Assembly (NCBI GenBank): GCA_002731275.1
Contig: PCBK01000082.1
Span: 1 to 64,000 of the forward strand
Length of the DNA stretch: 64,000 bases
DNA from: Deltaproteobacteria bacterium
Lineage (GTDB): Bacteria > Myxococcota_C > UBA6777
Direction: 5' to 3'
Shown here: in pieces, positions 1 through 64,000 of the stretch
Numbering within the stretch: the stretch's first letter is position 1
Layout: each line of letters opens with the position of its first letter
Made by a program: the position numbers and the translations under genes
The notes under the pieces: model-generated
The model's database searches: none
Told to the model about the DNA's origin: nothing
The model's input: the letters and a program-made list of their open reading frames with translations, nothing else

Positions 1-774
1 GTTGTCATTTGCTTCATTCACTTTGCAACCACCCCTTCTACAAACCTCTCCATCCCCCTGGCCTCCGGCCTTCCCCCTTCCTCTCCGACCTCTGGAAGAG
101 GAAGGGGGACAAATCAAACCATATGTGCGTAAATTAGGACATTGTAAGCAAGTAAATCCCCCCTCAGTCGGGCTTTGCCCGCCAGTTCCCCCTTGTATGA
201 CCAGCGCTTTGCTTCGGTCGACAAGGGGAGCGATGCAAGACCCCATCAGTCCGACCTACGGTCGTCCAGATCCGCCTGCAGTTCAACTTCGTAGGCAAGG
301 GGAGCGATGCATATCAAACGATATATCACGATACAAACGAAAAACACGTGTATATCGGATGAATGTCTGTAGGGTCGGGCCTTGTGTCCGACCTCAATCT
401 TCGTGTATATCGGTTGGTTGGTCCCTCCTCTCGAAAGGCTTGAGAGGAGGGATGTCGCGGAGCGACAGGGTGGAGAGTTTGTTGAGGCGGATGATTGCAA
501 GTGAAGACGCAAAAAACCCACTGCAAATACGCAAGTAGAAGGGAATCCAAGGATATGGCCTTGCTATATCCGCCTGCAAGAAGGGGATGAAATGGTGGAA
601 TCAGGGGAGTTTGCGGAGACACAAGTGCAACGTCCGCCGGAACAGATTACAAGCTAAACCACGTGTATATGGTTTGATGTCAGACATAAAGCCTGACTCT
701 ACGGTGGTTTGGAACTGTTTGTTGGGGGGCTTTGGACGCTGGTGCAACGTCCGCTGGATCAGCTTTGGTGGGGA
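1..774. other. Hairpin-rich non-coding region
   Basis: No convincing gene is visible; open frames here have Pro/Ser/Arg-rich compositions typical of random reading. The stretch is full of short inverted repeats: 5-bp arms at 169-173/177-181 with loop ttt, 8-bp arms at 189-196/221-228, 11-bp arms at 422-432/442-452, and 6-bp arms at 453-458/462-467 with loop gga. Short direct repeats also occur: a segment containing aaggggagcgatgca appears near 224 and again near 298, and cgtgtatatcgg occurs twice (about 347 and 412). It lies downstream of the leftward gene ending at 775, so it may act as transcript end or be remnants of a dispersed palindromic element. Confidence 0.5.
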
Positions 775-1776
775 TTAGTAAGAGCGGAAGCTGCGAGCAA
801 TTTTGCCGATGTATTTTTTCATGTATACGTTGTTGTAGGAGTGCCACCACATACGGACATAGAAGTTATCGACACTGCGTTTGCTGGTCAAACCGATGAC
901 GGCGAAGCGTGCGCTGCGGCCGTTGACGAATCCGTCTCCAACGATGACGTAGCGGTTAAGGCCACGACGACCACGAATGTACTTTCTGCGGGTGATGCGT
1001 TTACGACGTACAATTCTGTAGGAGCTGTAGCCGTACATTGCAGCAGAACGTGCGGTGGAGCGACGTGATTTTCAGGGCTTGATCTTGAGCACGAGACCGC
1101 GCATTTTTGCGATAAATTGGTACTTGGTGCTGCGACTGGGGCGCATTCTTGAGGGGAGACCAAACTTCAGTCTGTAGCGTTTCCAGATCCAGTTTTTCAT
1201 GGGGACATAGCCTCTTGAAGGGGGCACATATCCACCACCGGAGGGGGGAAGACGACGACCACCAAGGGAGCTACGGAAGCTCAAGGCGATCTTGACGATG
1301 TAACGCTTGACCCATCTGTGGTTGTATTTTTTCCACCACATACGGACATAGAAGTTGTTGCTGCTGTTTTTGCTCGCGAGACCGATGACCGCAAAGTATG
1401 CTGGGCTGCGACCGACATAACCGTCACCGAGGATGAGGTAACGTTGGAAGCCACTGCGTCCTCGGATATATCGCTTTTTACGAATTCTTTTCCGACGCAC
1501 GATTCTATAGGAACCGTAACCGTACATGGCTGAAGAACGTGCAGTGGAGCGACGTGATTTCCAGGGCTTGATCTTGAGGATCAGACCACTCATCTTTGCG
1601 ATAAAACCGCGTTTATTGTTGCGTGTCACGCGCATTCGGTAAGGCAATTTGAATGACAGATTGTAACGATCCCACGTCCAGTTTTTCATGGCCTGGGCGT
1701 CTGCTTTGTTGGGTTGGCCGACAAGCATCAATCCGATCAAGCCAAAAAAGGTGAGAGAGCCAATGAGTTTTTTCAT
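775..1776 (-). pseudogene. Secreted tandem-repeat protein interrupted by in-frame TGA
   Basis: The leftward frame starts at ATG 1776 with an AGGAG ribosome site and a signal peptide ending near QPNKADAQA. It encodes two copies of a roughly 150-residue module that opens with MKNW(T/I)W.RY and contains MYGYGSYRIVRRKRI, a GDG(Y/F)V motif and FYVRMWW. In copy one the linker reads LKIKPWKSRRSTARS. In copy two the same place reads LKIKP, then TGA (1072-1074), then KSRRSTARS in the same frame, so the Trp codon TGG has become TGA. The frame then stays open to a TAA at 775-777. The piece after TGA has no ribosome site of its own. I do not recognise the family. It is either a nonsense-mutated gene making a 234-residue truncated product, a read-through gene, or a sequencing error. 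Confidence 0.7.
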
Positions 1777-2185
1777 GCGGAACTCCTGTGTGGATGACAG
1801 TCTTTTTCAAGTGAATCCTCCCCTCCCGTGGCTTCTTTTGAGGAAGGGGTGTGCTCGACTTGTCCAAGCGATCTTTGAGAAAAAGACCTATTGCTATGAT
1901 TTTGCGTGGTTTTGTGAAAAAGTTGCGGGAGACATTCACAAAAACTGCCACAATGTTATACGTCGAAACGACATATTTATTCAAACGAGGCAGACAAAAA
2001 TGATCGAACGGAGTCGATTTTTGTCGGCAGGTCTAGGACCATTGACAAGCACATAGGAGGTCTTTATCTTCCCAAAGGGGAAGGGTTTTCATGTCATGTT
2101 GCGTGAACGCTTTGTGAGTCGATATCCATGGGCGTTCTTTTTCGGAAAAACGACCCCATCTTGAGTTTGGTAGGAGAGACACCCG
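1777..2185. other. Intergenic region between divergent genes
   Basis: About 410 bases separate the leftward repeat protein from the rightward membrane-protein operon. I see no gene. It should hold both divergent promoters, but no clear -35/-10 pair stands out. A small hairpin (cttccc, loop aaag, gggaag) followed by a short T-rich stretch lies near 2068-2090. The right edge contains the AGGAGA ribosome site (2172-2177) of the next gene. Confidence 0.4.
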
Positions 2186-3721
2186 GTGTACCAACATGCG
2201 ATCCTAAATACCTGTAGAGTATTGTGCTTTCTCTGCTGTGCATGGGCCGGATGGGGGAACATCGTGTGGGCCCAGTTGCCCCAAGGAAAGTGGCGCAAGA
2301 TCCCTCAAAAGAGCATCACCATCGAGCTCAAAGCCACCACACAATTGACCCTGCGTGTGCGTCGTGACGCGCAAGGACGCCCTTCTTTGCATGGAGCGTT
2401 GTTGGACGATCGCAAAAAGCCAATCGCAGGCGCTTCACTTCGTCTCGAAGCGCCTGATGGCTCAACTCGCTTTGTCAAAACAGACACAAAGGGGCGCTAC
2501 AAGCTCCTCGCTATGGGCTTGCCACCCAAGGGGAACTACGCCGCGTTTTTCAATGGACAGGGCTCCTTTTCCTCCTCCTCTGTACGTCGCTGGCTCGATC
2601 TGGGGAGAGTGGATTTGCAACTCTCACTCACATGGCCCCCTCCCCTCCCCGCTGGCAAAAAAGGCTTTGAGGTCAAGGCGAAACTCTCATACAAAGACAA
2701 AGGACTCACCGGATATCCCCTCACGCTCTACTTGCAAACCCCTGACTCCCTCCGAAAAACCAAAAAAGGCACCGCCACTCCCGGCTATCTTCCCTTGATG
2801 ACCTTCCACACAGACGACAAAGGTGAGCTGCTCTTTTTGTGGAAAGGTAACAAACCCCTCGAAGGTCCCGCGACACTCAAGCTGCTCGTTCGCTACGCAG
2901 GTGGCCCTTTCTTCTTGCCTCAGCAAAAAAACTTTGAATTGGCCGTGCTCGCGCCGCTGCCAGATAAACAAAAGAATCAATTCTGGAGCTATCTGCTCGG
3001 TGTCGCTGGGTTGGGGCTGGTGTTGCTCCTCGGTGGCCTACTCAGACGCTATCTCTCACGGCGCAAACAGGGGGATGAACACTCTGATGAACGCTTTGAG
3101 ATGCCAGCGTTACCGCCTGTCATGGAGGCTGGAGGGCGTGTTCCACATATGGTCGCGCCGACAGATCTGACCTTCGCTGGGCGGCTGTATGACGCATACG
3201 AGCAGGCTCCTATCTCAGGTGGGGCGTTGTTCTTGATCACAGGTGACGTCGACGATGACGACGATGTGCCAGACAGCGCGCTCACGTTCCTCGTCGACTG
3301 TGATGAAAAGGGTCGTTTTTCGTGGGAGTTTGCGTCAGCTGGTGTACATCGATTGTACTTCAAACATCCTCATTACAAGTCGAGGGTCGTGTCCATACGT
3401 GTACCCCATCACGGAGAAGGCCGCGCGTCGAGGGTGTTTTTGTATTCCTATCGTTATTTGATCTTCGAGATGTACAAGACCGCGGTCATGCGTATCGCAC
3501 CCGACGAGTCCTTCGATCCCAAACGCCAAACCGCGAGGGAGATCCTGAAGTTGTTGACGGGAAACAATCACCGCTCGCTTACACCACTCGCCGATCTGTT
3601 CGAGGCGTCGTACTACGCGCCGACGATGCCTCAAGAGGTGCTCTACACAGAAGCTGACACGCTCTTGCGTGAGCTTTTGCGTGAGCTGCGGCGACGAAAA
3701 CAGGAGCGTGCCCCTTCGTAG
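2186..3721 (+). CDS. Membrane protein with carboxypeptidase-regulatory-like domains and DUF4129-like tail
   Basis: The GTG start is chosen because AGGAGA lies 8 bases upstream. The 511-residue product has an N-terminal signal peptide (residues 1-29, ending VWAQ) and a periplasmic beta-sandwich region resembling carboxypeptidase regulatory-like domains (about 68-140; KPIAGASLRLEAPDG...TKGRYKL). One transmembrane helix follows at about 268-287. A second domain of the same type lies near 325-400 (LYDAYEQAPISGGALFL). The C-terminal 90 residues (LADLFEASYYAP...ADTLLRELLREL) resemble the end of DUF4129. The first gene of a DUF4129/DUF4350/MoxR/DUF58 set, it is followed after 74 bases by the DUF4350 gene. 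Role inferred: envelope component of a MoxR-DUF58 chaperone-like system; substrate unknown. Confidence 0.7.
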   Translation: MYQHAILNTCRVLCFLCCAWAGWGNIVWAQLPQGKWRKIPQKSITIELKATTQLTLRVRRDAQGRPSLHGALLDDRKKPIAGASLRLEAPDGSTRFVKTDTKGRYKLLAMGLPPKGNYAAFFNGQGSFSSSSVRRWLDLGRVDLQLSLTWPPPLPAGKKGFEVKAKLSYKDKGLTGYPLTLYLQTPDSLRKTKKGTATPGYLPLMTFHTDDKGELLFLWKGNKPLEGPATLKLLVRYAGGPFFLPQQKNFELAVLAPLPDKQKNQFWSYLLGVAGLGLVLLLGGLLRRYLSRRKQGDEHSDERFEMPALPPVMEAGGRVPHMVAPTDLTFAGRLYDAYEQAPISGGALFLITGDVDDDDDVPDSALTFLVDCDEKGRFSWEFASAGVHRLYFKHPHYKSRVVSIRVPHHGEGRASRVFLYSYRYLIFEMYKTAVMRIAPDESFDPKRQTAREILKLLTGNNHRSLTPLADLFEASYYAPTMPQEVLYTEADTLLRELLRELRRRKQERAPS

Positions 3722-3795
3722 TGTGTTGTTTTGTGTTGTTTGTCGTATAGAGATGATAGGGAGGCGACTCTCCCCTACCACGAGAGGTTTTCTTG

Positions 3796-5355
3796 ATGAA
3801 GCAGGCCATTCTTTTGTGTTGTCGTTGGACACTGATGTTGTTGGTGTTGTGTGCAGGTGTACCTGACAGCATGGCGCAGGAGACGACATCACAGAAGAAG
3901 TTCACGAGACAGGGAGACTTTGATCCTGGATCAAGTACATGGAATGGTCTCTCCGGTCTGATCGCGCTCGCGTCAGAGCAAGGTGTTCGGGTGGAGACCC
4001 CACAGATTTGGGATTGGCGTCAGGCAGACATCAAGACACCCTTACTGATCATCGCACCACAGGACGAGAAGCTGAATGTTTATCCCCTCCTGCAATTCGT
4101 CAAGCGAGGGGGACGTGTACTGATTGCCGACGATTTTGGTGCGGGGTTGCCGTTGATGCGTGCGTTTGACCTCGATGGGTATCGTTCGGGGATCACAAAG
4201 AAGCAGTGGCGCTCACAAAAAGATATCGATTTACACCGGACATATCCGATGATGGGGCATGAGGCTGATTTTCTGTTGCGTCAGGCGAGCTTCCTCTTCT
4301 TGAATGTCCCACAATGGTTGAGTCGACGAAGTGGGCAGAGTCAGGCGTTGCTTCGTTCGAGACCTTATAACAGCACACTCGAAGACTTCGATCAGGGCGG
4401 TCATATCTTGTACCGGTCATATCGCGGCTGGGGGGTCGCGCTGCTCGTGAGCGATCCGAGTTTGTTTATCAACCACATGATTGTGTACGGAGACAATCGT
4501 CGCTTTGTGAAGAACATGCTGCGTTATCTTACGACACCACTCAAGGCAAAGAAGGTCGTGTTGTTGTGGGGAAATTTCGTATGGCATGGGCGCCCACTGG
4601 AACAAAATCGCGATCTGTTGTTGTTTGCGTCGTCGTTTTGGGAGGGGGCTGTTGAGATCAACAAGGAGCTGACGAGTCTATCTGCGCTGTACAAGGCCTA
4701 TCCACCCTACTGGCCTGGTGGGGCGATGCAGAGCAATAAGGCGAATCAACCGTTGACACGCTCCTTCTCTCGTATCCAGAGTGAGAAACAATTTGGGTTG
4801 TATCCCTACATTACAAAGGGCGCGATGCTCTGCATTTTGGTGATGGCGTGGCTCGCGTGGTTGTTCTTTTATCTCCCCGTCTCCAGACAGATCGGTAAGT
4901 ACGATCCTGACGCGGAAAAGGAGCTACGGGTGATCGCCAACCGCTTTGAGGAGCAGCTCGACAACTATCGCGGTGGGTATATCAGTTACCTGTGGCCGGC
5001 GATTTTGTTGAAAGAGGAACTCGTCGCCTTTTTGGCGGAGCACTTCGAGCTTCATGAACACCTTCGCGGTAAAGATCCACGTGAGTGGGATCGTGAAGTG
5101 CTGCATCATCTAGAAGAGCGCGTGAGACGTCGAGAGGTTGACAAGGCGTTGCTCGATATCCTGCCCCGCTTACACAGGTTGATTTTTCAGATCCCAGGCC
5201 GCCACCAATGGAACAGCCTGAGCAAAAAGAACGTGACACACAAGGAATTGAATGTATTCTATGAAGAGGCGATGTTTTGTCTCGAAACGCTCGGATTAAA
5301 GGAACAATTTCGTCAGCCATACGTTCGTCATACACACGGACATGATCGTCGTTAA
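3796..5355 (+). CDS. DUF4350-type membrane protein
   Basis: ATG at 3796 is preferred over the overlapping TTG at 3793. The protein (519 residues) has a signal peptide ending near DSMAQ, then a Rossmann-like region typical of DUF4350: the N-terminal DFDPGSSTWNGLSGL segment, LLIIAPQDEKL, and FVKRGGRVLIADDFGAG at about 105-125. A transmembrane helix lies at about 340-362 (AMLCILVMAWLAWLFFYL), followed by a cytoplasmic tail of about 150 residues rich in charged helices. DUF4350 proteins usually sit beside MoxR and DUF58 genes, as here (MoxR starts 20 bases downstream). The molecular function of the family is not established; a ligand- or partner-binding role in the envelope is inferred. Confidence 0.75.
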   Translation: MKQAILLCCRWTLMLLVLCAGVPDSMAQETTSQKKFTRQGDFDPGSSTWNGLSGLIALASEQGVRVETPQIWDWRQADIKTPLLIIAPQDEKLNVYPLLQFVKRGGRVLIADDFGAGLPLMRAFDLDGYRSGITKKQWRSQKDIDLHRTYPMMGHEADFLLRQASFLFLNVPQWLSRRSGQSQALLRSRPYNSTLEDFDQGGHILYRSYRGWGVALLVSDPSLFINHMIVYGDNRRFVKNMLRYLTTPLKAKKVVLLWGNFVWHGRPLEQNRDLLLFASSFWEGAVEINKELTSLSALYKAYPPYWPGGAMQSNKANQPLTRSFSRIQSEKQFGLYPYITKGAMLCILVMAWLAWLFFYLPVSRQIGKYDPDAEKELRVIANRFEEQLDNYRGGYISYLWPAILLKEELVAFLAEHFELHEHLRGKDPREWDREVLHHLEERVRRREVDKALLDILPRLHRLIFQIPGRHQWNSLSKKNVTHKELNVFYEEAMFCLETLGLKEQFRQPYVRHTHGHDRR

Positions 5356-5375
5356 CACGAAAAGAGGAAGAGCAC

Positions 5376-6332
5376 GTGTTGAGTGGAACAGAGAGCAAAG
5401 AGCAGGCGCAAAAGATCGCCGCAGAGATAGGCAAGCATTACCTTGGGCGACCTGATTTGATCGAGTTACTTTTGACTGGGTTGTTGTCCCGAGGACACAT
5501 CTTGCTCGAAGGTGTCCCAGGTGTCGCCAAGACCACCCTAGTCAAGGCTTTCGCGGGGGCGTTGGGGGTCGACTTTCAGCGGATTCAGTTTACACCGGAC
5601 TTGCTCCCCGCGGATATCACGGGGAGTTATGTGTACAACATGCGTGAACAAGAGTTTGATCTGCGCAAGGGACCGCTCTTCTCTAACATTGTGCTCGCGG
5701 ACGAGATCAACAGGGCACCTGCGAAGACACAGTCGGCGATGCTCGAAGCGATGGCCGAACAGCAAGTGACGATCGAGGGGGAGCGACACGATCTTCACTC
5801 TCCTTACATGGTGCTCGCGACACAAAACCCCGTCGAACAAGAAGGTGTGTATATGTTGCCAGAGGCGCAATTGGACCGCTTCTTGATGAAGTTGCACCTT
5901 GGATTTCCACGTCGAGAGGTGGAGCGTGCGATGCTTCGTCGGTATCGCAAGGCACCAGCAGCGATTGAGGAGGTGATCACGGCAGAAGACATTCTCGCGT
6001 GGCAGCGCGCCGCAGAGGAGGTCCACATCTCCGAAGAGCTCGAAGAGTATATCCTCGATCTCGTGAGCTTTACGAGGAAGCATCGCTCTGTCTTGTTGGG
6101 TGTCTCCCCCCGTGCGTCGTTAGGTTTGCTGCGTGCGTCGAGGGCGTTGGCGCTTGTGAGAGGACGTGATTACGTGATTCCCGATGACATTCGTCTGTTA
6201 GCGGTCCCAATTATGGCGCACCGGATGGTGATGCATTCGGAGGCGGAGCTTGAGGGCATCCGGGCTGAACAGATCATACATGACGCGTTGAAGCGCATCG
6301 CTGTGATCCGTAAAGACGCGAAGGCATCGTAA
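5376..6332 (+). CDS. MoxR family AAA+ ATPase
   Basis: This 318-residue cytoplasmic ATPase starts at GTG 5376 (TTG 5379 is an alternative), behind the purine-rich site aaagaggaagag. It has Walker A GVPGVAKT at residues 46-53, Walker B VLADE at 106-110 followed by the MoxR-typical INRAPAKTQSAMLEAM, the TQNPVEQEG sensor-1 segment, and a C-terminal lid with GVSPRASLGLL. Length and motifs are those of a standard MoxR protein. These ATPases act as chaperone-like remodellers, often with VWA/DUF58 partners; the DUF58 gene follows after only 3 bases. The target is not visible from sequence. Confidence 0.93.
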   Translation: MLSGTESKEQAQKIAAEIGKHYLGRPDLIELLLTGLLSRGHILLEGVPGVAKTTLVKAFAGALGVDFQRIQFTPDLLPADITGSYVYNMREQEFDLRKGPLFSNIVLADEINRAPAKTQSAMLEAMAEQQVTIEGERHDLHSPYMVLATQNPVEQEGVYMLPEAQLDRFLMKLHLGFPRREVERAMLRRYRKAPAAIEEVITAEDILAWQRAAEEVHISEELEEYILDLVSFTRKHRSVLLGVSPRASLGLLRASRALALVRGRDYVIPDDIRLLAVPIMAHRMVMHSEAELEGIRAEQIIHDALKRIAVIRKDAKAS

Positions 6333-6335
6333 CGA

Positions 6336-8087
6336 ATGTCTGTCTACCCCCACGACATCCACGAACAGACAAGACAGGTCATGATCGAGCTTCCAAAGGG
6401 AGCGACATTGCCGATGGTTTCAGAGGTCGAAGCCTCTGGGCTGTTGCGCGTGTTGTTGCTCGCAGGTGCGGGGCTTGCAGTGTATGGTCTGTTGCGTTCG
6501 AGTTGGCCATTTTTCTTGGTCGGTGTGCTCGGATGGGTTGTGTTGTTGTTTCGCTTGTTTTTGTTTCGCATGGAGTTACGGGAGGGCTTCGAAGAGGCCT
6601 CTCTCAACGCGCGCTTTGAGCTAAAGAGGACGAGCATCTATGCGGGACAGACGGCGATGTTGCAACTCGTCTTGGATGGTATTGGGCGCGATCTTCGTGT
6701 GTATCGTGTGCGCCTGCGTCATTCGGCATATGTCCAGGGGGAGGAGTCTAAGGATCTAGAAGAGCCCTGGTGGTTGCGAGCTGACGAGAGAAACAGCTAC
6801 ATCTTCCATATCAAGGCGCCTGTGATGGGGAAGTTTGCGTTACACGGTGCGGAGTTGTACTTCGAGGATGATTGGAAGCTGTTTCGGACGTGGCGTTATG
6901 TCCCTGCACATGCGTGGTTACGTGTGCTTCCTAAAATTCCACTGTCCCGTATTGAGCGACGTGGTCGAAATGTTCGTACCCCCTACCGTCAACAGAGCGG
7001 CGCGATCGTGCACAGGGTGGGGACAGGTTCGGAGCTTCGTGATATCCGAGAATATCAACCTGGCGATTCGAGACGTTCGATCGTGTGGAAACAGAGCTTG
7101 CGTCATGGCAAGTTGATGTGTCGTGAATTTGAGAGCGAAGCGCCTTTTACGTCCTACGTGTTGTTTGACATGAGCCAGTCGATGAGAGAGGGGCATATCG
7201 GCAAGAGGAAGCTCGACCATGCGGCGGAGGTTGGCGCGGCGTTCGCGAAGGCGTCCTTGGATCAGCGCGATGCCGTTGGGATGATCAGCTTTGACGGTGA
7301 GGTCTTTCGCCATGATAAGCCGGGGTATGGCAAAAAGCAGCTGTACAAAGTGATTCAGCATCTCGAAGAAGTACAACACGTCGTTGAGCCAGAGTTTGCG
7401 AATATGCCGTTATCGGAACTGTGTAAGCTCGTGGGGGATTTTTTGTTTCGCGAGGGGATGTTGGCGCGCAACAATGGTCGTAGTCCGGCCCGACCCAAGG
7501 CGATTATCGAATATGTATGGGATTATCTGTTGGCGCACCCTGAGATGGGATTTCCGCAGGGGTGGGAGTCTGAGCAGGAGTTGATTGGGGCTGTTTTGCG
7601 TTATTATTGTCGTGGTGTGGGGTTGGACCTCCCCTATCGATACCATCAGTGGGTGACGTATAAAGCGGCTGGGTTGGAGCTTGCGATTGAGACGGCGGTG
7701 AAGAACTTGCGCAGCGGTCAGTTGATCATCGTGCTGAGTGATCTGGGTGATGTGTTGCACTGGGATGGGATCTTGCGTGTGTTGAAGCTCGCACGTCAGC
7801 GTCGTCATCACGTCGTCTTTTTGAGCCCATTTTCTCCTTGGTTTGTCGACTCCTTCCAGAAGGAAGCCCCCAAAGACAAGAGCACCCTATCAAAACAACA
7901 GGCCGAAGAAGAAGAGACGAAAGGGATCTTACAAGAGATCCTAACGCTCGAACAGTGGACATGGCGTAGGCGAGTGCAAAAGATGATGAACACACTCGGC
8001 ATCCCTGTGCTCTCTGTGAAGCCAGAGGATGCGCCAGCGATTTTGATGGAACGTCTACATCGTTTACGTTTGAGTAACAGAGGGTAA
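6336..8087 (+). CDS. DUF58/VWA-domain protein, large form
   Basis: A 583-residue protein starting at ATG 6336. Two hydrophobic helices lie at about 37-75, then a beta-rich domain and the DUF58 core (ELRDIREYQPGDSRRSIVWK at about 233-252, ending KLMCREFE). A VWA-like segment follows, with the MIDAS motif DMSQS at 278-282. DUF58 proteins are usually about 300-440 residues. The extra length here lies after the MIDAS region, in a helical segment of about 100 residues (roughly 350-450) before the SGQLIIVLSDLGD strand, plus a charged tail. It is translationally close to moxR and its product is the likely partner of that ATPase. Conserved MIDAS residues suggest metal-dependent ligand binding; what it binds is unknown. 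Confidence 0.88.
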   Translation: MSVYPHDIHEQTRQVMIELPKGATLPMVSEVEASGLLRVLLLAGAGLAVYGLLRSSWPFFLVGVLGWVVLLFRLFLFRMELREGFEEASLNARFELKRTSIYAGQTAMLQLVLDGIGRDLRVYRVRLRHSAYVQGEESKDLEEPWWLRADERNSYIFHIKAPVMGKFALHGAELYFEDDWKLFRTWRYVPAHAWLRVLPKIPLSRIERRGRNVRTPYRQQSGAIVHRVGTGSELRDIREYQPGDSRRSIVWKQSLRHGKLMCREFESEAPFTSYVLFDMSQSMREGHIGKRKLDHAAEVGAAFAKASLDQRDAVGMISFDGEVFRHDKPGYGKKQLYKVIQHLEEVQHVVEPEFANMPLSELCKLVGDFLFREGMLARNNGRSPARPKAIIEYVWDYLLAHPEMGFPQGWESEQELIGAVLRYYCRGVGLDLPYRYHQWVTYKAAGLELAIETAVKNLRSGQLIIVLSDLGDVLHWDGILRVLKLARQRRHHVVFLSPFSPWFVDSFQKEAPKDKSTLSKQQAEEEETKGILQEILTLEQWTWRRRVQKMMNTLGIPVLSVKPEDAPAILMERLHRLRLSNRG

Positions 8088-8092
8088 GGTTG

Positions 8093-8473
8093 ATGGTTGA
8101 CTTCGATGAGTTGCGAGATGAAGAGCCGAGGAGTGAGCGCGTAAATCCTCCGGGACGTTGGCGCTCACCGGGTGTGCGTTGGATGTGGGTCTTGGGTGTG
8201 TACGCGGTGTTATGTGTGTGGATGGTGGGTTGGCCGGATTCCCGTGAGCCGAAACAGGTGCAGATGGGTTTGTACGTGTTGAGTTTTGTCTTCTTTGCGA
8301 TGGGGTTCTTTGGTTTCTTTTACCCTTTGGCGACGTTTTCCCCGACGGCGAGACAGCTCGCGTTACAAAAGATGAATCGTCCCCTGCCCCGTATGAGCTT
8401 TATTGTGTTACGGATTGTAGTGGGTGTGTGTTGTGTGATAGCCCTCCTCGCGTTTCGTGGTTGGTTTGGATGA
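8093..8473 (+). CDS. Small membrane protein of the MoxR operon
   Basis: The 126-residue product starts at ATG 8093, behind agggtaagg and 5 bases after the DUF58 stop. The first 30 residues are hydrophilic (DFDELRDEEPRSERVNPPG). Three hydrophobic stretches follow at about 30-48, 60-83 and 100-122, so it is probably a three-helix inner-membrane protein. I do not recognise a family. The tight spacing on both sides argues for co-translation with the DUF58 and following membrane proteins. Confidence 0.6.
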   Translation: MVDFDELRDEEPRSERVNPPGRWRSPGVRWMWVLGVYAVLCVWMVGWPDSREPKQVQMGLYVLSFVFFAMGFFGFFYPLATFSPTARQLALQKMNRPLPRMSFIVLRIVVGVCCVIALLAFRGWFG

Positions 8474-8498
8474 GCTGGATGTCTCAGGAAGGATAGAT

Positions 8499-8771
8499 AT
8501 GCAAAAGGAATCTCCTGTCGTGCGGATGTATCCGTGGTTGACATTGTGTCTGATCATCGCGGGTCCGTACTTCTTTTTTCAGATGGTGTGGTTTCTTCGG
8601 ACGCTCGACTACACAGGGGCGCTGTTCTCCCTGCTCGCGGGTTGGTTTTTGTTACGTGGGGGGCTCGATCTCGCGCGGATTGTGTTGCTCTCCAAGCAAC
8701 AACAGACAAAGGTCCCGACCAAGTCCTCGACCCCCAGGTCGTCACACCACCACAATACACACCACGATTGA
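8499..8771 (+). CDS. Small two-helix membrane protein
   Basis: ATG 8499 is chosen because aggaagg (8486-8492) sits 6 bases before it. The 90-residue product has two hydrophobic segments (LTLCLIIAGPYFFFQMVWFL and YTGALFSLLAGWFLLRGGL) and a polar tail ending in a His-rich HHHNTHHD. The stop lies 298 bases after the stop of the preceding membrane-protein gene and the gene looks like the last member of the MoxR-DUF58 operon. No family recognised. The His-rich end could bind metal, but this is speculation. Confidence 0.5.
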   Translation: MQKESPVVRMYPWLTLCLIIAGPYFFFQMVWFLRTLDYTGALFSLLAGWFLLRGGLDLARIVLLSKQQQTKVPTKSSTPRSSHHHNTHHD

Positions 8772-9041
8772 AGTCGGCAGAGGGGCGCAAATTCCTGCCA
8801 TATCGTACTTGCACGACATCAACAATTGTGCTACAAGGAAGCTCTTTTTTGATTTGTGAGTGTGGCGTGATAGATGGTACCCACCCTCATGTAAGTACGA
8901 AACCAAATTTCACTGCATGTCCGAATACGGGCCAAATGGCGACGGGTTGGGGGATCGAGTGAAAAGACATGCGATGTTTTTTGCTCACCAAATGTCCACA
9001 TCTGTATCCCATTGCGCTCCTGGACACTACGGAGGTCATTG

Positions 9042-10034
9042 ATGCCTGCACATATATGGGCTTTGATCGCATTGTTGTTGGTGGTTTGTGTCTTTTTGTT
9101 CTGGCAATTTCAGGCCGCACGTGCCCAACTCGAAGACGCCAAGAAGAAACTCGACGAAGAGCGAGACTTTAGCCGCGCCTTGGAGAAGGAACTCAAGAAC
9201 AAAAAACAATCCACAGGCAAAGTGCAACGTGACGGAAAAGAAACGGCTCAAAAACTCAAGTCTAGCAAGCAGAAGCTCGCACAAGCTCGCAAACAGATCG
9301 AGTCACTCGAAGCGCGCGTTCAGGAGCTTCAAGAAGAGGAACCTGAGCTCGAAGCAGAAGTCCTCGAACTGCGTAGCCGTGTAAGAGAACTCGAAGCACT
9401 TCAACTTGGTTCTGAGAAAGAGCAAGTAGCACAAGAGAAAGCCCTGCGTGCCGAGTCTGCAAAGGTCAAGAGCAGCGCCAATCAAGAAGTTAACGCCATG
9501 AAAAAAGAGCTCGCTGAGCTCCAAAAAGAGGCGAAATCACTCCGTAATCGCAACAAAAAGCTGGAAAAGGACATCAAGCGCGAGAAGAAGCGTATCGGTG
9601 CCGAAAAGTCACAGCTCAAGCGTCTCAGTGTCCGCGCTGAAAACAACGACCACGCCTTCCGCGTGACGCAAAATGAACTCAAGCGTGCACACCGTCATAT
9701 TCGCGAAATGAACGAGCAACTCCAAAAGGAGCGCAGCGAGATCTTCGCGATGAAAGAACGTGTTGAGGCATTCCTTGCGAAGCAACAAGACACCAGCGAG
9801 AAAGAAGAGCTCAAAAAAGACCTCGACTCCGCTGTCGCAAACCAGTCTGAGATCGAAGAATTCAAAGAGTCACCAGAAGCATCCGATGAAGTCCTTGAGG
9901 CGCTCGTCGATGACGGATCCACAGATGATGAGGATGATGAAAGTAACCTCATTTCAGGTTCTTATGATGATGATGATGACGAGAAATCCACAGGTTCAGA
10001 CGAGAAATCCACAGGCTCAGACGAGACCAAGTGA
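9042..10034 (+). CDS. Membrane-anchored coiled-coil protein with acidic tail
   Basis: Start at ATG 9042, with GGAGG at 9031-9035. The 330-residue product has an N-terminal anchor (about 4-24, IWALIALLLVVCVFLFWQFQ), then about 230 residues of nearly unbroken heptad-like Glu/Lys/Leu sequence, a coiled coil with a long predicted rod. The C-terminal 55 residues are very acidic (DDDDD, EDDES) and end in two copies of DEKSTGS encoded by an exact-length 21-bp tandem repeat (9978-9998 and 9999-10019, one mismatch). Architecture suggests a structural or tethering protein at the inner membrane. No specific family is recognised. It follows the MoxR operon after a 270-base gap and may have its own promoter. 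Confidence 0.75.
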   Translation: MPAHIWALIALLLVVCVFLFWQFQAARAQLEDAKKKLDEERDFSRALEKELKNKKQSTGKVQRDGKETAQKLKSSKQKLAQARKQIESLEARVQELQEEEPELEAEVLELRSRVRELEALQLGSEKEQVAQEKALRAESAKVKSSANQEVNAMKKELAELQKEAKSLRNRNKKLEKDIKREKKRIGAEKSQLKRLSVRAENNDHAFRVTQNELKRAHRHIREMNEQLQKERSEIFAMKERVEAFLAKQQDTSEKEELKKDLDSAVANQSEIEEFKESPEASDEVLEALVDDGSTDDEDDESNLISGSYDDDDDEKSTGSDEKSTGSDETK

Positions 10035-10446
10035 TCCCACTCGGCCATCCCCACTTTCCTCTTTCGTTTGCTCCCCTCCTCTGTCATCACTTTTGAAAGA
10101 CAAACTTCTATAAAAACATTCCCCCCTTTGTCTCTTTGGCGTGCTTTCACACCATTTTGCACATGTGGTATATGCTCCCTTCCGCCAACATTTCCGTTTT
10201 GTATCGTTCCCTGACCCAACCAAGAGTTGGAGTTTTGTGCTGGGAAGAGTCCATCGGAAGGGGTTCTTGTGTGCTTTTTGGGGCGTTTGTGGTCGTTTTT
10301 GTGAAGGTTTGTCTTTTCTTTTGGTGACAGTGTGTCTATGTTGGTGTGGAAAAACTTCCTACGGGCCGGTGGAAGGAAAAAAAACAATGAAATAGGGTTG
10401 TTGATGGAGTTCTCTGCGGGCCTTATCCGAGACAAAGGTGTAATCG
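10035..10446. other. Intergenic region
   Basis: About 410 bases between the coiled-coil gene and the cobalamin adenosyltransferase gene. No gene or strong hairpin is visible. The composition is T/G-rich on the + strand from about 10240 (for example gttttt, tttgtctttt). It probably contains the promoter of the downstream gene, but I cannot assign it. Confidence 0.35.
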
Positions 10447-11022
10447 ATGAAAATATATACGAAAAAAGGTGATAAAGGCGAGACTGGCTTATTGGGGAAT
10501 GTGCGTGTGAGCAAAGCCCATATTCGTGTGGATGCTTACGGTCATGTTGATGAGTTGGTCAGTGTGATGGGGCTCGTGCGTAGTATGACAGAGGATCAGC
10601 AGCTCTCCGACATCTTGGGTTCGATCCAGCTGGAGCTCTTCTTTTTGAGCTCTGAGTTGGCGACACCTCCTGGGCGTGATGTGATGGGAGAGGTTGTTGA
10701 AGCTGAGAGCATCGAGTTTATGGAGCAGGAAATCGATCGCTGTGATGAAGAACTGCCTCCACTCAAATCCTTTATCCTGCCTGGCGGTTCTGTCGTTGCG
10801 TCCTATCTTCAATTGGCCCGTACTGTGTGTCGTAGGGCTGAGCGTTCCGTTGTGCATCTGGCGGCTGAAGAGTCAGTCCGCCCTCTCCTCGTCCAGTATC
10901 TCAATCGTTTGAGTGATTTGTTGTTTGCGCTTGGGCGGCGTGTGAATTTCCGCGAGGGGATCGAAGACGTCAAGGTCTCCGACCTTCGTGAAAAGCGTCT
11001 GCAGGCTTCTGTCGAGAAGTAG
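10447..11022 (+). CDS. ATP:cob(I)alamin adenosyltransferase, PduO type
   Basis: A 191-residue cytoplasmic enzyme that transfers the adenosyl group of ATP to cob(I)alamin to form coenzyme B12. The N-terminal ATP-binding signature TKKGDKGETGLLG (residues 4-16), then RVDAYGHVDELVS (28-40), the FILPGGS segment and the helix CRRAERS near 145 are hallmarks of the PduO/MMAB trimeric family, and the length is normal. It is not in a cobalamin operon here; the next gene is a DHFR-like reductase 100 bases downstream. Likely serves cobalamin-dependent enzymes encoded elsewhere. Confidence 0.95.
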   Translation: MKIYTKKGDKGETGLLGNVRVSKAHIRVDAYGHVDELVSVMGLVRSMTEDQQLSDILGSIQLELFFLSSELATPPGRDVMGEVVEAESIEFMEQEIDRCDEELPPLKSFILPGGSVVASYLQLARTVCRRAERSVVHLAAEESVRPLLVQYLNRLSDLLFALGRRVNFREGIEDVKVSDLREKRLQASVEK

Positions 11023-11121
11023 CCAAACAGTGTTCTCTTGTGCTCCCTCGGTAGTGGCGAAGAGATCGGGTGTACAGAGCTAATATCTTACGTGCAAAAA
11101 CAGTCTTTTTGGGAGGAGAGC

Positions 11122-11661
11122 ATGGCGAATTACGTGTACATCGCGACGAGCTTGGATGGGTATATCGCGACAAAAGATGGTGGGATTGAGTGGCTGCATA
11201 CGTTGCCCAACCCAGAGCAGAGTGATTACGGATATGCCGATTTTATGGAGGGGATCGATGCGCTCGTGATGGGTCGTCAGACGTATGAGAAGGTCTTGTC
11301 ATTCGACGAGTGGCCTTACACAAAGCCCGTCTTTGTGCTCAGTCGTACGTTGAAGGAGGTTCCTGCGGCCTTGGAGGGTAAGGTCGAGTTTGTCGAAGGA
11401 GAGCTTCGAGAATTGGTGGATGGGTGCAGACAGAGGGGATACAATCATCTGTATATTGACGGTGGCAAAGTCATTCAAGGGTTTTTGGAGGAGGACTTGA
11501 TTGATGAGTTGATTGTCACACGTGTTCCGATCTTGTTGGGGAGTGGGATTCCTTTGTTTGGGGAGCTGTCACGACAGATGACGTGGAAACATGTCAACAC
11601 AACTGTTTACAACGATATGCTCGTGAAAAGTCACTATACCCGCCACCAACGTAAAGCGTAG
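11122..11661 (+). CDS. Dihydrofolate reductase-family (RibD C-terminal-like) protein
   Basis: ATG 11122 is preceded by gggaggagag, which fixes the start. The 179-residue product opens with YIATSLDGYIATKDGGIEWL, contains the NADPH-binding strand ALVMGRQTYEKV and the VFVLSRT segment, then YIDGGKVIQGFL and GIPLFGEL. This is the pattern of the YyaP/RibD-C branch of the DHFR superfamily. True folate reduction is not proven: many members are uncharacterised NADPH oxidoreductases. Probably transcribed with or shortly after the adenosyltransferase gene. Confidence 0.88.
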   Translation: MANYVYIATSLDGYIATKDGGIEWLHTLPNPEQSDYGYADFMEGIDALVMGRQTYEKVLSFDEWPYTKPVFVLSRTLKEVPAALEGKVEFVEGELRELVDGCRQRGYNHLYIDGGKVIQGFLEEDLIDELIVTRVPILLGSGIPLFGELSRQMTWKHVNTTVYNDMLVKSHYTRHQRKA

Positions 11662-11675
11662 GAGCTTCCTCTCAG

Positions 11676-11776
11676 CAACGCAAGGCGTTGCATCCCCCTT
11701 TCACCAACGCAAAGCGTTGGATCTTCCTTGAAAACCTATCGGTTTTCTTGGATAGAATGGCTGATGACAGCCATTC
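11676..11776. repeat. Cluster of four consecutive short hairpins
   Basis: Immediately after the reductase gene lie four perfect stem-loops in about 100 bases: 11676-11690 (caacgc/gcgttg, loop aag), 11704-11720 (ccaacgc/gcgttgg, loop aaa), 11730-11747 (gaaaacc/ggttttc, loop tatc) and 11755-11776 (gaatggctg/cagccattc, loop atga). The first two share their core sequence. None is followed by a good T-run, so they are not ordinary intrinsic terminators. They resemble the hairpin arrays at 17.4 kb and elsewhere in this window. Confidence 0.7.
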
Positions 11777-12053
11777 TGGACGGATGCATTGAGGGATTTG
11801 ATTACAAAGAGGAAATGGGATGATTGTTGTTTGCATGGGTTTTTGAGAAAAGAAGAGAAGTTTGGAGTATGGCTGCGCGAACATACATCAATGTTCATTT
11901 TAGGGGGAGGTTCGCGATTTTTGTTATGAGCGGTTGTTAGGGGTGCTACACATAGGTGAATCACATCGAGCAAAAGAGTGGGAGGTACATTTTGGAGGGT
12001 TCGCGAAAGTCTTTTTATTTCTGTTGATTTTCTGTATAGTTCGGATGTCCGCA
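11777..12053. other. AT-richer flank of the CRISPR array, possible leader
   Basis: No gene is visible. The last 60 bases before the first repeat are A/T-rich (ctttttatttctgttgattt), as CRISPR leaders often are. The degenerate repeat lies at the opposite end of the array, which also points to this side as the leader. Leader identity is inferred, since there is no family to compare with. Confidence 0.4.
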
Positions 12054-12237
12054 GTTGCACCCGTCTTTATCGGCGGGTGAGAGTTGAAACACAATATCGC
12101 CAACTCAGTCATCATGTTGGATGAGGTTGCACCCGTCTTTATCGGCGGGTGAGAGTTGAAACGTGAACCGCTTTTTGAGAAGGCACAACAAGAAGGCTGG
12201 GTTACATCCGTCTTTATCGGCGGGTGAGAGTTGAAGC
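12054..12237 (+). CRISPR. Orphan CRISPR mini-array, 3 repeats and 2 spacers
   Basis: Three 37-base repeats lie at 12054-12090, 12126-12162 and 12201-12237, separated by spacers of 35 (12091-12125) and 38 bases (12163-12200). Repeats 1 and 2 are identical; repeat 3 has three substitutions (positions 4, 7 and 36). Each repeat begins gttgcacccgtc and ends gagagttgaaac, with an internal stem cacccg/cgggtg. The GTTGAAAC end resembles the 5' handle of type I and III crRNAs and, with the degenerate last repeat on the right, indicates transcription left to right. No cas gene occurs in the window, so the array is orphan or served in trans. Confidence 0.87.
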
Positions 12238-12393
12238 TTCCAACGTTGAGCAAGCAGGATAAGAGAGCCCTCCTATCCAAATAGGAGCGGAGCGACTCAA
12301 ATGTTTGGGAAAGCAAGCGAAGCGCGCTTGGGTCTTTTGAAAAGACCCGATAGTTGTGCTGGGTCTTCTCCTCTCCGTCTTCTAATGACCCAC
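12238..12393. repeat. Hairpins downstream of the CRISPR array
   Basis: This non-coding piece carries three further stem-loops: 12270-12287 (ctcctat/ataggag, loop ccaa), 12314-12330 (caagcg/cgcttg, containing the very stable GCGAAGC core at 12317-12323) and 12330-12348 (gggtctttt/aaaagaccc around one central base). The last repeats the motif gggtcttttgaaaagaccc, and a partial copy gggtcttctc occurs at 12361. They belong by style to the hairpin clusters seen in other intergenic regions of this window. Confidence 0.6.
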
Positions 12394-12426
12394 AAAAAAA
12401 ATGGGCATGCCATACGACATGCCCAT
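12394..12426 (-). terminator. Rho-independent terminator (leftward)
   Basis: Read on the minus strand, a 9-bp stem atgggcatg/catgcccat (12418-12426 with 12401-12409) with an 8-base loop is followed by a run of eight T (A-run on + at 12394-12401). This is a textbook intrinsic terminator. The stop codon TGA of the leftward reading frame ending at 12427 directly touches the stem, which supports that short frame as a real gene. Confidence 0.85.
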
Positions 12427-12672
12427 TCAAGATAACGACTTTTCCATGCAAAAGGAGTTCGACCGGAACTTTGCTCTCAACAAGTTCGGACTCACTATTT
12501 GCCCCACCGTAAAAGCAAACAACATACCAACAACGCCGATGATGATAAACAAACGGTAAAGGTGTATAAGTGTAAGAAAAACAAAGTATCCCACCTGCGC
12601 AGCCCATACAAACACACCTCTTCGATCGAATAACATTCTAGCATCGTTGAAAATGATACTAGACAGCCCCAT
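12427..12672 (-). CDS. Putative small two-helix membrane protein
   Basis: An 81-residue leftward frame (start ATG 12672; ATG 12636 is an alternative giving 69 residues) with two adjacent hydrophobic segments, VFVWAAQVGYFVFLTLIHLY and LFIIIGVVGMLFAFTVGQIV, and a basic tail. No clear ribosome site precedes either start, which lowers confidence. In favour: membrane-protein composition, a stop codon abutting a strong leftward terminator, and divergent placement from the lipoprotein gene starting at 12746. No family recognised. Confidence 0.45.
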   Translation of the reverse strand: MGLSSIIFNDARMLFDRRGVFVWAAQVGYFVFLTLIHLYRLFIIIGVVGMLFAFTVGQIVSPNLLRAKFRSNSFCMEKSLS

Positions 12673-12745
12673 CGCGTATTGTCTGGTAATGACCTCCGTG
12701 CTACGCTCACCCTCCAACCCCAAACCTGAGAAAAGGACACGAACG

Positions 12746-13729
12746 GTGAAGAAACGATTTGGTGTGTATATTCTGCTGCTGTCGGCCGGGCTCTTGAGCG
12801 CCTGTCCAACACCTTCCACAAATAACGAACAAACCAGCGCTGACGCTGGCATGACAGAGCGCACACCCCCTCCCGAATTACCACCACCAGAAAACCCCAT
12901 CGGAAAACAAGACCAACCCGAATTGATCGATGATGGCTTCGTGTTCACAGAAGGTCCACTCTGGGACGCCAAGAACAAAATCGTCTACTTCTCCGATCTG
13001 ATCGGAAACACCCTCTACAAAATGACACTCGGCGATCCCGTCGATATTCAAAAGGTCCGCGGTGAAACACAACTGGGCAATGGCCTCGCGCTCGATGCAA
13101 AAGGTCGCATCGTCACATGTGAACGCATCACCAGACGTCTCTCCGTCATGGAATCCGATGGAACTGTCAACACACTCGTCGATAAATACGAAGGAAAGCT
13201 GCTCAACGGACCCAACGATATCACTGTCCATAGTGACGGCGCGATCTACTTTACAGATCCTCCCTACGCCCTCTCCGATGACAAAAAAGAGCTCGACTTT
13301 AACGGTGTGTTCAGACTCGCTCCCGATGGCAAGACCCTCACGGCACTGTGGAAAGGTGAAGCCAAAACACTCCCCAATGGCATCATCCTCTCACCCTATG
13401 ACCAAAAGCTCTACTTCGCTGACGCCGCCAATGACGTGATCTGGGTCGGAACACTCAAGGCTGATGGTGGGATCGAGACTCCTAAGAAATTCGTCGACAC
13501 AGGAGAAGGCCCAGATGGCCTCGCGATGGACGCCAATGGCAATCTCTACGTCGCGACAAAAGCAGGTGTGGAAGTGTATTCAAGGGAAGGTCAAAAGTGG
13601 GGAGTCATCACGATCCCTAAACACCCGGCCAATATGACCTTTATCGGTGAAGATCGTAAAACTCTTCTGGTGGCAGCGCGCCCAGCACTCTATCAAATCA
13701 AAAACATGCCCATCGCTGGCGTCCATTAA
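12746..13729 (+). CDS. SMP-30/gluconolactonase-like lipoprotein
   Basis: GTG 12746 is chosen because it gives a proper lipoprotein signal (KKRFGVYILLLSAGLLSAC, lipobox LSAC) behind an aaagga site. After a Pro-rich linker the chain is a six-bladed SMP-30/gluconolactonase propeller: VFTEGPLWD (metal Glu), LNGPNDITVHSDGAIYFTDP (metal Asn), LPNGIILSPYDQKLYFADA, and GEGPDGLAMDANGNLYVAT (catalytic/metal Asp). All expected ligands are present, so hydrolysis of a lactone or ester is plausible; the substrate is unknown. Mature protein would be lipid-anchored in the envelope. Its last 4 bases overlap the stop of the convergent PDZ gene. Confidence 0.88.
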   Translation: MKKRFGVYILLLSAGLLSACPTPSTNNEQTSADAGMTERTPPPELPPPENPIGKQDQPELIDDGFVFTEGPLWDAKNKIVYFSDLIGNTLYKMTLGDPVDIQKVRGETQLGNGLALDAKGRIVTCERITRRLSVMESDGTVNTLVDKYEGKLLNGPNDITVHSDGAIYFTDPPYALSDDKKELDFNGVFRLAPDGKTLTALWKGEAKTLPNGIILSPYDQKLYFADAANDVIWVGTLKADGGIETPKKFVDTGEGPDGLAMDANGNLYVATKAGVEVYSREGQKWGVITIPKHPANMTFIGEDRKTLLVAARPALYQIKNMPIAGVH

Positions 13730-14772
13730 CGAATCGTGCCCCTGCTCGTTGGTTTGGTCGTGGCTTTTGTGCTAGGAGGATACGCGGCTTGGTAGGCCTT
13801 CAACGAGAATGCGATGACGAGGGTGAACACCAACCCCCTACGTTTGATCTTGCACTTCCACAGCTTGGCTTTCAAAGCGTGCTCATAAGCGTTAAGAGCT
13901 TGTTGTGGCGAGAACATCGTGTGTCCGTTGATTGAGAGCAATATATCACCATCTCTACCACCGACCCTCTCAAAGAATGACCCCTTTTTGATGCCATAAA
14001 ACTTGAATCCTACCGCTCTTCCTCTGTGGAAATACGGGACAACCCTCGCCCCTCCTGCAAGCTCAATGAGATCCTCTGCCAAGCGTGACGCTGTTAGTGA
14101 CGAAGGAAGAAGGTAGTGGTGTTCCTTGAGCTTTTTGATCTTCCGTGCCTGGTAAGACAAACTTGTCTTGTACAAATTCGGAAGGAAGCGACGAACAGAA
14201 GGCTTTGATGTCGCTCTACGCTCTTTCAGAGCGATATGGGGATTCTCCCGACATCCCAAAAAAGAACCTCCATCTTTTGACCTTGTGTGCAACCTAATCA
14301 CATACTTGTAAATACGATCTTTGCGAATAATTCGTGCGTTCAGGATTCGCGTATAAGGTAGCTTTTTGTACAACACAAGGGCCTGTTCTATGGTGAGCTT
14401 CTTTCCATTGATAGAGTGCAAGATATCCCCATGCTTCAGGCCAAGCCACGCGTAGAACGAACCCTTCTTTACCCAAAGAAATCGAATCCCCTGTATCTGT
14501 CCACCTGAACGATGTGGCACAATCCTCGCGCTCATCGCATACGCCGTGGGATTCTTCATGAAGCGTGCGAGGAACAACCTGCTGACTTCGGCGTGACATA
14601 GGTACACATTTTGGGCCTTCTTGGCCTGCTTTGTCGTCGGTTGAGAGGTCGGTGAGGCTGCCCATGTGGTATTTCCCCATACACAAACGCTGATAAGGGC
14701 GAACCAGTACATCCCCTTCTTCAACTCGATTCTTCGAGTGTGTCGGATTGAATCACTCATCCACTTCTCCAT
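13726..14772 (-). CDS. Secreted protein with two PDZ-like (GspC-type) domains
   Basis: A 348-residue leftward product; ATG 14772 is used, with ATG 14760 (behind ggagaag) equally possible. A hydrophobic segment YWFALISVCVWGNTTWA serves as signal peptide or anchor, followed by a SPTSQPTTKQ linker. Two PDZ-like modules follow, each with an arginine/hydrophobic opening and the GDI(L)xSINGxxxxxxxQAL pattern: HGDILHSINGKKLTIEQAL (about 150) and DGDILLSINGHTMFSPQQAL (about 295). This arrangement resembles the PDZ domain of type II secretion GspC, duplicated, but no secretion genes are nearby. Periplasmic partner binding is inferred. Confidence 0.75.
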   Translation of the reverse strand: MEKWMSDSIRHTRRIELKKGMYWFALISVCVWGNTTWAASPTSQPTTKQAKKAQNVYLCHAEVSRLFLARFMKNPTAYAMSARIVPHRSGGQIQGIRFLWVKKGSFYAWLGLKHGDILHSINGKKLTIEQALVLYKKLPYTRILNARIIRKDRIYKYVIRLHTRSKDGGSFLGCRENPHIALKERRATSKPSVRRFLPNLYKTSLSYQARKIKKLKEHHYLLPSSLTASRLAEDLIELAGGARVVPYFHRGRAVGFKFYGIKKGSFFERVGGRDGDILLSINGHTMFSPQQALNAYEHALKAKLWKCKIKRRGLVFTLVIAFSLKAYQAAYPPSTKATTKPTSRGTIR

Positions 14773-14966
14773 CTCTTTTTAAGGTGGCTGACTTTTCGAT
14801 TGTACAACCATAACAGGGGGCATACCTATTCCAAAACAACCCAAACACAAAAAATCAGAAAACATTGTATGGGAGGCTGTTGGATGAAAAGCCAAAGGCA
14901 ATGGTTGTTTGAGGTGGAGAGAGCGTTGATGGAGTGAGGGGAGACGTTCTCGTGTGAAGAGAGCTG
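14773..14966. other. Short intergenic gap
   Basis: Both flanking genes run leftward. The gap holds no gene and no strong terminator hairpin. It likely contains the promoter of the PDZ gene. Confidence 0.3.
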
Positions 14967-16601
14967 TTATTCAGTGGGGATATTGATGCGCAAGACACGT
15001 CCTTTGAGATCGATGAAGTAGATGCGTTCATCAGGGCCAACTGTCAAACCACCGACATGACCGCCACCCAACTCAGTGTCGAGAGAGTTGAGTTTTTCGC
15101 CTTTGAGGTTGTATGCGTACAAGATCCCTGTTTCGTAGTCTCCAACGTACAAGACACCTTTATGAAGGGCCAATCCTGAGGGCTTCTTCAGCTCTCCACC
15201 GGGCTTGACGATCTCTTCAATTTTCACACCTTTGTACTCATCCAAGATCCCATCGCCAGGGAATGAGCGCAGTCTCTGTGTGCTCGTTGCGGCTTCGACA
15301 TTCACACGGATGACACGTCCATTACCTGTATCTGCGATGTAGAGCCACTTCGAATCTTTGTCATAGACGAGGTTACTCGGTACACCCTCGACGCGTTTCA
15401 GGGAGACTTCAGAGTATCGGCGCTTTACGCCGTCTGTGTGGTCGTCGCCTCCGGGAACATGGGGTTCTTTGAAGTCATACCAGTCAAGTGTGCTGTTGTA
15501 ACCGTTAAACGCGAAGTACGTGCTGTCTCCTGTCCCCGCGATCCCCATACATTGGGGGGTGCTGTGGAGCATATCGAGGTGCCCTTTGGAGATGTCTGTG
15601 TATCTGTCCATGAAGGCTGTATCCGCAGACCACCACACTGGCCCCATGAAGTTGTTGGGGGGGCGCAAACCAGCGTAGGTATTTCTGCTGTCGCCACATG
15701 TCGCCATCGTCTTTGTGCTCCCGAAGGAGATCGCTTGTACCTCTTCCATGAAGTGTTGGGAAAGATCTCTGTAGGTCTTGCGCTTGGATGCAAAGTCGGT
15801 CCCATCGAACAATACGAGGAGTGTATCTGAGCCCGCTGCGACGACCCACAACTCGTTCTTCTTTTCGGGGTGAAAGGAGAGGTCTGTTGGGCGGAACAAG
15901 CCCTTCTCAAGAGTGGTCCAGCCGAAGACGCTCTTCCCTTCTTTGTTCTTCCAACCGAGCAAACCACCTGGTCCAAGGACACACTTGTTGCTGCCTGTGT
16001 CGCAACTGTTGGTGATACAATCGGCGTCCTTTTGGCAAACTGCGCCGCGAGCACACTTATCACAGCTCCCGCCACAATCAACACCACCTTCGTCACCATT
16101 TTGCTTGCCATCCTGACAGGTCGGTGCTGCACATACCCCTTCTTTGCAACTCTTCGAATCACAGTCGTCATCACCACAACATGTCGAACCTTCTTTTCCA
16201 TCGCCTTTACAAGCGACATCAACCTGTTCAGTGAAGGTCTTCTCGCCCACGTCGCTCTTGACTGAGAAGGTCAACTCCCACTTCCCAGGTTTTGGGAATG
16301 TGACGCCCTCTGCGACGTATTGTCCGCCACTTTCGTCTTTAAATGTCACTTCACTGAGTGTCTCTTCGCCCATCTTTCCAGTCATACGGACATCTGCACC
16401 CTCTACGTTCTCTTTATCGACGGTTTGCAATGTGACTGAGATCTTGACACTTTCGTTTGCACCGGGCTGTGAAGGCTCAAATGAGGCCTTGAGAGACAAC
16501 TCCTTGGGTGTCTTGGTCTCGGGCCCTCCCGAGCAATTGAATCCAACAAAGGCACAACACAACAAAACCAAACAAATGATTCGACGAATAGGGTGTTTCA
16601 T
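14967..16601 (-). CDS. Cysteine-rich lipoprotein with NHL-like propeller
   Basis: ATG 16601 is chosen: aaggat lies 7 bases upstream and the chain begins with a signal peptide (MKHPIRRIICLVLLCCAFVG) ending at FNC, an atypical lipobox. Residues 30-150 form an Ig-like beta domain (FEPSQPGANESVKISVTL). A short cysteine-rich segment follows (CCGDDDCDSKSC, NGDEGGVDCGGSCDKC), of a type common in myxobacterial secreted proteins. The C-terminal 330 residues are an NHL/six-bladed propeller (FRPTDLSFHPEKKNELWV, YIADTGNGRVIRVN, KKPSGLALHKGVLYVGDYETG). The protein probably sits on the outer membrane; ligand unknown. Total 544 residues. Confidence 0.82.
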   Translation of the reverse strand: MKHPIRRIICLVLLCCAFVGFNCSGGPETKTPKELSLKASFEPSQPGANESVKISVTLQTVDKENVEGADVRMTGKMGEETLSEVTFKDESGGQYVAEGVTFPKPGKWELTFSVKSDVGEKTFTEQVDVACKGDGKEGSTCCGDDDCDSKSCKEGVCAAPTCQDGKQNGDEGGVDCGGSCDKCARGAVCQKDADCITNSCDTGSNKCVLGPGGLLGWKNKEGKSVFGWTTLEKGLFRPTDLSFHPEKKNELWVVAAGSDTLLVLFDGTDFASKRKTYRDLSQHFMEEVQAISFGSTKTMATCGDSRNTYAGLRPPNNFMGPVWWSADTAFMDRYTDISKGHLDMLHSTPQCMGIAGTGDSTYFAFNGYNSTLDWYDFKEPHVPGGDDHTDGVKRRYSEVSLKRVEGVPSNLVYDKDSKWLYIADTGNGRVIRVNVEAATSTQRLRSFPGDGILDEYKGVKIEEIVKPGGELKKPSGLALHKGVLYVGDYETGILYAYNLKGEKLNSLDTELGGGHVGGLTVGPDERIYFIDLKGRVLRINIPTE

Positions 16602-17616
16602 ACGTTTATCCTTGGCGAAAAAGGTCGTCATGGGGGATGGGACAATCCTCTCGCGCCTCCTCCTTTCCTGCAAATGGGTATGTAGCGGAACAAAGCACCA
16701 TCGACACAAACACACAGAGAACACTGTGCGTTCATTCACACAAGACACATTCGTGTCTCCTCAAAAGTGCAAATAACATAGTATTGTCGTAGGAAACTTG
16801 CAAGCGTAACGGACAAATTTCTCGGCTGAACAATGATAAAAGCAGAGAAGATCGTAGTCACACCGGATATTCTGAATCAAAATCAAAAATTGCACTCCAA
16901 AAAGTTTTTGGAAGTTTTTGAGTGTGCAGTGGACCGAAGAGGAGGCCTGTCTGGAGATGTTTGTGAGGACTGTCAGACGATCTTTCTGAGAGAAGAGTGA
17001 GTGGGACACATGGTTTTTGGGAGAGCTATCGGGGGAAATGGTTTTTATGAGAGAACTATCGGGGGATTTTGAAATCCCCCAGACGCGCTGCGCTTGTCTT
17101 CCCCCTCAGTTGAGCCTCTTCGAGGCTGTTTTTGTTTTGTTTCCATAGGGCGAGACACATGAGCGTAGGGGGATTCTTTTTGAACTGAGCAGTCTATCTC
17201 CAAGGCCATCAGGCCTTTCAATACGGTCCAGCGCGCTGCGCCATAATCGCCAGTGGAAGAGAATACATCAACAAGAACGGAAGGTTAGAATGGTTGACTT
17301 GCAGAGGCATTGGCATAGCTCGGACTGGATAGTCCGAGTGTTTTCACTTTCCATACATTTCCTCCTTAGGTTCCCTTCGTGACGGAAGTCACGACGCGCA
17401 CCGCGAGAGTGCTGCGAAGCAGCAGTCGAGCATAGGCGGGAGCTGGCGAGCCGCCGCATAGCGCTCGGAGAGCGCAACAAAAGCGATGTGAAGCATCGCA
17501 GGGTTCGGGGGCTATGACCCCGAGCGGGTGTGGGCAGCCAGCCCACAAGCTGTATCGCGTACAGTCACAAAGGCTTGTGCCTTGAGTCGGCGTTTATGCG
17601 CGCTGCGTTGGTTTGA
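16602..17616. repeat. 1 kb non-coding region with dense mini-hairpin array
   Basis: No credible gene lies here. There is an imperfect direct repeat of about 27 bases (17011-17036 and 17039-17066, both containing ctatcggggga). Stem-loops follow one another: 17061-17080 (gggggattt/aaatccccc), 17113-17127, 17212-17227 (aaggcc/ggcctt), 17377-17394 (tcgtgac/gtcacga), 17410-17424 (tgctgc/gcagca, loop gaa), 17461-17475 (gcgctc/gagcgc, loop gga), 17483-17499 (gcgatgt/gcatcgc by one G-T pair, loop gaa), 17505-17523 (tcgggg/ccccga), 17529-17547 (tgtgggc/gcccaca) and about 17570-17585 (aaggc/gcctt). The array ends just before the stop of the leftward lipoprotein gene. Confidence 0.7.
17113..17142 (+). 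terminator. Candidate intrinsic terminator, rightward
   Basis: A 6-bp stem agcctc/gaggct with loop ttc (17113-17127) is followed by gtttttgttttgttt on the + strand. It looks like an intrinsic terminator for rightward transcription, yet both neighbouring genes run leftward and no + strand gene precedes it. It may end a non-coding transcript or be accidental. Confidence 0.45.
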
Positions 17617-18717
17617 TCAGGGGGTGATAGTGATGGGGAGGCCATTGGATGGGCCGTTGTTTCCGACAAAGGTGAGCGTGTATGTGCCAGCCTTCCAGGT
17701 GTTTGTGGTCAAATCCAGCTCAGCTTCGATGTATGTTGAGGACTTGTACACAAAGTTGAGCTTGGTTTGGTCCAGGAGCAGTTGGCCATTTGAAGGAAGG
17801 AGGCGACCGTAGATGCTGAGTGTGTACTTCTTTCCAAGTTGATATTGAAGAGGAAGCACTCGGTCCAGTTGTGGTTTGAGTTGTTCTGGTTCCATGAGCC
17901 GGATTTGAACAGAGGTCGTTTTTTGCATTCGGCAACCGGCGTACTTGACCCACACGTCATACGAACCCGGTTTTTTGCCACGTAGATCGAGTTGAGTGTT
18001 GAGCTCTGAACTGGAGATGTATGTCGTGGGAAGTGTCACTCCATCAAACACAATCTCGTCGTTCTTGTTGAACGTGTTGCCGTGTACGTGGAGAGTGATA
18101 CGCTGACCAACAAATGCCTTCAAAGGATTGATCGAGTCCAATTGGGTCGCAGGGTGTTCGTATACACCGAGTAGTTCAAGTGTATTCGATGTTGCGCCTG
18201 ATGGGGGGACCACCTGGATCTTATAATACTCTGCACCATCAGGTAACGTAAGTGAGAGCTTTATGCTTGAGGGAGAAATAAACGTCGATGGAACTTGCTT
18301 CCCCTCTACCAACACGGATGAATCCGAACGAAAATGCGCTCCTTCGAGTTCAATTGTCGTCGCAATACCATAACAAATCTGATTCGCGGGATTCATCTTG
18401 TGAAGTTGTGGAGCCGGGTACGTTATATCTTTCTCGCTCACTTGCTCGTTTTTTTCGGGGGGTGATGTGTACTCTCCTCCATCTGTATGGGTCTTCTCAC
18501 GAGAAGGTTCGGTGAAATGCTGAGGCTCAGATGTTGTAGAGACGTACTCGTCGGGTACCCAAAGTTCTGTACGTTGAGGTCCTTCACCTGAGAGGCCTTC
18601 TTTGATGATCTCGCTGGTCTTTTCCTTCACAGAGCATGACGAGGTTAGAAAAAGGATCCCTGACAGGAACAGTAAGGAATATGCAAGGTGTCTCAAATAG
18701 TGATGTTTTATGGACAT
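17617..18717 (-). CDS. Lipoprotein with three IPT/TIG-like domains
   Basis: ATG 18717 is set by GGAGG six bases upstream. The 366-residue product has a lipoprotein signal ending LTSSC, a polar Thr/Glu linker (about 30-105), then three Ig-like IPT/TIG modules beginning LHKMNPANQICYG, LDSINPLKAFVGQ and LDRVLPLQYQLGK. Each continues with the typical I-x-V/L-x-G strand and a final surface loop. TIG domains mediate binding on cell surfaces. One Cys pair (ICYG and AGCRMQ) might form a disulfide. Nearby leftward genes also encode exported proteins, but the hairpin array separates it from them. Confidence 0.78.
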   Translation of the reverse strand: MSIKHHYLRHLAYSLLFLSGILFLTSSCSVKEKTSEIIKEGLSGEGPQRTELWVPDEYVSTTSEPQHFTEPSREKTHTDGGEYTSPPEKNEQVSEKDITYPAPQLHKMNPANQICYGIATTIELEGAHFRSDSSVLVEGKQVPSTFISPSSIKLSLTLPDGAEYYKIQVVPPSGATSNTLELLGVYEHPATQLDSINPLKAFVGQRITLHVHGNTFNKNDEIVFDGVTLPTTYISSSELNTQLDLRGKKPGSYDVWVKYAGCRMQKTTSVQIRLMEPEQLKPQLDRVLPLQYQLGKKYTLSIYGRLLPSNGQLLLDQTKLNFVYKSSTYIEAELDLTTNTWKAGTYTLTFVGNNGPSNGLPITITP

Positions 18718-18981
18718 AAGAGCCTCCACGTGATGAGCTTTGTAGGCTCCAATATCATATATTAAGGTCTCTTTGTCAAGGAGATGTTGCATCTTTAGAA
18801 AATGGACGTGTCGGTTTTTTGAAGGTTTTTTTCATCCGGCGGCTTCAGGTGTATAGACTCTCTTGTAAGGCTACTGCAAGGAAAAAAGCGCACGAAGGAG
18901 GCAGCAGATAGAGCCTCAGGCAAGGCATGAGGAGAAGGCATGGCATCGCCATGTCGACGACGAATCACGATGCTTGCGGTT

Positions 18982-19911
18982 TCAGCTGCAACCTCCACGT
19001 GCGTCTCTTTTTCCTGTGTTACTTTTTTTCTTGCAGTCGCCTAAGGATCTGACAAGCCCTAAAAATCGGGATGTCACAGGGTTATGATGTGAATCATCCC
19101 ACAAAAAGGAGATCCCAGCGGGATAAGCTGGTGAGAGAGGACGTCCTGCTATACCAGGGAATGGGATCCTTAGTGCCGCCGCTGGTGCCAAAGAAGCCCC
19201 CATCCCAGCTGCTACAAACGCAAACATCGATTCAAGGTGATCCAGCTCCAACACAACACGAGGTGTGCATCCATACTGCTCACATAATCGGTGATACGCC
19301 TTGTGCATCCCTGGTTCTCGTCGCTTGGACATCAAAATCATCGGCTCGTTGAGCAGGTCTTCAAAGGATACAGTGTTGGCCTTTGTGAGTGGATGTTCCT
19401 CTGGCAAGATCGCCATCAAATCCTCTTGTGTGAGCGGCTCATGAGACAACCTACCGATCTCACCTACCAACACAGTGAAGCCAACATCGATTTCACCAAG
19501 CGCGAGCGCTTTACACTGTTCAATCGTTCCCATTTGCTCGACATGAAGGCGAACATTTGGATGCGCTTGCTGGAACATCGTGATCGCCTTTGGCAACACA
19601 CTCAGCGTCGAAACGGCTGTCAATCCAATGCATAACGAACCACGCTCTCCTGCTCCTGCCTGTCTCGCGACCATCTTCGCACGCTGTAGACCTTGTATCG
19701 CCTTCTGGCTCTCCTCCAAAAAGACGACCCCTGCTGCTGTCAATTGTGTCCGTCGTTTGCTTCGATCGAAGAGTTGTGTCCCAAGCTCTTCTTCTAGCGC
19801 CCCAATAGTCTGGCTCACAGCGGGCTGCGCGACATGTAATCTCTTGGCCGTCCGACCAAAGTGAAGCTCCTCTGCCAACACAAAGAACACCTCAAGCTGT
19901 CTCAATTTCAT
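18982..19911 (-). CDS. LysR family transcriptional regulator
   Basis: ATG 19911 is preceded by GGAGG. The 309-residue protein begins with a winged helix-turn-helix typical of LysR (LRQLEVFFVLAEELHFGRTA, AQPAVSQTIGALEEELGTQLF), followed by the two-lobed effector domain. Divergent from the NAD(P)-binding gene at 20053, which is the usual arrangement for a LysR regulator and its target. An inverted repeat in the shared upstream region is a candidate site. Effector unknown. Confidence 0.93.
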   Translation of the reverse strand: MKLRQLEVFFVLAEELHFGRTAKRLHVAQPAVSQTIGALEEELGTQLFDRSKRRTQLTAAGVVFLEESQKAIQGLQRAKMVARQAGAGERGSLCIGLTAVSTLSVLPKAITMFQQAHPNVRLHVEQMGTIEQCKALALGEIDVGFTVLVGEIGRLSHEPLTQEDLMAILPEEHPLTKANTVSFEDLLNEPMILMSKRREPGMHKAYHRLCEQYGCTPRVVLELDHLESMFAFVAAGMGASLAPAAALRIPFPGIAGRPLSPAYPAGISFLWDDSHHNPVTSRFLGLVRSLGDCKKKSNTGKRDARGGCS

Positions 19912-19930
19912 GATCACGCCTCCAACTTTG

Positions 19931-19946
19931 ATAAGGAAATGCTTAT
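19931..19946. promoter_or_regulatory. Candidate LysR operator
   Basis: The inverted repeat ataag-N6-cttat lies 20 bases upstream of the lysR start in the region shared with the divergent NAD(P)-binding gene. It matches the general T-N11-A shape of LysR boxes. Position suits autoregulation and control of the divergent gene. Prediction only. Confidence 0.4.
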
Positions 19947-20052
19947 GAAAAGTTCGCAAACATACTATTTGATGATGAGTGGTCTTGTCATTATGTTTGT
20001 GTTCGTGAATTCAAGAATGTACACAATCACAAATCAATGAAAGGTATACAAG

Positions 20053-20694
20053 ATGAAGAAGATAGCATTGTTGGGCGCGACAGGTGGCACAGGGATGTCC
20101 TTTTTGCAGATGGCGCTGGAAGCAGGCCACGAAGTCACATGTATCGCGCGCACCCCTTCCAAGATTACATTGACACACGAACGGCTCAAAGTTGTCCAGG
20201 GTGACGTTCGAAATGCCGACTCACTCGTCCCTGCCCTCGCTGGTCAGGAGATTGTGGTCGGGATCTTTGGGATCGCGAGTTTTTCGGCGGGGTTGAAAGC
20301 CACAGACCTATACAGTGTGGGCATTCAAAACTTGCTCGCGGCGATGAAAAAAGCCGAGCTGGCAGACAACAGATTGATCATGGTCTCTTCGAGCGCGGTT
20401 GTTCACGATCCCACAGCTCCCTTCATGTGGAACAGGGTCTTTCGTCCGCTGATGTGGAGAATGTATGCGGATATGTTGTACATGGAATTGTTTATCGCGG
20501 CATCGGACACCAAATGGACGATTGTCCGCCCTCCTCAGCTTGTGGATGGTCCGATATCAGGAGCACTCAAAGTCGACCACATCGACCCCCCCAAAGGAAA
20601 ACACAAGATCACCCGTGATGACCTCGCCGCCTTCCTCATGGAAGAAGTCAACACACAAACCTACCTCTACAAGTGGCCGATGCTTGACGTATGA
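20053..20694 (+). CDS. NAD(P)-binding (NmrA/atypical SDR-like) protein
   Basis: A 213-residue cytoplasmic protein with the dinucleotide-binding signature GATGGTG at residues 8-14 (ALLGATGGTGMSFLQMALEAGHEV), a second strand ending in Arg (CIARTPSKI), VVQGDVRNADSL and a MVSSSAVV strand. This is the NAD(P)H-binding domain found in NmrA-like and biliverdin-reductase-B-like proteins. No canonical YxxxK pair is obvious, as in the atypical group, so it may be a redox sensor or flavin/quinone reductase. Probably regulated by the divergent LysR protein. Confidence 0.85.
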   Translation: MKKIALLGATGGTGMSFLQMALEAGHEVTCIARTPSKITLTHERLKVVQGDVRNADSLVPALAGQEIVVGIFGIASFSAGLKATDLYSVGIQNLLAAMKKAELADNRLIMVSSSAVVHDPTAPFMWNRVFRPLMWRMYADMLYMELFIAASDTKWTIVRPPQLVDGPISGALKVDHIDPPKGKHKITRDDLAAFLMEEVNTQTYLYKWPMLDV

Positions 20695-20789
20695 CAACAA
20701 CGGAGGGCGAAGACAAACGAACCCTTCGATCGAGTCGGACGTTATGTCCTATTGTGAGGTCGTAGGCATATTTCGTGAGCAGAACATAT

Positions 20790-21365
20790 TTAGTCTTGTT
20801 TCTCTTCGAGACTGATATAGACTTTACCGGTCTTTTCGGGGTAAAGGCCGACACGTCCTTTGTACACTTCACGTAGGACATCCATATCGGCTTTCACATC
20901 ATCGGAGGGATAGAGTGGTGGTGCGAAACCACCTTCGCGTGTGCCAAAGTCGAGGACACTTGGTAGGATGGGGACGTTGGCTTCTTTGGCGATGACGTAG
21001 AAGCCGGACTTCCATTTGTCGACGTACTTGCGCGTGCCTTCTGGTGGGATCGCGAGCATAAAGACCTCGCGGTTTTGGAATTGTTCGGCCATCTGAGCGA
21101 CCATCCCACCGGGTTTACGACGATCAATGGGGACGCCGCCAAGCAATCGCATCAGCCAGCCAAGAGGTGGTGAAAAGAGCGTGTGCTTGCCCATCCAGTT
21201 GAGCTTGAGACCAAACACCTTGGCAAAGCAGATCATGTACACAAAGTCCCAGTTACTCGTGTGAGGGGCTGCGATGATCACAGCCTTCTTGATATCTTTG
21301 GGGGGCGCACCAATTGTGTCCTTCCACCCTCCCATCTTTAAAATCAGTCGCGCCAACCATGTCAT
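20790..21365 (-). CDS. PlsC-like 1-acylglycerol-3-phosphate acyltransferase
   Basis: The ATG at 21365 follows the TGA of the upstream gene by one base (TGAGATG), indicating translational coupling. The 191-residue product has the acyltransferase catalytic motif HTSNWD (HX4D) near residue 35, the GGVPIDRR segment, and IPPEGTRK (EGTR motif) near 105, in the normal order and spacing. It should transfer an acyl chain to a lysophospholipid or related acceptor at the inner membrane. Coupling to a PEGA/FGE-like lipoprotein gene is unusual. Confidence 0.88.
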   Translation of the reverse strand: MTWLARLILKMGGWKDTIGAPPKDIKKAVIIAAPHTSNWDFVYMICFAKVFGLKLNWMGKHTLFSPPLGWLMRLLGGVPIDRRKPGGMVAQMAEQFQNREVFMLAIPPEGTRKYVDKWKSGFYVIAKEANVPILPSVLDFGTREGGFAPPLYPSDDVKADMDVLREVYKGRVGLYPEKTGKVYISLEEKQD

Positions 21366-21366
21366 C

Positions 21367-22716
21367 TCATTGCCCTTTCTTTGTGGCCTTGGCCTTTTGT
21401 GTTGTCGGTTTGGAGGCAGGAGCCTCTCCACTTCGTACGAGCCGGAACCCAGCCCCCAAAAATCGCGTCGTCGCGTGTAATCTGCGTCGATATGTTGCGC
21501 GAAGTGTATAATGAACGCTGTAAAAATAACCTCCCTTTACGATCCGGAATCCACCGGCAGAAGGATTCGGAGCGTCTTTGGGGGCTGGGACACGATCCCA
21601 GCACCACTCCTCGACGTTCCCGTACATATCGTACAGATCCCACTTGTTGGGCTGCTTTTGTGCGACGAGTTGGACCCCTGCACAGCGCACCGCAAAGCTC
21701 TGCTCTGGATCATCCCAGCGAAACGTCGCCTCCTTTGAAGGACGATAGCATCCTTTATAAGAGACGACTGCATTTTGACGATACCAACTCATCTTGCGAG
21801 GGTGAGCATACCGGGCTGAAGCTGCTCCGGCGCGCGCCGCGATCTCCCACTCGTGCTCTGTGGGCAATCGGTAGCCCTTACAGTTCGTGTAACCTGTCTC
21901 TTTGTACTTTGTGTTGAGGTGACAACGACGCTTTGCCTTGCGCCCACTGCACACAAAACACGTCGGCAGGCCGTGCTTTTTGGAGAGCGCGTTGGCATAC
22001 GCGAGGGCCTCATGCCAGTGGACGCGTTCAACAGGACAATGGGCGCCACATGCCCGAAAATAAAAGGGAGCATAGCCCATCAACGCGACAAAATCGCCTT
22101 GTGTGGTTTCGGTCTTCGCGATCCAAAAGCCTCTCTTGAGCGTCGCGTTTCCTTTCAGGGGTGGGAGTGTGCCTTTAGGTTGTGGCATCGATGTGATAGG
22201 GACGAAGCGCTTCTTTTTGCCGTCCTTGTCCGTCAACCAAAGACCATCTTCGGATTTAGGCGCGCCGAGGGGGTACGTTCCGGCTCGTACCCACACCTCT
22301 TTGCCTTCTCTGTAGATCTTCTTTCTGACGACGGGGCGGGGAGCGGCCTTCTCTTTGAGCTGTAGCCACTGTACGGACATCGCGCCAGGCTTGAGCGTGA
22401 CGAAGACGTCTTCTTTTTTGAAGCCACGTTTGACCACTGTCATCCTATATTTCCCAGCTCTCAGGACGAACTTTGCAGGAGTCACACCTCGTGGTTTTCC
22501 GTCGATATAGACCAACGCATCGGAAGGTTGGCTGTTGATGTGGACGCGCGCAGCCTTTGGGTCGAGCGCGGGTCGACGAGGCCGTGTTGGAGGCTCTTGC
22601 CTCCTCATTTCAGGGGCTTTACGACGTGTCATTGGGGGTTGTTGTGTGCGCTGGCATCCACATGGAACGCTGAGCGCCCACACTGCACAACATATGAGAA
22701 GTTTTCGCACATCCAT
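21367..22716 (-). CDS. Lipoprotein with PEGA and formylglycine-enzyme-like domains
   Basis: ATG 22716 begins a signal peptide with a Cys near VPCGC, so probably a lipoprotein. An Arg/Pro-rich linker leads to a PEGA domain (about 58-125; VHINSQPSDALVYIDGKPRG, GKYRMTVVKRGFK). The remainder is an FGE-sulfatase/SUMF1-type domain: GTYPLGAPKSEDG, ETTQGDFVALMG, PVERVHWHEALAYAN, YRLPTEHEWEIAARAG, YGNVEEWCWDRV and GFRLVRSG. Many domains of this type are not enzymes but binding scaffolds; a Cys-rich insert (CFVCSGRKAKRRC) is present. Length 449 residues. It is coupled to the downstream PlsC-like gene. Confidence 0.88.
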   Translation of the reverse strand: MDVRKLLICCAVWALSVPCGCQRTQQPPMTRRKAPEMRRQEPPTRPRRPALDPKAARVHINSQPSDALVYIDGKPRGVTPAKFVLRAGKYRMTVVKRGFKKEDVFVTLKPGAMSVQWLQLKEKAAPRPVVRKKIYREGKEVWVRAGTYPLGAPKSEDGLWLTDKDGKKKRFVPITSMPQPKGTLPPLKGNATLKRGFWIAKTETTQGDFVALMGYAPFYFRACGAHCPVERVHWHEALAYANALSKKHGLPTCFVCSGRKAKRRCHLNTKYKETGYTNCKGYRLPTEHEWEIAARAGAASARYAHPRKMSWYRQNAVVSYKGCYRPSKEATFRWDDPEQSFAVRCAGVQLVAQKQPNKWDLYDMYGNVEEWCWDRVPAPKDAPNPSAGGFRIVKGGYFYSVHYTLRATYRRRLHATTRFLGAGFRLVRSGEAPASKPTTQKAKATKKGQ

Positions 22717-22929
22717 CTCCATGGACCTTTCGTATCATCGACGTGTAGAGAACATTCAGATCCATCCATCTCTTTGGGAATCCAGAGGCACATCATACTC
22801 TCACATCCGAAAAAAACAAACCCGAACCTGCTTGACGAGATCACACAGAAGGTCTACTTTTGAGCTACAGGAGCGCACGTAAAGCACCTGCACAGAAGAC
22901 AAAGAGCCGATACACACGGGACGTAGTTG

Positions 22930-24975
22930 ATGAGCGAGAACCCAGCACAATCACCCTCTCAAGGGTTGGTCTTTCCTTCCAGCGACGAGCTGCCTGATGA
23001 GCTGATGGCGTTCGACGGTGAGATGCTCGTTGGCGAAGAGATCGACAAGTGGACCATCACAGAGGTCATCGGTGAAGGTGGGATGTCGATCGTCTACAAG
23101 GCCGAACATAACTGGCTCGACCAGGTCGCCGCGATCAAACTCTTACGTCCCGAGTGCAGTGAAAATCGCCGACTGATGGAGCGGTTCCAACGTGAAGCTG
23201 TGATCCTCAGCCGCCTACGACATCCCAATATCATCGAAGTCAAAGACTTTGGGATCGATCCAGAGTATGGCCATTTTATGGTCCTTGAGCTGCTCGAAGG
23301 CGATGAATTTACCAAACCATTACAACAAGCACCACTCGCCAATGAGTTGCTCCTTGATGTCATGAGACAGATCTGTGATGCGCTTGATGTAACCCACAAG
23401 GCCGGGATTATCCACCGCGACCTCAAACCTTCTAACATCTTTATCTCGCTCAAAGCAGGTGCGCCCCACATCAAGTTGCTCGACTTTGGTGTCGCAAAGG
23501 TCCAATTCCAGGAAGACGCCAAACAACTTACCTCCACGGGGATGATTATGGGAACACCTTCCTACATCGCCCCTGAGCAATTGATGCCTGAGAACGAACT
23601 GACCGCAGCCACTGATATCTATGCGCTCGGTGTGATCTTGTTCGAGGCGCTCACTGGGCGGCTCCCCATCGACGGTGGGCACTCCATCGAACACGCGACA
23701 CTTGTCCTGACACAAGAACCGCTGACGCTCGGGGCACTTCGTCCTGAGTTTGCAAACTCGGCCCTTGAAGAACTGCTCGGGCAGATGTTGCAGAAAGACC
23801 CACACAAGCGCCCTTCATCGATGAAAGCGCTCTGGCAATCCTTTCAGCAAGCGCTGATCGCGCTCAGCCGACAGCCTGTACAAAAACCCAAAAAGTCACA
23901 GCTCGCGAGCAGGTGCATATCTCTCGACACTCCCACAGAGCTGCCCCTGCCTGCCCCCAAAAAGTCACAGGAGGGTGTACAATCTGCCCCGATCGCCTTC
24001 ACCTTCAAGGGCGGGCAACTCGTCGCTGCGGCGCCTCCATCCCCGATGAGTGAAGGCTCTTCGACACCCAGTGTGCGCATCAAACCCTCAGGCGAGCACG
24101 AAAGTCTCGACGTTGTTGAACTGCGGCCACCCTCCTCCGATGAACTCGCGCAGACATTCGATCTACCCGAAGAGATTACGAAAAAGTACAAGCCAACGCC
24201 TCCCCCACAGACAGAGACAAAGACACCTGTCAAGGCGACGACTCCAGCGTCGTCGACACCTTCGCTTGAACGACCTCATACCTTCGATCACACCACACCT
24301 CTTCCTCTCCATGAAGATGTACGTCCCAAGCACCATTCCCCCATCACAAGCAAGCACTTTGAAGACACTGAACATCCTGCACGACCGCAACTCTCCAAAC
24401 AAACACAGCCCAAAAAAAACGTGCAGGCTTCCAAGAGGATCTCACAAGAGCGCGACAAGCTCCAACCTCCGCCATCTTCCGACTCAAAGCTGATACTCGG
24501 CGTGGTGCTCGTCTTCATGCTCCTCTTGGGTTCCGTCAATCTCTATCTCTACTTGAGAAGCCCCTCTCCTCAGTACGAATTACCAACCCGGTTGAAGCGG
24601 GTATGGCAGCGTGGTCAGCAAGCCTCACAACAAAAACAATTCGATACGGCGATCACCTTCTTTGAACAGGTCACGCGAGACAGAGCCTGGAAACAGAGCC
24701 TGACCTATCCTCGACTTTACGCCAGGATCGCCCGTCTACACGCCAAAAAGAAGCGCTACACATACGCCATTCGTTATATGCGTATGTACATTCGAGACGT
24801 CAAACAACTGTACCGGACCTACCAACAACTCCGAAAAGCACCCCCTGGAAGTAAAAAAGAATACAAACTCTCTCTTTTGAGAAGACAGCTTCCCAATACG
24901 AAAACGTTTAACACTGAAAAGTGGGCGCTCTCTTCGTGGGAAGAGGCACTGAGACAAAAAAAGAAGAAAGATTGA
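22930..24975 (+). CDS. Serine/threonine protein kinase with C-terminal membrane anchor and TPR-like tail
   Basis: ATG 22930 is preferred to TTG 22927. The 681-residue protein has a complete Hanks-type kinase domain: glycine loop GEGGMS (about 48-53), catalytic Lys in AAIK (70), HRDLKPSN (about 162-169), DFG (about 185) and GTPSYIAPEQ. A long Pro/Ser/Thr-rich linker (about 300-510) precedes a single transmembrane helix (LILGVVLVFMLLLGSVNLYLYL, about 518-540). About 140 helical, TPR-like residues (QQKQFDTAITFFEQV) follow outside. It probably senses an envelope signal through the tail. The FHA regulator 1 kb downstream is a plausible phosphothreonine-reading partner. Confidence 0.93.
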   Translation: MSENPAQSPSQGLVFPSSDELPDELMAFDGEMLVGEEIDKWTITEVIGEGGMSIVYKAEHNWLDQVAAIKLLRPECSENRRLMERFQREAVILSRLRHPNIIEVKDFGIDPEYGHFMVLELLEGDEFTKPLQQAPLANELLLDVMRQICDALDVTHKAGIIHRDLKPSNIFISLKAGAPHIKLLDFGVAKVQFQEDAKQLTSTGMIMGTPSYIAPEQLMPENELTAATDIYALGVILFEALTGRLPIDGGHSIEHATLVLTQEPLTLGALRPEFANSALEELLGQMLQKDPHKRPSSMKALWQSFQQALIALSRQPVQKPKKSQLASRCISLDTPTELPLPAPKKSQEGVQSAPIAFTFKGGQLVAAAPPSPMSEGSSTPSVRIKPSGEHESLDVVELRPPSSDELAQTFDLPEEITKKYKPTPPPQTETKTPVKATTPASSTPSLERPHTFDHTTPLPLHEDVRPKHHSPITSKHFEDTEHPARPQLSKQTQPKKNVQASKRISQERDKLQPPPSSDSKLILGVVLVFMLLLGSVNLYLYLRSPSPQYELPTRLKRVWQRGQQASQQKQFDTAITFFEQVTRDRAWKQSLTYPRLYARIARLHAKKKRYTYAIRYMRMYIRDVKQLYRTYQQLRKAPPGSKKEYKLSLLRRQLPNTKTFNTEKWALSSWEEALRQKKKKD

Positions 24976-25037
24976 TCCCCTTCACTTCCCCCTCCTTTTT
25001 GACAAATGGGAATAAGATATCCAGGGGAAGGCCAGCG

Positions 25038-25691
25038 TTATCCCAAAAATCCAGTCATCCAGAGTGTAAAGAAGAGGCTCCCGATGGTTGAGGCGCAACC
25101 GACAACCATCAATAGACCGTCACGCATCGTGATCGCGGTTGCGATACAAAGGATCGCAAAGGACGGTGGTGCTGCACCAAAAGGTACAAGCGCGAGTGGG
25201 TACATGGTGAGCGCCAACAAGATAGACAGGATGGCCGCGAACCACGAGAAGGGCTTTTGTGTTAAAAAGACCCAGCGCGTCGAGAGGAGAGAGTCCATCT
25301 TTCGGGTGTACGGCAACATGCGCTCACATCCTTGTTTGAGTTTGTCTGCGGGGACTTCACGTGAGACCATCGAGGAGGGCAACCAAACGTGTTCACGTGA
25401 GAGCAACAACTGGACCGCGACAAGGATGATGATAGAGGCTGTAAAGATGGACATTCCAGGGATCCCTCCTGTGAGGGGAAATAACGCAATGGCCGAAGGG
25501 ATAAAAAGGAGTGGTCCAAATGTCCTGGTCCCGAATGTCTCCAACAAGTGTTGCACAGAGATCTTCTCTTGCTCTTCTGAGAGCGCGATGAGTCGCTTTA
25601 GAAGGTCCGACATGGAGTGGACGTTTTCCTGTGTGTCTTTGGACGTGGTGGATTCTGTGTAGGCTTTTGCTTCACACGTGGACGTTGACAT
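25038..25691 (-). CDS. exoD: ExoD-like membrane protein
   Basis: ATG 25691 is fixed by the strong site aggaggaag. The 217-residue product matches the exopolysaccharide synthesis protein ExoD family. It starts with a cytoplasmic helix (SDLLKRLIALSEEQEKISVQHLLE), then TFGPLLFIPSAIALFPLTGGIPG and several membrane segments to the end, with the conserved PLTG.IPG turn. ExoD members are tied to exopolysaccharide production, but the biochemical role is unclear. It converges on the kinase gene and diverges from the FHA regulator gene. Confidence 0.88.
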   Translation of the reverse strand: MSTSTCEAKAYTESTTSKDTQENVHSMSDLLKRLIALSEEQEKISVQHLLETFGTRTFGPLLFIPSAIALFPLTGGIPGMSIFTASIIILVAVQLLLSREHVWLPSSMVSREVPADKLKQGCERMLPYTRKMDSLLSTRWVFLTQKPFSWFAAILSILLALTMYPLALVPFGAAPPSFAILCIATAITMRDGLLMVVGCASTIGSLFFTLWMTGFLG

Positions 25692-25971
25692 GGACTTCCT
25701 CCTGTTTGGAGGACACTGCGAGACAAAGCTCACTGTGTCCTTACGAAAATGGGCACCTACAAAGAGCATTGCACATATCGTTCCATGCAAAAGAAAGTCG
25801 TGTGGGAAAAGTACATTCTTGATTCCCACCGGGCGTATTGATATATTCGGGAAGCTCTTGCTCGGCGTCACTTGAGCAATCACGCTCACGCTCCCCGCTC
25901 ATGATACATTCGTTCCCCCCGCGGTGTGAGCCACAGATAGAGTCTCATCAATAAGACGAAAGGTTGGCAAT

Positions 25972-27390
25972 ATGGCAGCAGCAGAAGGCAAAAAAACACT
26001 TCTCGCTTCCGCAAAGACAGCATCTTCGAAGTTTTCGGTGGAGGACATCTCCCTGGTCGTCGTGGAAGGACCACACCAGGGAAAAGAGCTGCGTGTGGAG
26101 ACGGATCTCGTCCGCATTGGTCGGGATGACTGGTGTGATCTCGTCCTCGACAAGGATCAGTGGGTGAGCAATATTCACTGTGAATGTTGGATCGACGAGC
26201 GTGGCATTCGTATCCGCGATCTCAACAGCAAAAACGGCGTCCTGCTCGACAACTGTCCAATCTTTGATGCCTATCTGAGGCCCGGCGCGAAGGTCAAGAT
26301 CGGTAGCTCTATCATCGAGGTCAAATCCCACAACCAAACGCGCGAGATCTCCATCTCCTACCACGATTCGAGCGGTCTGCTCGTTGGAAAGAGCCCCAAA
26401 ATCCGCAAGATCTTCTCGATGTTGCCCAAGCTCGGTGTGCGCAAAGTCGCGACGTTGTTGACAGGTGAGACCGGGACGGGAAAGACGACTGTTGCCCAAG
26501 CCATCCACCAACAAAGTAACGAAAAAGACGGACCATTCGTCGTTGTGAACTGTGGTGCGCTCCCCGCTGGGCTGATCGAGGCGGCGCTGTTCGGGCACGA
26601 GAAAGGTGCCTTTACAGGTGCAGATGCCCGACGTGAAGGCTTCTTTGAACAGGCTCATGGTGGCACTCTCTTTCTCGATGAGATCGCCGAGCTGCCTCTC
26701 GATTTACAACCCAAATTGCTCGACGTGATAGAGCGAAGACAGATCCGGAGACTTGGTGGGACTTCCGAGCTTCCTGTCGACTTCCGCCTGATCACCGCGA
26801 CACACAGACACCTGCCCACTGAGATCCAGGAGGGACGCTTTCGCGAGGACCTTTATTTTCGCGTCTCCGTCGTCGAATTTGAGGTGCCACCGCTGCGTGA
26901 GCGCATCGAAGACATCTCCCTGCTCATCGACAAACTCCTGCTCTCACTCAGCCCACAGAGCGATATCAAACTCAGCGAAGAGGCGATGCGCGCGCTCAAA
27001 GGCTATCTCTGGCCCGGTAACATCCGTGAGCTGCGCAATGTCTTGGAGCGCTCCATCACCTTCCTCGAAGGCAACACCATCGAGCTGGATGACCTGAATT
27101 TGCGCTCCCTTCAGAGCAATACACAGTCCATGACCAACGCGCTCAACGCTGCACCACAAAATACACAGTTGTCATCCTCACAAAGCAGCTTACTCCCGAG
27201 CTTTCCGCTCTCAAATAACGAGGGACCACTCGAACTCAAAGCGATCCTCGCGGAAGCCGAGAAGACGTTGTTGTTGCAAGCTCTCACTGAAACGGATGCC
27301 AACGTACAGTCCGCCTCCAAACTCCTCAGTATCTCCCCCGCGTGGCTGTACAACCGCATCAAAAAATACGATATCAAGATCAAAAAATAA
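25972..27390 (+). CDS. FHA-domain sigma-54-dependent transcriptional activator
   Basis: A 472-residue regulator. Residues 28-118 form an FHA domain (VRIGRDD, SNIHCECW, LNSKNGVLLDN) that reads phosphothreonine. The central AAA+ domain (about 137-375) has Walker A GETGTGKT (165-172), GAFTGA (212-217) for sigma-54 contact, and Walker B GGTLFLDEIAE. The C-terminus (about 430-467) is a Fis-like helix-turn-helix (NVQSASKLLSISPAWLYNRI). This class is typical of myxobacteria and works downstream of Ser/Thr kinases; a kinase gene lies 1 kb upstream. Direct targets are unknown. No receiver domain is present. Confidence 0.95.
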   Translation: MAAAEGKKTLLASAKTASSKFSVEDISLVVVEGPHQGKELRVETDLVRIGRDDWCDLVLDKDQWVSNIHCECWIDERGIRIRDLNSKNGVLLDNCPIFDAYLRPGAKVKIGSSIIEVKSHNQTREISISYHDSSGLLVGKSPKIRKIFSMLPKLGVRKVATLLTGETGTGKTTVAQAIHQQSNEKDGPFVVVNCGALPAGLIEAALFGHEKGAFTGADARREGFFEQAHGGTLFLDEIAELPLDLQPKLLDVIERRQIRRLGGTSELPVDFRLITATHRHLPTEIQEGRFREDLYFRVSVVEFEVPPLRERIEDISLLIDKLLLSLSPQSDIKLSEEAMRALKGYLWPGNIRELRNVLERSITFLEGNTIELDDLNLRSLQSNTQSMTNALNAAPQNTQLSSSQSSLLPSFPLSNNEGPLELKAILAEAEKTLLLQALTETDANVQSASKLLSISPAWLYNRIKKYDIKIKK

Positions 27391-27416
27391 TCCCACACCC
27401 ACGAAAGGCTCTCCTC

Positions 27417-29477
27417 ATGTATAGAATCGTAGGATACCTGTATCTGCTCATGTGTGTCGCCTCTTCGATAGCGTCTGCGGAGACCTATGAACCCCCTCTT
27501 CTGAAACTCAACAAGTCGATCGCGCACACCCTCAATAGAGCCCTGCGCCCGAAAGAGATCGTCTCCTTAGAATACCGTCTTCAGGTCCAAAAGAGTGGCC
27601 TCTACCGCCTCGCGATGGACTTTAAGAAGGGAGGCTATCGCGGACCTCTCTGTCAACTCGTCGATGCAAAGGGCGACATCATCGACGCGACACGCCGCGC
27701 CTGTGTCCTCTACAACGCGCTGTCCAAAGGTTTGTACACGTTCCGCGTGACCTTCCAGCATGTCATGCCCAACAGCCACTACCTCGCCTCTTTTACAGAA
27801 CACAAAGAGTGGACCCCTTTGATGGCGAACACCCCTGTCAAGCGCGCGTTCAAGGACCAGTTTGACGCTCACTTCTACGGTTTTCAGGTCTTCAAAAAAG
27901 GTCTTCATCTGCTCCACACAAGCGTCGTCAAGTTCCCTGTCTATGTCACTTGCGACCTGTACACGGCTGATGGCAAAAAGTGGGCGAGCGGAAGGCGCGA
28001 TATACCACGCTCACAATGTCAGCTTCCTGCCGTCCTTTCCCCCGGTGAGTACTGGCTTAAAATCATCCCTACGGCTTCTGTCAGCACGTGGAAGTACCAG
28101 CTCGATCTGCTCACCTTCCCTCATCAAGCTCTCAAACAGGCGACGCTGGGGCGAGGAACGTTCCAAAAAAGCCAGCAGCACTTTTACACCTTTGACGTCG
28201 ACAAGACAGGTCTCTACACCATCACAACGGCCTCAAAGCATAAACGTATTGACCCAGTGTGCCGGCTCTTCACACTTCGCGGCGCAGCGATCGCGGCCGA
28301 TGACAACGCTGGCCAACAATTCCACTGTCGCGTCCTTACTCCTCTCCTGAAGGGACGTTATTTGTTGTGGATTGGGCGGGGGCGCTTTTCACGTCAGGGG
28401 CCTTTTTCATGGGAGGTGAAACCTCTCACATACACATCTCTATCCCCACAAGTCCCTCACGTGGGCACGCTGCGCAGTCAGTCCAATCCCGAATACTTTC
28501 GACTCAATATCACCAAGGCAGGTCCCTACCGCATCGAGACACGCACGACCAACCCACGCACCAATCCTGGCTGTCACTTGCTCGACGCATATGGCAGACG
28601 ACTCGCCTCATCATACCGTGGCGGCCGAGGGAAGAATTGCCTGCTCACGCACCAGCTCAAGCCTGGGACGTATTGGTTGCGCACATTCATCGCGTTTCAC
28701 TCTGGCGCGTCGGCGTATAAGGTTTCTTACTACCCTCTTGGGATGACCTTCTCGAAGCAGGGCGTCCAGCGTCACCCTCTCACGCTGGAGACTCTTTACA
28801 AAGCTGACTTTCGTCATCGCGGTGAGATCGATGTCTACAGCGTGCAGATCAAAAAGGCAGGCTCGTACACCTTTGAGACGCGCACTCACTACACCTCGAC
28901 AGATCCGATGTGTTATTTGTTGAGCCAAGACGGGATTATCCTCACAAAAGACGACAACAGCGGCCCTGGAAAGAATTGTCGACTGACCTTCTCACTCAAG
29001 CCCGGCACATACTTCCTGCACACAGGTCCGGCAGGTTGGCTTGTCGCGCGCTCTCCCTACTTCGTCGGATATCGGCGTCACACCACACCTCCCCTAAAGA
29101 CGGACATCTGTTATGACGGTTTGATCGATGAAAAGACACCTCTCAAGGTGACCTTCAAAGCATCCAAGCGCCACTTGCTGCTTCGGTGGAATATCAAACA
29201 AGCCGGTCACTACCGCCTCACAGTCGAAGGTATAGACCAGCACAAGCTCTACTGTGATCTGTACACAGACCTCCACACACGCAAACATTTTCGCTTTTTG
29301 TGGCGCAAAGGCCAACGTTGTGAGTTTGTCGGCTATCGAAAGGCCGGTGAACATGCGCTCAAATTGCGACTCCCTGCCGCGCTCTCAACGGGCTCCTTTA
29401 AAGTCCGTCTCTCGAAACAACAACCACCCTCGACACGTCCCACGTCTCGCCCTTCGAGCGCTCCTTCTACCCCGTGA
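27417..29477 (+). CDS. Secreted protein with six PPC-like repeats, each with paired cysteines
   Basis: ATG 27417 lies 26 bases after the FHA gene behind gaaagg, so the two are probably co-transcribed. The 686-residue product has a signal peptide (MYRIVGYLYLLMCVASSIASA) and six repeats of about 90-110 residues resembling bacterial pre-peptidase C-terminal (PPC) domains: a Y/F strand (YRLQV, FYTFDV, YFRLNI, VYSVQI), K-AG-Y, then C-L-DAxG and a later C before L-PG-Y. Each repeat keeps two Cys, likely one disulfide each. The tail is Thr/Ser/Pro-rich (STRPTSRPSSAPSTP). No protease domain is present, so it is a stand-alone surface or matrix repeat protein. Confidence 0.8.
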   Translation: MYRIVGYLYLLMCVASSIASAETYEPPLLKLNKSIAHTLNRALRPKEIVSLEYRLQVQKSGLYRLAMDFKKGGYRGPLCQLVDAKGDIIDATRRACVLYNALSKGLYTFRVTFQHVMPNSHYLASFTEHKEWTPLMANTPVKRAFKDQFDAHFYGFQVFKKGLHLLHTSVVKFPVYVTCDLYTADGKKWASGRRDIPRSQCQLPAVLSPGEYWLKIIPTASVSTWKYQLDLLTFPHQALKQATLGRGTFQKSQQHFYTFDVDKTGLYTITTASKHKRIDPVCRLFTLRGAAIAADDNAGQQFHCRVLTPLLKGRYLLWIGRGRFSRQGPFSWEVKPLTYTSLSPQVPHVGTLRSQSNPEYFRLNITKAGPYRIETRTTNPRTNPGCHLLDAYGRRLASSYRGGRGKNCLLTHQLKPGTYWLRTFIAFHSGASAYKVSYYPLGMTFSKQGVQRHPLTLETLYKADFRHRGEIDVYSVQIKKAGSYTFETRTHYTSTDPMCYLLSQDGIILTKDDNSGPGKNCRLTFSLKPGTYFLHTGPAGWLVARSPYFVGYRRHTTPPLKTDICYDGLIDEKTPLKVTFKASKRHLLLRWNIKQAGHYRLTVEGIDQHKLYCDLYTDLHTRKHFRFLWRKGQRCEFVGYRKAGEHALKLRLPAALSTGSFKVRLSKQQPPSTRPTSRPSSAPSTP

Positions 29478-29502
29478 ATCCTCTCCTCCCGCCGGCTTGC
29501 GC

Positions 29503-30426
29503 TCAGAGCAATTGACGATAGGTCGTCCGTTGCACCTCGTTCAACCATGTAAACGTCTCGTGGTCTGCAAATGTGAACGACACCTCTTTCTTTGTCATAC
29601 GTAAAATCCCCCAGGATGCATCTTTCAGTCGATGATTGCGATCGAAGTCCAGGTGTTCGAGGCCAACGAGTGAGCTTCCACCGGGACCCTCTGTGGGACC
29701 TATGGTCTCGTGGTGATGACCAAAAAAGTGGCATCGTGGTTCGAGGCGCTCGGCGAGCTGTGCGAGGTGTGTTGAACCTCTCTCAAACGCGTCAGATTGT
29801 GGTCCTGCGTGGGTCAACAAGATGTCGATATCTTTGATCCCCATAAAGGACCAATGGATATCATCCGTCTTGAAGTACTTGGGATCACGAGTCTTTTCTT
29901 TGGCGCGTCGGTGGGCTTTGCGTGCTTTTTTGCCTCGCCCTCGCTCTTCAGAAGGTGGATCGATCCCCCCAAAGCCAGCCACTCGTACAGATTGTAATTC
30001 TTCGACCTCTCTAATCGGGATATCGACGATGCAACCGTCAGGGATGTACCATAGCTTCTCCCACGGATCGAACGCCGTGGGCTCTTTGAATTGCTGTAAA
30101 AATGAAAAGTCCTCGTGATTGCCGCGGATACAGTATGCGTCTGGCATGTCGCCCGTCGCATGTATGCGCTCACCCTCTTCGGAGCGGTAACAGAAGGGCA
30201 AAAATCCCAACTCATCGGGATCGTGCTTGGCGTACTTGAGTGTCGCTCCATCGAGTGTTGTGTGATCGGGATATGCGCCGATGTCACCGACCTGCAAGAT
30301 CGCCTGAAGGTGATGTCCTGTGTGACGCTCCCACAGTCGCGAGAGAATGTACATCAACTCGACGCGACCATGTATGTCACCAAAGACCGCGATGTATGCG
30401 GCTTGTTCATGCTCTGTGTTGTCCAT
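29503..30426 (-). CDS. Calcineurin-like metallophosphoesterase
   Basis: A 307-residue cytoplasmic protein with the five metallophosphoesterase motifs in order: GDIHG (16-20), GDIGAYPD (about 47), IRGNHEDF, LLTHAGPQ and FFGHHHE. These provide the two-metal centre. The family cleaves phosphomono- or diesters; the substrate cannot be told from sequence. It contains a basic insert (ERGRGKKARKAHRRAKEKTRD) between motifs 3 and 4, which might bind nucleic acid. It converges on the PPC-repeat gene. Confidence 0.9.
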   Translation of the reverse strand: MDNTEHEQAAYIAVFGDIHGRVELMYILSRLWERHTGHHLQAILQVGDIGAYPDHTTLDGATLKYAKHDPDELGFLPFCYRSEEGERIHATGDMPDAYCIRGNHEDFSFLQQFKEPTAFDPWEKLWYIPDGCIVDIPIREVEELQSVRVAGFGGIDPPSEERGRGKKARKAHRRAKEKTRDPKYFKTDDIHWSFMGIKDIDILLTHAGPQSDAFERGSTHLAQLAERLEPRCHFFGHHHETIGPTEGPGGSSLVGLEHLDFDRNHRLKDASWGILRMTKKEVSFTFADHETFTWLNEVQRTTYRQLL

Positions 30427-30556
30427 TAAAACCTGCCTGTGTGCCTTCTTCGGTTGTGTTGAAGAGGCCTTGTCTTTTTGGGGATGTGCTTGTGCAAACA
30501 GCAGGTTTCAACGGATAAGTGAGGTGAAAAGTTCGTTCCTTTTGGCGCTGGCGGCC

Positions 30557-32203
30557 TTATCGTTCAGGTGTTCTTTCGACACAGACGATGGGATCTTCCC
30601 AGACTTGGTCGTACTCCACTCCGGACATATCGTCATCTTGAAGGACCGTGATAAGTCCAGGGCGTGCGTTGTGAAGGCGGATACTGTCTTCGAGAGAGAA
30701 GAAAGAAGACTCACTGTCTTCGTCGTTGTTGAGGTTGAGATGGGTGAGCGCAGGTAGAGCATCTGGTGTGCAAAAGATCTCCAGGCCATCAGCGGTGATG
30801 TTGTTGTATACAGCTGAGAGGTGGGTGATTTGTTTTGTATAGGGAGAGTCTGCGAGCGCCTTCGCGCCTGTGTTGCCAAGCTCGGCACCGACGAGCCAAA
30901 GGTGTGTGAGTGAGGCGATGGCAGGCGCGGCGGCGATGCAAGAGGCGCCATCATCTCCGATGGGATTAAAGTCCAACTCCAATCGTTCGAGTTGGCCTTC
31001 GGAGAATGAGGAGAGAAGCAGCTCGATCGCTCTGGCGTTGACGTTGTTTCGGCTGTATTCGAGTTGGCGCAGGTTGCTGAGATAGGGAGAAGCTACGAGC
31101 GCTTCGATCGCCTCAAGATCGGAGTCATTGCGTCCAAGTTTGAGATGGGTGATGTGTTGGAGGTTCGGTGAGCCTGCGAGCACTTGGATCCCTGCGCTGC
31201 TGATCGCGTTGAATAACAGATCCAGTTGGGTAAGCTGTGTGACGACATCGGATGTTGCGAGCGCTTTTGCACCTTCCAGGCGGAGCGAGTTGTGCTGAAG
31301 GTTGAGTCTTTTGAGACCAGACAAGAAGGGCGCTCTGAGGAGCGCCTTCAACATCTCGTCGTTGATCTGGCACAAGGAAGCGCTCAGCGACGTCAACATC
31401 CCCATATTCATCGACCGCGCAAAGGTCTTGATGCTCTTGGTGTTGCACTTATTGCCGTCGTAGTAGAGTGTCTTCAGCGAGCTGAGGTAAGGAGATGAGG
31501 CGAGCACCTCCAGGCCTTCTCCGTCGAGATTGGAGAACTCCAGATGCAACCTCGTCAAATGAGATACAAAGGGCGACGAGACGAGGTTTTTGAGACCGCC
31601 TATGTTGATTCCAAGAGAGACATCCAACGTGCGAAGTTTTCGAATGTAAGGAGACGCGGCGAGAGACGCTGCGGCGGTCTCATCGAGCCTGTTTCCTGAG
31701 AGTGAGAGCGTGTGGAGGTCTTGTAGCTCAGGTGCATTCGCCAGGATCGCGATGCCTTCCTCTCCAAGCGTATTGCCATCGAGTATCAGGACACGAAGCG
31801 CCGGAAAATGCTGCGAATACAGCATCCTGATCAACATATCATCGCCCATACTACAGTGGGAGAGATCCAGCTCTGTCAGGTGCCCAAATGAATACACATC
31901 ATCTTCGAGGGCAGACACGAAGGCTTCGATGAGATGGTCACTCTCTTGGAATAACACACGGCGTCCGAGTAAGAACGGACTGGCTTCTTGGGGATCGTCG
32001 ATGTAGTAGAGACATTGGTCAGCGGAGACGCTACGTAGCTCGTCGGGCCAATGTTGCATGTGCCCTTCTGCGTATTGGATGGCGGGTAATCGCTCCTCTT
32101 CAGGCCATCGCTCCAAATACTCCCACACACGCTCCCAAAGACCTTTTGAGGGCGGTTCTAATAACAATGTCCGTAATGTCGAAAATCGTTCGTTCTCTTG
32201 CAT
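30557..32203 (-). CDS. Leucine-rich repeat protein (RNI-like)
   Basis: ATG 32203 is preferred over 32221 because aaagggg lies just before it. The 548-residue product lacks a signal peptide. After about 110 N-terminal helical residues (WERVWEYLERWPEEERLPAI) it carries about 13 leucine-rich repeats of 26-28 residues with the pattern LxxLxLxxNxLxxxGxxxLAxSPyL, like ribonuclease-inhibitor repeats. It is cytoplasmic and presumably binds proteins. Deltaproteobacteria often carry such proteins, but no function is assigned. Cysteines are few and no catalytic domain is visible. Confidence 0.88.
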   Translation of the reverse strand: MQENERFSTLRTLLLEPPSKGLWERVWEYLERWPEEERLPAIQYAEGHMQHWPDELRSVSADQCLYYIDDPQEASPFLLGRRVLFQESDHLIEAFVSALEDDVYSFGHLTELDLSHCSMGDDMLIRMLYSQHFPALRVLILDGNTLGEEGIAILANAPELQDLHTLSLSGNRLDETAAASLAASPYIRKLRTLDVSLGINIGGLKNLVSSPFVSHLTRLHLEFSNLDGEGLEVLASSPYLSSLKTLYYDGNKCNTKSIKTFARSMNMGMLTSLSASLCQINDEMLKALLRAPFLSGLKRLNLQHNSLRLEGAKALATSDVVTQLTQLDLLFNAISSAGIQVLAGSPNLQHITHLKLGRNDSDLEAIEALVASPYLSNLRQLEYSRNNVNARAIELLLSSFSEGQLERLELDFNPIGDDGASCIAAAPAIASLTHLWLVGAELGNTGAKALADSPYTKQITHLSAVYNNITADGLEIFCTPDALPALTHLNLNNDEDSESSFFSLEDSIRLHNARPGLITVLQDDDMSGVEYDQVWEDPIVCVERTPER

Positions 32204-32397
32204 GGCGCCCCTTTGTGACATAAGGTCTGAAATAGAGAGTCGATCAAATCGAAGAAAATGCCCATGAAATGGGATTATTCACGTGGTGAGTGTTTGACAG
32301 CAGTGCGTTTTCTTGATAGGCAACATGGGAAAATGTACGTACCTGTCGTACACCAAAGCTGTAGGATACATTTACCACAATAGAAAGGCCAGACTTT

Positions 32398-33843
32398 ATG
32401 AGCACAACCCTGCAATTTGTCACAGCCCAAGAGGCAGTCGAATCCAAAGTAGCCACTCTCTTGATTGGCTCCAAAGAGAGCCTGGAGAGCGAGCTTGCAC
32501 AGAGCGTCCTCCCCGCAGGTGCAGCCCCCCTTTGGGACAACATGGTCAGCTCCCTCTCTGGTGGCGATCAAGGCGACAGCTGCCAGAGCTGGCTCGCAGG
32601 AGAGACCCCCCAGCGTCTCGCCATCGGCGTCCTGCCCGAACACTGTTCACGACACAACAGTCCGGCCCATCCACACGCCGTCACCTCGTTGGTCAAGTCC
32701 AACGCACCTGGCAAAGGTGACGTTGAGATCATCGCGGTGCTCGACAAAGCGGAGTACGCCTTTGCAACAGCATGTGCGATCGCGCGGGCATTTCCCCTCT
32801 TCTCCCGTAAGACCTCCAGCAAAGCACCACAACAGATCGCGATCCGTTTTGTGGCCCGAGAAGGTGAACTTCCTGCGACATCCATCCTCGAACACGCCGC
32901 AGAAGGTGTGCGTCGTGCCGGGCGTCTCGTCGACACGCCTACTGCAGAGCTGCACACAACCGCCTTCGCCAAAGAAGCCGAAGAGCTCGCCAAAGAGCTC
33001 GGCGTCGAGTACAAAGCCATCACAGGCCAGGAGCTCGCCGAGCAAGGTTTGGGTGGACTTTGGAACGTGGGGCGCACAGCGATGCAACCGCCACGCCTCG
33101 TCGTCCTCAGCCACAACCCCGAAGGCGCGACGGAGACATACGCCTGGGTCGGTAAAGGGATCGTCTACGACACAGGTGGATTGAGCATCAAAGGCAAGAC
33201 CACTATGCCCGGCATGAAGTGTGATATGGGCGGCGCTGCAGGCGTGATGTCTGCCTTCGCGGCGGCTGTCAAGATCGGCTTCCCACAGCGTCTTCACGCG
33301 CTGCTCTGCCTCGCAGAAAACGCCGTTGGTCCCGATTCTTTCCGTCCCGATGATATCATCACCCTCTACTCTGGAAAGACCATCGAGATCAACAACACCG
33401 ACGCAGAAGGTCGCCTCGTCCTTGGAGATGGCGTCGCTTACGCATCCAAACACCTGAACCCCGATGTCATCGTCGATATGGCAACGCTGACAGGCGCACA
33501 ACTCATGGCCACAGGGAAACGACACGCTGCGATTGTTTGTAATGACGACGCGCTCGAACAAAAAGCCATCGCGGCTGGTAAAGTGAGTGGAGACCTCGTC
33601 CACCCTCTCCCCTACTGTCCAGAGTTCTTCCGCAAAGAGTTTAAGAGCAAAGTCGCGGATATGAAAAACTCCGTGAAAGACCGTATGAACGCTCAATCAT
33701 CCTGTGCTGGTCAGTTTGTCGCCGAACACCTCGTCGATTACAACAACGCATGGCTCCACGTCGATATCGCAGGTCCGTCCTTTACTGAAGATCGTGGGAA
33801 TGGATACGGCGTCGCTCTCCTCCTACAAACGTTTGTCCTCTAA
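32398..33843 (+). CDS. pepA: Leucyl aminopeptidase, M17 family
   Basis: A 481-residue cytoplasmic enzyme removing N-terminal residues from peptides. The C-terminal catalytic domain has the family signature NTDAEGRL at 333-340. Metal and active-site residues expected from PepA are present: Asp258 and Lys265 (YDTGGLSIK), Asp276 (KCDMGGAAGV), Asp335 and Glu337. The N-terminal domain is divergent, as usual. A ribosome site (agaaagg) precedes ATG 32398. A DUF1415 gene follows after 55 bases. Confidence 0.95.
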   Translation: MSTTLQFVTAQEAVESKVATLLIGSKESLESELAQSVLPAGAAPLWDNMVSSLSGGDQGDSCQSWLAGETPQRLAIGVLPEHCSRHNSPAHPHAVTSLVKSNAPGKGDVEIIAVLDKAEYAFATACAIARAFPLFSRKTSSKAPQQIAIRFVAREGELPATSILEHAAEGVRRAGRLVDTPTAELHTTAFAKEAEELAKELGVEYKAITGQELAEQGLGGLWNVGRTAMQPPRLVVLSHNPEGATETYAWVGKGIVYDTGGLSIKGKTTMPGMKCDMGGAAGVMSAFAAAVKIGFPQRLHALLCLAENAVGPDSFRPDDIITLYSGKTIEINNTDAEGRLVLGDGVAYASKHLNPDVIVDMATLTGAQLMATGKRHAAIVCNDDALEQKAIAAGKVSGDLVHPLPYCPEFFRKEFKSKVADMKNSVKDRMNAQSSCAGQFVAEHLVDYNNAWLHVDIAGPSFTEDRGNGYGVALLLQTFVL

Positions 33844-33898
33844 CCCAACTGAAGAAGACAGAGGACAAAGGCTTCTGTCTGTGATGGATTGACATAAC

Positions 33899-34450
33899 AT
33901 GCACCCCTCTCCTCCCTCTCAAGACGCTATCAAACACACCCAGACTTGGCTCGAACGAATCGTGATTGGCTTGTCTCTGTGTCCTTTCGCGAGGCAACCT
34001 TATCTCAACGACGCGATCCGCTTTGTCGAGACCCCAGCTCGTACAGAAGAAGCGCTCGTCGCGGACCTCCTACAGGAGCTGACACTCCTTCAACAAACGC
34101 CCATCGATGAGATCGAGACGACCTTGCTGATCCACCCTCATGTACTCGACGACTTCCTCGACTATAACGACTTTCTCGGTATTGCTGATGCTTGTATTGA
34201 GGAGCTTGGACTCGAAGGTGTCATTCAGGTCGCTGGTTTTCACCCCATGTACCAATTTGCAGGCACACGTGTCGACGACATTGAGAACGAGACCAATCGC
34301 TCTCCCTACCCGATGATGCACCTGATCCGCGAAGAGAGTATCACCCGGGTTCGTGATGCTGGCGCCTCGACAGAGGATATCCCCCAGCGCAATATCGCTC
34401 TTCTTCAGGAGATGGGGCGGGCAGCCTTCTCCCGCTTGATGGAAGAGTAA
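33899..34450 (+). CDS. DUF1415 family protein
   Basis: A 183-residue soluble protein. The pattern WLERIVIGLSLCPFA near the start, the IHPHVLDDFLDYNDFL centre and VAGFHPMYQFAG followed by NRSPYPMMHLIREE match DUF1415. A conserved Cys (LCPFA) and several His suggest metal or redox chemistry, but no activity is established for the family. It probably shares a transcript with the aminopeptidase gene. Confidence 0.88.
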   Translation: MHPSPPSQDAIKHTQTWLERIVIGLSLCPFARQPYLNDAIRFVETPARTEEALVADLLQELTLLQQTPIDEIETTLLIHPHVLDDFLDYNDFLGIADACIEELGLEGVIQVAGFHPMYQFAGTRVDDIENETNRSPYPMMHLIREESITRVRDAGASTEDIPQRNIALLQEMGRAAFSRLMEE

Positions 34451-34479
34451 AGCCCCAACATCACCCTCATACACATCCT

Positions 34480-36708
34480 TCATCCCGACTTTTGCCGCTT
34501 CTCCTCAATAGACTTTTTCAATCGCTCTTGTGACGATGCTACCAGTGATTGCAAAGACGGAAGATGAACGACAAGTTCATGGATGGGACACTCCTCATCG
34601 ATCGAGCGTTCGATGAGACCGCACAATTGACTCAACTGTAGCGCCCCAAACATGGCAGCAGTCGATTTCATCGAGTGAGTCGCGAGTTGAAGTGCGGCAG
34701 GGTCGTCCTGCTCAAAGGCTTCTTCTATTTTTTGCAGCAACTGTTGGCTATTTTGTATGTTCCCTTCCAACAGACGTGTAAACGCCTCGATATTTTTCCC
34801 TGAGAGCAACCACAAATCTTTCAGCGCCACGACAGATGCCTGTTCGAGCTTTTGGGGATTATACTCAGGTAATTCATCCGACGTTGTGGATACAAAAGAT
34901 TGTTTGTTCCACACCTTTTTGAAGGCTCTTTTGAGTCCAGCGCTCAGTTCGTGGAGTGTCAGAGGTTTGGCGAGGAAGTCGTCCATGCCTGCTTCTAGAC
35001 AGAGGCGTCGTTGATGTGCCATGACATTTGCGGTGAGTGCGATGATGCGGGGTTGTCTCTCTGAGGGGATGTGTTGTCGAATGTATCTCGTCGCGCCAGT
35101 ACCGTCGAGCTCGGGCATTTGCATATCCATCAAAATCACGTCGTATGCTATTTCTTGGAGCGCCGCGATCGCTTCTCGTCCGTTTTCCACGATATCGATC
35201 GTATAGCCTAGCTGTGTGAGCATCTGCTCGAAGACCTGTTGGTTGATCTCGTTGTCTTCGGCGAGAAGAATGTGTAAAGGAAACAGCTCTGCAAACTGTC
35301 GACCGACCTGAAGATCTTCGTCTGAGATGCTCTCCCAAAAGAGGCTTGCCTTTTCGACAGGCTTACAGGGGAGCTCGACAAAGAACGTCGTCCCCTCCCC
35401 CAATGCGCTCTCCAACCGAATCTGTCCTCCCATCAACTCGCTGAGCTGTTTACAGATGGAGAGCCCTAGACCTGTCCCACCGTATCGCCTTGTTGTGGAG
35501 GCGTCACTTTGTACAAAGGGCGCAAACAATTGTTCTGCCCGATCTTGTGGGATACCGACCCCTGTGTCTTCGACGCGAAAATGAAGCCACTCTCCCTCTC
35601 GTGATGCGTGTAATCGGACATGTCCTTCGTGTGTAAATTTTAGCGCGTTGCTGACGAGATTGAGCAAGATCTGGCGAAGACGTGTGACATCACCATGTAT
35701 AAATTCGGGGACGGAGTCTTCGCACTTACAGACAAAATCGAGTCCTTTCCGTTCCGCTTCGGAGGTAAAGAGGCTGACGACATCATTGACGCAGACCCCC
35801 GGCGAAAAAGGTTCATCTTCCAACTCAAGGTGACCTGCCTCTATCTTGGAGAGGTCGAGTATATCGTTGATCAACGTCAACAGAATATGTCCGCTTTTGT
35901 GGATGGTCTCGGTCATCTTGGCGGACTCTTCGGATAAATCCATCCCTGCGAGCAGCTCACTCGTCCCAATGATCCCGTTGAGTGGCGTGCGGATCTCATG
36001 ACTCATATTGGCCAGAAACTGACTCTTGGCTTCGGATGCTTCGAGGGCTTTCGCATGTGCTCCTTCGAGCTCAACGACGTACTCTTTCATTTGCCCGGCT
36101 TGCTTGGCGATGACCTCTTCACGATCCCGGATGGCCTTGATGTACAGTTTATCCCCACGACGTGTCGCGACACCCAAAAACATGAACACCAAAATCAACG
36201 AAAACTGCCCCACAAACATCTCAGAATCATTCGGAATGAACTCTGGTTTTATCGGGCAATATAAACCCACGAAATGAATGAGTCCGACCTGGGTGATCGT
36301 AACTCCTCCCCATATGTAAGATGCTTTGGGGCTATCCAGATAGGAGACAATGACCGGAGCTAGAGAGAGATACCACACCGCAAGAGATTGTGTCGCGCCG
36401 CTCCACAAGGAGACAACGACGACTCCGGCAGATTGAAACAGCAAATTAAAATGCAACATCCACCCCCAAAATGAACGGCTGTGCTCTCCTGTTTGAACGG
36501 TCCAATACAACAGAAATGTCGCTACACAGACGATCACGTCCAACCCAACTGTCCACCAGTATCCCTCTATGCTGTACTGGATCGCAAACAATAGCCAACC
36601 AGATGCACAGATCATCAAAAATGTTTTGAAGCGTGAGTCGTAAGAGTTGTCCGCCGCTTCTTTCAAATTTGGCAGTGTAGACAATGGAGACATTTTATTT
36701 GGCCTCAT
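34480..36708 (-). CDS. Hybrid sensor histidine kinase with receiver and Hpt domains
   Basis: A 742-residue membrane kinase (ATG 36708; ATG 36693 possible). It begins with about six transmembrane helices (27-183) that form the sensor, then a coiled linker. The HisKA domain carries the phospho-acceptor His237 in [15 protein letters not shown], and the ATPase domain has N ([10 protein letters not shown]), G1 (DTGVGIP) and G2 (GGTGLGLSI) boxes. A receiver domain at about 477-595 has Asp528 ([10 protein letters not shown]), and a C-terminal Hpt domain has His678 in [12 protein letters not shown]. All phosphorelay residues are present. The output regulator is not obvious; the NarL-type regulator nearby is one possibility. 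Confidence 0.94.
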
Positions 36709-36983
36709 AGTGCTCGACGTTGTTACCGCTTCATGCTGAAGTGAACCTCAAAGGTTCCCATGTATGTCGGTTCGCTCCAAATCATGAGTGAGTTGCTTGT
36801 GGGCTTGTGGACTATACCTTCTTCCAACCAGAAACATGACAAAAAAGTAAGGTTGGTGAAAGACATTCACAAAAGAAAGCACATAAAGACTGTCTACAGA
36901 GAGCGTTTTCTCTTCAAAAATAAATCCCCCTCAGGCTCTTTTTTTGTGTTCCCAATCAAGCCCTCATACGTAGAAGGCGTGAT

Positions 36984-37637
36984 TTAATCGATAAGACCTG
37001 AGCGATAAGCATATTTGACGAGCTCGACGATGGAGTTGGCGTTGAGCTTTTTCTTGATGTGTTGAATGTGGGTGCTGACGGTGCTGGGGCTGAGGTGGAG
37101 GTCTTTGACGATCTCGGAAGGTTGTTTGCCATCGAGGATCAGGAAGAAGATCTGTTTCTCTCTAGGTGTCAGGACATCGTGGGCCTGTGTGGTGGGTTTG
37201 TGTTCGAGCAGCTGCATGGCCAGCTCGTTGGTGATGTATTTTTTGCCTTTGGAGACTTCACGGATCGCGGAGACGATCTCCGAGATGGGGCGTCCTTTGG
37301 TCAAGTATGCGGCGGCACCTTCTCGTAGGAGCTGGATGGCGTATTGATCTTCGGGATGCATGGAGAAGATGATGACAGGCATATCAGGTCTGTGCTGTTT
37401 ACACTTTTGCAACGTCGCCTCCCCACCTCCAGGCAAGGAGAGATCGAGGATCAAGACATCCCACTCCTCGTTTTTTACGCGTTCCATCACAGTGTGTCCA
37501 CTGTCGGCTTGACCGGCCAATACAAGATCGGGAGTCTCGTGGATGATCTTCGCGATCCCCTCGCGAATGATCGCATGGTCATCGGCTACAAACACGCGAA
37601 TACATGATGAGTCCGTTTTCTTTGTCATATTCACCAC
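36984..37637 (-). CDS. NarL/FixJ-type response regulator
   Basis: GTG 37637 is chosen because GGAG sits six bases upstream, whereas ATG 37628 would be too far from it. The 217-residue product has a receiver domain with Asp65 (LILDLSLPGG), acid pair ADD at 18-20 and a Lys in YLTKG. A LuxR-type helix-turn-helix follows (LTPREKQIFFLILDGKQPSEI, LSPSTVSTHIQHIKKKL). The gene starts 8 bases after the kinase stop, so the two form a cognate pair. Confidence 0.95.
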   Translation of the reverse strand: MVNMTKKTDSSCIRVFVADDHAIIREGIAKIIHETPDLVLAGQADSGHTVMERVKNEEWDVLILDLSLPGGGEATLQKCKQHRPDMPVIIFSMHPEDQYAIQLLREGAAAYLTKGRPISEIVSAIREVSKGKKYITNELAMQLLEHKPTTQAHDVLTPREKQIFFLILDGKQPSEIVKDLHLSPSTVSTHIQHIKKKLNANSIVELVKYAYRSGLID

Positions 37638-37645
37638 AAGCTCCT

Positions 37646-39010
37646 CTACTGGTGTCGTGGGATCGAGAGGGTAAGGCAGGTCCCTTCTCCTGGCTGACTT
37701 GCGACATCAAATGTGCCATTCATCAACGCCACACGCGAACGAATACCTGGCAAACCGAGTCCCACAGTGTGTGCTTTTTCAGGTCGAAACCCTACGCCAT
37801 CATCCTGGATACAAACGCGGAGGGTCTGCTCATCTTGCACAAGGCTGATCTGGACGTGTTTGGCCTGTGCGTGCTTGAGGACATTGGTCAGTCCTTCTTG
37901 TAAGACTCGAAAGAGCGAGCTGGCATGTGCTTCGCTTAACTCGATTGATGCTGGTTGGATCGTCAACTCGATCTCCAGCGTCGCGCGGCGTTCGATACTT
38001 TGTACAAGCCAGCGACAGGCCGCGACGAGCCCTGATTGGCTGACAATCCGGGGACGTAACCCCTGCAAGATCTCTCTGAGTGTGTCCATCACCTCGGACA
38101 AGAGACCATCCAATTCATTGAAACTCGTCGCCAGCATCGCGGGCTCTTCGACCCGCAGGCGAGCAAGATCAAGCTCAAAGCGCATCCCTGTCAGCAATTG
38201 ACCGAGCTGATCGTGAAGGTCTTGTGCGATGTGTTCTCGCTCGCCTTCTTTTGCCTTCTCTGCCTCTGTTGCAAATCGTTGTAGCGAACGATGTGCGTCG
38301 TCAACACGTTGATGGAGCCGCTTTGTCGTCTCCTTCAACTGTCCATTGACGTCCTCTAGTTCGCTCGCTCGACCTAGCAAAAGCGCTCTCTGCGCGAAGT
38401 TGTCCTGGGTCAGACGATAAAACAAATGCCCCACCAGAATGCTCACACAAACCGGCACGATGTGCAAAGACCAAAAGTAGAAGATATCTTTACATTGAAA
38501 GCGTTGGATATGGCTCACAAAGAACGTGATGGGGAGGACGGAGCCAAAAATCAACGTCGCGAGAATACGATGTCGTAACGGCCACAACAAGAACAACGAG
38601 CCCAGCGGGAGCAAGTGACCGAGTGGTGGTTGTGGCCCAGATAACGCGATATTTGGGACTGTTGCCCCAACCCATACACTTAAGAGACTGACAAAAAACA
38701 AGATGAATGACAAAGAGTGGCGATGACAAAACGTGCTGATGGACAACAGCCACCAACTCACCACGCAGATGAAGAGAAACCCAAATCTCCAAAGAGACGC
38801 TCTCCATGGCCCGATTGGATCTTGAAAGGCAAACAGATCCACAGGCCACCACAACAACACCAGCGCGCAAAATGCAAAGGTCACGCCTTTATAAAATTGA
38901 ACGGACCGTGTCCGCGCCATCTCTTTGTATCGACCTTCATCTCGTGAGGACAGGCTCTCAAATGACTGTTCAAAAAACAAGCCCACCAAACGCCGCCAAA
39001 GACCCTTCAT
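37646..39010 (-). CDS. NarX/DesK-type sensor histidine kinase
   Basis: ATG 39010 follows aaggagaacga. The 454-residue kinase has about six membrane helices in the first 210 residues and a short coiled coil. The HisKA_3 motif IAQDLHDQLGQLLTG holds His266, and the ATPase domain has LQEGLTNVLKHAQA and DDGVGF then GLGLPGIRSR. The domain set is that of NarX/DegS-like kinases. Sensor input is presumably a membrane or small-molecule signal. Confidence 0.94.
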   Translation of the reverse strand: MKGLWRRLVGLFFEQSFESLSSRDEGRYKEMARTRSVQFYKGVTFAFCALVLLWWPVDLFAFQDPIGPWRASLWRFGFLFICVVSWWLLSISTFCHRHSLSFILFFVSLLSVWVGATVPNIALSGPQPPLGHLLPLGSLFLLWPLRHRILATLIFGSVLPITFFVSHIQRFQCKDIFYFWSLHIVPVCVSILVGHLFYRLTQDNFAQRALLLGRASELEDVNGQLKETTKRLHQRVDDAHRSLQRFATEAEKAKEGEREHIAQDLHDQLGQLLTGMRFELDLARLRVEEPAMLATSFNELDGLLSEVMDTLREILQGLRPRIVSQSGLVAACRWLVQSIERRATLEIELTIQPASIELSEAHASSLFRVLQEGLTNVLKHAQAKHVQISLVQDEQTLRVCIQDDGVGFRPEKAHTVGLGLPGIRSRVALMNGTFDVASQPGEGTCLTLSIPRHQ

Positions 39011-39283
39011 TCGTTCTCCTTGCGCTGTCACTGCCAAGCGACCGTGCCTGACTCTGGATCAAAACGATGCAAAACATACGAATGGCCTTGTTATTCCACA
39101 AAAGGCAGACAGCTTCAAGTCCATCAAGCCTCTAGAACACAAGACAAAGATCCCGGCATATCGAGAAAAATGATAAGAAGAAGGTTGGGTAGACAGGAGG
39201 AGGTGGACAGAAAAAGGCAACAAGAGAGGGTTGTCTATCCCTGATATGTATACGCTCTGCCTTTTAGGACAGCTCCGACAACA

Positions 39284-41317
39284 TTAGCGTGCGACACCGT
39301 TGCGACGTGCGTTTTGCCTGACCATTCCCTCACAAGCTTTGCTCTGGTGGACTGGGAAGATCGTGCGTTTGGCACCTCTTGGACAACTCCAGCACGTCCC
39401 ACCTCTGATGGGATCGAAGAATGTTCCTCTCGCACAACCACCCTTTTTACGGAAGCTCGCGCGAGCATATCGGAGTGTATTTCTGCGCATCGAGCGAACA
39501 CAAGCCTTTGTACTTGTCACAGCTGCGGCTGTGCGCTTCGAGCCTGCCGGACAACTCCAACACGTTCCGCCTCGAATCAGGTCAAAGAACGTCCCTCTGG
39601 CGCAACCACTCTTCTTGTGATGAGTCGCACGGCGATAGCGGGCTTTGAAGATACTACCAGAGACACATGCTTTTGCGCTCGCGACGGAGAACACGGTACG
39701 TTTGGTCCCACGTGGACAGCTCCAACACGTCCCACCTCGGATCAGGTCAAAGAATGTCCCTCGCGGACAGCCACTCTTCTTGTGGTATGTCGCGCGGAGA
39801 TGTTGCAGTTGGACTGTGTTGCTTCCAGAAGTGCAGGCTTTTGTACTTGTGACAGGATACACAGTGCGCTTCATACCTCGCGGACAGCTCCAGCACGTTC
39901 CGCCTCGAATGGGATCGAAGAAGGTCCCTCTTGGACAGCTCGTCGGCAACAGTTTCCCTGATCCGTGGTAACGAGCTTTCATCCAGGCTTTTTTGCTACA
40001 GCGGAGTTTGTTTCTCTTGTCATGAGCGAATCCTGCGGGACATGCCCAGCAAACATTTCTTTTGTCTTTGTAATTGCCGTGGGGGCAGAGCTTACCGCAG
40101 ACTTTGGGACCACCTACGCACTTTAAGACGGAGGCTGGGATATGTCGCACAAGGCTACCGACAAACTGGCGAACATCGGCGGCGATCATACTAAACAAGC
40201 GATTGTAGTGGGGGCGCATCACACGGGTAAACAAATCCCAGATGAGCAAGTTCCCTGTCACTGAACAGGTCACATACACGATTGGATAGGAGACTGCACC
40301 AATCCCTGCGGTCGCAGCAGCCAACGTTGTAGCCACAGACGCCGAAGCAGAGTGGGACATCGGCTCGATCACCGTCAAATCGAGCACAATGGCGACAAAT
40401 TTTGCGAGGATCTTAAACGAGGCATCACGAGTCGAGGTTGTCAACTCGTTGCGAAGACAAGTGCGTTTGGGTTCGCCTGTGTACTTCCAGCAATTGTATG
40501 TGACCTTCAAGGCTTCAAACGCGATGATCCGTAAAGCTGCAAATGCGGCGGCTTTGGCGAAGGCTTTTGTCAGCCCTGCGGCTGATTTTTCCGTGTACAT
40601 CAGGCGTTTGATCTGGCTCTTGCTCTTGCCGCTCTTCAATAACTTGAGCAGCTTGGCTTTCATCTTGGGCTTCATGAAGTTCTTGGCTTTTTGGATCTTC
40701 TTTTTGGCCAACATCAAGATCTTCTTCGAGATCTTTCCTGCGCGGCTCTTGTAGAACTTCTTGGCCTCGATCGTCGCCTTGCGTTTCAGATCTTTGATGC
40801 GCTTGTCAAAGCGGACTTTCGTCAGGTTGGTGATCTGTCCACGTAATTTTCGGATGGTTCCGTCGAATTTACGAACCTCTCGCTCTACAAAGGACTTCAG
40901 CTTTCGAAACGCCTTTTTCAGACCACCAATGGCTACGTGTCCAGCCGACAAGACGGGCTTGTACTTGCCGTTGATGAACACCGCCTCTTTCCCTCTGTAG
41001 AGTTTGACACAGTGGAGGTCATATCGACGTGTGATGATGTTGCGCTTCTTTTTGCAAGTACCTTTTCGCAAGCGCGCGAGCAGTTGGTTTTTTCGAACGA
41101 TATACTGACGCAGTTGTCTGTTGCTGTTGACGGCATCGCGGATTTTTTTGGCCCGCGCTTGTTGGATCAGACGTTGTACTTGTTGTGGAGTGTATTTGGG
41201 ACGCGCTTCTGCTTTGTCTGCAAAGGACGGCAACACGAAAAACAACGCCAGTAGACCCATGAGGAATCTACTTTTGGGGATGTGCTTGCGCGCACAATGA
41301 ATGATGAATGAATGCAT
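39284..41317 (-). CDS. Secreted basic protein with five cysteine-containing repeats
   Basis: ATG 41317 is set by aggagaac. The 677-residue product has a signal peptide (ending FADKAEA), then about 200 residues rich in Lys/Arg helices (KKAFRKLKSFVEREVRKF). A less polar stretch of about 170 residues contains hydrophobic segments (LAAATAGIGAVSYPIVYV). The C-terminal 260 residues hold five repeats: one diverged (CPHGNYKDKRNVCWACPAG) and four nearly identical copies of about 52 residues beginning C(P/A)RGTFFDxIRGGTCWSCP, with a fourth Cys in (S)KAC. The repeats resemble Cys-rich surface motifs with two likely disulfides. No family recognised. It neighbours two other Cys-rich exported proteins. Confidence 0.75.
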   Translation of the reverse strand: MHSFIIHCARKHIPKSRFLMGLLALFFVLPSFADKAEARPKYTPQQVQRLIQQARAKKIRDAVNSNRQLRQYIVRKNQLLARLRKGTCKKKRNIITRRYDLHCVKLYRGKEAVFINGKYKPVLSAGHVAIGGLKKAFRKLKSFVEREVRKFDGTIRKLRGQITNLTKVRFDKRIKDLKRKATIEAKKFYKSRAGKISKKILMLAKKKIQKAKNFMKPKMKAKLLKLLKSGKSKSQIKRLMYTEKSAAGLTKAFAKAAAFAALRIIAFEALKVTYNCWKYTGEPKRTCLRNELTTSTRDASFKILAKFVAIVLDLTVIEPMSHSASASVATTLAAATAGIGAVSYPIVYVTCSVTGNLLIWDLFTRVMRPHYNRLFSMIAADVRQFVGSLVRHIPASVLKCVGGPKVCGKLCPHGNYKDKRNVCWACPAGFAHDKRNKLRCSKKAWMKARYHGSGKLLPTSCPRGTFFDPIRGGTCWSCPRGMKRTVYPVTSTKACTSGSNTVQLQHLRATYHKKSGCPRGTFFDLIRGGTCWSCPRGTKRTVFSVASAKACVSGSIFKARYRRATHHKKSGCARGTFFDLIRGGTCWSCPAGSKRTAAAVTSTKACVRSMRRNTLRYARASFRKKGGCARGTFFDPIRGGTCWSCPRGAKRTIFPVHQSKACEGMVRQNARRNGVAR

Positions 41318-41533
41318 GATTGTTCTCCTACAGGTTTGGAAAATGAACACATTGGATGATGTCCAAAGCTTACGGAGTTCGCATGAATCATTCAATCAAC
41401 AGAACGGCCAAAGTGCCCTATGAAAATGTCCAAAACGATATCGAAAAAATTCGAGATCGGATCTTCGCGAATTGTATTTTTTGGGAGTTGTGTGATGGAT
41501 GAGAGCGGTGAGGAGGGCTGAACGGGTGATATA

Positions 41534-41932
41534 TTAGCTACAAGCGCCAGCGACACATGAACAGATACCGTTACATTCTTGGGTACAGCTTCCAACGCAG
41601 CTGAATTGACAGCTTGTGGATTCGGCATCACATGTTTGTGTACAACCACCGCCTGCGCAGGCGAAGTTACAGGTTGCACCTTTGGCACATGTTTGTTCAC
41701 AATTACCTTGCGCACAGGAGAAGTTGCAGGTGCCGCCTTCTGCGCAAGTTTGTTTACAGCTACCGCCTGTGCAGTCGCGGTTACAGTTTGTCTCTGTACA
41801 GTTTTGTGTACAATTACCTGCGATACATGTCTCATCGGGTTCGCCACAACCTGTTCCAATAAATCCCAGGCTCATCACAAACAACATCGCCAACAACATT
41901 CCAGCTCTTTTCAACAATTCCATACTCATCAT
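41534..41932 (-). CDS. Small cysteine-rich lipoprotein
   Basis: A 132-residue product (ATG 41932 behind aaaggaa) with a lipoprotein-type signal (MLLAMLFVMSLGFIGTGC). The mature part contains about two dozen Cys in short repeats of the form CxxxCxxGxxC and C(N/Q)FSC (TCNFSCAQGNCEQTC, TCNFACAGGGCTQTC). Such spacing suggests a compact disulfide-stabilised rod on the cell surface. No known family. It is the second of three Cys-rich exported proteins in this stretch. Confidence 0.78.
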   Translation of the reverse strand: MMSMELLKRAGMLLAMLFVMSLGFIGTGCGEPDETCIAGNCTQNCTETNCNRDCTGGSCKQTCAEGGTCNFSCAQGNCEQTCAKGATCNFACAGGGCTQTCDAESTSCQFSCVGSCTQECNGICSCVAGACS

Positions 41933-42186
41933 TGTGTTCCTTTCACGGTTCCATCGTTCATTTCATTCAACAGATCAGTTGCAGGCTTTTACAAAAGATC
42001 CGAAGCAGACGTACACAAGTCATACCATTGTAGACCTGCTTCTATTGAAGAGACTTCAACGTGGCTGAAAGGGTTGCCTGGATCACAAAAAAACAAGAAA
42101 AAGGAACAAACACCCTTGAACTTCATGGAGAAAATATGCAAAAGAGAACGTCTCACTGGATACAACAAGAAAGAAAGGACATCAAC

Positions 42187-43092
42187 ATGCTCTCATCATC
42201 AACACCAATTGCACCTTCTACCCGGAGCTTGCTCGCCAAACATGCGCTCTTCCTCTGTCTATTTGGCGGCTTTCTCTTGTTGACCTGGACGACCTCTTGT
42301 ACAGGTGATACCCCCAAGGAGACGACAAGTCAGGACGGTACAACACAGGAACAAGTCGTCGAAACGAGCGCCGACGCCAACACCACAGACACACAAACGA
42401 AAGAACCCTCGACAGAGCCAGCACCAGACACAGCCACCCAAGAGGCCGGTCCAGAGGCGAACCCTGAGCCCGTCACAGAGAGCGCGCCAGAGAAGACGCC
42501 ACAAGAGTCCGCACCCGAACAGGTCGCAGACGCCAAGATCACCAACGGTGAGTGCCAGTCGTCTTCACCACGTTGTCCCCCTGGATATGCCTGTCGTGAT
42601 GACGTCTCACCTGCCGTCTGTCATCTTCAATGTGATCCAGACAAGAGCAACACCTGTCCAGCAGGCCGTCTTTGTCTGACCTTGAGCACGGGTGAAGGGA
42701 TCTGTGTCGAAGGCACCTCCGTCAAAAAAGGCGAGACATGTGACACACAAAAGATCTGTGAGCAGGGGCTCATCTGTGTCCTCTCTTCTCCTCCAACAGG
42801 GACATGCTACCAACGCTGCACGATCGACAAAACGACCTGCCCAACAGGTGAATTTTGTTATCTCGCACACAGCCAAAATGGGGCCTGTATCCCAGGCAGC
42901 GCAGGGAGCAAAAAAGCCGGAGAGGCGTGTACAAAGACGACAGAGTGCGAAGTCGGGACGACGTGTTTCCAGGCGTTCCAACAGACCGATCGGACCTGCG
43001 CGACGCTCTGTGACCCCGCCCACCCCTGCCCCACCGGCAAAACATGCGCCCAACTCGAAGGCGCTCCCAAGGACACCGGCGCCTGTAAGTAG
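42187..43092 (+). CDS. Cysteine-rich lipoprotein with Thr/Glu/Pro linker
   Basis: ATG 42187 (behind aaaggac) gives a lipoprotein-like signal ending TWTTSC; ATG 42136 is an upstream alternative. After an extended Thr/Glu/Pro/Gln linker of about 85 residues, the C-terminal half holds about 24 Cys in recurrent CPPGYAC, CPAGRLC, CPTGEFC, CPTGKTC motifs, each following a C-x-P-x-G pattern. This is common in myxobacterial secreted proteins. Likely a disulfide-rich surface protein; function unknown. Confidence 0.78.
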   Translation: MLSSSTPIAPSTRSLLAKHALFLCLFGGFLLLTWTTSCTGDTPKETTSQDGTTQEQVVETSADANTTDTQTKEPSTEPAPDTATQEAGPEANPEPVTESAPEKTPQESAPEQVADAKITNGECQSSSPRCPPGYACRDDVSPAVCHLQCDPDKSNTCPAGRLCLTLSTGEGICVEGTSVKKGETCDTQKICEQGLICVLSSPPTGTCYQRCTIDKTTCPTGEFCYLAHSQNGACIPGSAGSKKAGEACTKTTECEVGTTCFQAFQQTDRTCATLCDPAHPCPTGKTCAQLEGAPKDTGACK

Positions 43093-43304
43093 AGGCGTCG
43101 ACAACACAGTCCATCCCTTTGGCATTGTTCCGTCTCTCCAATGTTGTCGACAACGCGAGCTGGGAACAGGAGAGCCACGCCAAATGCCTCCTCCTTCTTC
43201 TTTGCCTTCCACCTGACTTTGTGCACCTTGGTTGCTTTTCTCGATATATCAGCTAGACTCCCTCTTCTGCATCATCTGGATCTTGGTCTTCGGGAGAATC
43301 GCAA
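43093..43304. other. Intergenic region with inverted repeat
   Basis: A perfect 10-bp inverted repeat gtcgacaaca (43097-43106) and tgttgtcgac (43142-43151) flanks a 35-base loop just after the lipoprotein stop. The right arm is part of a 12-base palindrome. It may end transcription of the lipoprotein gene, although no T-run follows. Confidence 0.4.
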
Positions 43305-44693
43305 TTGAGCAAACTATACAAACAAACATCCCTTACCCCGCCTTCTTTTGGGTCATACCAACGCTTTTTGATATTCCACCCGATACAAAACCACCTGCAA
43401 AGATACAAACATTTCCTCCTGTGTTGTGGTCTGTTGTACGCTCTCATGCTGTCTCTCCTCCCTTCCCTCGTCCACGCAGAAGGTCCAGACGCACATAAAA
43501 CAACGACCCTCACAGAGGGCACACAACACACGACGACGCGACCAACACAGTCACAGAGTCCACCTGCCCTTCAACGAGCTCTTAAACGGGCCCTTGGGGC
43601 TTCGGACGAACGAAAAAAATGTCCTGAGGGGAAGCTCTGTATCCCCCTTCACCAGGGAGGATGTGTTTGTGTTCCCCTGACATCCTCAAAACACACTGCG
43701 GTCCCTCCAGCCAAGCAATCGTGGTACAAAGAGGCGTATGATTGGTCGGCGGAGCTGTTTCGTTTTTACTTTTTGGATGCGGGTTCGGGGATCTTTTGGA
43801 TGTACATCCTCGCGCACTTTTTGCTCGGTGGGATCTACTTCTCCTTTTACCTTTCACCGACACGTAGCTTCTCACCGCGCAAGATCTGGTCTTATGTTTT
43901 CCCGGCCCGGATCTACTTCAGTCGGCAATTTGTCAACGATGCCTGTATTACGCTGCTCAACCAGCTCTACCCTGTCGCGTTATTTTTGAGCCTTGAGGTG
44001 TACTCCAACACTGTCGGTGCGTTCATTCGAAAGTCGATGCTCTCGACATTTGGTTCTCCATCCTTTGAAGTCACAGGGACGACTGCGGCGATCATCTTCA
44101 CCATCTTTGTGTTGCTCGCGAGTGATTTGAGCGCCTTCCTCGCCCACACACTTCAACACAGAGTCCCCTTCTTGTGGGAATTTCATAAGGTTCATCATTC
44201 GGCAGAGACGTTGACTCCATTGACCAACAATCGCAGCCACCCCGTCGACTTGCTGTTGATCGGGAACATGACAGGTCTTGTCATCGGCGTGATCGTCGGT
44301 ATCGCTGGTTTTCTGTCCAACAACAAGCTCGACGAGACGACCATCACGTGGATCAACATTCTCGTCATCTCCGGCCCCCTCATCCTCGAAAACTTTCAGC
44401 ACTCCCACATCCCTATCTCATTTGGTCCATTGGATCATGTGATCATGAGCCCCATTCTGCATCAGATCCACCACAGCAAGGCCCCCGAACACCTCGACTC
44501 CAACATGGCGCAGATCTTTTCGTTTTGGGATCGGATGACAGGTACGCTCGTCATGCCCAAAAAAGGAGAGACGTTGGTCTTTGGGCTCGATGATGAATAC
44601 GACGATGATTATGGGAAGTTGTGGGTGATCTATTTTATGCCTTTTGTCAGGGCTTTTCAGCTCGTTGTGCGGGCCTTCAAGAGGACTCAGTGA
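43305..44693 (+). CDS. Sterol desaturase / fatty acid hydroxylase family protein with N-terminal extension
   Basis: TTG 43305 is used because gggagaa lies just upstream; the true start is uncertain. The core (about 140-460) is a di-iron membrane hydroxylase with the three histidine clusters HTLQH, HKVHH and HQIHH, plus several membrane helices. The product should hydroxylate or desaturate a lipid. Unusually, it begins with an extra 130-residue part containing a hydrophobic segment (FLLCCGLLYALMLSLLPSLVHA) and a Cys-rich stretch (CPEGKLCIPLHQGGCVCVP) that looks exported. The stop overlaps the TonB receptor gene end by 7 bases. Confidence 0.83.
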   Translation: MSKLYKQTSLTPPSFGSYQRFLIFHPIQNHLQRYKHFLLCCGLLYALMLSLLPSLVHAEGPDAHKTTTLTEGTQHTTTRPTQSQSPPALQRALKRALGASDERKKCPEGKLCIPLHQGGCVCVPLTSSKHTAVPPAKQSWYKEAYDWSAELFRFYFLDAGSGIFWMYILAHFLLGGIYFSFYLSPTRSFSPRKIWSYVFPARIYFSRQFVNDACITLLNQLYPVALFLSLEVYSNTVGAFIRKSMLSTFGSPSFEVTGTTAAIIFTIFVLLASDLSAFLAHTLQHRVPFLWEFHKVHHSAETLTPLTNNRSHPVDLLLIGNMTGLVIGVIVGIAGFLSNNKLDETTITWINILVISGPLILENFQHSHIPISFGPLDHVIMSPILHQIHHSKAPEHLDSNMAQIFSFWDRMTGTLVMPKKGETLVFGLDDEYDDDYGKLWVIYFMPFVRAFQLVVRAFKRTQ

Positions 44694-46699
44694 CGAAAAC
44701 GCAGCCCCACGTAAAAGGTGCGTGGACGGATGGGGAGGAAGCGGGGATCGCCAGCGTTCAAGATGTTGCGCAGAGACAAAAAGACCTCAAACTTTTTCCT
44801 CCAAAATGTATAGCTGAGTCGAGCATGGAGAAGTGCGTAGGCGTCTGCATCGACACGTTCGAGCGCACCATCTCCATTGAGATCCTGTTCAAAGGGTCGC
44901 ACACCGACAAATGTCCCACTTAACGTCAGCCGCAGCCCAAGCCCTGGATGTTGTGCAAACAAGCTGACATTTCCCCGGTGTGGAGTGCGGCCAAGGAGCG
45001 CTTGCTTCGTCGACAGATCTTCGCTCATCAAGAACGCATACCCCAACGTCAACTGGATATATTTTTGGTAGGAGAACGCGATCTGTGTCTCCACACCTTG
45101 CGTCACTGCGGCGTCGATGTTTCGGTAGGTAATCCGCAGCGGCTCTCCCGCACCTGTCGGGATCGTCTCCGTGTTGATCAGGTTCTCCAAGTCGTTGCGG
45201 TAGAAGTTAGCCCGAAAGGTCAACCACGATGTCCCCAACCATTCAACGCCTACTTGGAGACTCTTTGAAAGCTCCGGTTTCAGATCGTGGTTGCCTATGA
45301 CGACGTAGCCGGCGGCACCATTTTCGAATTGCAGGTACAGCTCCTTGAAGTCTGGAGCACGAAATCCCCACCCATAGCTGGCGCGGATCGCCAGTCCCTT
45401 CACAGGATCGATGCGCAAAGACATCTTTGGGTTGACGGTTGGACCAAATTGCGTGTCGTACCCCACCCTGACGCCAGGGACGAGGCTGATACGAATGGGT
45501 TTGAGCAACATCCACTCGTACTGCGCAAACATCGCACCACGAAAGCGGTGTGCGTAGGCTTCTTGCAGACGATCAGTCTCTAGATGTTCGTACAGCGCGT
45601 CCAGACCGACAGAGATGAAGTGAGAAGAGCCCACGCCCAGGTCGAGCTGCGCGACACTCTGACCGATCCAGTCGTGTGTCTTCTGAAATGTCGGTGGGTC
45701 GACACCACCCCGATGGGAGTAGAGAAATTGATCCCGAAAGTACGCCATGCTGTTTTTCCAACGCAGCCGCAACATCAGGTCTTCATTGGCCAACAACAAG
45801 GAGTTTAAAAAGAACGACGCAGTTGACGTCTCTGTGCGGTTTTTGCGGTCGTAAACGGCACCAACGCTGTTGTTGTCGATGCCGGCTCGATCGCGTAGTT
45901 GGTAATCGCCACGTAGTGAGATGTGTGTCCGAGGTGAGATGCGATACGACGTCCGTCCAGAGACCTGGAAGAAATGATCGTCACTGCCGGTTGTTCCCGG
46001 GTCAGAAGGGTCGAGATCCCAGGCATCATAACGCAACCACGTCAGCGATAATTGGCCACTCCATCCTTTCCAGTAAAAGCCGGTGCTGCCGTTGGCGTCC
46101 ATCAGGTGACCATCACCGTGTCCATAACGACCGGACAGGTTGAGAAAGAAGGGGCGTTTGTTCTTTCGAGTGATGATGTTGACGACACCACCGATCGCAT
46201 CGGAACCATACAGCGCAGACGTCGCGCCTTTGACGATCTCGACACGTTCGATCTGTTCGAGGGGGAAGCGGTCGAGATCCAAGATTCCGCGTTGTCGACC
46301 AGACAGTCGTTGTCCATCGACGAGTATCAAGATGTACTTGCTGTTGAGGCCTTGCAATTGAAGACCGGTCCCGCCGCCAGCGACGGAGGTGACCTGGATA
46401 CCGAGCTGTGTTTCGAGCAGCTCACTCAGTCGTCGCGCAGGTGTACGTAGGATCTGCTGACGTGTGATGACCTCAGTTTGGTTGACTGTGTCTTTTAATC
46501 GCCGCCCTCTTCGGCTCCCTGTTACGACGATGGTGTCGAGATGTTGCGATGTCAAAGAGGCTCGCTTTTTCGGTTTTGGACGGATACTGACGGGTCGCTT
46601 TTTTGGCTTGTCCTCTGTTACCTTTTCGGCCCAAGCGGGCGTGGCAAGACAAAGCAAACTGAGCCCACACCAGCACCACCATCTCTTTGCCGGAGACAT
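44687..46699 (-). CDS. TonB-dependent outer-membrane receptor, probably heme
   Basis: ATG 46699 is preferred over GTG 46705. The 670-residue protein has a signal peptide (ending TPAWA), a TonB-box-like segment (LDTIVVTGSR), a plug domain (LSELLETQLGIQV, GATSALYGSDAIGGVVNIITRK) and a 22-strand barrel ending in a final aromatic-type strand (FYVGLRFRH). The barrel carries GFRAPDFKELYL and GNHDLKPE, like the FRAP and NPDL boxes typical of heme receptors. Position 27 bases downstream of the HmuY-like gene and in line with hmuTUV supports heme as ligand. It is the last gene of the leftward run. Confidence 0.9.
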   Translation of the reverse strand: MSPAKRWWCWCGLSLLCLATPAWAEKVTEDKPKKRPVSIRPKPKKRASLTSQHLDTIVVTGSRRGRRLKDTVNQTEVITRQQILRTPARRLSELLETQLGIQVTSVAGGGTGLQLQGLNSKYILILVDGQRLSGRQRGILDLDRFPLEQIERVEIVKGATSALYGSDAIGGVVNIITRKNKRPFFLNLSGRYGHGDGHLMDANGSTGFYWKGWSGQLSLTWLRYDAWDLDPSDPGTTGSDDHFFQVSGRTSYRISPRTHISLRGDYQLRDRAGIDNNSVGAVYDRKNRTETSTASFFLNSLLLANEDLMLRLRWKNSMAYFRDQFLYSHRGGVDPPTFQKTHDWIGQSVAQLDLGVGSSHFISVGLDALYEHLETDRLQEAYAHRFRGAMFAQYEWMLLKPIRISLVPGVRVGYDTQFGPTVNPKMSLRIDPVKGLAIRASYGWGFRAPDFKELYLQFENGAAGYVVIGNHDLKPELSKSLQVGVEWLGTSWLTFRANFYRNDLENLINTETIPTGAGEPLRITYRNIDAAVTQGVETQIAFSYQKYIQLTLGYAFLMSEDLSTKQALLGRTPHRGNVSLFAQHPGLGLRLTLSGTFVGVRPFEQDLNGDGALERVDADAYALLHARLSYTFWRKKFEVFLSLRNILNAGDPRFLPIRPRTFYVGLRFRH

Positions 46700-46726
46700 A
46701 TTCACACCTGCTCGTGTCGCTGAAGA

Positions 46727-48418
46727 TTATTGGGGGGGATCGATTTTGGCCCACTTGAAGGTCGGATACCCCGACTTCTTTTCGTCATTGTAGTAGGACA
46801 AGATCTTCATCTTGTAGTAGTGACTGCCTTGTTTGAGTACATAGACCTGGTCTTTGGGCGCGAGTGTGTGGGTTGAGGGATCGTATTGGTACCATCCACC
46901 TTCGAGGTTGAAGACGAGGTCAGGCTCTGTCCCTTCGTCGCTTCCATCGACAGCATCCGTGACATAACCGTCTTTGGGGGCGGTCTTCAGCGCGTCAAAG
47001 TCCTCGCCTTTGAGGATCGCGACCTCGACCCCGCCTTTTCCGCTGATACCACCGTTGACTTTGATCTGAAAGCGTTGGAAGGTCAACGTCCACTCAGTTG
47101 AATCCTCAGGTGTTTTGGGGGTCACTTCGGCGTTTGTCTCGATGGAGTAGTAGACCCATGCCGTTTGATCACCTGAGTAGACCTGCACTTGCGTCACACC
47201 ATCGCCGAGATCTTTGGTGGTGACTTTGGGGCCTGTAGGCGTGTCAGGTTTCGGTTGCTTGATTTTTGCCCACTGAAAGGTCGGGTATGCCGGTTGATTT
47301 TGAACATCGTAGTACGATGTAAATTGTAGCTTGAAGTATTGTCCTTCAGCGCTTTTGAGCACGTAAACGCGGTCTCTTGGGGAGAGTGTATGTTTGACGG
47401 GATCGTAAGCGTACCAATTGTCTTGTGTCGCGAACGCGAGGTCTTTGTCATCTGTGACGTAACCATCCTTGGGTGCGTATTCGATCGCTTCGAACTTTTG
47501 TCCATCGAGGATCGCGAGCTGGACGTTCCCTTTGCCGCTGACACCACCGTTGACTTTGACAGAAGAGCGCTGGAAGGCGATGTCCCAATCGGTGGATTGA
47601 GTGGGCTCTTTGACTTCGATATCCCGCGCATATGAGAAGGAGAAGTAGACCCAGCTCTCCTTGTCTGTTGCGTCGACTTTGGTCTGTGTGACGCCATCAC
47701 CAAGGTCTTTGTTCTCCGTCTTGGCTTTGGGCGTGGTGGTCTCTTTTGGCGCTTTGATCTTGGCCCATTTGAGCGTCGGGAAGCCTGAGTTTCCATTTTT
47801 GTCGTAGTATCCGAGCATCATGACCTTGACGTACTCGCCTTTTGTGGTCTTTACGACGTAGACACGTTTGCGCGCAGAGAGCGTGTGGTCCGTAGGATTG
47901 TAAGCATACCATCCGTCCTGTACGAGGAAGGAGAAGTCGGGATCTTTGTCTTCATCGTCGCCATCTTCTTTGTCCGTCAGGTACCCCTCTTTGGGGGCGT
48001 ACTCGATCTCATCGAAGGTCTTGTCGTCGACGATCGCGACCTCGACCCCACCTTTTCCACTGACGCCGCTGTTGGACTTGATCTGAAAGCGTTGGAATCC
48101 AAGCTCCCAATCGTTGGACTGCATTGGGTCTGTGACCTCGACGGGGTTGTCTTTTGCGAAGGTGATGTAGATCCACTTTTCACTGTCTGATGAGTTGATT
48201 TGGAGCTGCGTCACCCCATCGCCGAGGTCTGTCGTTACGACACTCTCACCAGGTACGACACGGGTCTTGGGAGGACCATCTTGTGTCCCTCCGTCGCTGC
48301 TGTGGGTATGTTCCTCTCCCGAGACAAGCTCAGGCGCACAGGCACTCAGAAGGCTTCCGGTCCAGAGACCGAGGACGATAACGACAACAAAAGATACACG
48401 GGTGTATGTCATTCTCAT
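46727..48418 (-). CDS. hmuY: Lipoprotein with three tandem HmuY-like heme-binding domains
   Basis: ATG 48418 follows aagga. Signal peptide with lipobox LLSAC (23-27), so surface- or envelope-anchored. Three HmuY-like modules occupy about 63-221, 236-386 and 401-560. Each opens with DLGDGVTQ, then a W(I/V)Y strand, the DW(E/D)L/I..FQR and (V/I)SGKG motifs, a GW/NWYAY/QYDP..HTL segment and YV.(L/V)K, YYD/N and Y/FPT(F/L)(K/Q)WAKI. HmuY proteins capture heme and pass it to TonB receptors; single-domain forms are usual. Conserved His in each HTL (178, 343, 517) could be structural or a ligand. Only the second module lacks the acidic insert (DGDDEDKDPD). Confidence 0.88.
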   Translation of the reverse strand: MRMTYTRVSFVVVIVLGLWTGSLLSACAPELVSGEEHTHSSDGGTQDGPPKTRVVPGESVVTTDLGDGVTQLQINSSDSEKWIYITFAKDNPVEVTDPMQSNDWELGFQRFQIKSNSGVSGKGGVEVAIVDDKTFDEIEYAPKEGYLTDKEDGDDEDKDPDFSFLVQDGWYAYNPTDHTLSARKRVYVVKTTKGEYVKVMMLGYYDKNGNSGFPTLKWAKIKAPKETTTPKAKTENKDLGDGVTQTKVDATDKESWVYFSFSYARDIEVKEPTQSTDWDIAFQRSSVKVNGGVSGKGNVQLAILDGQKFEAIEYAPKDGYVTDDKDLAFATQDNWYAYDPVKHTLSPRDRVYVLKSAEGQYFKLQFTSYYDVQNQPAYPTFQWAKIKQPKPDTPTGPKVTTKDLGDGVTQVQVYSGDQTAWVYYSIETNAEVTPKTPEDSTEWTLTFQRFQIKVNGGISGKGGVEVAILKGEDFDALKTAPKDGYVTDAVDGSDEGTEPDLVFNLEGGWYQYDPSTHTLAPKDQVYVLKQGSHYYKMKILSYYNDEKKSGYPTFKWAKIDPPQ

Positions 48419-48710
48419 GGGAATTCCTTATAAAGTGTATACAATGGGGGAAACTGGCGGACAGCCCGACTGAGGAGGTGCTTTTTCCTTACAACCGTTG
48501 GAGGAGAGCGAGTCGATCGTCCAACGGCCTTAGGCTATTCCAAGTCAAAAAGTCGATTGTCAAAATGAGCCACGTAGAGCTTGTTGTTGGAGCTTCATGC
48601 AGTGTTCTTCGTCGTCGCAGTGGCGATGCCACGGCTCCTTCTCAGGCAAGACATGAGAACTCCATCACCTGCCCTCTCTCGTGGACTTTTTTCCTTGGAA
48701 GAGCCTAACA
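48419..48710. repeat. Hairpin-containing gap inside the heme locus
   Basis: This 292-base gap separates hugZ from the HmuY gene. It has an inverted repeat ccgttgg/ccaacgg (48495-48501 and 48521-48527), a 5-bp hairpin gtggc/gccac with loop gat (48620-48632) and tctca/tgaga around ggcaagaca (48640-48658). The last is close to a hairpin at 18914-18932 (cctca, ggcaaggca, tgagg). No gene is visible. It could hold a promoter or an internal attenuator for the hmuY-receptor pair. Confidence 0.5.
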
Positions 48711-49529
48711 TCAGGTTGTTTCGCCGAGGATTTCACGGGCTTTTTGTGCGAGCGCGACCAGCTCCTTGCGGACTTGGCCGGCGTCGCGCACTTCTTCGGA
48801 GAAAGACATACGGATAGTACGGCCTTTTCCTCCGACAACAGCGCGCATCTCAAAGCCAAATCGATCGACGACGTTCATCTCGATATCGGTGATGTCGTCT
48901 TCGACTTTCTCGAAGGCTTTGACATATGAGATCATGTTGTGTTTGTGATCTTCGTTCATGTGGGTGATGATGCCATTCGCGTGTTTCCACAAGGGATCGG
49001 GGTAGGACGTGTGATACTCTTCACCGGGGACCCAGCTCATGCGACCAAATCCACCGATATAGCGGACGCGATTGACGTGCAATCTGTAAAAGGCAAAGTC
49101 CGGAAAGTCGATGTAAAACGCCGACTCTGGGTGGACCTCAATGTACTTTTCTCTGTAGAGCGCGAGGCCATCTTCGACGCGCTTGGCCTCACCGAGGAAC
49201 GTCGCGCGAGACAGCGCGAGGGCATACCCTTGTCCAAAGCCCTCGGCGATCAACAGCGACACTCTGGGATCTTTACGAATGTTCTTGGTGTGTGCAGCCA
49301 TACCACTAATAAAGAAGACAAAGTCTCCGTCTTCCAGGGGCAACAACTCGACGATGGAGCCGTAGGGGGTGCCATCTTCGCGGTCGATCGTCGAGAGCAC
49401 ACCTTGGTGGCTTGCGATGGTCAGTGTGCGTGCGTAGTCACCGTGTGTTGGAAGCTCATGACCTTCTCGTGGGTCATACGTCGAGCGGTGGAGTTTTTCG
49501 TTGTCGTTGATCTCTTCTTGTTGCGTCAT
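48711..49529 (-). CDS. hugZ: HugZ/HutZ-type heme-handling protein (PNPOx-like plus DUF2470)
   Basis: ATG 49529 follows aaaggaac. The 272-residue cytoplasmic protein has a split-barrel pyridoxamine-phosphate-oxidase-like domain (about 30-160; TLTIASHQGVLSTI, DGDFVFFISGMAAHTKN, PRVSLLI). A DUF2470 domain follows (about 190-250; HMNEDHKHNMISY, VVDRFGFEMRAV). This is the architecture of HugZ/HutZ proteins, which bind and degrade or release heme. It lies between the ABC importer genes and the HmuY gene and fits as the cytoplasmic endpoint of this uptake route. Confidence 0.88.
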   Translation of the reverse strand: MTQQEEINDNEKLHRSTYDPREGHELPTHGDYARTLTIASHQGVLSTIDREDGTPYGSIVELLPLEDGDFVFFISGMAAHTKNIRKDPRVSLLIAEGFGQGYALALSRATFLGEAKRVEDGLALYREKYIEVHPESAFYIDFPDFAFYRLHVNRVRYIGGFGRMSWVPGEEYHTSYPDPLWKHANGIITHMNEDHKHNMISYVKAFEKVEDDITDIEMNVVDRFGFEMRAVVGGKGRTIRMSFSEEVRDAGQVRKELVALAQKAREILGETT

Positions 49530-49572
49530 GCTTCGTTCCTTTCTTCTGTGAATGGCTTTGTGGTGTGGTCCG

Positions 49573-50385
49573 TCAGGTTTGTAGAGGTACGCGTTGCACC
49601 TCATGAGAGTAAAGTGGTCGGATAAAAGGACGTTTCTGTTCGTCGTAATGGACCCCAAAGGGGATCTGATAGATCTCTTCGAGCAGCTCTGCTTTGAGCA
49701 CTTGTCGGGGATGTCCACGCCGTTTGACGCGTCCTTCGTGAAGCAGCAGCATATCATCACAATATTGTGCGGCGAGGTTGAGATCGTGAAGTGCGGCGAT
49801 GACGAGCGCGCCAGCTTCAGCGAGCGCCTGACACAGCGCGAGGACGGAGACCTGGTGGCGTGGGTCGAGATGGTTTGTCGGCTCATCGAGCAGTAAAATA
49901 GGTGTCTGCTGTGCGAGCACGCGGGCGATATCGACGCGACAGGCTTCTCCACCAGACAGCGCGTTGTACATGCGCTCGGAGAATGCTGTGACTTGTGTCG
50001 TCTCCATTGCTTCTTTGGGGGTCATCTTTACAAATGAGGTCGTGTCTTGCTTTGCTGCCGTCAGTGGGTGGGCGTAGCGGGCAAACTGTACGACCTCTTC
50101 GACGGTAAACGGGAACTGAAGAGCGCTCTTTTGGTGCAAAAAGGCACGTTTTCTCGCGAGCTCTCGTTCCGAATACGCGCTGAGTTTTCGCGATGACAGA
50201 CATACCTCTCCTTTGGACGGCAGCAGATCACCTGAGAGTAGTCTCAATAAGGTGCTCTTTCCAGAACCGTTTGGGCCGACAAGTCCGACGAACTGACCCA
50301 GCTCAAAGCTCTGTTCAACCCCTTGAAGGATCCATCGCGTCGCCTGTTTGTGCCAGCGAAAATGGACGTCTCGAAGCTCAAGCAT
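49573..50385 (-). CDS. hmuV: Heme ABC transporter ATP-binding protein HmuV
   Basis: A 270-residue cytoplasmic ATPase with Walker A GPNGSGKST (37-45), ABC signature LSGGE (143-147), Walker B LLLDEPT (164-170) followed by NHLDPRHQ, and a switch His (ALHDLN). The C-terminus (HPRQVL, LLEEIYQIPFGV) is as in HmuV/FhuC-type proteins. The gene overlaps the permease gene by 8 bases, an operon hallmark. Heme is inferred from the neighbourhood; cobalamin or ferrisiderophore importers have similar ATPases. Confidence 0.93.
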   Translation of the reverse strand: MLELRDVHFRWHKQATRWILQGVEQSFELGQFVGLVGPNGSGKSTLLRLLSGDLLPSKGEVCLSSRKLSAYSERELARKRAFLHQKSALQFPFTVEEVVQFARYAHPLTAAKQDTTSFVKMTPKEAMETTQVTAFSERMYNALSGGEACRVDIARVLAQQTPILLLDEPTNHLDPRHQVSVLALCQALAEAGALVIAALHDLNLAAQYCDDMLLLHEGRVKRRGHPRQVLKAELLEEIYQIPFGVHYDEQKRPFIRPLYSHEVQRVPLQT

Positions 50386-51382
50386 AGAGCACCTTCCTTT
50401 TGTTGCGCATGAGCAACCACGTCAGGAATGGGGCACCGATCAAGGCCGTGACGATCCCGACAGGGAGCTCAGCAGGTGCGACAATGGTCCGCGCGAACAG
50501 ATCGGAGAGGACGACGAGTAATGCGCCACCAAGCGCTGAAGCGCGTATCAAAAAGCGATGTTCAGCGCTGCCAAACATCCGCAGCAAGTGAGGGACGACG
50601 AGCCCAACGAAGCCAATCCCCCCGGCTGCTGCGACTCCTACAGCGACACTGAGTGTGACACCGAGGATCATCTGTCTCTTGAGAGATTCGGTGTTGACGC
50701 CCATGTGGTATGCATCTGCTTCACCGAAGGTCATCAAGTTGAGCGGTTGTGCGAGTCTGAGCTGTAAGAAGATACCCAGCCCCCCAAACAGCGCGACTGT
50801 GAGGATTGTCCACCATGTCCCTCCTCCGAGTCCACCGAGCATCCAGAAGGTAAGACTGCGTAGCTGTTGATCGTCTGCGAGGAAGGTCAACAGGCCAATC
50901 CCAGCGCCCGCGAAGCTGTTGAGCGCGATCCCTGCGAGTAACAACGTCGCGACAAGTACGCGCCCGTCGACTTGAGAGAGACGCCACGCCATCCATGTGA
51001 CGAGCCATGCGCCTGCAAAGGCAGCCGCTGAGACGCCCCACATCCCAAAGAGCGAGATATGACCAGCGAACACGATCCACATCGCCGCGCCCATCCCGGC
51101 CCCGGCGTTGATGCCGAGTAAACCAGGGTCGGCGAGAGGGTTGCGAAAGAGTCCCTGGAGAGATGTCCCTGAGACTGCCAGGACAGCGCCGACAAGCGCT
51201 CCTAATAAGACACGTGGAAAGCGAATGTACATCAAGACCGTATATCCTTCGCTCTTGGTCCACAAGATCGAAGGGATCTTCCAAAATGGGATTGAGTACG
51301 CGCCTGTCCCCGCCGCCACAAACAACGTGACAAATAACAAACCAGACAACATCCAGAGGATGCTCTGTCTTCGTCCTTGCAT
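50378..51382 (-). CDS. hmuU: Heme ABC transporter permease HmuU (FecCD family)
   Basis: A 334-residue inner-membrane permease with about ten helices and FecCD-family motifs: SIPFWKIPSILW, RFPRVLLGALVGAVLAVSGT, NPLADPGLLGINAGAGMGA, and GGIGFVGLVVPHLLRM near 240. ATG 51382 is used (GTG 51388 possible). Placed 18 bases after hmuT and overlapping hmuV, it forms the transport channel of the import complex. Confidence 0.93.
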   Translation of the reverse strand: MQGRRQSILWMLSGLLFVTLFVAAGTGAYSIPFWKIPSILWTKSEGYTVLMYIRFPRVLLGALVGAVLAVSGTSLQGLFRNPLADPGLLGINAGAGMGAAMWIVFAGHISLFGMWGVSAAAFAGAWLVTWMAWRLSQVDGRVLVATLLLAGIALNSFAGAGIGLLTFLADDQQLRSLTFWMLGGLGGGTWWTILTVALFGGLGIFLQLRLAQPLNLMTFGEADAYHMGVNTESLKRQMILGVTLSVAVGVAAAGGIGFVGLVVPHLLRMFGSAEHRFLIRASALGGALLVVLSDLFARTIVAPAELPVGIVTALIGAPFLTWLLMRNKRKVLYA

Positions 51383-51400
51383 GGTCACACTCTCACTACG

Positions 51401-52321
51401 TCACTTGACGACGTGTGTCCCTTTGGCTTCGTAAATGCCACGAAAAAGCGCGAGCGCAGCTTCCCCACAACGTGGGCCAAATCCACCTAAGAACAGATCA
51501 TCCATCACGATAAATCGGTTCTTCTTCCCTGCAGGTGTCAAAGACAATCCGGGCATACGTTTGAAGACCTTGAGCCCTCCCATCGAGCGCAGGCCCTTTT
51601 TGAACAGCACAATCACGTCGGGACGAAGTGATAACAACGCCTCCGCTGAGACGGGTTTGACACCTCGAAACGTCGCGACATTCTTCGCCCCAGCGAGTGC
51701 AATCATCCCACTCACGGGGTTGCCCTTTCCAACGACAAAACGCACACGCGAGCCACGAACATACAAAAACGCGACGCGCGCCTTTTTGCCTTCTCTCTTC
51801 TTTTTGAAAGAGGTGAGTGTTTTGAGTGTCTGATTCATCGATGAGATAAGCGCTTCTGCCCTCTTCTCTTTTTTCAGGGCTTGACCAAGTGCGCGCAGCA
51901 TCTGTTGGCTCGTGGCGACATCTTTGGCTGTCTTTAATAATAATACCCGAATCCCCGCTGCTTTGATCTGTTTGAGTACAAAGTGTGGCTTTACACCTGT
52001 TGTACCAATCACCAGAGAAGGTTTGAGGCGTAAGATCCCTTCGGCGTTCAGACGGTGTTGGTAGCCGACTGTTGGGATCTTTTTGACTTGGGCTGGATAG
52101 TAGGAGGAGGTATCACGGCCAACGACGTGTTGTCCGACACCGAGGGCAAAGAGAGCCTCAGTGACTGGACCTGTGAGACTGACGATTCGATGAGCTGATG
52201 CTGTCTTTGTTGGACTGGCGAAGGCACCACTCGACCACAGCAATATGACGAGTATTCCCCCGACACCCCAGAGTTTTCTCCATTGACGCTTCTGGCTTTT
52301 ACATCGCATCCCGACACACAT
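51401..52321 (-). CDS. hmuT: Periplasmic heme-binding protein HmuT
   Basis: ATG 52321 is behind aaaggag. The 306-residue product has a signal sequence (LWGVGGILVILLWSSGAFAS). It has a cluster-A-9-like solute-binding fold: RIVSLTGPVTEALFALG, VGRDTSSYYP, IPTVGYQHRLNAEGILRLKP and LVIGTTGV, as in HmuT. Family heme ligands include a Tyr; Tyr in GYQH or SYYP is a candidate. First gene of the hmuTUV operon, with a striking inverted repeat just upstream. Confidence 0.9.
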   Translation of the reverse strand: MCVGMRCKSQKRQWRKLWGVGGILVILLWSSGAFASPTKTASAHRIVSLTGPVTEALFALGVGQHVVGRDTSSYYPAQVKKIPTVGYQHRLNAEGILRLKPSLVIGTTGVKPHFVLKQIKAAGIRVLLLKTAKDVATSQQMLRALGQALKKEKRAEALISSMNQTLKTLTSFKKKREGKKARVAFLYVRGSRVRFVVGKGNPVSGMIALAGAKNVATFRGVKPVSAEALLSLRPDVIVLFKKGLRSMGGLKVFKRMPGLSLTPAGKKNRFIVMDDLFLGGFGPRCGEAALALFRGIYEAKGTHVVK

Positions 52322-52338
52322 AGACCTCTACTCCTTTT

Positions 52339-52366
52339 GTGTATCTAATACTTAGAGAAGATACAC
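52339..52366. promoter_or_regulatory. Inverted repeat upstream of hmuT, candidate operator
   Basis: Arms gtgtatct (52339-52346) and agatacac (52359-52366) are perfect 8-bp inverted repeats separated by 12 bases, directly ahead of the hmuT ribosome site. The arrangement fits a dimeric repressor site for iron or heme control. It does not match the classic Fur box closely. It could also be an RNA hairpin in the leader. Confidence 0.45.
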
Positions 52367-53708
52367 GAATGCAGCTCAATGTCGGCTCTCCCAAACAAAA
52401 ACGTGGTTTGTTGGAAAAGCTCTATCATGAGAAAAATCCAGGCAAAAGAAGAGGCACCGGGCGCTGATGATGTGTTCTCTCACAGTGCAAGTGCACATAG
52501 TGGCCGTAGGACAGAGGAGAAAAGAAGGAAGCTGCTGTACATCACAACGCCTTCCTTGATCTTGCTCTCTACGCCTCCATTACGGCGATATATACAAACG
52601 CATACGAGCCAACACGGACCTTTCACATTCTTCTGAGGTTGGAACCGCAAGCTTTACATGAGCGAGCACGCAAATAAAACATGCAAGGACAGTCCTTTTT
52701 CTGAGCGAACATGCAACACTGCAGAAAAAAACGCTGCCCACAGAAGAAGATCAGGCTACCAGCAGCCCAAAAACTATCCAGGTCCGGGAATCTCAAAAGA
52801 CAACAGGATAGTAAACAGACCACACTCTCTTCTTTTACCTGGGCGTCATCGGATGATATCAAAGGATGCAGTGCCCCATTAAGGGCAGGCAGAGGACAAA
52901 TACAAACTGGAAAAAGGAAACCAGCTCGTGGAGGTGTATCGTCCTTGAGGAATCCCATGGGGTCCTACAAACCAGCCAACATCAACCGATGACTTGTTAA
53001 AATAATATGCGACCTTTGGGTACATGTACTCGACTGGCGATCGACTACACCTACACAAAATTCACATATGTATTGCTTTGCTTGAACACAGCAGGGAAAA
53101 AAGGACGCAAAAACACATCGGTTTTTTTCCAGGCTGTTGTTTTTTCTGGAGTCAGTGTGATGTACTTCATTTCAAGGAAACTCGATGAAAGGAAGTACAT
53201 CACACTGATCTCTTCATACTTAGAACACATGAAAGTGTTCAATGCAGATTTATATATAGGAAGTCTACAAACATGTCAAACATCTTTTTGCAAAAAAGAA
53301 GTACCGTTGACGCAATCTGCGGATGGGCTGAAGAGTCAATAAAGCTTCACTCTGTACATGAAGGGCACACCTGCCCTCTCTCCTCTACAAATCTGCACAG
53401 AAGTGTTCCGTAAAATCCGACCACTGCGAACCTTTGTTCGCACATGAGAAGTTGATGTGGCACTTACTGTGAAGATCCAGTCACGATATCAGAGCATTTG
53501 CTCTCACTCTTTTTGATACGTAATTCTTTGTACACAAAGAGAAAACACTTGTTTTCTGCTCAATCAAAGTGATAATGGCACACTTTGTGCTTTACCGCGA
53601 CAACCACAAACGACTGAAGAACGATTCACTTTTGGAACACATGACGCTTTGATGTGCTTTCCCTTGGTCTCGTGTGGTGTTGTGATTGAATAACATTGGA
53701 GAAACGAA
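52367..53708. other. Long non-coding region
   Basis: About 1.3 kb without a convincing gene: frames in it are short, lack ribosome sites and have no recognisable domain. It separates the leftward heme operon from the rightward peptidase gene, so both promoters should be here. Notable structures are a small hairpin with T-run near 52685 (aagga/tcctt, then ttt), the long stem-loop at 53152-53208, and a hairpin at about 53542-53560 (agaaaac/gttttct). The DNA is A-rich compared with the flanking genes, hinting at recently acquired or relic DNA. Confidence 0.45.
53152..53208. repeat. Long perfect stem-loop (17-bp arms)
   Basis: The arms tcagtgtgatgtacttc (53152-53168) and gaagtacatcacactga (53192-53208) are exact complements. 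The stem continues after one mismatch with tttca/tgaaa, giving a 57-base hairpin with a loop of about 11 bases. It is much longer than a typical terminator and has no T-run. It may be a mobile-element remnant or a structured RNA. Confidence 0.7.
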
Positions 53709-54545
53709 ATGCGCCCATTCATCCTGGCTACGTTGGTTTTGCTCTCAAGCGCCGTCCTCGTCCTCTTCGTTCTCGAAGGCGCGAAGGACAAGCAAAACGT
53801 AAAACCTCTCCTTGAGGTCGGTGGAAAGACCCTGAAAGACGTCGCAGAGACGACGACGAGCCCTATCAAGATCACGACCCTTCAGGAGACCAAATTGGGC
53901 AGACAGTTGATCAGCCGCTTTCGTCGTCTCCCCACACATCATCCATCTGTTCGGCGTGTCAGGCGTATTGCCCGACGCCTCGTCAAACACCGAAGCCGCA
54001 AAGACATCTTCTATCAGGTCGATGTCATCACCTCTTCTAGCCCCAATGCCCTGGCCTTTCCTGGAGGATTTATCCTCGTCACGACGGGGCTACTTGCCCT
54101 GGCGAGTGAAGAAGATGACGACGCAGAGTTGGCCTGGGTACTCGGACATGAGATGATGCACATCGAAAAACGCCACGCGCTCGTACAAATGAGATTGTGG
54201 CTGGCCAAAAAAGTGTGGGGGAGACAACCTTTCAATATCACACAAGCTGGTGACGTCATCGAGCATTTACTGCGTTTGACGTACAGCGAGAATATGGAGC
54301 TGGAGGCGGACAAAGGTGGGATCGCCCTGATGAAAAAAGCCGACTTCAACCCAAAGCTCGCCCTTCGACTCATCGACAAAATGAACAAATACTTTGGGTA
54401 CATGAAAAAAGCCACCACGCAACAAAGCCGAAACCCTCTTCTCATCGGTATCACATTGACAAAGCAGACTCTTCACGATTACCTCGCCACACACCCACAC
54501 TGGCTCACGAGAAAGGAACGTCTCAGCAAACTCCTCCAACGATAA
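53709..54545 (+). CDS. Membrane-anchored or secreted M48-family metallopeptidase
   Basis: A 278-residue protein with an N-terminal hydrophobic segment (FILATLVLLSSAVLVLFVLE). The zinc motif is HEMMH (147-151), followed by MELEADKGG about 50 residues later giving the third ligand. ALAFPGGFILVTTGLLAL is the M48 C-type pattern seen in BepA/Oma1-like peptidases. Length is short because no TPR domain follows. It acts in the periplasm, probably in protein quality control. The DUF2339 gene follows 123 bases later. Confidence 0.9.
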   Translation: MRPFILATLVLLSSAVLVLFVLEGAKDKQNVKPLLEVGGKTLKDVAETTTSPIKITTLQETKLGRQLISRFRRLPTHHPSVRRVRRIARRLVKHRSRKDIFYQVDVITSSSPNALAFPGGFILVTTGLLALASEEDDDAELAWVLGHEMMHIEKRHALVQMRLWLAKKVWGRQPFNITQAGDVIEHLLRLTYSENMELEADKGGIALMKKADFNPKLALRLIDKMNKYFGYMKKATTQQSRNPLLIGITLTKQTLHDYLATHPHWLTRKERLSKLLQR

Positions 54546-54668
54546 GTGCTCCTCTCGCGAAAAGAACATACGACATGACGTAACGTTCGGACAAAAAAGC
54601 CCGAACCTGTAGATGAAATGTTGTTGTAAACCGACTTGATCTTTCCTCCACCTGATAAGGAGAAAGAG

Positions 54669-57600
54669 ATGCAGATCATCCTTTGGCTGATTGCCTCCAT
54701 ATTCCTGGGGATCGTATTCCAAAGCTTTGGATACTTTTTCCTACTTCTCATAGGCGGCGTCGCCGTCACTGTCATCAAAGACAACCTCTCCGCGAGGCTC
54801 GTCAAGCTGCAAGACGCGCACGATGAGCTACAGCAGGAAGTTCACAGTATACACCGTGTGCTCGGAGAAACCAGGCGCCTCGCGGACCATCTCAGAGAAG
54901 AAGTTGAGCGTCTCAAGCGTCAACAAGGAACACCTTCCGCTACGTCCCATACTGCACCTGTGCGTAGCGCCCCCACGGCGCCTCCTCCTGAACACGACCT
55001 GGATGTCGCGCCCGTCGCGCCACCTGTCGGGAGCGCCGTCACACAAGAATCACCCACACAAACACAACAGGCTACATCCAATCAACCGACAGCGTCCCTG
55101 GAGACCGCCCCTTCTGAAGCTGATGTCCATACAGAGGAACAAGACTCCTCCTTAGAACCTGCGCAGTCAGAGACAACAACAGCAACAGATCTTTCCCAAG
55201 AGACGGAAGAGGCTGCGCCCTCTGTCGATGAACCTGTATCCACTGCCGAAGCAGCACAAAAGGACACAGAGCAGGTGTCAGACAGCTCTGAGCAGACGTC
55301 AACAACAGATGATCGGGCGGTTGAAGCCACTCAAACGTCTGGACAAGAAGCCTTGGAACCTGCGATTGATGCTCCTGGAGCTGACGACCTCGTGCCTGTG
55401 GACGAGACCTCTGATATCCCCGAAGAAAGCGCCTCCAAGCCCCCCTTCTCATGGGAGGAATTTATTGGGACCAAGCTGCTCAGTTATATAGGGATCGGTA
55501 TCCTCGTGTTGGGATTGGTCTCTCTTTTGACCTACTCCATTACACTGATGGGTGAGTGGGGACGTGCGCTGATCGGTGCAGGATGTGGTTCAGCTCTTCT
55601 CGTCGCCGGGTTCTTCGTCGAACCCAAGATCCGCTATCAGCTCTTTGGCCGGATCTTGATGGGAGGTGGTTGGTCCGTCCTCTACTTTACGGCATATGGT
55701 ATCCATCACATCAAAGCGATGAAGATCATCGAAGACCCCCTGCTCGGCACGATCATCCTCGCCGCGACGGCCGGTGGTATGTTGGTCCACTCACTGCGCT
55801 ATCGCTCTGAGTCCACGACCGCCGTTAGCCTGTTGTTGTCCTACATCACGTTGTTTATCACTCCAGTCTCTCTCTATACTCACCTCGCTGGACTCGTTCT
55901 TGGCGCGTTGGTCGGCTACTTCGCTTTCCGTTTTCGTTGGATCTTCACCCATCTCGCTGGCGTCGTCCTGTTGTACTCTGGCTACGGTATCTGGTTGTAC
56001 TTCCAAAGACCGATGAGACCTGCGACACACGGGACAGAGTATATGCTCGCCCAGGTCTTTTTGGGTGTCTTGTGGCTGTTCTTTTTGATACCGGACTTCT
56101 CACCACACACCTCCAGGTGGAAGCGCAATCTCGTCCCACTTGTGAGCTTTCTCAACTTGATTGGTGTTGTCTTTGTCAGAAAAATCACACACGTCACCTT
56201 TGGTACACAAGGTTCTCCTGCGACGGCATTGTACGCAGGGATCGCGATCATCGTCCTCGCCCTCCTGATGAAGTCCAGAGACCGCATCGAAAACTACCGA
56301 CTCAATGGAACCATCGGCATCTTATTGTGTATGGTGGGGTTGTGGTGTGTCATCCCTTCGATGGCGTGGATCGCCCTGTCCTGGCTTGGTCTTGCGGTCC
56401 TCACGATCATTTATAGTTACCGCGTCTCCGAACGATACTTTCGCTTCTTGGGCGATCTGACTTTGCTCAGTGGGACGATGCTCGCGCTTCATGGGGAGTG
56501 GTTTCAAAAGATCGTTCGTATGTCTTACAGTATGGGTTCAGGGGAGTGGTTCTTGCGGGTGCAACAGAGCGCGCTGCCTACGAAAGGGATCGCAGCGGGT
56601 TGGGAGACGGGTGTATTTGGCGCGATCGGTGCGTTGTTGCTCTTTGTGAGTGGCGCGTTAACTGCACTTTGGCCGATCCCAGACGATGATAAACCTGCGA
56701 GTAACACACGCGAAAATCTTCTCTCTGGACTCTCGGTTGTCTTGATGATGAACGCCCTCTATGTCGTCTTTCCGGATGTCAAAGGTGTGCTCGCGTGGCA
56801 GGCGCTCGCGGCGCTGTTGTTCCAATATGGTCTGCTGCGCAAGAAGTTCGCGATCCGCATGTATTCACACTTTGTGCTCTTTTGGAGTGTGTTGTCTGGG
56901 AGTGTGCTCTCGTTGCCAAAGACACACATCGCGCTCAGCCTGACTATCGGCGCGTTGTTGCTCTATCTCGATGGCTTCTTGACCTTCCGTACCCACAAAA
57001 AAGAACGAGATGAGGTCTCCTACTCTGAACAGGTCTTTGAGCGGGTGTTGATGTACGCTGCGAGCGCATCTTTGATGGTCGCGACGTATCTGGTCTTCAG
57101 TCTGTTTACAGCGCTCCTCTCGTGGTTTGGTTTGAGCGCGTTGTTGTTTGCGTATGGTTTTGTGCGCAAAGACGATATTGCACGTCCACTCTCCTATCTC
57201 GTGATGCTTCTCGCGACAGTTGTCTCCTTTGCGCTCGTCTCGGTCGGCGAGTACCAGGTGACCTTGCTCGGTAGCTGGAAGGCCAGTCGCTATGTCATCC
57301 ACCTGCTTGTCGCGGTGGTTCTGTCTTATGGACACACGTTCTTTTTACGGATGGCGCTCGCGGACCAAAAGACAACCGAACAGATCCAGCAAGAGGAGGC
57401 GCTGCTCACGACATTTGGAAACGCGGTCTTCTTTGCGATCGGTTGGTACACGCTGCCCAAGATCGCGATTGGTCTGGCGTATGCGCTCTTTGGCGTGCTA
57501 TGGCTACAGCTGGGGTTCTTCTGGAAGCGTCGATACCTTCGTATTCATGCGGGGATCGCCTTTGTCCTCTCGGGGTTCTGGTTGCTGACTGTGAATATGG

Positions 57601-58436
57601 GCGCGACAGGTGTCCTTCATGGTGTCGCTCGACGTTTGCTCTCCTCTGTGCCTGTCCTCGCGTTATGGGGATACGCCAGTCAGCTTTGGATGGATCACCA
57701 CAAAGACGACGAAGAGACCCCCTTTGTCCTCGAACGTATCATGCCTTCGATCCTCTCTTATATGGGCTTTGTCAGTATCCTGGTCTTGTTCTACTACCAT
57801 GCCTTCATGTCTGGGGTGGGTTGGGGCGTCTTTGGTCTGGTGCTTCTCGCTGCCGCGCCGTACTTCCGCCGCCAACGTTACGCGATGCAGGCGTGGATTG
57901 CGTTCGCGATGGCGAGCTTCTCGGTTTGCAACCTCGCGGTCCACAAATCCCTCCCTGTGTGGTCCTACTTCCTCTCCAATCCAGCGCTGTGGCTTGGTCC
58001 ACTGCTGCTCGTGTTGGCGTATGCGCTGACGAGACGATTTGCGTCCCAATTCGAAGACCTCTTTGCGCAGGGGGCGACGCAGTGGGCGAGCAAGTGGCTT
58101 CGTCACATCGACGTGCTCTACGGTTGGATGTTTTGTTTGGTGGCGTTGTTTGTGCTCACGACGATCCTCCATATGCGCGATTATTCGTTGGGATGGGGAG
58201 TCGCGGGGTTGGTTCTCGGGAGCTGGGGATTGATCGGGCGGGATCGGAATTTCCGCTGGTTTGCGTTGGGTCTCTTTGGCCTCGCGGTCGGCAAGATCCT
58301 GTTTTACGATATCTTCCGCTTCTCGACAGGGCAAAAGATCATCACCTTTATCAGCGTGGGGATCGCGTTGCTCGTCGTCTCCTTCCTCTATAACCGATTC
58401 AAAGAGACATTCACCGAGCTACTGCTGAAAGAGTAG
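54669..58436 (+). CDS. Giant multi-pass DUF2339 membrane protein
   Basis: ATG 54669 follows aaggagaaagag; the preceding in-frame codons lack a site. The 1255-residue product starts with a membrane helix pair, a coiled coil (LQDAHDELQQEVHSIHRVLG) and about 180 acidic, Thr/Ser/Pro-rich residues, which probably face the cytoplasm or periplasm as a flexible arm. From about residue 260 (FSWEEFIGTKLLSYIGIG) it contains roughly 28-30 membrane helices, the DUF2339 pattern. The function of the family is unknown. It is likely co-transcribed with the M48 peptidase. Confidence 0.9.
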   Translation: MQIILWLIASIFLGIVFQSFGYFFLLLIGGVAVTVIKDNLSARLVKLQDAHDELQQEVHSIHRVLGETRRLADHLREEVERLKRQQGTPSATSHTAPVRSAPTAPPPEHDLDVAPVAPPVGSAVTQESPTQTQQATSNQPTASLETAPSEADVHTEEQDSSLEPAQSETTTATDLSQETEEAAPSVDEPVSTAEAAQKDTEQVSDSSEQTSTTDDRAVEATQTSGQEALEPAIDAPGADDLVPVDETSDIPEESASKPPFSWEEFIGTKLLSYIGIGILVLGLVSLLTYSITLMGEWGRALIGAGCGSALLVAGFFVEPKIRYQLFGRILMGGGWSVLYFTAYGIHHIKAMKIIEDPLLGTIILAATAGGMLVHSLRYRSESTTAVSLLLSYITLFITPVSLYTHLAGLVLGALVGYFAFRFRWIFTHLAGVVLLYSGYGIWLYFQRPMRPATHGTEYMLAQVFLGVLWLFFLIPDFSPHTSRWKRNLVPLVSFLNLIGVVFVRKITHVTFGTQGSPATALYAGIAIIVLALLMKSRDRIENYRLNGTIGILLCMVGLWCVIPSMAWIALSWLGLAVLTIIYSYRVSERYFRFLGDLTLLSGTMLALHGEWFQKIVRMSYSMGSGEWFLRVQQSALPTKGIAAGWETGVFGAIGALLLFVSGALTALWPIPDDDKPASNTRENLLSGLSVVLMMNALYVVFPDVKGVLAWQALAALLFQYGLLRKKFAIRMYSHFVLFWSVLSGSVLSLPKTHIALSLTIGALLLYLDGFLTFRTHKKERDEVSYSEQVFERVLMYAASASLMVATYLVFSLFTALLSWFGLSALLFAYGFVRKDDIARPLSYLVMLLATVVSFALVSVGEYQVTLLGSWKASRYVIHLLVAVVLSYGHTFFLRMALADQKTTEQIQQEEALLTTFGNAVFFAIGWYTLPKIAIGLAYALFGVLWLQLGFFWKRRYLRIHAGIAFVLSGFWLLTVNMGATGVLHGVARRLLSSVPVLALWGYASQLWMDHHKDDEETPFVLERIMPSILSYMGFVSILVLFYYHAFMSGVGWGVFGLVLLAAAPYFRRQRYAMQAWIAFAMASFSVCNLAVHKSLPVWSYFLSNPALWLGPLLLVLAYALTRRFASQFEDLFAQGATQWASKWLRHIDVLYGWMFCLVALFVLTTILHMRDYSLGWGVAGLVLGSWGLIGRDRNFRWFALGLFGLAVGKILFYDIFRFSTGQKIITFISVGIALLVVSFLYNRFKETFTELLLKE

Positions 58437-58846
58437 TCATCCCGATACTCCCCCACACCTGCAGAAAAACAAGAAACGCTCAGACAGCCCACCTATCAGC
58501 AAACAAACACCACTTGCCACTACACATTGATGAGGGAGCGCAACGAAGCTCATGCCCTATCGTTGCGAGAGGAGCCTCGCCTCTCGAAGCGTCCTCTTTG
58601 GAGATATGGCGCGAAGCTTTGTTCGCAGGTGTCCCTGCAAGTTCCCGATTGAAAGGCAATGTGTTGGAGTGTGAGAGGAGCGAAGAATAGGTGTTGAATG
58701 TGATGAGAGGGGGGAGAGAGCAGATCGGCAGGGTCATGGCACAGAATCTGCTTTGAGGGGTGTTGAAGGCGATGACTTTCACCCAGACGACATCAAGAGA
58801 TGTTTGTCGAGAGACGCATAGACGTCTCCTACGAAAGGAAAACAAC
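58437..58846. repeat. Intergenic region with hairpins
   Basis: No gene is seen. There are stem-loops with the same style as elsewhere: 58566-58586 (cgagagg/cctctcg, loop of 7), a hairpin around 58530-58552 (atgag/ctcat) and gcagg/cctgc near 58625-58638. The core GCGAAGC occurs at 58611-58617. The region also contains the promoter and the aaagg site of the following gene. Confidence 0.5.
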
Positions 58847-59662
58847 ATGAAATCACATGTCAAATATAACTTGCAGTATTTCTACCGACCTGGCGAGACG
58901 ATGAAGGACGATGAGCTTGCACAGCTCAACCGAGACCTCCGCAGGGTCGCTTCGACGTGCTTTGACAAGCTGCCGGATTATCAGTGTCTCAGCAAAGGAC
59001 GCGAAGCGCTTCGGGACAAAGCGATCGTGCTCGCGCGCCAACCGGGAGGCCCAATTGAAGCCTTCTCATCGGCGTTATTGCTGCCTGTTGATGATGTCGG
59101 TGAGGTCTTACACCTCGGACTGACATGTGTTCACCCTGCGGCACGAGGCAATGGCCTGACCCACCAACTCACCTCCCATCTTTTGAGGAGAATGTTGCTG
59201 GGCAATCCACTCAAAGGGCTGTGGATTACGAACGTTGGCTGTGAGCTTAGCAGCTTGGGCAACGTCGCGATCAACTTTGATGAGGTCTTTCCTTCACCAT
59301 ACTCGTCCTCCAAACCGTCGGAGACTCATCTGAAGATCGCCGATACAATTGACAAGTTCTTTCGCGCGCCGATGGCGATCCGAAAAGAAGCCAGCTTTTG
59401 TCCACAGACATTCTTGTTTCAAGAGAGTGTCAAAGGCACGATCTTCCAAAAGAGCGAAGAGGACAAGCGATTCCATCACCGTAACCCCTCGATTAACACC
59501 TTCTATAAGGAGCTGATGTCCTTTGAGAATGGTGATGAGATCCTCCAAATCGGTTATGTGAGCGCGTTGACATATGCTCGCTACATGTTGCGAAATAGCG
59601 AGAAACAGGTCATCACCGCCGCTCTCGACCTGCTCAAACAGCGAGGTGTGCTCAAGATCTAA
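58847..59662 (+). CDS. GNAT-like acyltransferase-fold protein
   Basis: ATG 58847 follows aaagg. A 271-residue soluble protein whose central segment LTCVHPAARGNGLTHQLTSHLL (about 100-120) matches the acetyl-CoA pyrophosphate loop of GNAT enzymes (R/Q-x-x-G-x-G/A). After it, NVGCELSSLGNVAINFDEVFPSP recalls the ExoT/FeeM-like N-acyltransferase layout, in which a longer chain binds. The C-terminal 100 residues are not recognised. Substrate unknown. Confidence 0.62.
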   Translation: MKSHVKYNLQYFYRPGETMKDDELAQLNRDLRRVASTCFDKLPDYQCLSKGREALRDKAIVLARQPGGPIEAFSSALLLPVDDVGEVLHLGLTCVHPAARGNGLTHQLTSHLLRRMLLGNPLKGLWITNVGCELSSLGNVAINFDEVFPSPYSSSKPSETHLKIADTIDKFFRAPMAIRKEASFCPQTFLFQESVKGTIFQKSEEDKRFHHRNPSINTFYKELMSFENGDEILQIGYVSALTYARYMLRNSEKQVITAALDLLKQRGVLKI

Positions 59663-59688
59663 AGCATGGCCTTACACTCCCCTTCTGC

Positions 59689-60345
59689 TCAGTCGATATG
59701 GACTGGTGGGTTGGACACAGTGTTCCGAAGTGTCCAACCTTCTCCTGCGGCGAGCTTCTCCCAATCCCATATCACCTGTTCCTTTGGCGGGATGTCATTC
59801 TCAGCCAAACATCTCTCACGCTCATAACGAAGAAATGCCAGGATGACCTCCTTTTGAGGGATCGTGAAAATAGAAAAGCGCTCTTTCGCATATGCATAGA
59901 GTGTTGGGGAATTTCGATCAATCGCGAAGGTGTACATCAAGGACTCAAAGATCCAGTTATTTCGTGCTTTTGAGGGGATGTCTGCCAGCCTATAGCTCAT
60001 CAAGGCCGGAAGATAATACTGAAGCCCCTTCCCATCGAGATAGGAGAGCGCCCAGGAGCATTCGAGAAAGTGCGCGAGAGGGATCGTCTGCCAGGAACCT
60101 TTGTGGTCACGGCTCTGGTCGCACTCTTCGTAATTGTCGGCGGCCTCAGCCTGGTAGAGAGAGAGGTGTCCTGGACCAACAAAAGGTACATCTTGAAAGG
60201 CCGCTTCGATCTGTGCGAGTAACGACTCACGTCGCTCCTTATCCTTTGCGTCTTCAGAGAGCGAGAAGCCGACAAACAGGTCGTCTTGTGCCTGCTTTTC
60301 GCGCTTCTTCCGATGTCTTTTTTTGAGGGCTCTCTTTTTTCCCAT
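59689..60345 (-). CDS. DUF6714-like protein
   Basis: ATG 60345 follows aaaggag. The first 25 residues are highly basic (KKRALKKRHRKKREKQ). The rest (IEAAFQDVPFVGPGHLSLYQAEAADNYEECDQ, SWQTIPLAHFLECSWALSYLDGKGLQYYLPALMSYRL, ILAFLRYERERCL) follows the DUF6714 pattern: an aromatic/His-rich start and the YYLPA box. Function of this family is unknown. The basic tail suggests nucleic acid or ribosome contact, but this is inference. Confidence 0.65.
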   Translation of the reverse strand: MGKKRALKKRHRKKREKQAQDDLFVGFSLSEDAKDKERRESLLAQIEAAFQDVPFVGPGHLSLYQAEAADNYEECDQSRDHKGSWQTIPLAHFLECSWALSYLDGKGLQYYLPALMSYRLADIPSKARNNWIFESLMYTFAIDRNSPTLYAYAKERFSIFTIPQKEVILAFLRYERERCLAENDIPPKEQVIWDWEKLAAGEGWTLRNTVSNPPVHID

Positions 60346-60627
60346 CCCACAACTCCTTTTAGCTCTTTGACATTGTTCGGTATAGAATGGATACACGAGT
60401 TTCGCTCGATACGCTCACAAAAGATGGTCTCTACCCTCAAACGATCAGTATGGGGTCTCTTTTGTGCTGAATTTGCGTCGTGTTTTGTGTAGACTGCCAG
60501 AGAAAACAACGCGCAAAAGACCAGGGGAATGTGCGCCGTGCCTTGAAATGTTTCCCCTTTGTATCTATCCTACTCACCGTGAATTATTCAACAAAATTGT
60601 CTCCCATACGGAAAAGGAAGTATCTTG

Positions 60628-62208
60628 GTGACGGACCAACATCACACCCCAATGTCTTCGCGCTGGTTCCTTGGAACAATTCTCGTGCTAATTTGCTTGG
60701 CTCTATCGGGATGCCCGAGTGAACAATTGGGACAAGAGTCTTCGAAGGAGTGGATCGCACAGACCGACAGCGATACTGAGCTGACAACCGATGCCGCCCA
60801 AGAATTCCCTGAAACAGAAGAGCACACACCTGAGAATACGCCAGAACCACAGCCAGAGCCCATACGTGAGCGCCCTCCCTCACTCCCCTTCCCCTCGGCA
60901 TATGCAAAGCTTACAGGTGGTCATGTCCTCAAAGACGAGAACCCCGATCCCAACATCGTCGAGGTCACCATCGAAGCGAAGAGCTTGACCCACCAACTCA
61001 CACCCAAACATACATTCGAGATCTATGCTTTTAACGGGATGCTTCCTGGTCCGATCATCGAGACCAAAGTGGGTGACGAGTTGGTCGTACACTTCACCAA
61101 CCAGCTCAAGGAGCCGACGACGATCCACTGGCATGGTCAACGTGTCCCCGAAGACATGGATGGTGTGTCCCTTGTGAGAAGACCTGTACAGCCAGGTAAG
61201 ACATTCACATATCGATTTAAAGTGAGTGATGCCGGGACATATTGGTATCATCCCCATGTACACAGTCACGAGCAGGTCGAAAAAGGTCTGTACGGTATGT
61301 TGGTCGTACGCGAGAAACAACCCCTTGCCTTCACACGTGAACGAGCGCTGTTGGTAGACGATATCTTACTGACCGAGACTGGTCTTGCGCCGTTCCACCC
61401 TGCGAGTGAGCAGGAGAAGGTCAAAGGGCGCATTGGCTCGCACTTTCTGCTCAACGGAAAACCTGCGCCTGCGACCTATCAGGCGAAAACAGGCGAGAGA
61501 GAACGTTGGCGGATCGTGAACACAGCCAACGCGAGCGTTTTTCGCTTGGAGATAAAAGGAGGTGCGCAAGTCCGAGTCATCGGTGTCGACAGCGGCTTGC
61601 TGGCCAAACCTTTTTCGATTCAATACGAATTGCTGCTCTCCCCAGGGCAACGCTACGATCTAGAGGTTATGTACGAGAAGCCCGGGACTGTCGAGCTCAA
61701 TACTCTCGTTGCAGAAGGCCCCAAGTACGTCGCTAAGAACTTACTACGTGTGCAGGTCTCAGGCACATCTGTCCCTTCACCGATGGCCTATCCCACCTAT
61801 CCAGAGATCGCGACGCTCCCAACTCGTAAGGTGACGCGCGAGGAGACACTCGCGTTCGAGCTGCTGCCCTCCCCTGATCCTGGCGGCAATCACTGGAAGA
61901 TCAATGGTCAGGTCCATCCTGTGAAGCCATTATTTACCTTTAAGACAGGCGATGTCGTCTTGTTCACGCTGCAAAACATGAACAATCCCAACCATCCCTT
62001 TCATCTTCATGGACAATTTTTTGAGATCATCTCGCGAAATGGTCTTCCTGTGACTGATGAACCTGGCTTGCGAGATACTGTGTTGGTTAGTATTCAGGAG
62101 CGAGTGGTGATCAAGGCATATCTCGATAACCCTGGCCGCTGGATGTTTCATTGCCACAACCTGGAGCACGCTCATTACGGAATGATGGCACACATCAAGA
62201 TAGAGTGA
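60628..62208 (+). CDS. Multicopper oxidase lipoprotein
   Basis: GTG 60628 (TTG 60625 possible) sits behind aaaaggaag. The 526-residue protein has a lipobox LALSGC (residue 29) and a Glu/Thr/Pro linker, so it is lipid-anchored. The three cupredoxin domains show all copper motifs: HWHG (about 167), WYHPHVHSHEQ (about 206), HPFHLHGQFF and HCHNLEHAHYGMM at the end, giving type 1, 2 and 3 copper ligands. Such enzymes oxidise phenolics or metals such as Cu(I). The following membrane protein gene is 43 bases away. Confidence 0.93.
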   Translation: MTDQHHTPMSSRWFLGTILVLICLALSGCPSEQLGQESSKEWIAQTDSDTELTTDAAQEFPETEEHTPENTPEPQPEPIRERPPSLPFPSAYAKLTGGHVLKDENPDPNIVEVTIEAKSLTHQLTPKHTFEIYAFNGMLPGPIIETKVGDELVVHFTNQLKEPTTIHWHGQRVPEDMDGVSLVRRPVQPGKTFTYRFKVSDAGTYWYHPHVHSHEQVEKGLYGMLVVREKQPLAFTRERALLVDDILLTETGLAPFHPASEQEKVKGRIGSHFLLNGKPAPATYQAKTGERERWRIVNTANASVFRLEIKGGAQVRVIGVDSGLLAKPFSIQYELLLSPGQRYDLEVMYEKPGTVELNTLVAEGPKYVAKNLLRVQVSGTSVPSPMAYPTYPEIATLPTRKVTREETLAFELLPSPDPGGNHWKINGQVHPVKPLFTFKTGDVVLFTLQNMNNPNHPFHLHGQFFEIISRNGLPVTDEPGLRDTVLVSIQERVVIKAYLDNPGRWMFHCHNLEHAHYGMMAHIKIE

Positions 62209-62251
62209 AGATCCCCTTTCTTTCGGTTTTACAGTGAAAAAGGAGTTGCAC

Positions 62252-62866
62252 ATGACATCTACCAAACCATACCATCCACTTGGACTCCCGAAAGGTTCGG
62301 TCAGGGCGCTCCTCGCGCTCTCTTGCTTTTACACCGTGATCGTCTTGCTGCTGCAAGATCGACTCGCCGACGTCAAAGTCTTCTGGGAGCTTTGGCTCGC
62401 CAACTACGTGATGCTCGGATATTACTTCGCCAACAGACAACACACCCCCCCACCCTCGGAGGGACCACAGCCCGAAGAGGCAGCTGAACAGGAAGCTGCA
62501 CCACTTAGCCTTCCAAAAGGTAGCGTCAGATGGTTGATTATCCTCGGCTTTGTCGGGACGGCAGGGTATTTTATCTACCAGTGGACAACAGGTGGCCGTT
62601 CGCCACTACAACACCGTGCTTTTTTCCCGATGCTCTCACTCGGTGGTTTCTTCCTTGGACGCCTCGTAAACGCCATTACGTCGAACATCCCTACTAAAAC
62701 CCCCTCTTCTATCTGGAAACTCATCCTCAACGGAAAGGCGATCCTCGGTCTGATCGCCGCGAGCACGCTTCCTATCACGTTGATCTTTGGCATCGAGTTC
62801 CCACTCGTCATACAACTACAGCGCTTTAGTCTCGTCTATATCGTGTTCTACTTTGGCTCTCGCTAG
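62252..62866 (+). CDS. Four-helix membrane protein with duplicated domain
   Basis: ATG 62252 is behind aaaggag. The 204-residue product contains two copies of the segment LPKGSVR(A/W)L followed by two hydrophobic helices: residues 10-40 (GLPKGSVRALLALSCFYTVI) and about 86-115 (SLPKGSVRWLIILGFVGTAG). An acidic linker (PPPSEGPQPEEAAEQEAAP) lies between. The duplication looks internal. No family known. It may support the multicopper oxidase. The 3' end overlaps the convergent lysR gene by 51 bases. Confidence 0.72.
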   Translation: MTSTKPYHPLGLPKGSVRALLALSCFYTVIVLLLQDRLADVKVFWELWLANYVMLGYYFANRQHTPPPSEGPQPEEAAEQEAAPLSLPKGSVRWLIILGFVGTAGYFIYQWTTGGRSPLQHRAFFPMLSLGGFFLGRLVNAITSNIPTKTPSSIWKLILNGKAILGLIAASTLPITLIFGIEFPLVIQLQRFSLVYIVFYFGSR

Positions 62867-63721
62867 AGACAACGCCGCAAAGATCTCCGACAACCACTCC
62901 ATCACAGCCCGCACCTTTGGCAATCTCTGCTTCGAACGATGCACGACCATCCACAGCTTCTTTGTTGGGATCGCCTCCTCATCCTCAATCCCAAACGCCT
63001 CAAACGGAATGTGTACGACACCTTTCAGCTCCCGAGCCACCCCAAGAGGTAACAACGCGATCCCCAAGCCAGCTTCGACAGCCTTCCCAAGCGATTCGAA
63101 ATCTTCGAGGAGGAGCCGCGGTGTCCGGCCCTCAAAGATCTGCGCCGCCCACATCTGTTCTCGGAGCTGCGATAGTGAACCTGCAAGCCCTAACCACGGG
63201 ACATCTGGTTGAAATGCAAGCTCCTTCGAGAGAAAGCAACCGTAGCGCTCCGTGTAGATTCTCTTCGCGACCAGCTCTCCCCGCGTGGGTTGTTGGAAAC
63301 GCAAGGCGATATCAGCCTCTCCTGCCGCCAGGCTGTTCACCCGATTGTCCGCAAGGATACGCAATTGAAGTGATGGATATACAGCGAAAAATGACGCAAA
63401 GTGATCAGCCAACACCCAACGAATCAACTCCCCTGTCGTCGTAATGGTGACCTCACCACGTAACTCCACCTCCTCCTCCAAGACAGACTCCGCCACCAAG
63501 GATGCGTTGACCATCGGTTGTATAGACGATAATAACGCCTCTCCACGTTGTGTTAAGCAGATCGGCGTCTCCCTCAACAACAACGGTGAGCCTGCCTTCT
63601 TCTCCAAACGCATCAGATGCCGACTCACTGTAGACTGACTCACCCCAAGCGCCTGCGCTGCCGCCGTCAGGCTCCCCAAACGTGCGACCACCTCAAACGT
63701 GCGAAATAGATCCCATTCCAT
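62816..63721 (-). CDS. LysR family transcriptional regulator (second)
   Basis: A 301-residue regulator. ATG 63721 is chosen because it starts the typical LysR helix-turn-helix directly (EWDLFRTFEVVARLGSLTAA, LGVSQSTVSRHLMRLEKKAG); an in-frame codon 12 residues upstream is possible. The effector domain follows (EVTITTTGELIRWVLADHF). It is divergent from a metallo-beta-lactamase-fold gene and converges with the membrane protein, overlapping by 51 bases. Confidence 0.93.
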   Translation of the reverse strand: MEWDLFRTFEVVARLGSLTAAAQALGVSQSTVSRHLMRLEKKAGSPLLLRETPICLTQRGEALLSSIQPMVNASLVAESVLEEEVELRGEVTITTTGELIRWVLADHFASFFAVYPSLQLRILADNRVNSLAAGEADIALRFQQPTRGELVAKRIYTERYGCFLSKELAFQPDVPWLGLAGSLSQLREQMWAAQIFEGRTPRLLLEDFESLGKAVEAGLGIALLPLGVARELKGVVHIPFEAFGIEDEEAIPTKKLWMVVHRSKQRLPKVRAVMEWLSEIFAALSLARAKVEHDIDETKAL

Positions 63722-63744
63722 CGCTCTTTGTCCTATGCAGAAAC

Positions 63745-63779
63745 GGATGACAAGCATCCATATTTACAGATTGTCATCC
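63745..63779. promoter_or_regulatory. Candidate LysR operator between divergent genes
   Basis: The inverted repeat ggatgacaa (63745-63753) and ttgtcatcc (63771-63779), with perfect 9-bp arms and a 17-base spacer, lies between lysR and the divergent gene. This length and site suit a LysR regulator acting on both. Prediction only. Confidence 0.5.
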
Positions 63780-63854
63780 ATTTATGCACGGAGCATACTT
63801 TCATCGCAAGCAAAGATCACCACGAATAAAAAAGACATATAGGTAGGAGACAAG

Positions 63855-64000
63855 ATGAGAGTTCGACAGATTCGGAACGCGACGGCCCTTTTGACGATCG
63901 CATCACACAACATCCTTATCGATCCGATGTTATGTGATGCTGGCTCCATGCCCGGATTCAAGATGTTTGGAGGTGGGCGTCGCCCCAATCCACTTGTCGA
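63855..64000 (+). CDS. Metallo-beta-lactamase-fold hydrolase (UlaG-like), N-terminal part
   Basis: Only the first 48 residues are present; the frame runs off the window edge. ATG 63855 follows aggagac. The start MRVRQIRNATALLTIASHNI and LIDPMLCDAGSMPGFKMF resemble the N-terminus of UlaG-type MBL-fold proteins, which coordinate zinc through later His/Asp residues not seen here. Divergent from the second lysR gene, which may control it. Confidence 0.65.
   Translation, partial: MRVRQIRNATALLTIASHNILIDPMLCDAGSMPGFKMFGGGRRPNPLV

Follow-up and report, generated by a model that had tools for sequence, protein, structure and literature searches.

The window (the whole 64,000-nucleotide stretch that was analysed) carries a gene for a lipoprotein with three HmuY modules in tandem, lying within a heme-uptake locus, and tandem HmuY proteins were found to be recurrent in the Myxococcota and in the phylum to which the window belongs. 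The protein is probably an outer-membrane-anchored, hemophore-like lipoprotein that captures heme or porphyrin in a multivalent manner and feeds it to the adjacent TonB receptor. This reading was built on the observed number of domains, the fold, the anchor sequence, the surrounding genes, the residues that are conserved and the recurrence of such proteins.

The three-module lipoprotein and its locus

The first-pass annotation had proposed three HmuY modules of about 155 residues, similar yet different, on one lipid anchor beside a TonB receptor and hmuTUV-hugZ. The open reading frame was recovered, and its product matched the Pfam HmuY profile (PF14064, curated cut-off 27 bits) in three stretches with 217.7 bits (E 1.1e-64), each single module scoring 69-80 bits. 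A genome scan placed the three matches at 46751-47170, 47270-47662 and 47765-48184 (E 7e-22 to 2e-18), far past the level of chance. The modules, whose lengths are given in Table 1, were 49-51% identical to one another in pairwise comparisons, and both linkers were rich in Pro, Thr and Lys. HmuY was the only domain above its cut-off in the Pfam scan of this protein, in which no CR or NEAT domain was found. The lipobox with its Cys27 was present, as were the proposed neighbours by Pfam and NCBIfam, so that these parts of the annotation were confirmed. Membership of the HmuY family was indicated by the profile score, the lipoprotein signal and the adjacent TonB-dependent receptor, the last being seen likewise in relatives.

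Table 1. Features of the heme-uptake locus and of the three-module HmuY protein, in window positions.
Feature	Positions	Strand	Basis
TonB-dependent receptor, HmuR-like, FRAP...NHDL box	44687..46705	-	PF00593, PF07715; motif
Three-module HmuY lipoprotein gene, 563 aa	46727..48418	-	ORF; PF14064 x3
HmuY module 3, residues 403-559 (~157 residues)	46742..47212	-	Profile
Finger motif WYQYDPSTH, module 3	46868..46894	-	
Acidic loop VDGSDEGTEPD, module 3	46919..46951	-	
Linker 2, 16 residues	47213..47260	-	Translation
HmuY module 2, residues 238-386 (~149 residues), without acidic insert	47261..47707	-	Profile
Finger motif WYAYDPVKH, module 2	47390..47416	-	
Linker 1, 16 residues	47708..47755	-	Translation
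HmuY module 1, residues 64-221 (~158 residues)	47756..48229	-	Pfam/genome scan; modelled
Finger motif WYAYNPTDH, module 1	47885..47911	-	
Acidic loop KEDGDDEDKDPD, module 1	47936..47971	-	
N-terminal tether, residues 28-63 (36 residues)	48230..48337	-	Translation; low-confidence region of model
Lipoprotein signal peptide, lipobox LSAC (LLSAC), lipidated Cys27	48338..48418	-	Read from translation
HugZ-like heme oxygenase, 272 aa from likely internal ATG	48711..49529	-	PF13883, PF10615
hmuV, heme ABC transporter ATPase	49573..50385	-	NF010068, 264.5 bits (cut-off 261)
hmuU, FecCD-type permease	50378..51388	-	PF01032
hmuT, periplasmic binding protein	51401..52321	-	PF01497

The genes for the receptor, hmuY, hugZ, hmuV, hmuU and hmuT share one strand, with a gap of 292 bp between hugZ and hmuY. 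With a score of 66.7, the HugZ-like protein stayed short of the TIGR04109 cut-off of 240, and the TonB receptor fell under the cut-offs of every heme-receptor model in NCBIfam. No consensus Fur box was found when up to three mismatches were allowed; promoter-like sites were not more numerous than expected by chance, and none made a convincing promoter. Since the host genome encodes ALAD and ferrochelatase, the import of heme as a cofactor is not required, and heme that is taken up probably serves as a source of iron more than as an essential cofactor. A 703-aa protein with repeated Cys-rich units (GTFFDxIRGGTCWSCP) was also observed in the window (39284-41395, - strand), matching Pfam Ephrin_rec_like in three stretches.

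A second HmuY match of the genome lay on contig C200, whose positions 1-28255 equal window positions 20390-48644 base for base (28,255 bp). Past this point the contig diverges at a short dispersed repeat, for which more than 20 partial matches were counted across the rest of the genome. Because the two sequences are identical right up to that repeat, a true second hmuY copy was rejected, and the C200 copy is most plausibly an assembly duplicate or branch. The repeat lies between hugZ and hmuY (window ~48644-48710; C200 28256-29020, or 8256-9020 of locus L019), and beyond it C200 continues with eight arrayed tRNA genes (Val, Thr, Ala, Leu, Val, His, Ala, Asp).

The AlphaFold model of module 1, made from 21 sequences (pLDDT 94.9, pTM 0.89), showed the HmuY beta fold. 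In VIA-align comparisons it reached Z 21.0 against holo-HmuY 3h8t (rmsd 2.6 Å, 156 residues), Z 20.1 against 8b6a and Z 14-21 across eight HmuY-family entries. Foldseek returned HmuY-family entries exclusively at E < 0.001, with 8b6a (HmuY-Bf-2; E 2.3e-11) first, followed by 6ewm and 3h8t (E 1.1e-10 for 3h8t), at a probability of 1.00. The sole sizeable match of module 1 outside the family was the DUF4466 protein 4ei0 of Parabacteroides merdae (Z 9.3, 121 residues), which, judged by this model, is possibly a distant relative of the HmuY fold. The full-chain model, made from six sequences, contained three domains with a pTM of 0.41 and low inter-domain confidence, and gave no reliable arrangement of them.

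The putative heme pocket

The residues W42, R48, D87, W108, Y111 and H116 were invariant in 21 modules. In a larger set of 77 modules the Arg was kept in 71 of 76, the Tyr in 72 of 75 and the His in 67 of 75, and no further conserved His column was found in this set. In HmuY of P. gingivalis, heme is ligated by His134 of the thumb and His166 of the ring finger, and Arg79 forms a salt bridge with a heme propionate (PMC2671838). When the module profile was aligned to 3h8t, R48 fell on Arg79 and the thumb segment with His134 had no counterpart. The finger hairpin of all window modules carries W-Y-x-Y-x4-H, the Tyr of which aligns to Phe164 or His166 according to gap placement (a two-column ambiguity), and the His to Pro171. 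A ligand pair of the P. gingivalis His134/His166 type was not found in the window modules. His/His ligation is, however, no criterion of the whole HmuY family, since proteins with Met/Met, His/Met or no axial ligand exist (PMC12106395).

By analogy with the Tyr-axial/His-helper units of other hemophores, such as CR domains (PMC12494546), ligation by the Tyr, with the His as its helper, is favoured for the window modules. His ligation may occur instead, or the porphyrin may be held without iron coordination, as in HmuY-Bf-2, which binds heme and PPIX through tyrosines and does not coordinate the iron (PMC12106395), so that an axial ligand is possibly needless.

We infer a surface-exposed protein whose modules would each bind a single heme or porphyrin within the HmuY finger cleft. 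The kept Arg would bind the propionate, and the conserved Tyr/His pair, close to the ring-finger tip, would ligate the iron in place of His134/His166. The ligand would first be handed to the adjacent TonB receptor, then to HmuTUV and finally to HugZ, which would liberate the iron. Three modules on one tether would provide a greater local capacity and capture rate; the first-pass annotation had suggested that several domains could increase avidity, carry different porphyrins or take heme from proteins of a host or prey. Arg, Tyr and His are conserved in each of the window modules, which speaks for function of all three. That a single module binds heme and the others merely raise it off the membrane is quite improbable: although some second or third modules of relatives (G075, G228 and G076) are devoid of the finger His, as such spacers might be, every invariant residue is kept in all three modules of the window.

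The modules could also pack together with hemes buried between them, forming a one-chain mimic of the P. gingivalis HmuY tetramer, which arises from the dimer upon heme binding and in which hemes contact neighbouring protomers (PMC2671838). The recurrence of three-module chains would agree with such a covalent oligomer, but it appears unlikely in view of the short, polar linkers, the lack of confident packing in the full-length model and the missing thumb residues that make the tetramer contacts. Multivalent capture on a tethered chain is the preferred reading.

Spread and origin of tandem HmuY proteins

The phylum of the window is tiny and little known. Five of its genomes, all of one family, were analysed. 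The HmuY gene was found to encode three modules in the window, two in 'Deltaproteobacteria bacterium M3003' (G003; locus L036) and one in each of G002 and G004, and no HmuY was found in G001. HmuY was present in 104 of 195 Myxococcota genomes. With a module-based profile, three-module HmuY was detected in at least 13 of these 195, spanning at least eight genera, 13 being a lower bound, as module counts cover fetched loci. Three-module chains were seen in G075 and G076 (two loci each), G077, G132, G153, G155, G156, G157, G159, G172, G228 and G230. Citreicoccus inhibens (G032), whose phylum we take to be Myxococcota by established taxonomy, apparently has three modules in a gene cut at a contig break; Myxococcus dinghuensis, Myxococcales UBA1660 and Deltaproteobacteria HCUG1432-5 are named carriers of three modules. 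In many genomes the block receptor-hmuY-hmuT-hmuU-hmuV, at times with hugZ, was found around one-, two- and three-module HmuY genes, contig permitting. The other phyla surveyed, all outside the Bacteroidota, yielded single-module HmuY genes, none, or weak partial matches, and among them only G315 showed two pieces of a match within a single frame. In one large phylum of this survey (245 genomes) the HmuY matches listed were single, bar one weak two-piece match.

The rarity implied by the first-pass annotation, for which HmuY is normally single-domain, is contradicted by these Myxococcota counts and by the 1, 1, 2, 3 series in the window's phylum. That annotation had named as counting against its proposal that three-domain HmuY proteins prove common and characterised; common they are in this lineage (Myxococcota), but the literature searched yielded no description of tandem HmuY, and such proteins are apparently unstudied. 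A 2009 paper had mentioned HmuY-HmuR pairs of Myxococcus xanthus, Stigmatella and Plesiocystis (PMC2671838), and the HmuY papers found treat single-domain proteins of oral and gut Bacteroidota. If tandem HmuY is a solution that recurs in myxobacteria and their neighbours, these proteins, with one to three modules, would form a natural series in which to study what drives surface hemophores to multivalency, and would provide a second possible scheme of heme ligation within one fold.

Two MAGs carry separate neighbouring HmuY genes (L039 5660-6991, with one module each; L042 6716-8331, with one and two modules), possible intermediates between gene duplication and fusion. These split genes adjoin a receptor gene and hmuT, and two L042 modules have nearly no thumb loop. 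In the third module of the HmuY proteins of two relatives (L049 6769-8529 and L056 6256-7977), a Cys-rich insert (CYL..GHVCDCEMS...C.C) was observed before the finger motif.

A tree of 63 modules separated type A from type B with support of 99/98, and a reduced tree gave the same split at 100/100. Type A comprises all first modules and every module of the window and M. dinghuensis, and type B the second and third modules of other triples, plus a few singles. The order is mostly A-B-B in myxobacterial triples, being common to several Myxococcota families, and A-A-A in the window and M. dinghuensis. The window modules were 54-62% identical to their best type-A match and 32-38% to their best type-B match. 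Modules of the window's phylum clustered at 93/90 in the 63-module tree and were poorly resolved in the reduced one. Orthology of the window triple with the myxobacterial A-B-B triple is disfavoured by both trees and by the identities, although the AU tests run with the 63-module tree rejected neither this orthology (p 0.12-0.19) nor the alternative histories taken together (p 0.12-0.21). Judged by the mutual identity of its modules (84-88%), M. dinghuensis represents a recent triplication. The A-A-A and A-B-B types, the grouping of the window's phylum and this triplication together suggest that the triple-module HmuY arose repeatedly, in at least three separate expansions.

Drift of the module number by recombination between similar repeats, with no functional meaning, could account for the varying counts among four relatives of one family and for the near-identical modules of M. 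dinghuensis. For the window protein such neutral duplication is rather hard to credit, as its modules have diverged to about 50% identity with every conserved residue intact, and the A-B-B order has been maintained across several Myxococcota families.

The acidic insert followed the pattern given in the first-pass annotation, modules 1 (KEDGDDEDKDPD) and 3 (VDGSDEGTEPD) carrying it and module 2 lacking it. It occupies the thumb position, and a D..DG.D....PD-type motif was found in 17 of 37 type-A modules and in 0 of 33 of type B. Because an acidic loop stands at this site in each of the two G003 modules, loss from module 2 is favoured, and the insert is probably an ancestral, conserved type-A loop that modules 1 and 3 have kept, not one that they acquired. 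An EF-hand reading was rejected, the window loops having no DxDxDG; DADGDG, DQDGDG or DENADG occurred at the insert site only in the relatives in L039 and L042. Those DxDxDG-like loops hint that the site may bind metal, perhaps calcium. Modules that bind different ligands (heme in one, for instance, and a metal-free porphyrin or some other tetrapyrrole in the next) or that differ in affinity, with heme moving along the chain, would fit the loopless module 2, the joining of two deeply different module types in myxobacterial triples and the varying ligand preference among HmuY proteins (PMC12106395), but the identity of the putative pocket Arg, Tyr and His in all window modules makes this division of labour doubtful.

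A broader proposal, to which a low probability is given, is that the Myxococcota and the window's phylum hold a distinct HmuY branch. In it, the thumb would be replaced by an acidic, perhaps metal-binding loop, ligation would be by Tyr and His on one finger, and three-module chains would have evolved repeatedly, each a covalent and possibly cooperative counterpart of the oligomer that HmuY forms on binding heme.

Comparison with known systems

HmuY of Porphyromonas gingivalis (3h8t, 6ewm) resembles the window protein in its fold, its lipoprotein nature, the propionate Arg and the adjoining TonB receptor and ABC importer. It has one module instead of three and becomes multivalent through tetramer formation (PMC2671838). 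The His134 thumb is absent from the window modules, the His166 finger is replaced by a Y-x4-H finger, and a HugZ-like gene is part of the locus in the window. HmuY-Bf-2 (BfrB) of Bacteroides fragilis (8b6a) was the top match both in Foldseek and by profile (E 2.9e-27) and shares short pocket loops, but it is a single module without the conserved finger His.

The three-module HmuY proteins of the Myxococcota (Citreicoccus inhibens, Myxococcus dinghuensis, UBA1660, HCUG1432-5 and others) have the same architecture, with the receptor adjacent in nearly all and hmuTUV where the contig reaches. Most of them are A-B-B, whereas the window is A-A-A, and the expansions were apparently separate. The tandem hemophores of Gram-positive bacteria (HtaA, with two CR domains, and the NEAT proteins) likewise join several heme-binding beta domains in one chain, although their domains are structurally distinct and the window protein has HmuY alone by Pfam. 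The Tyr with a helper His in CR domains (PMC12494546) is similar to the finger pair proposed for the window modules.
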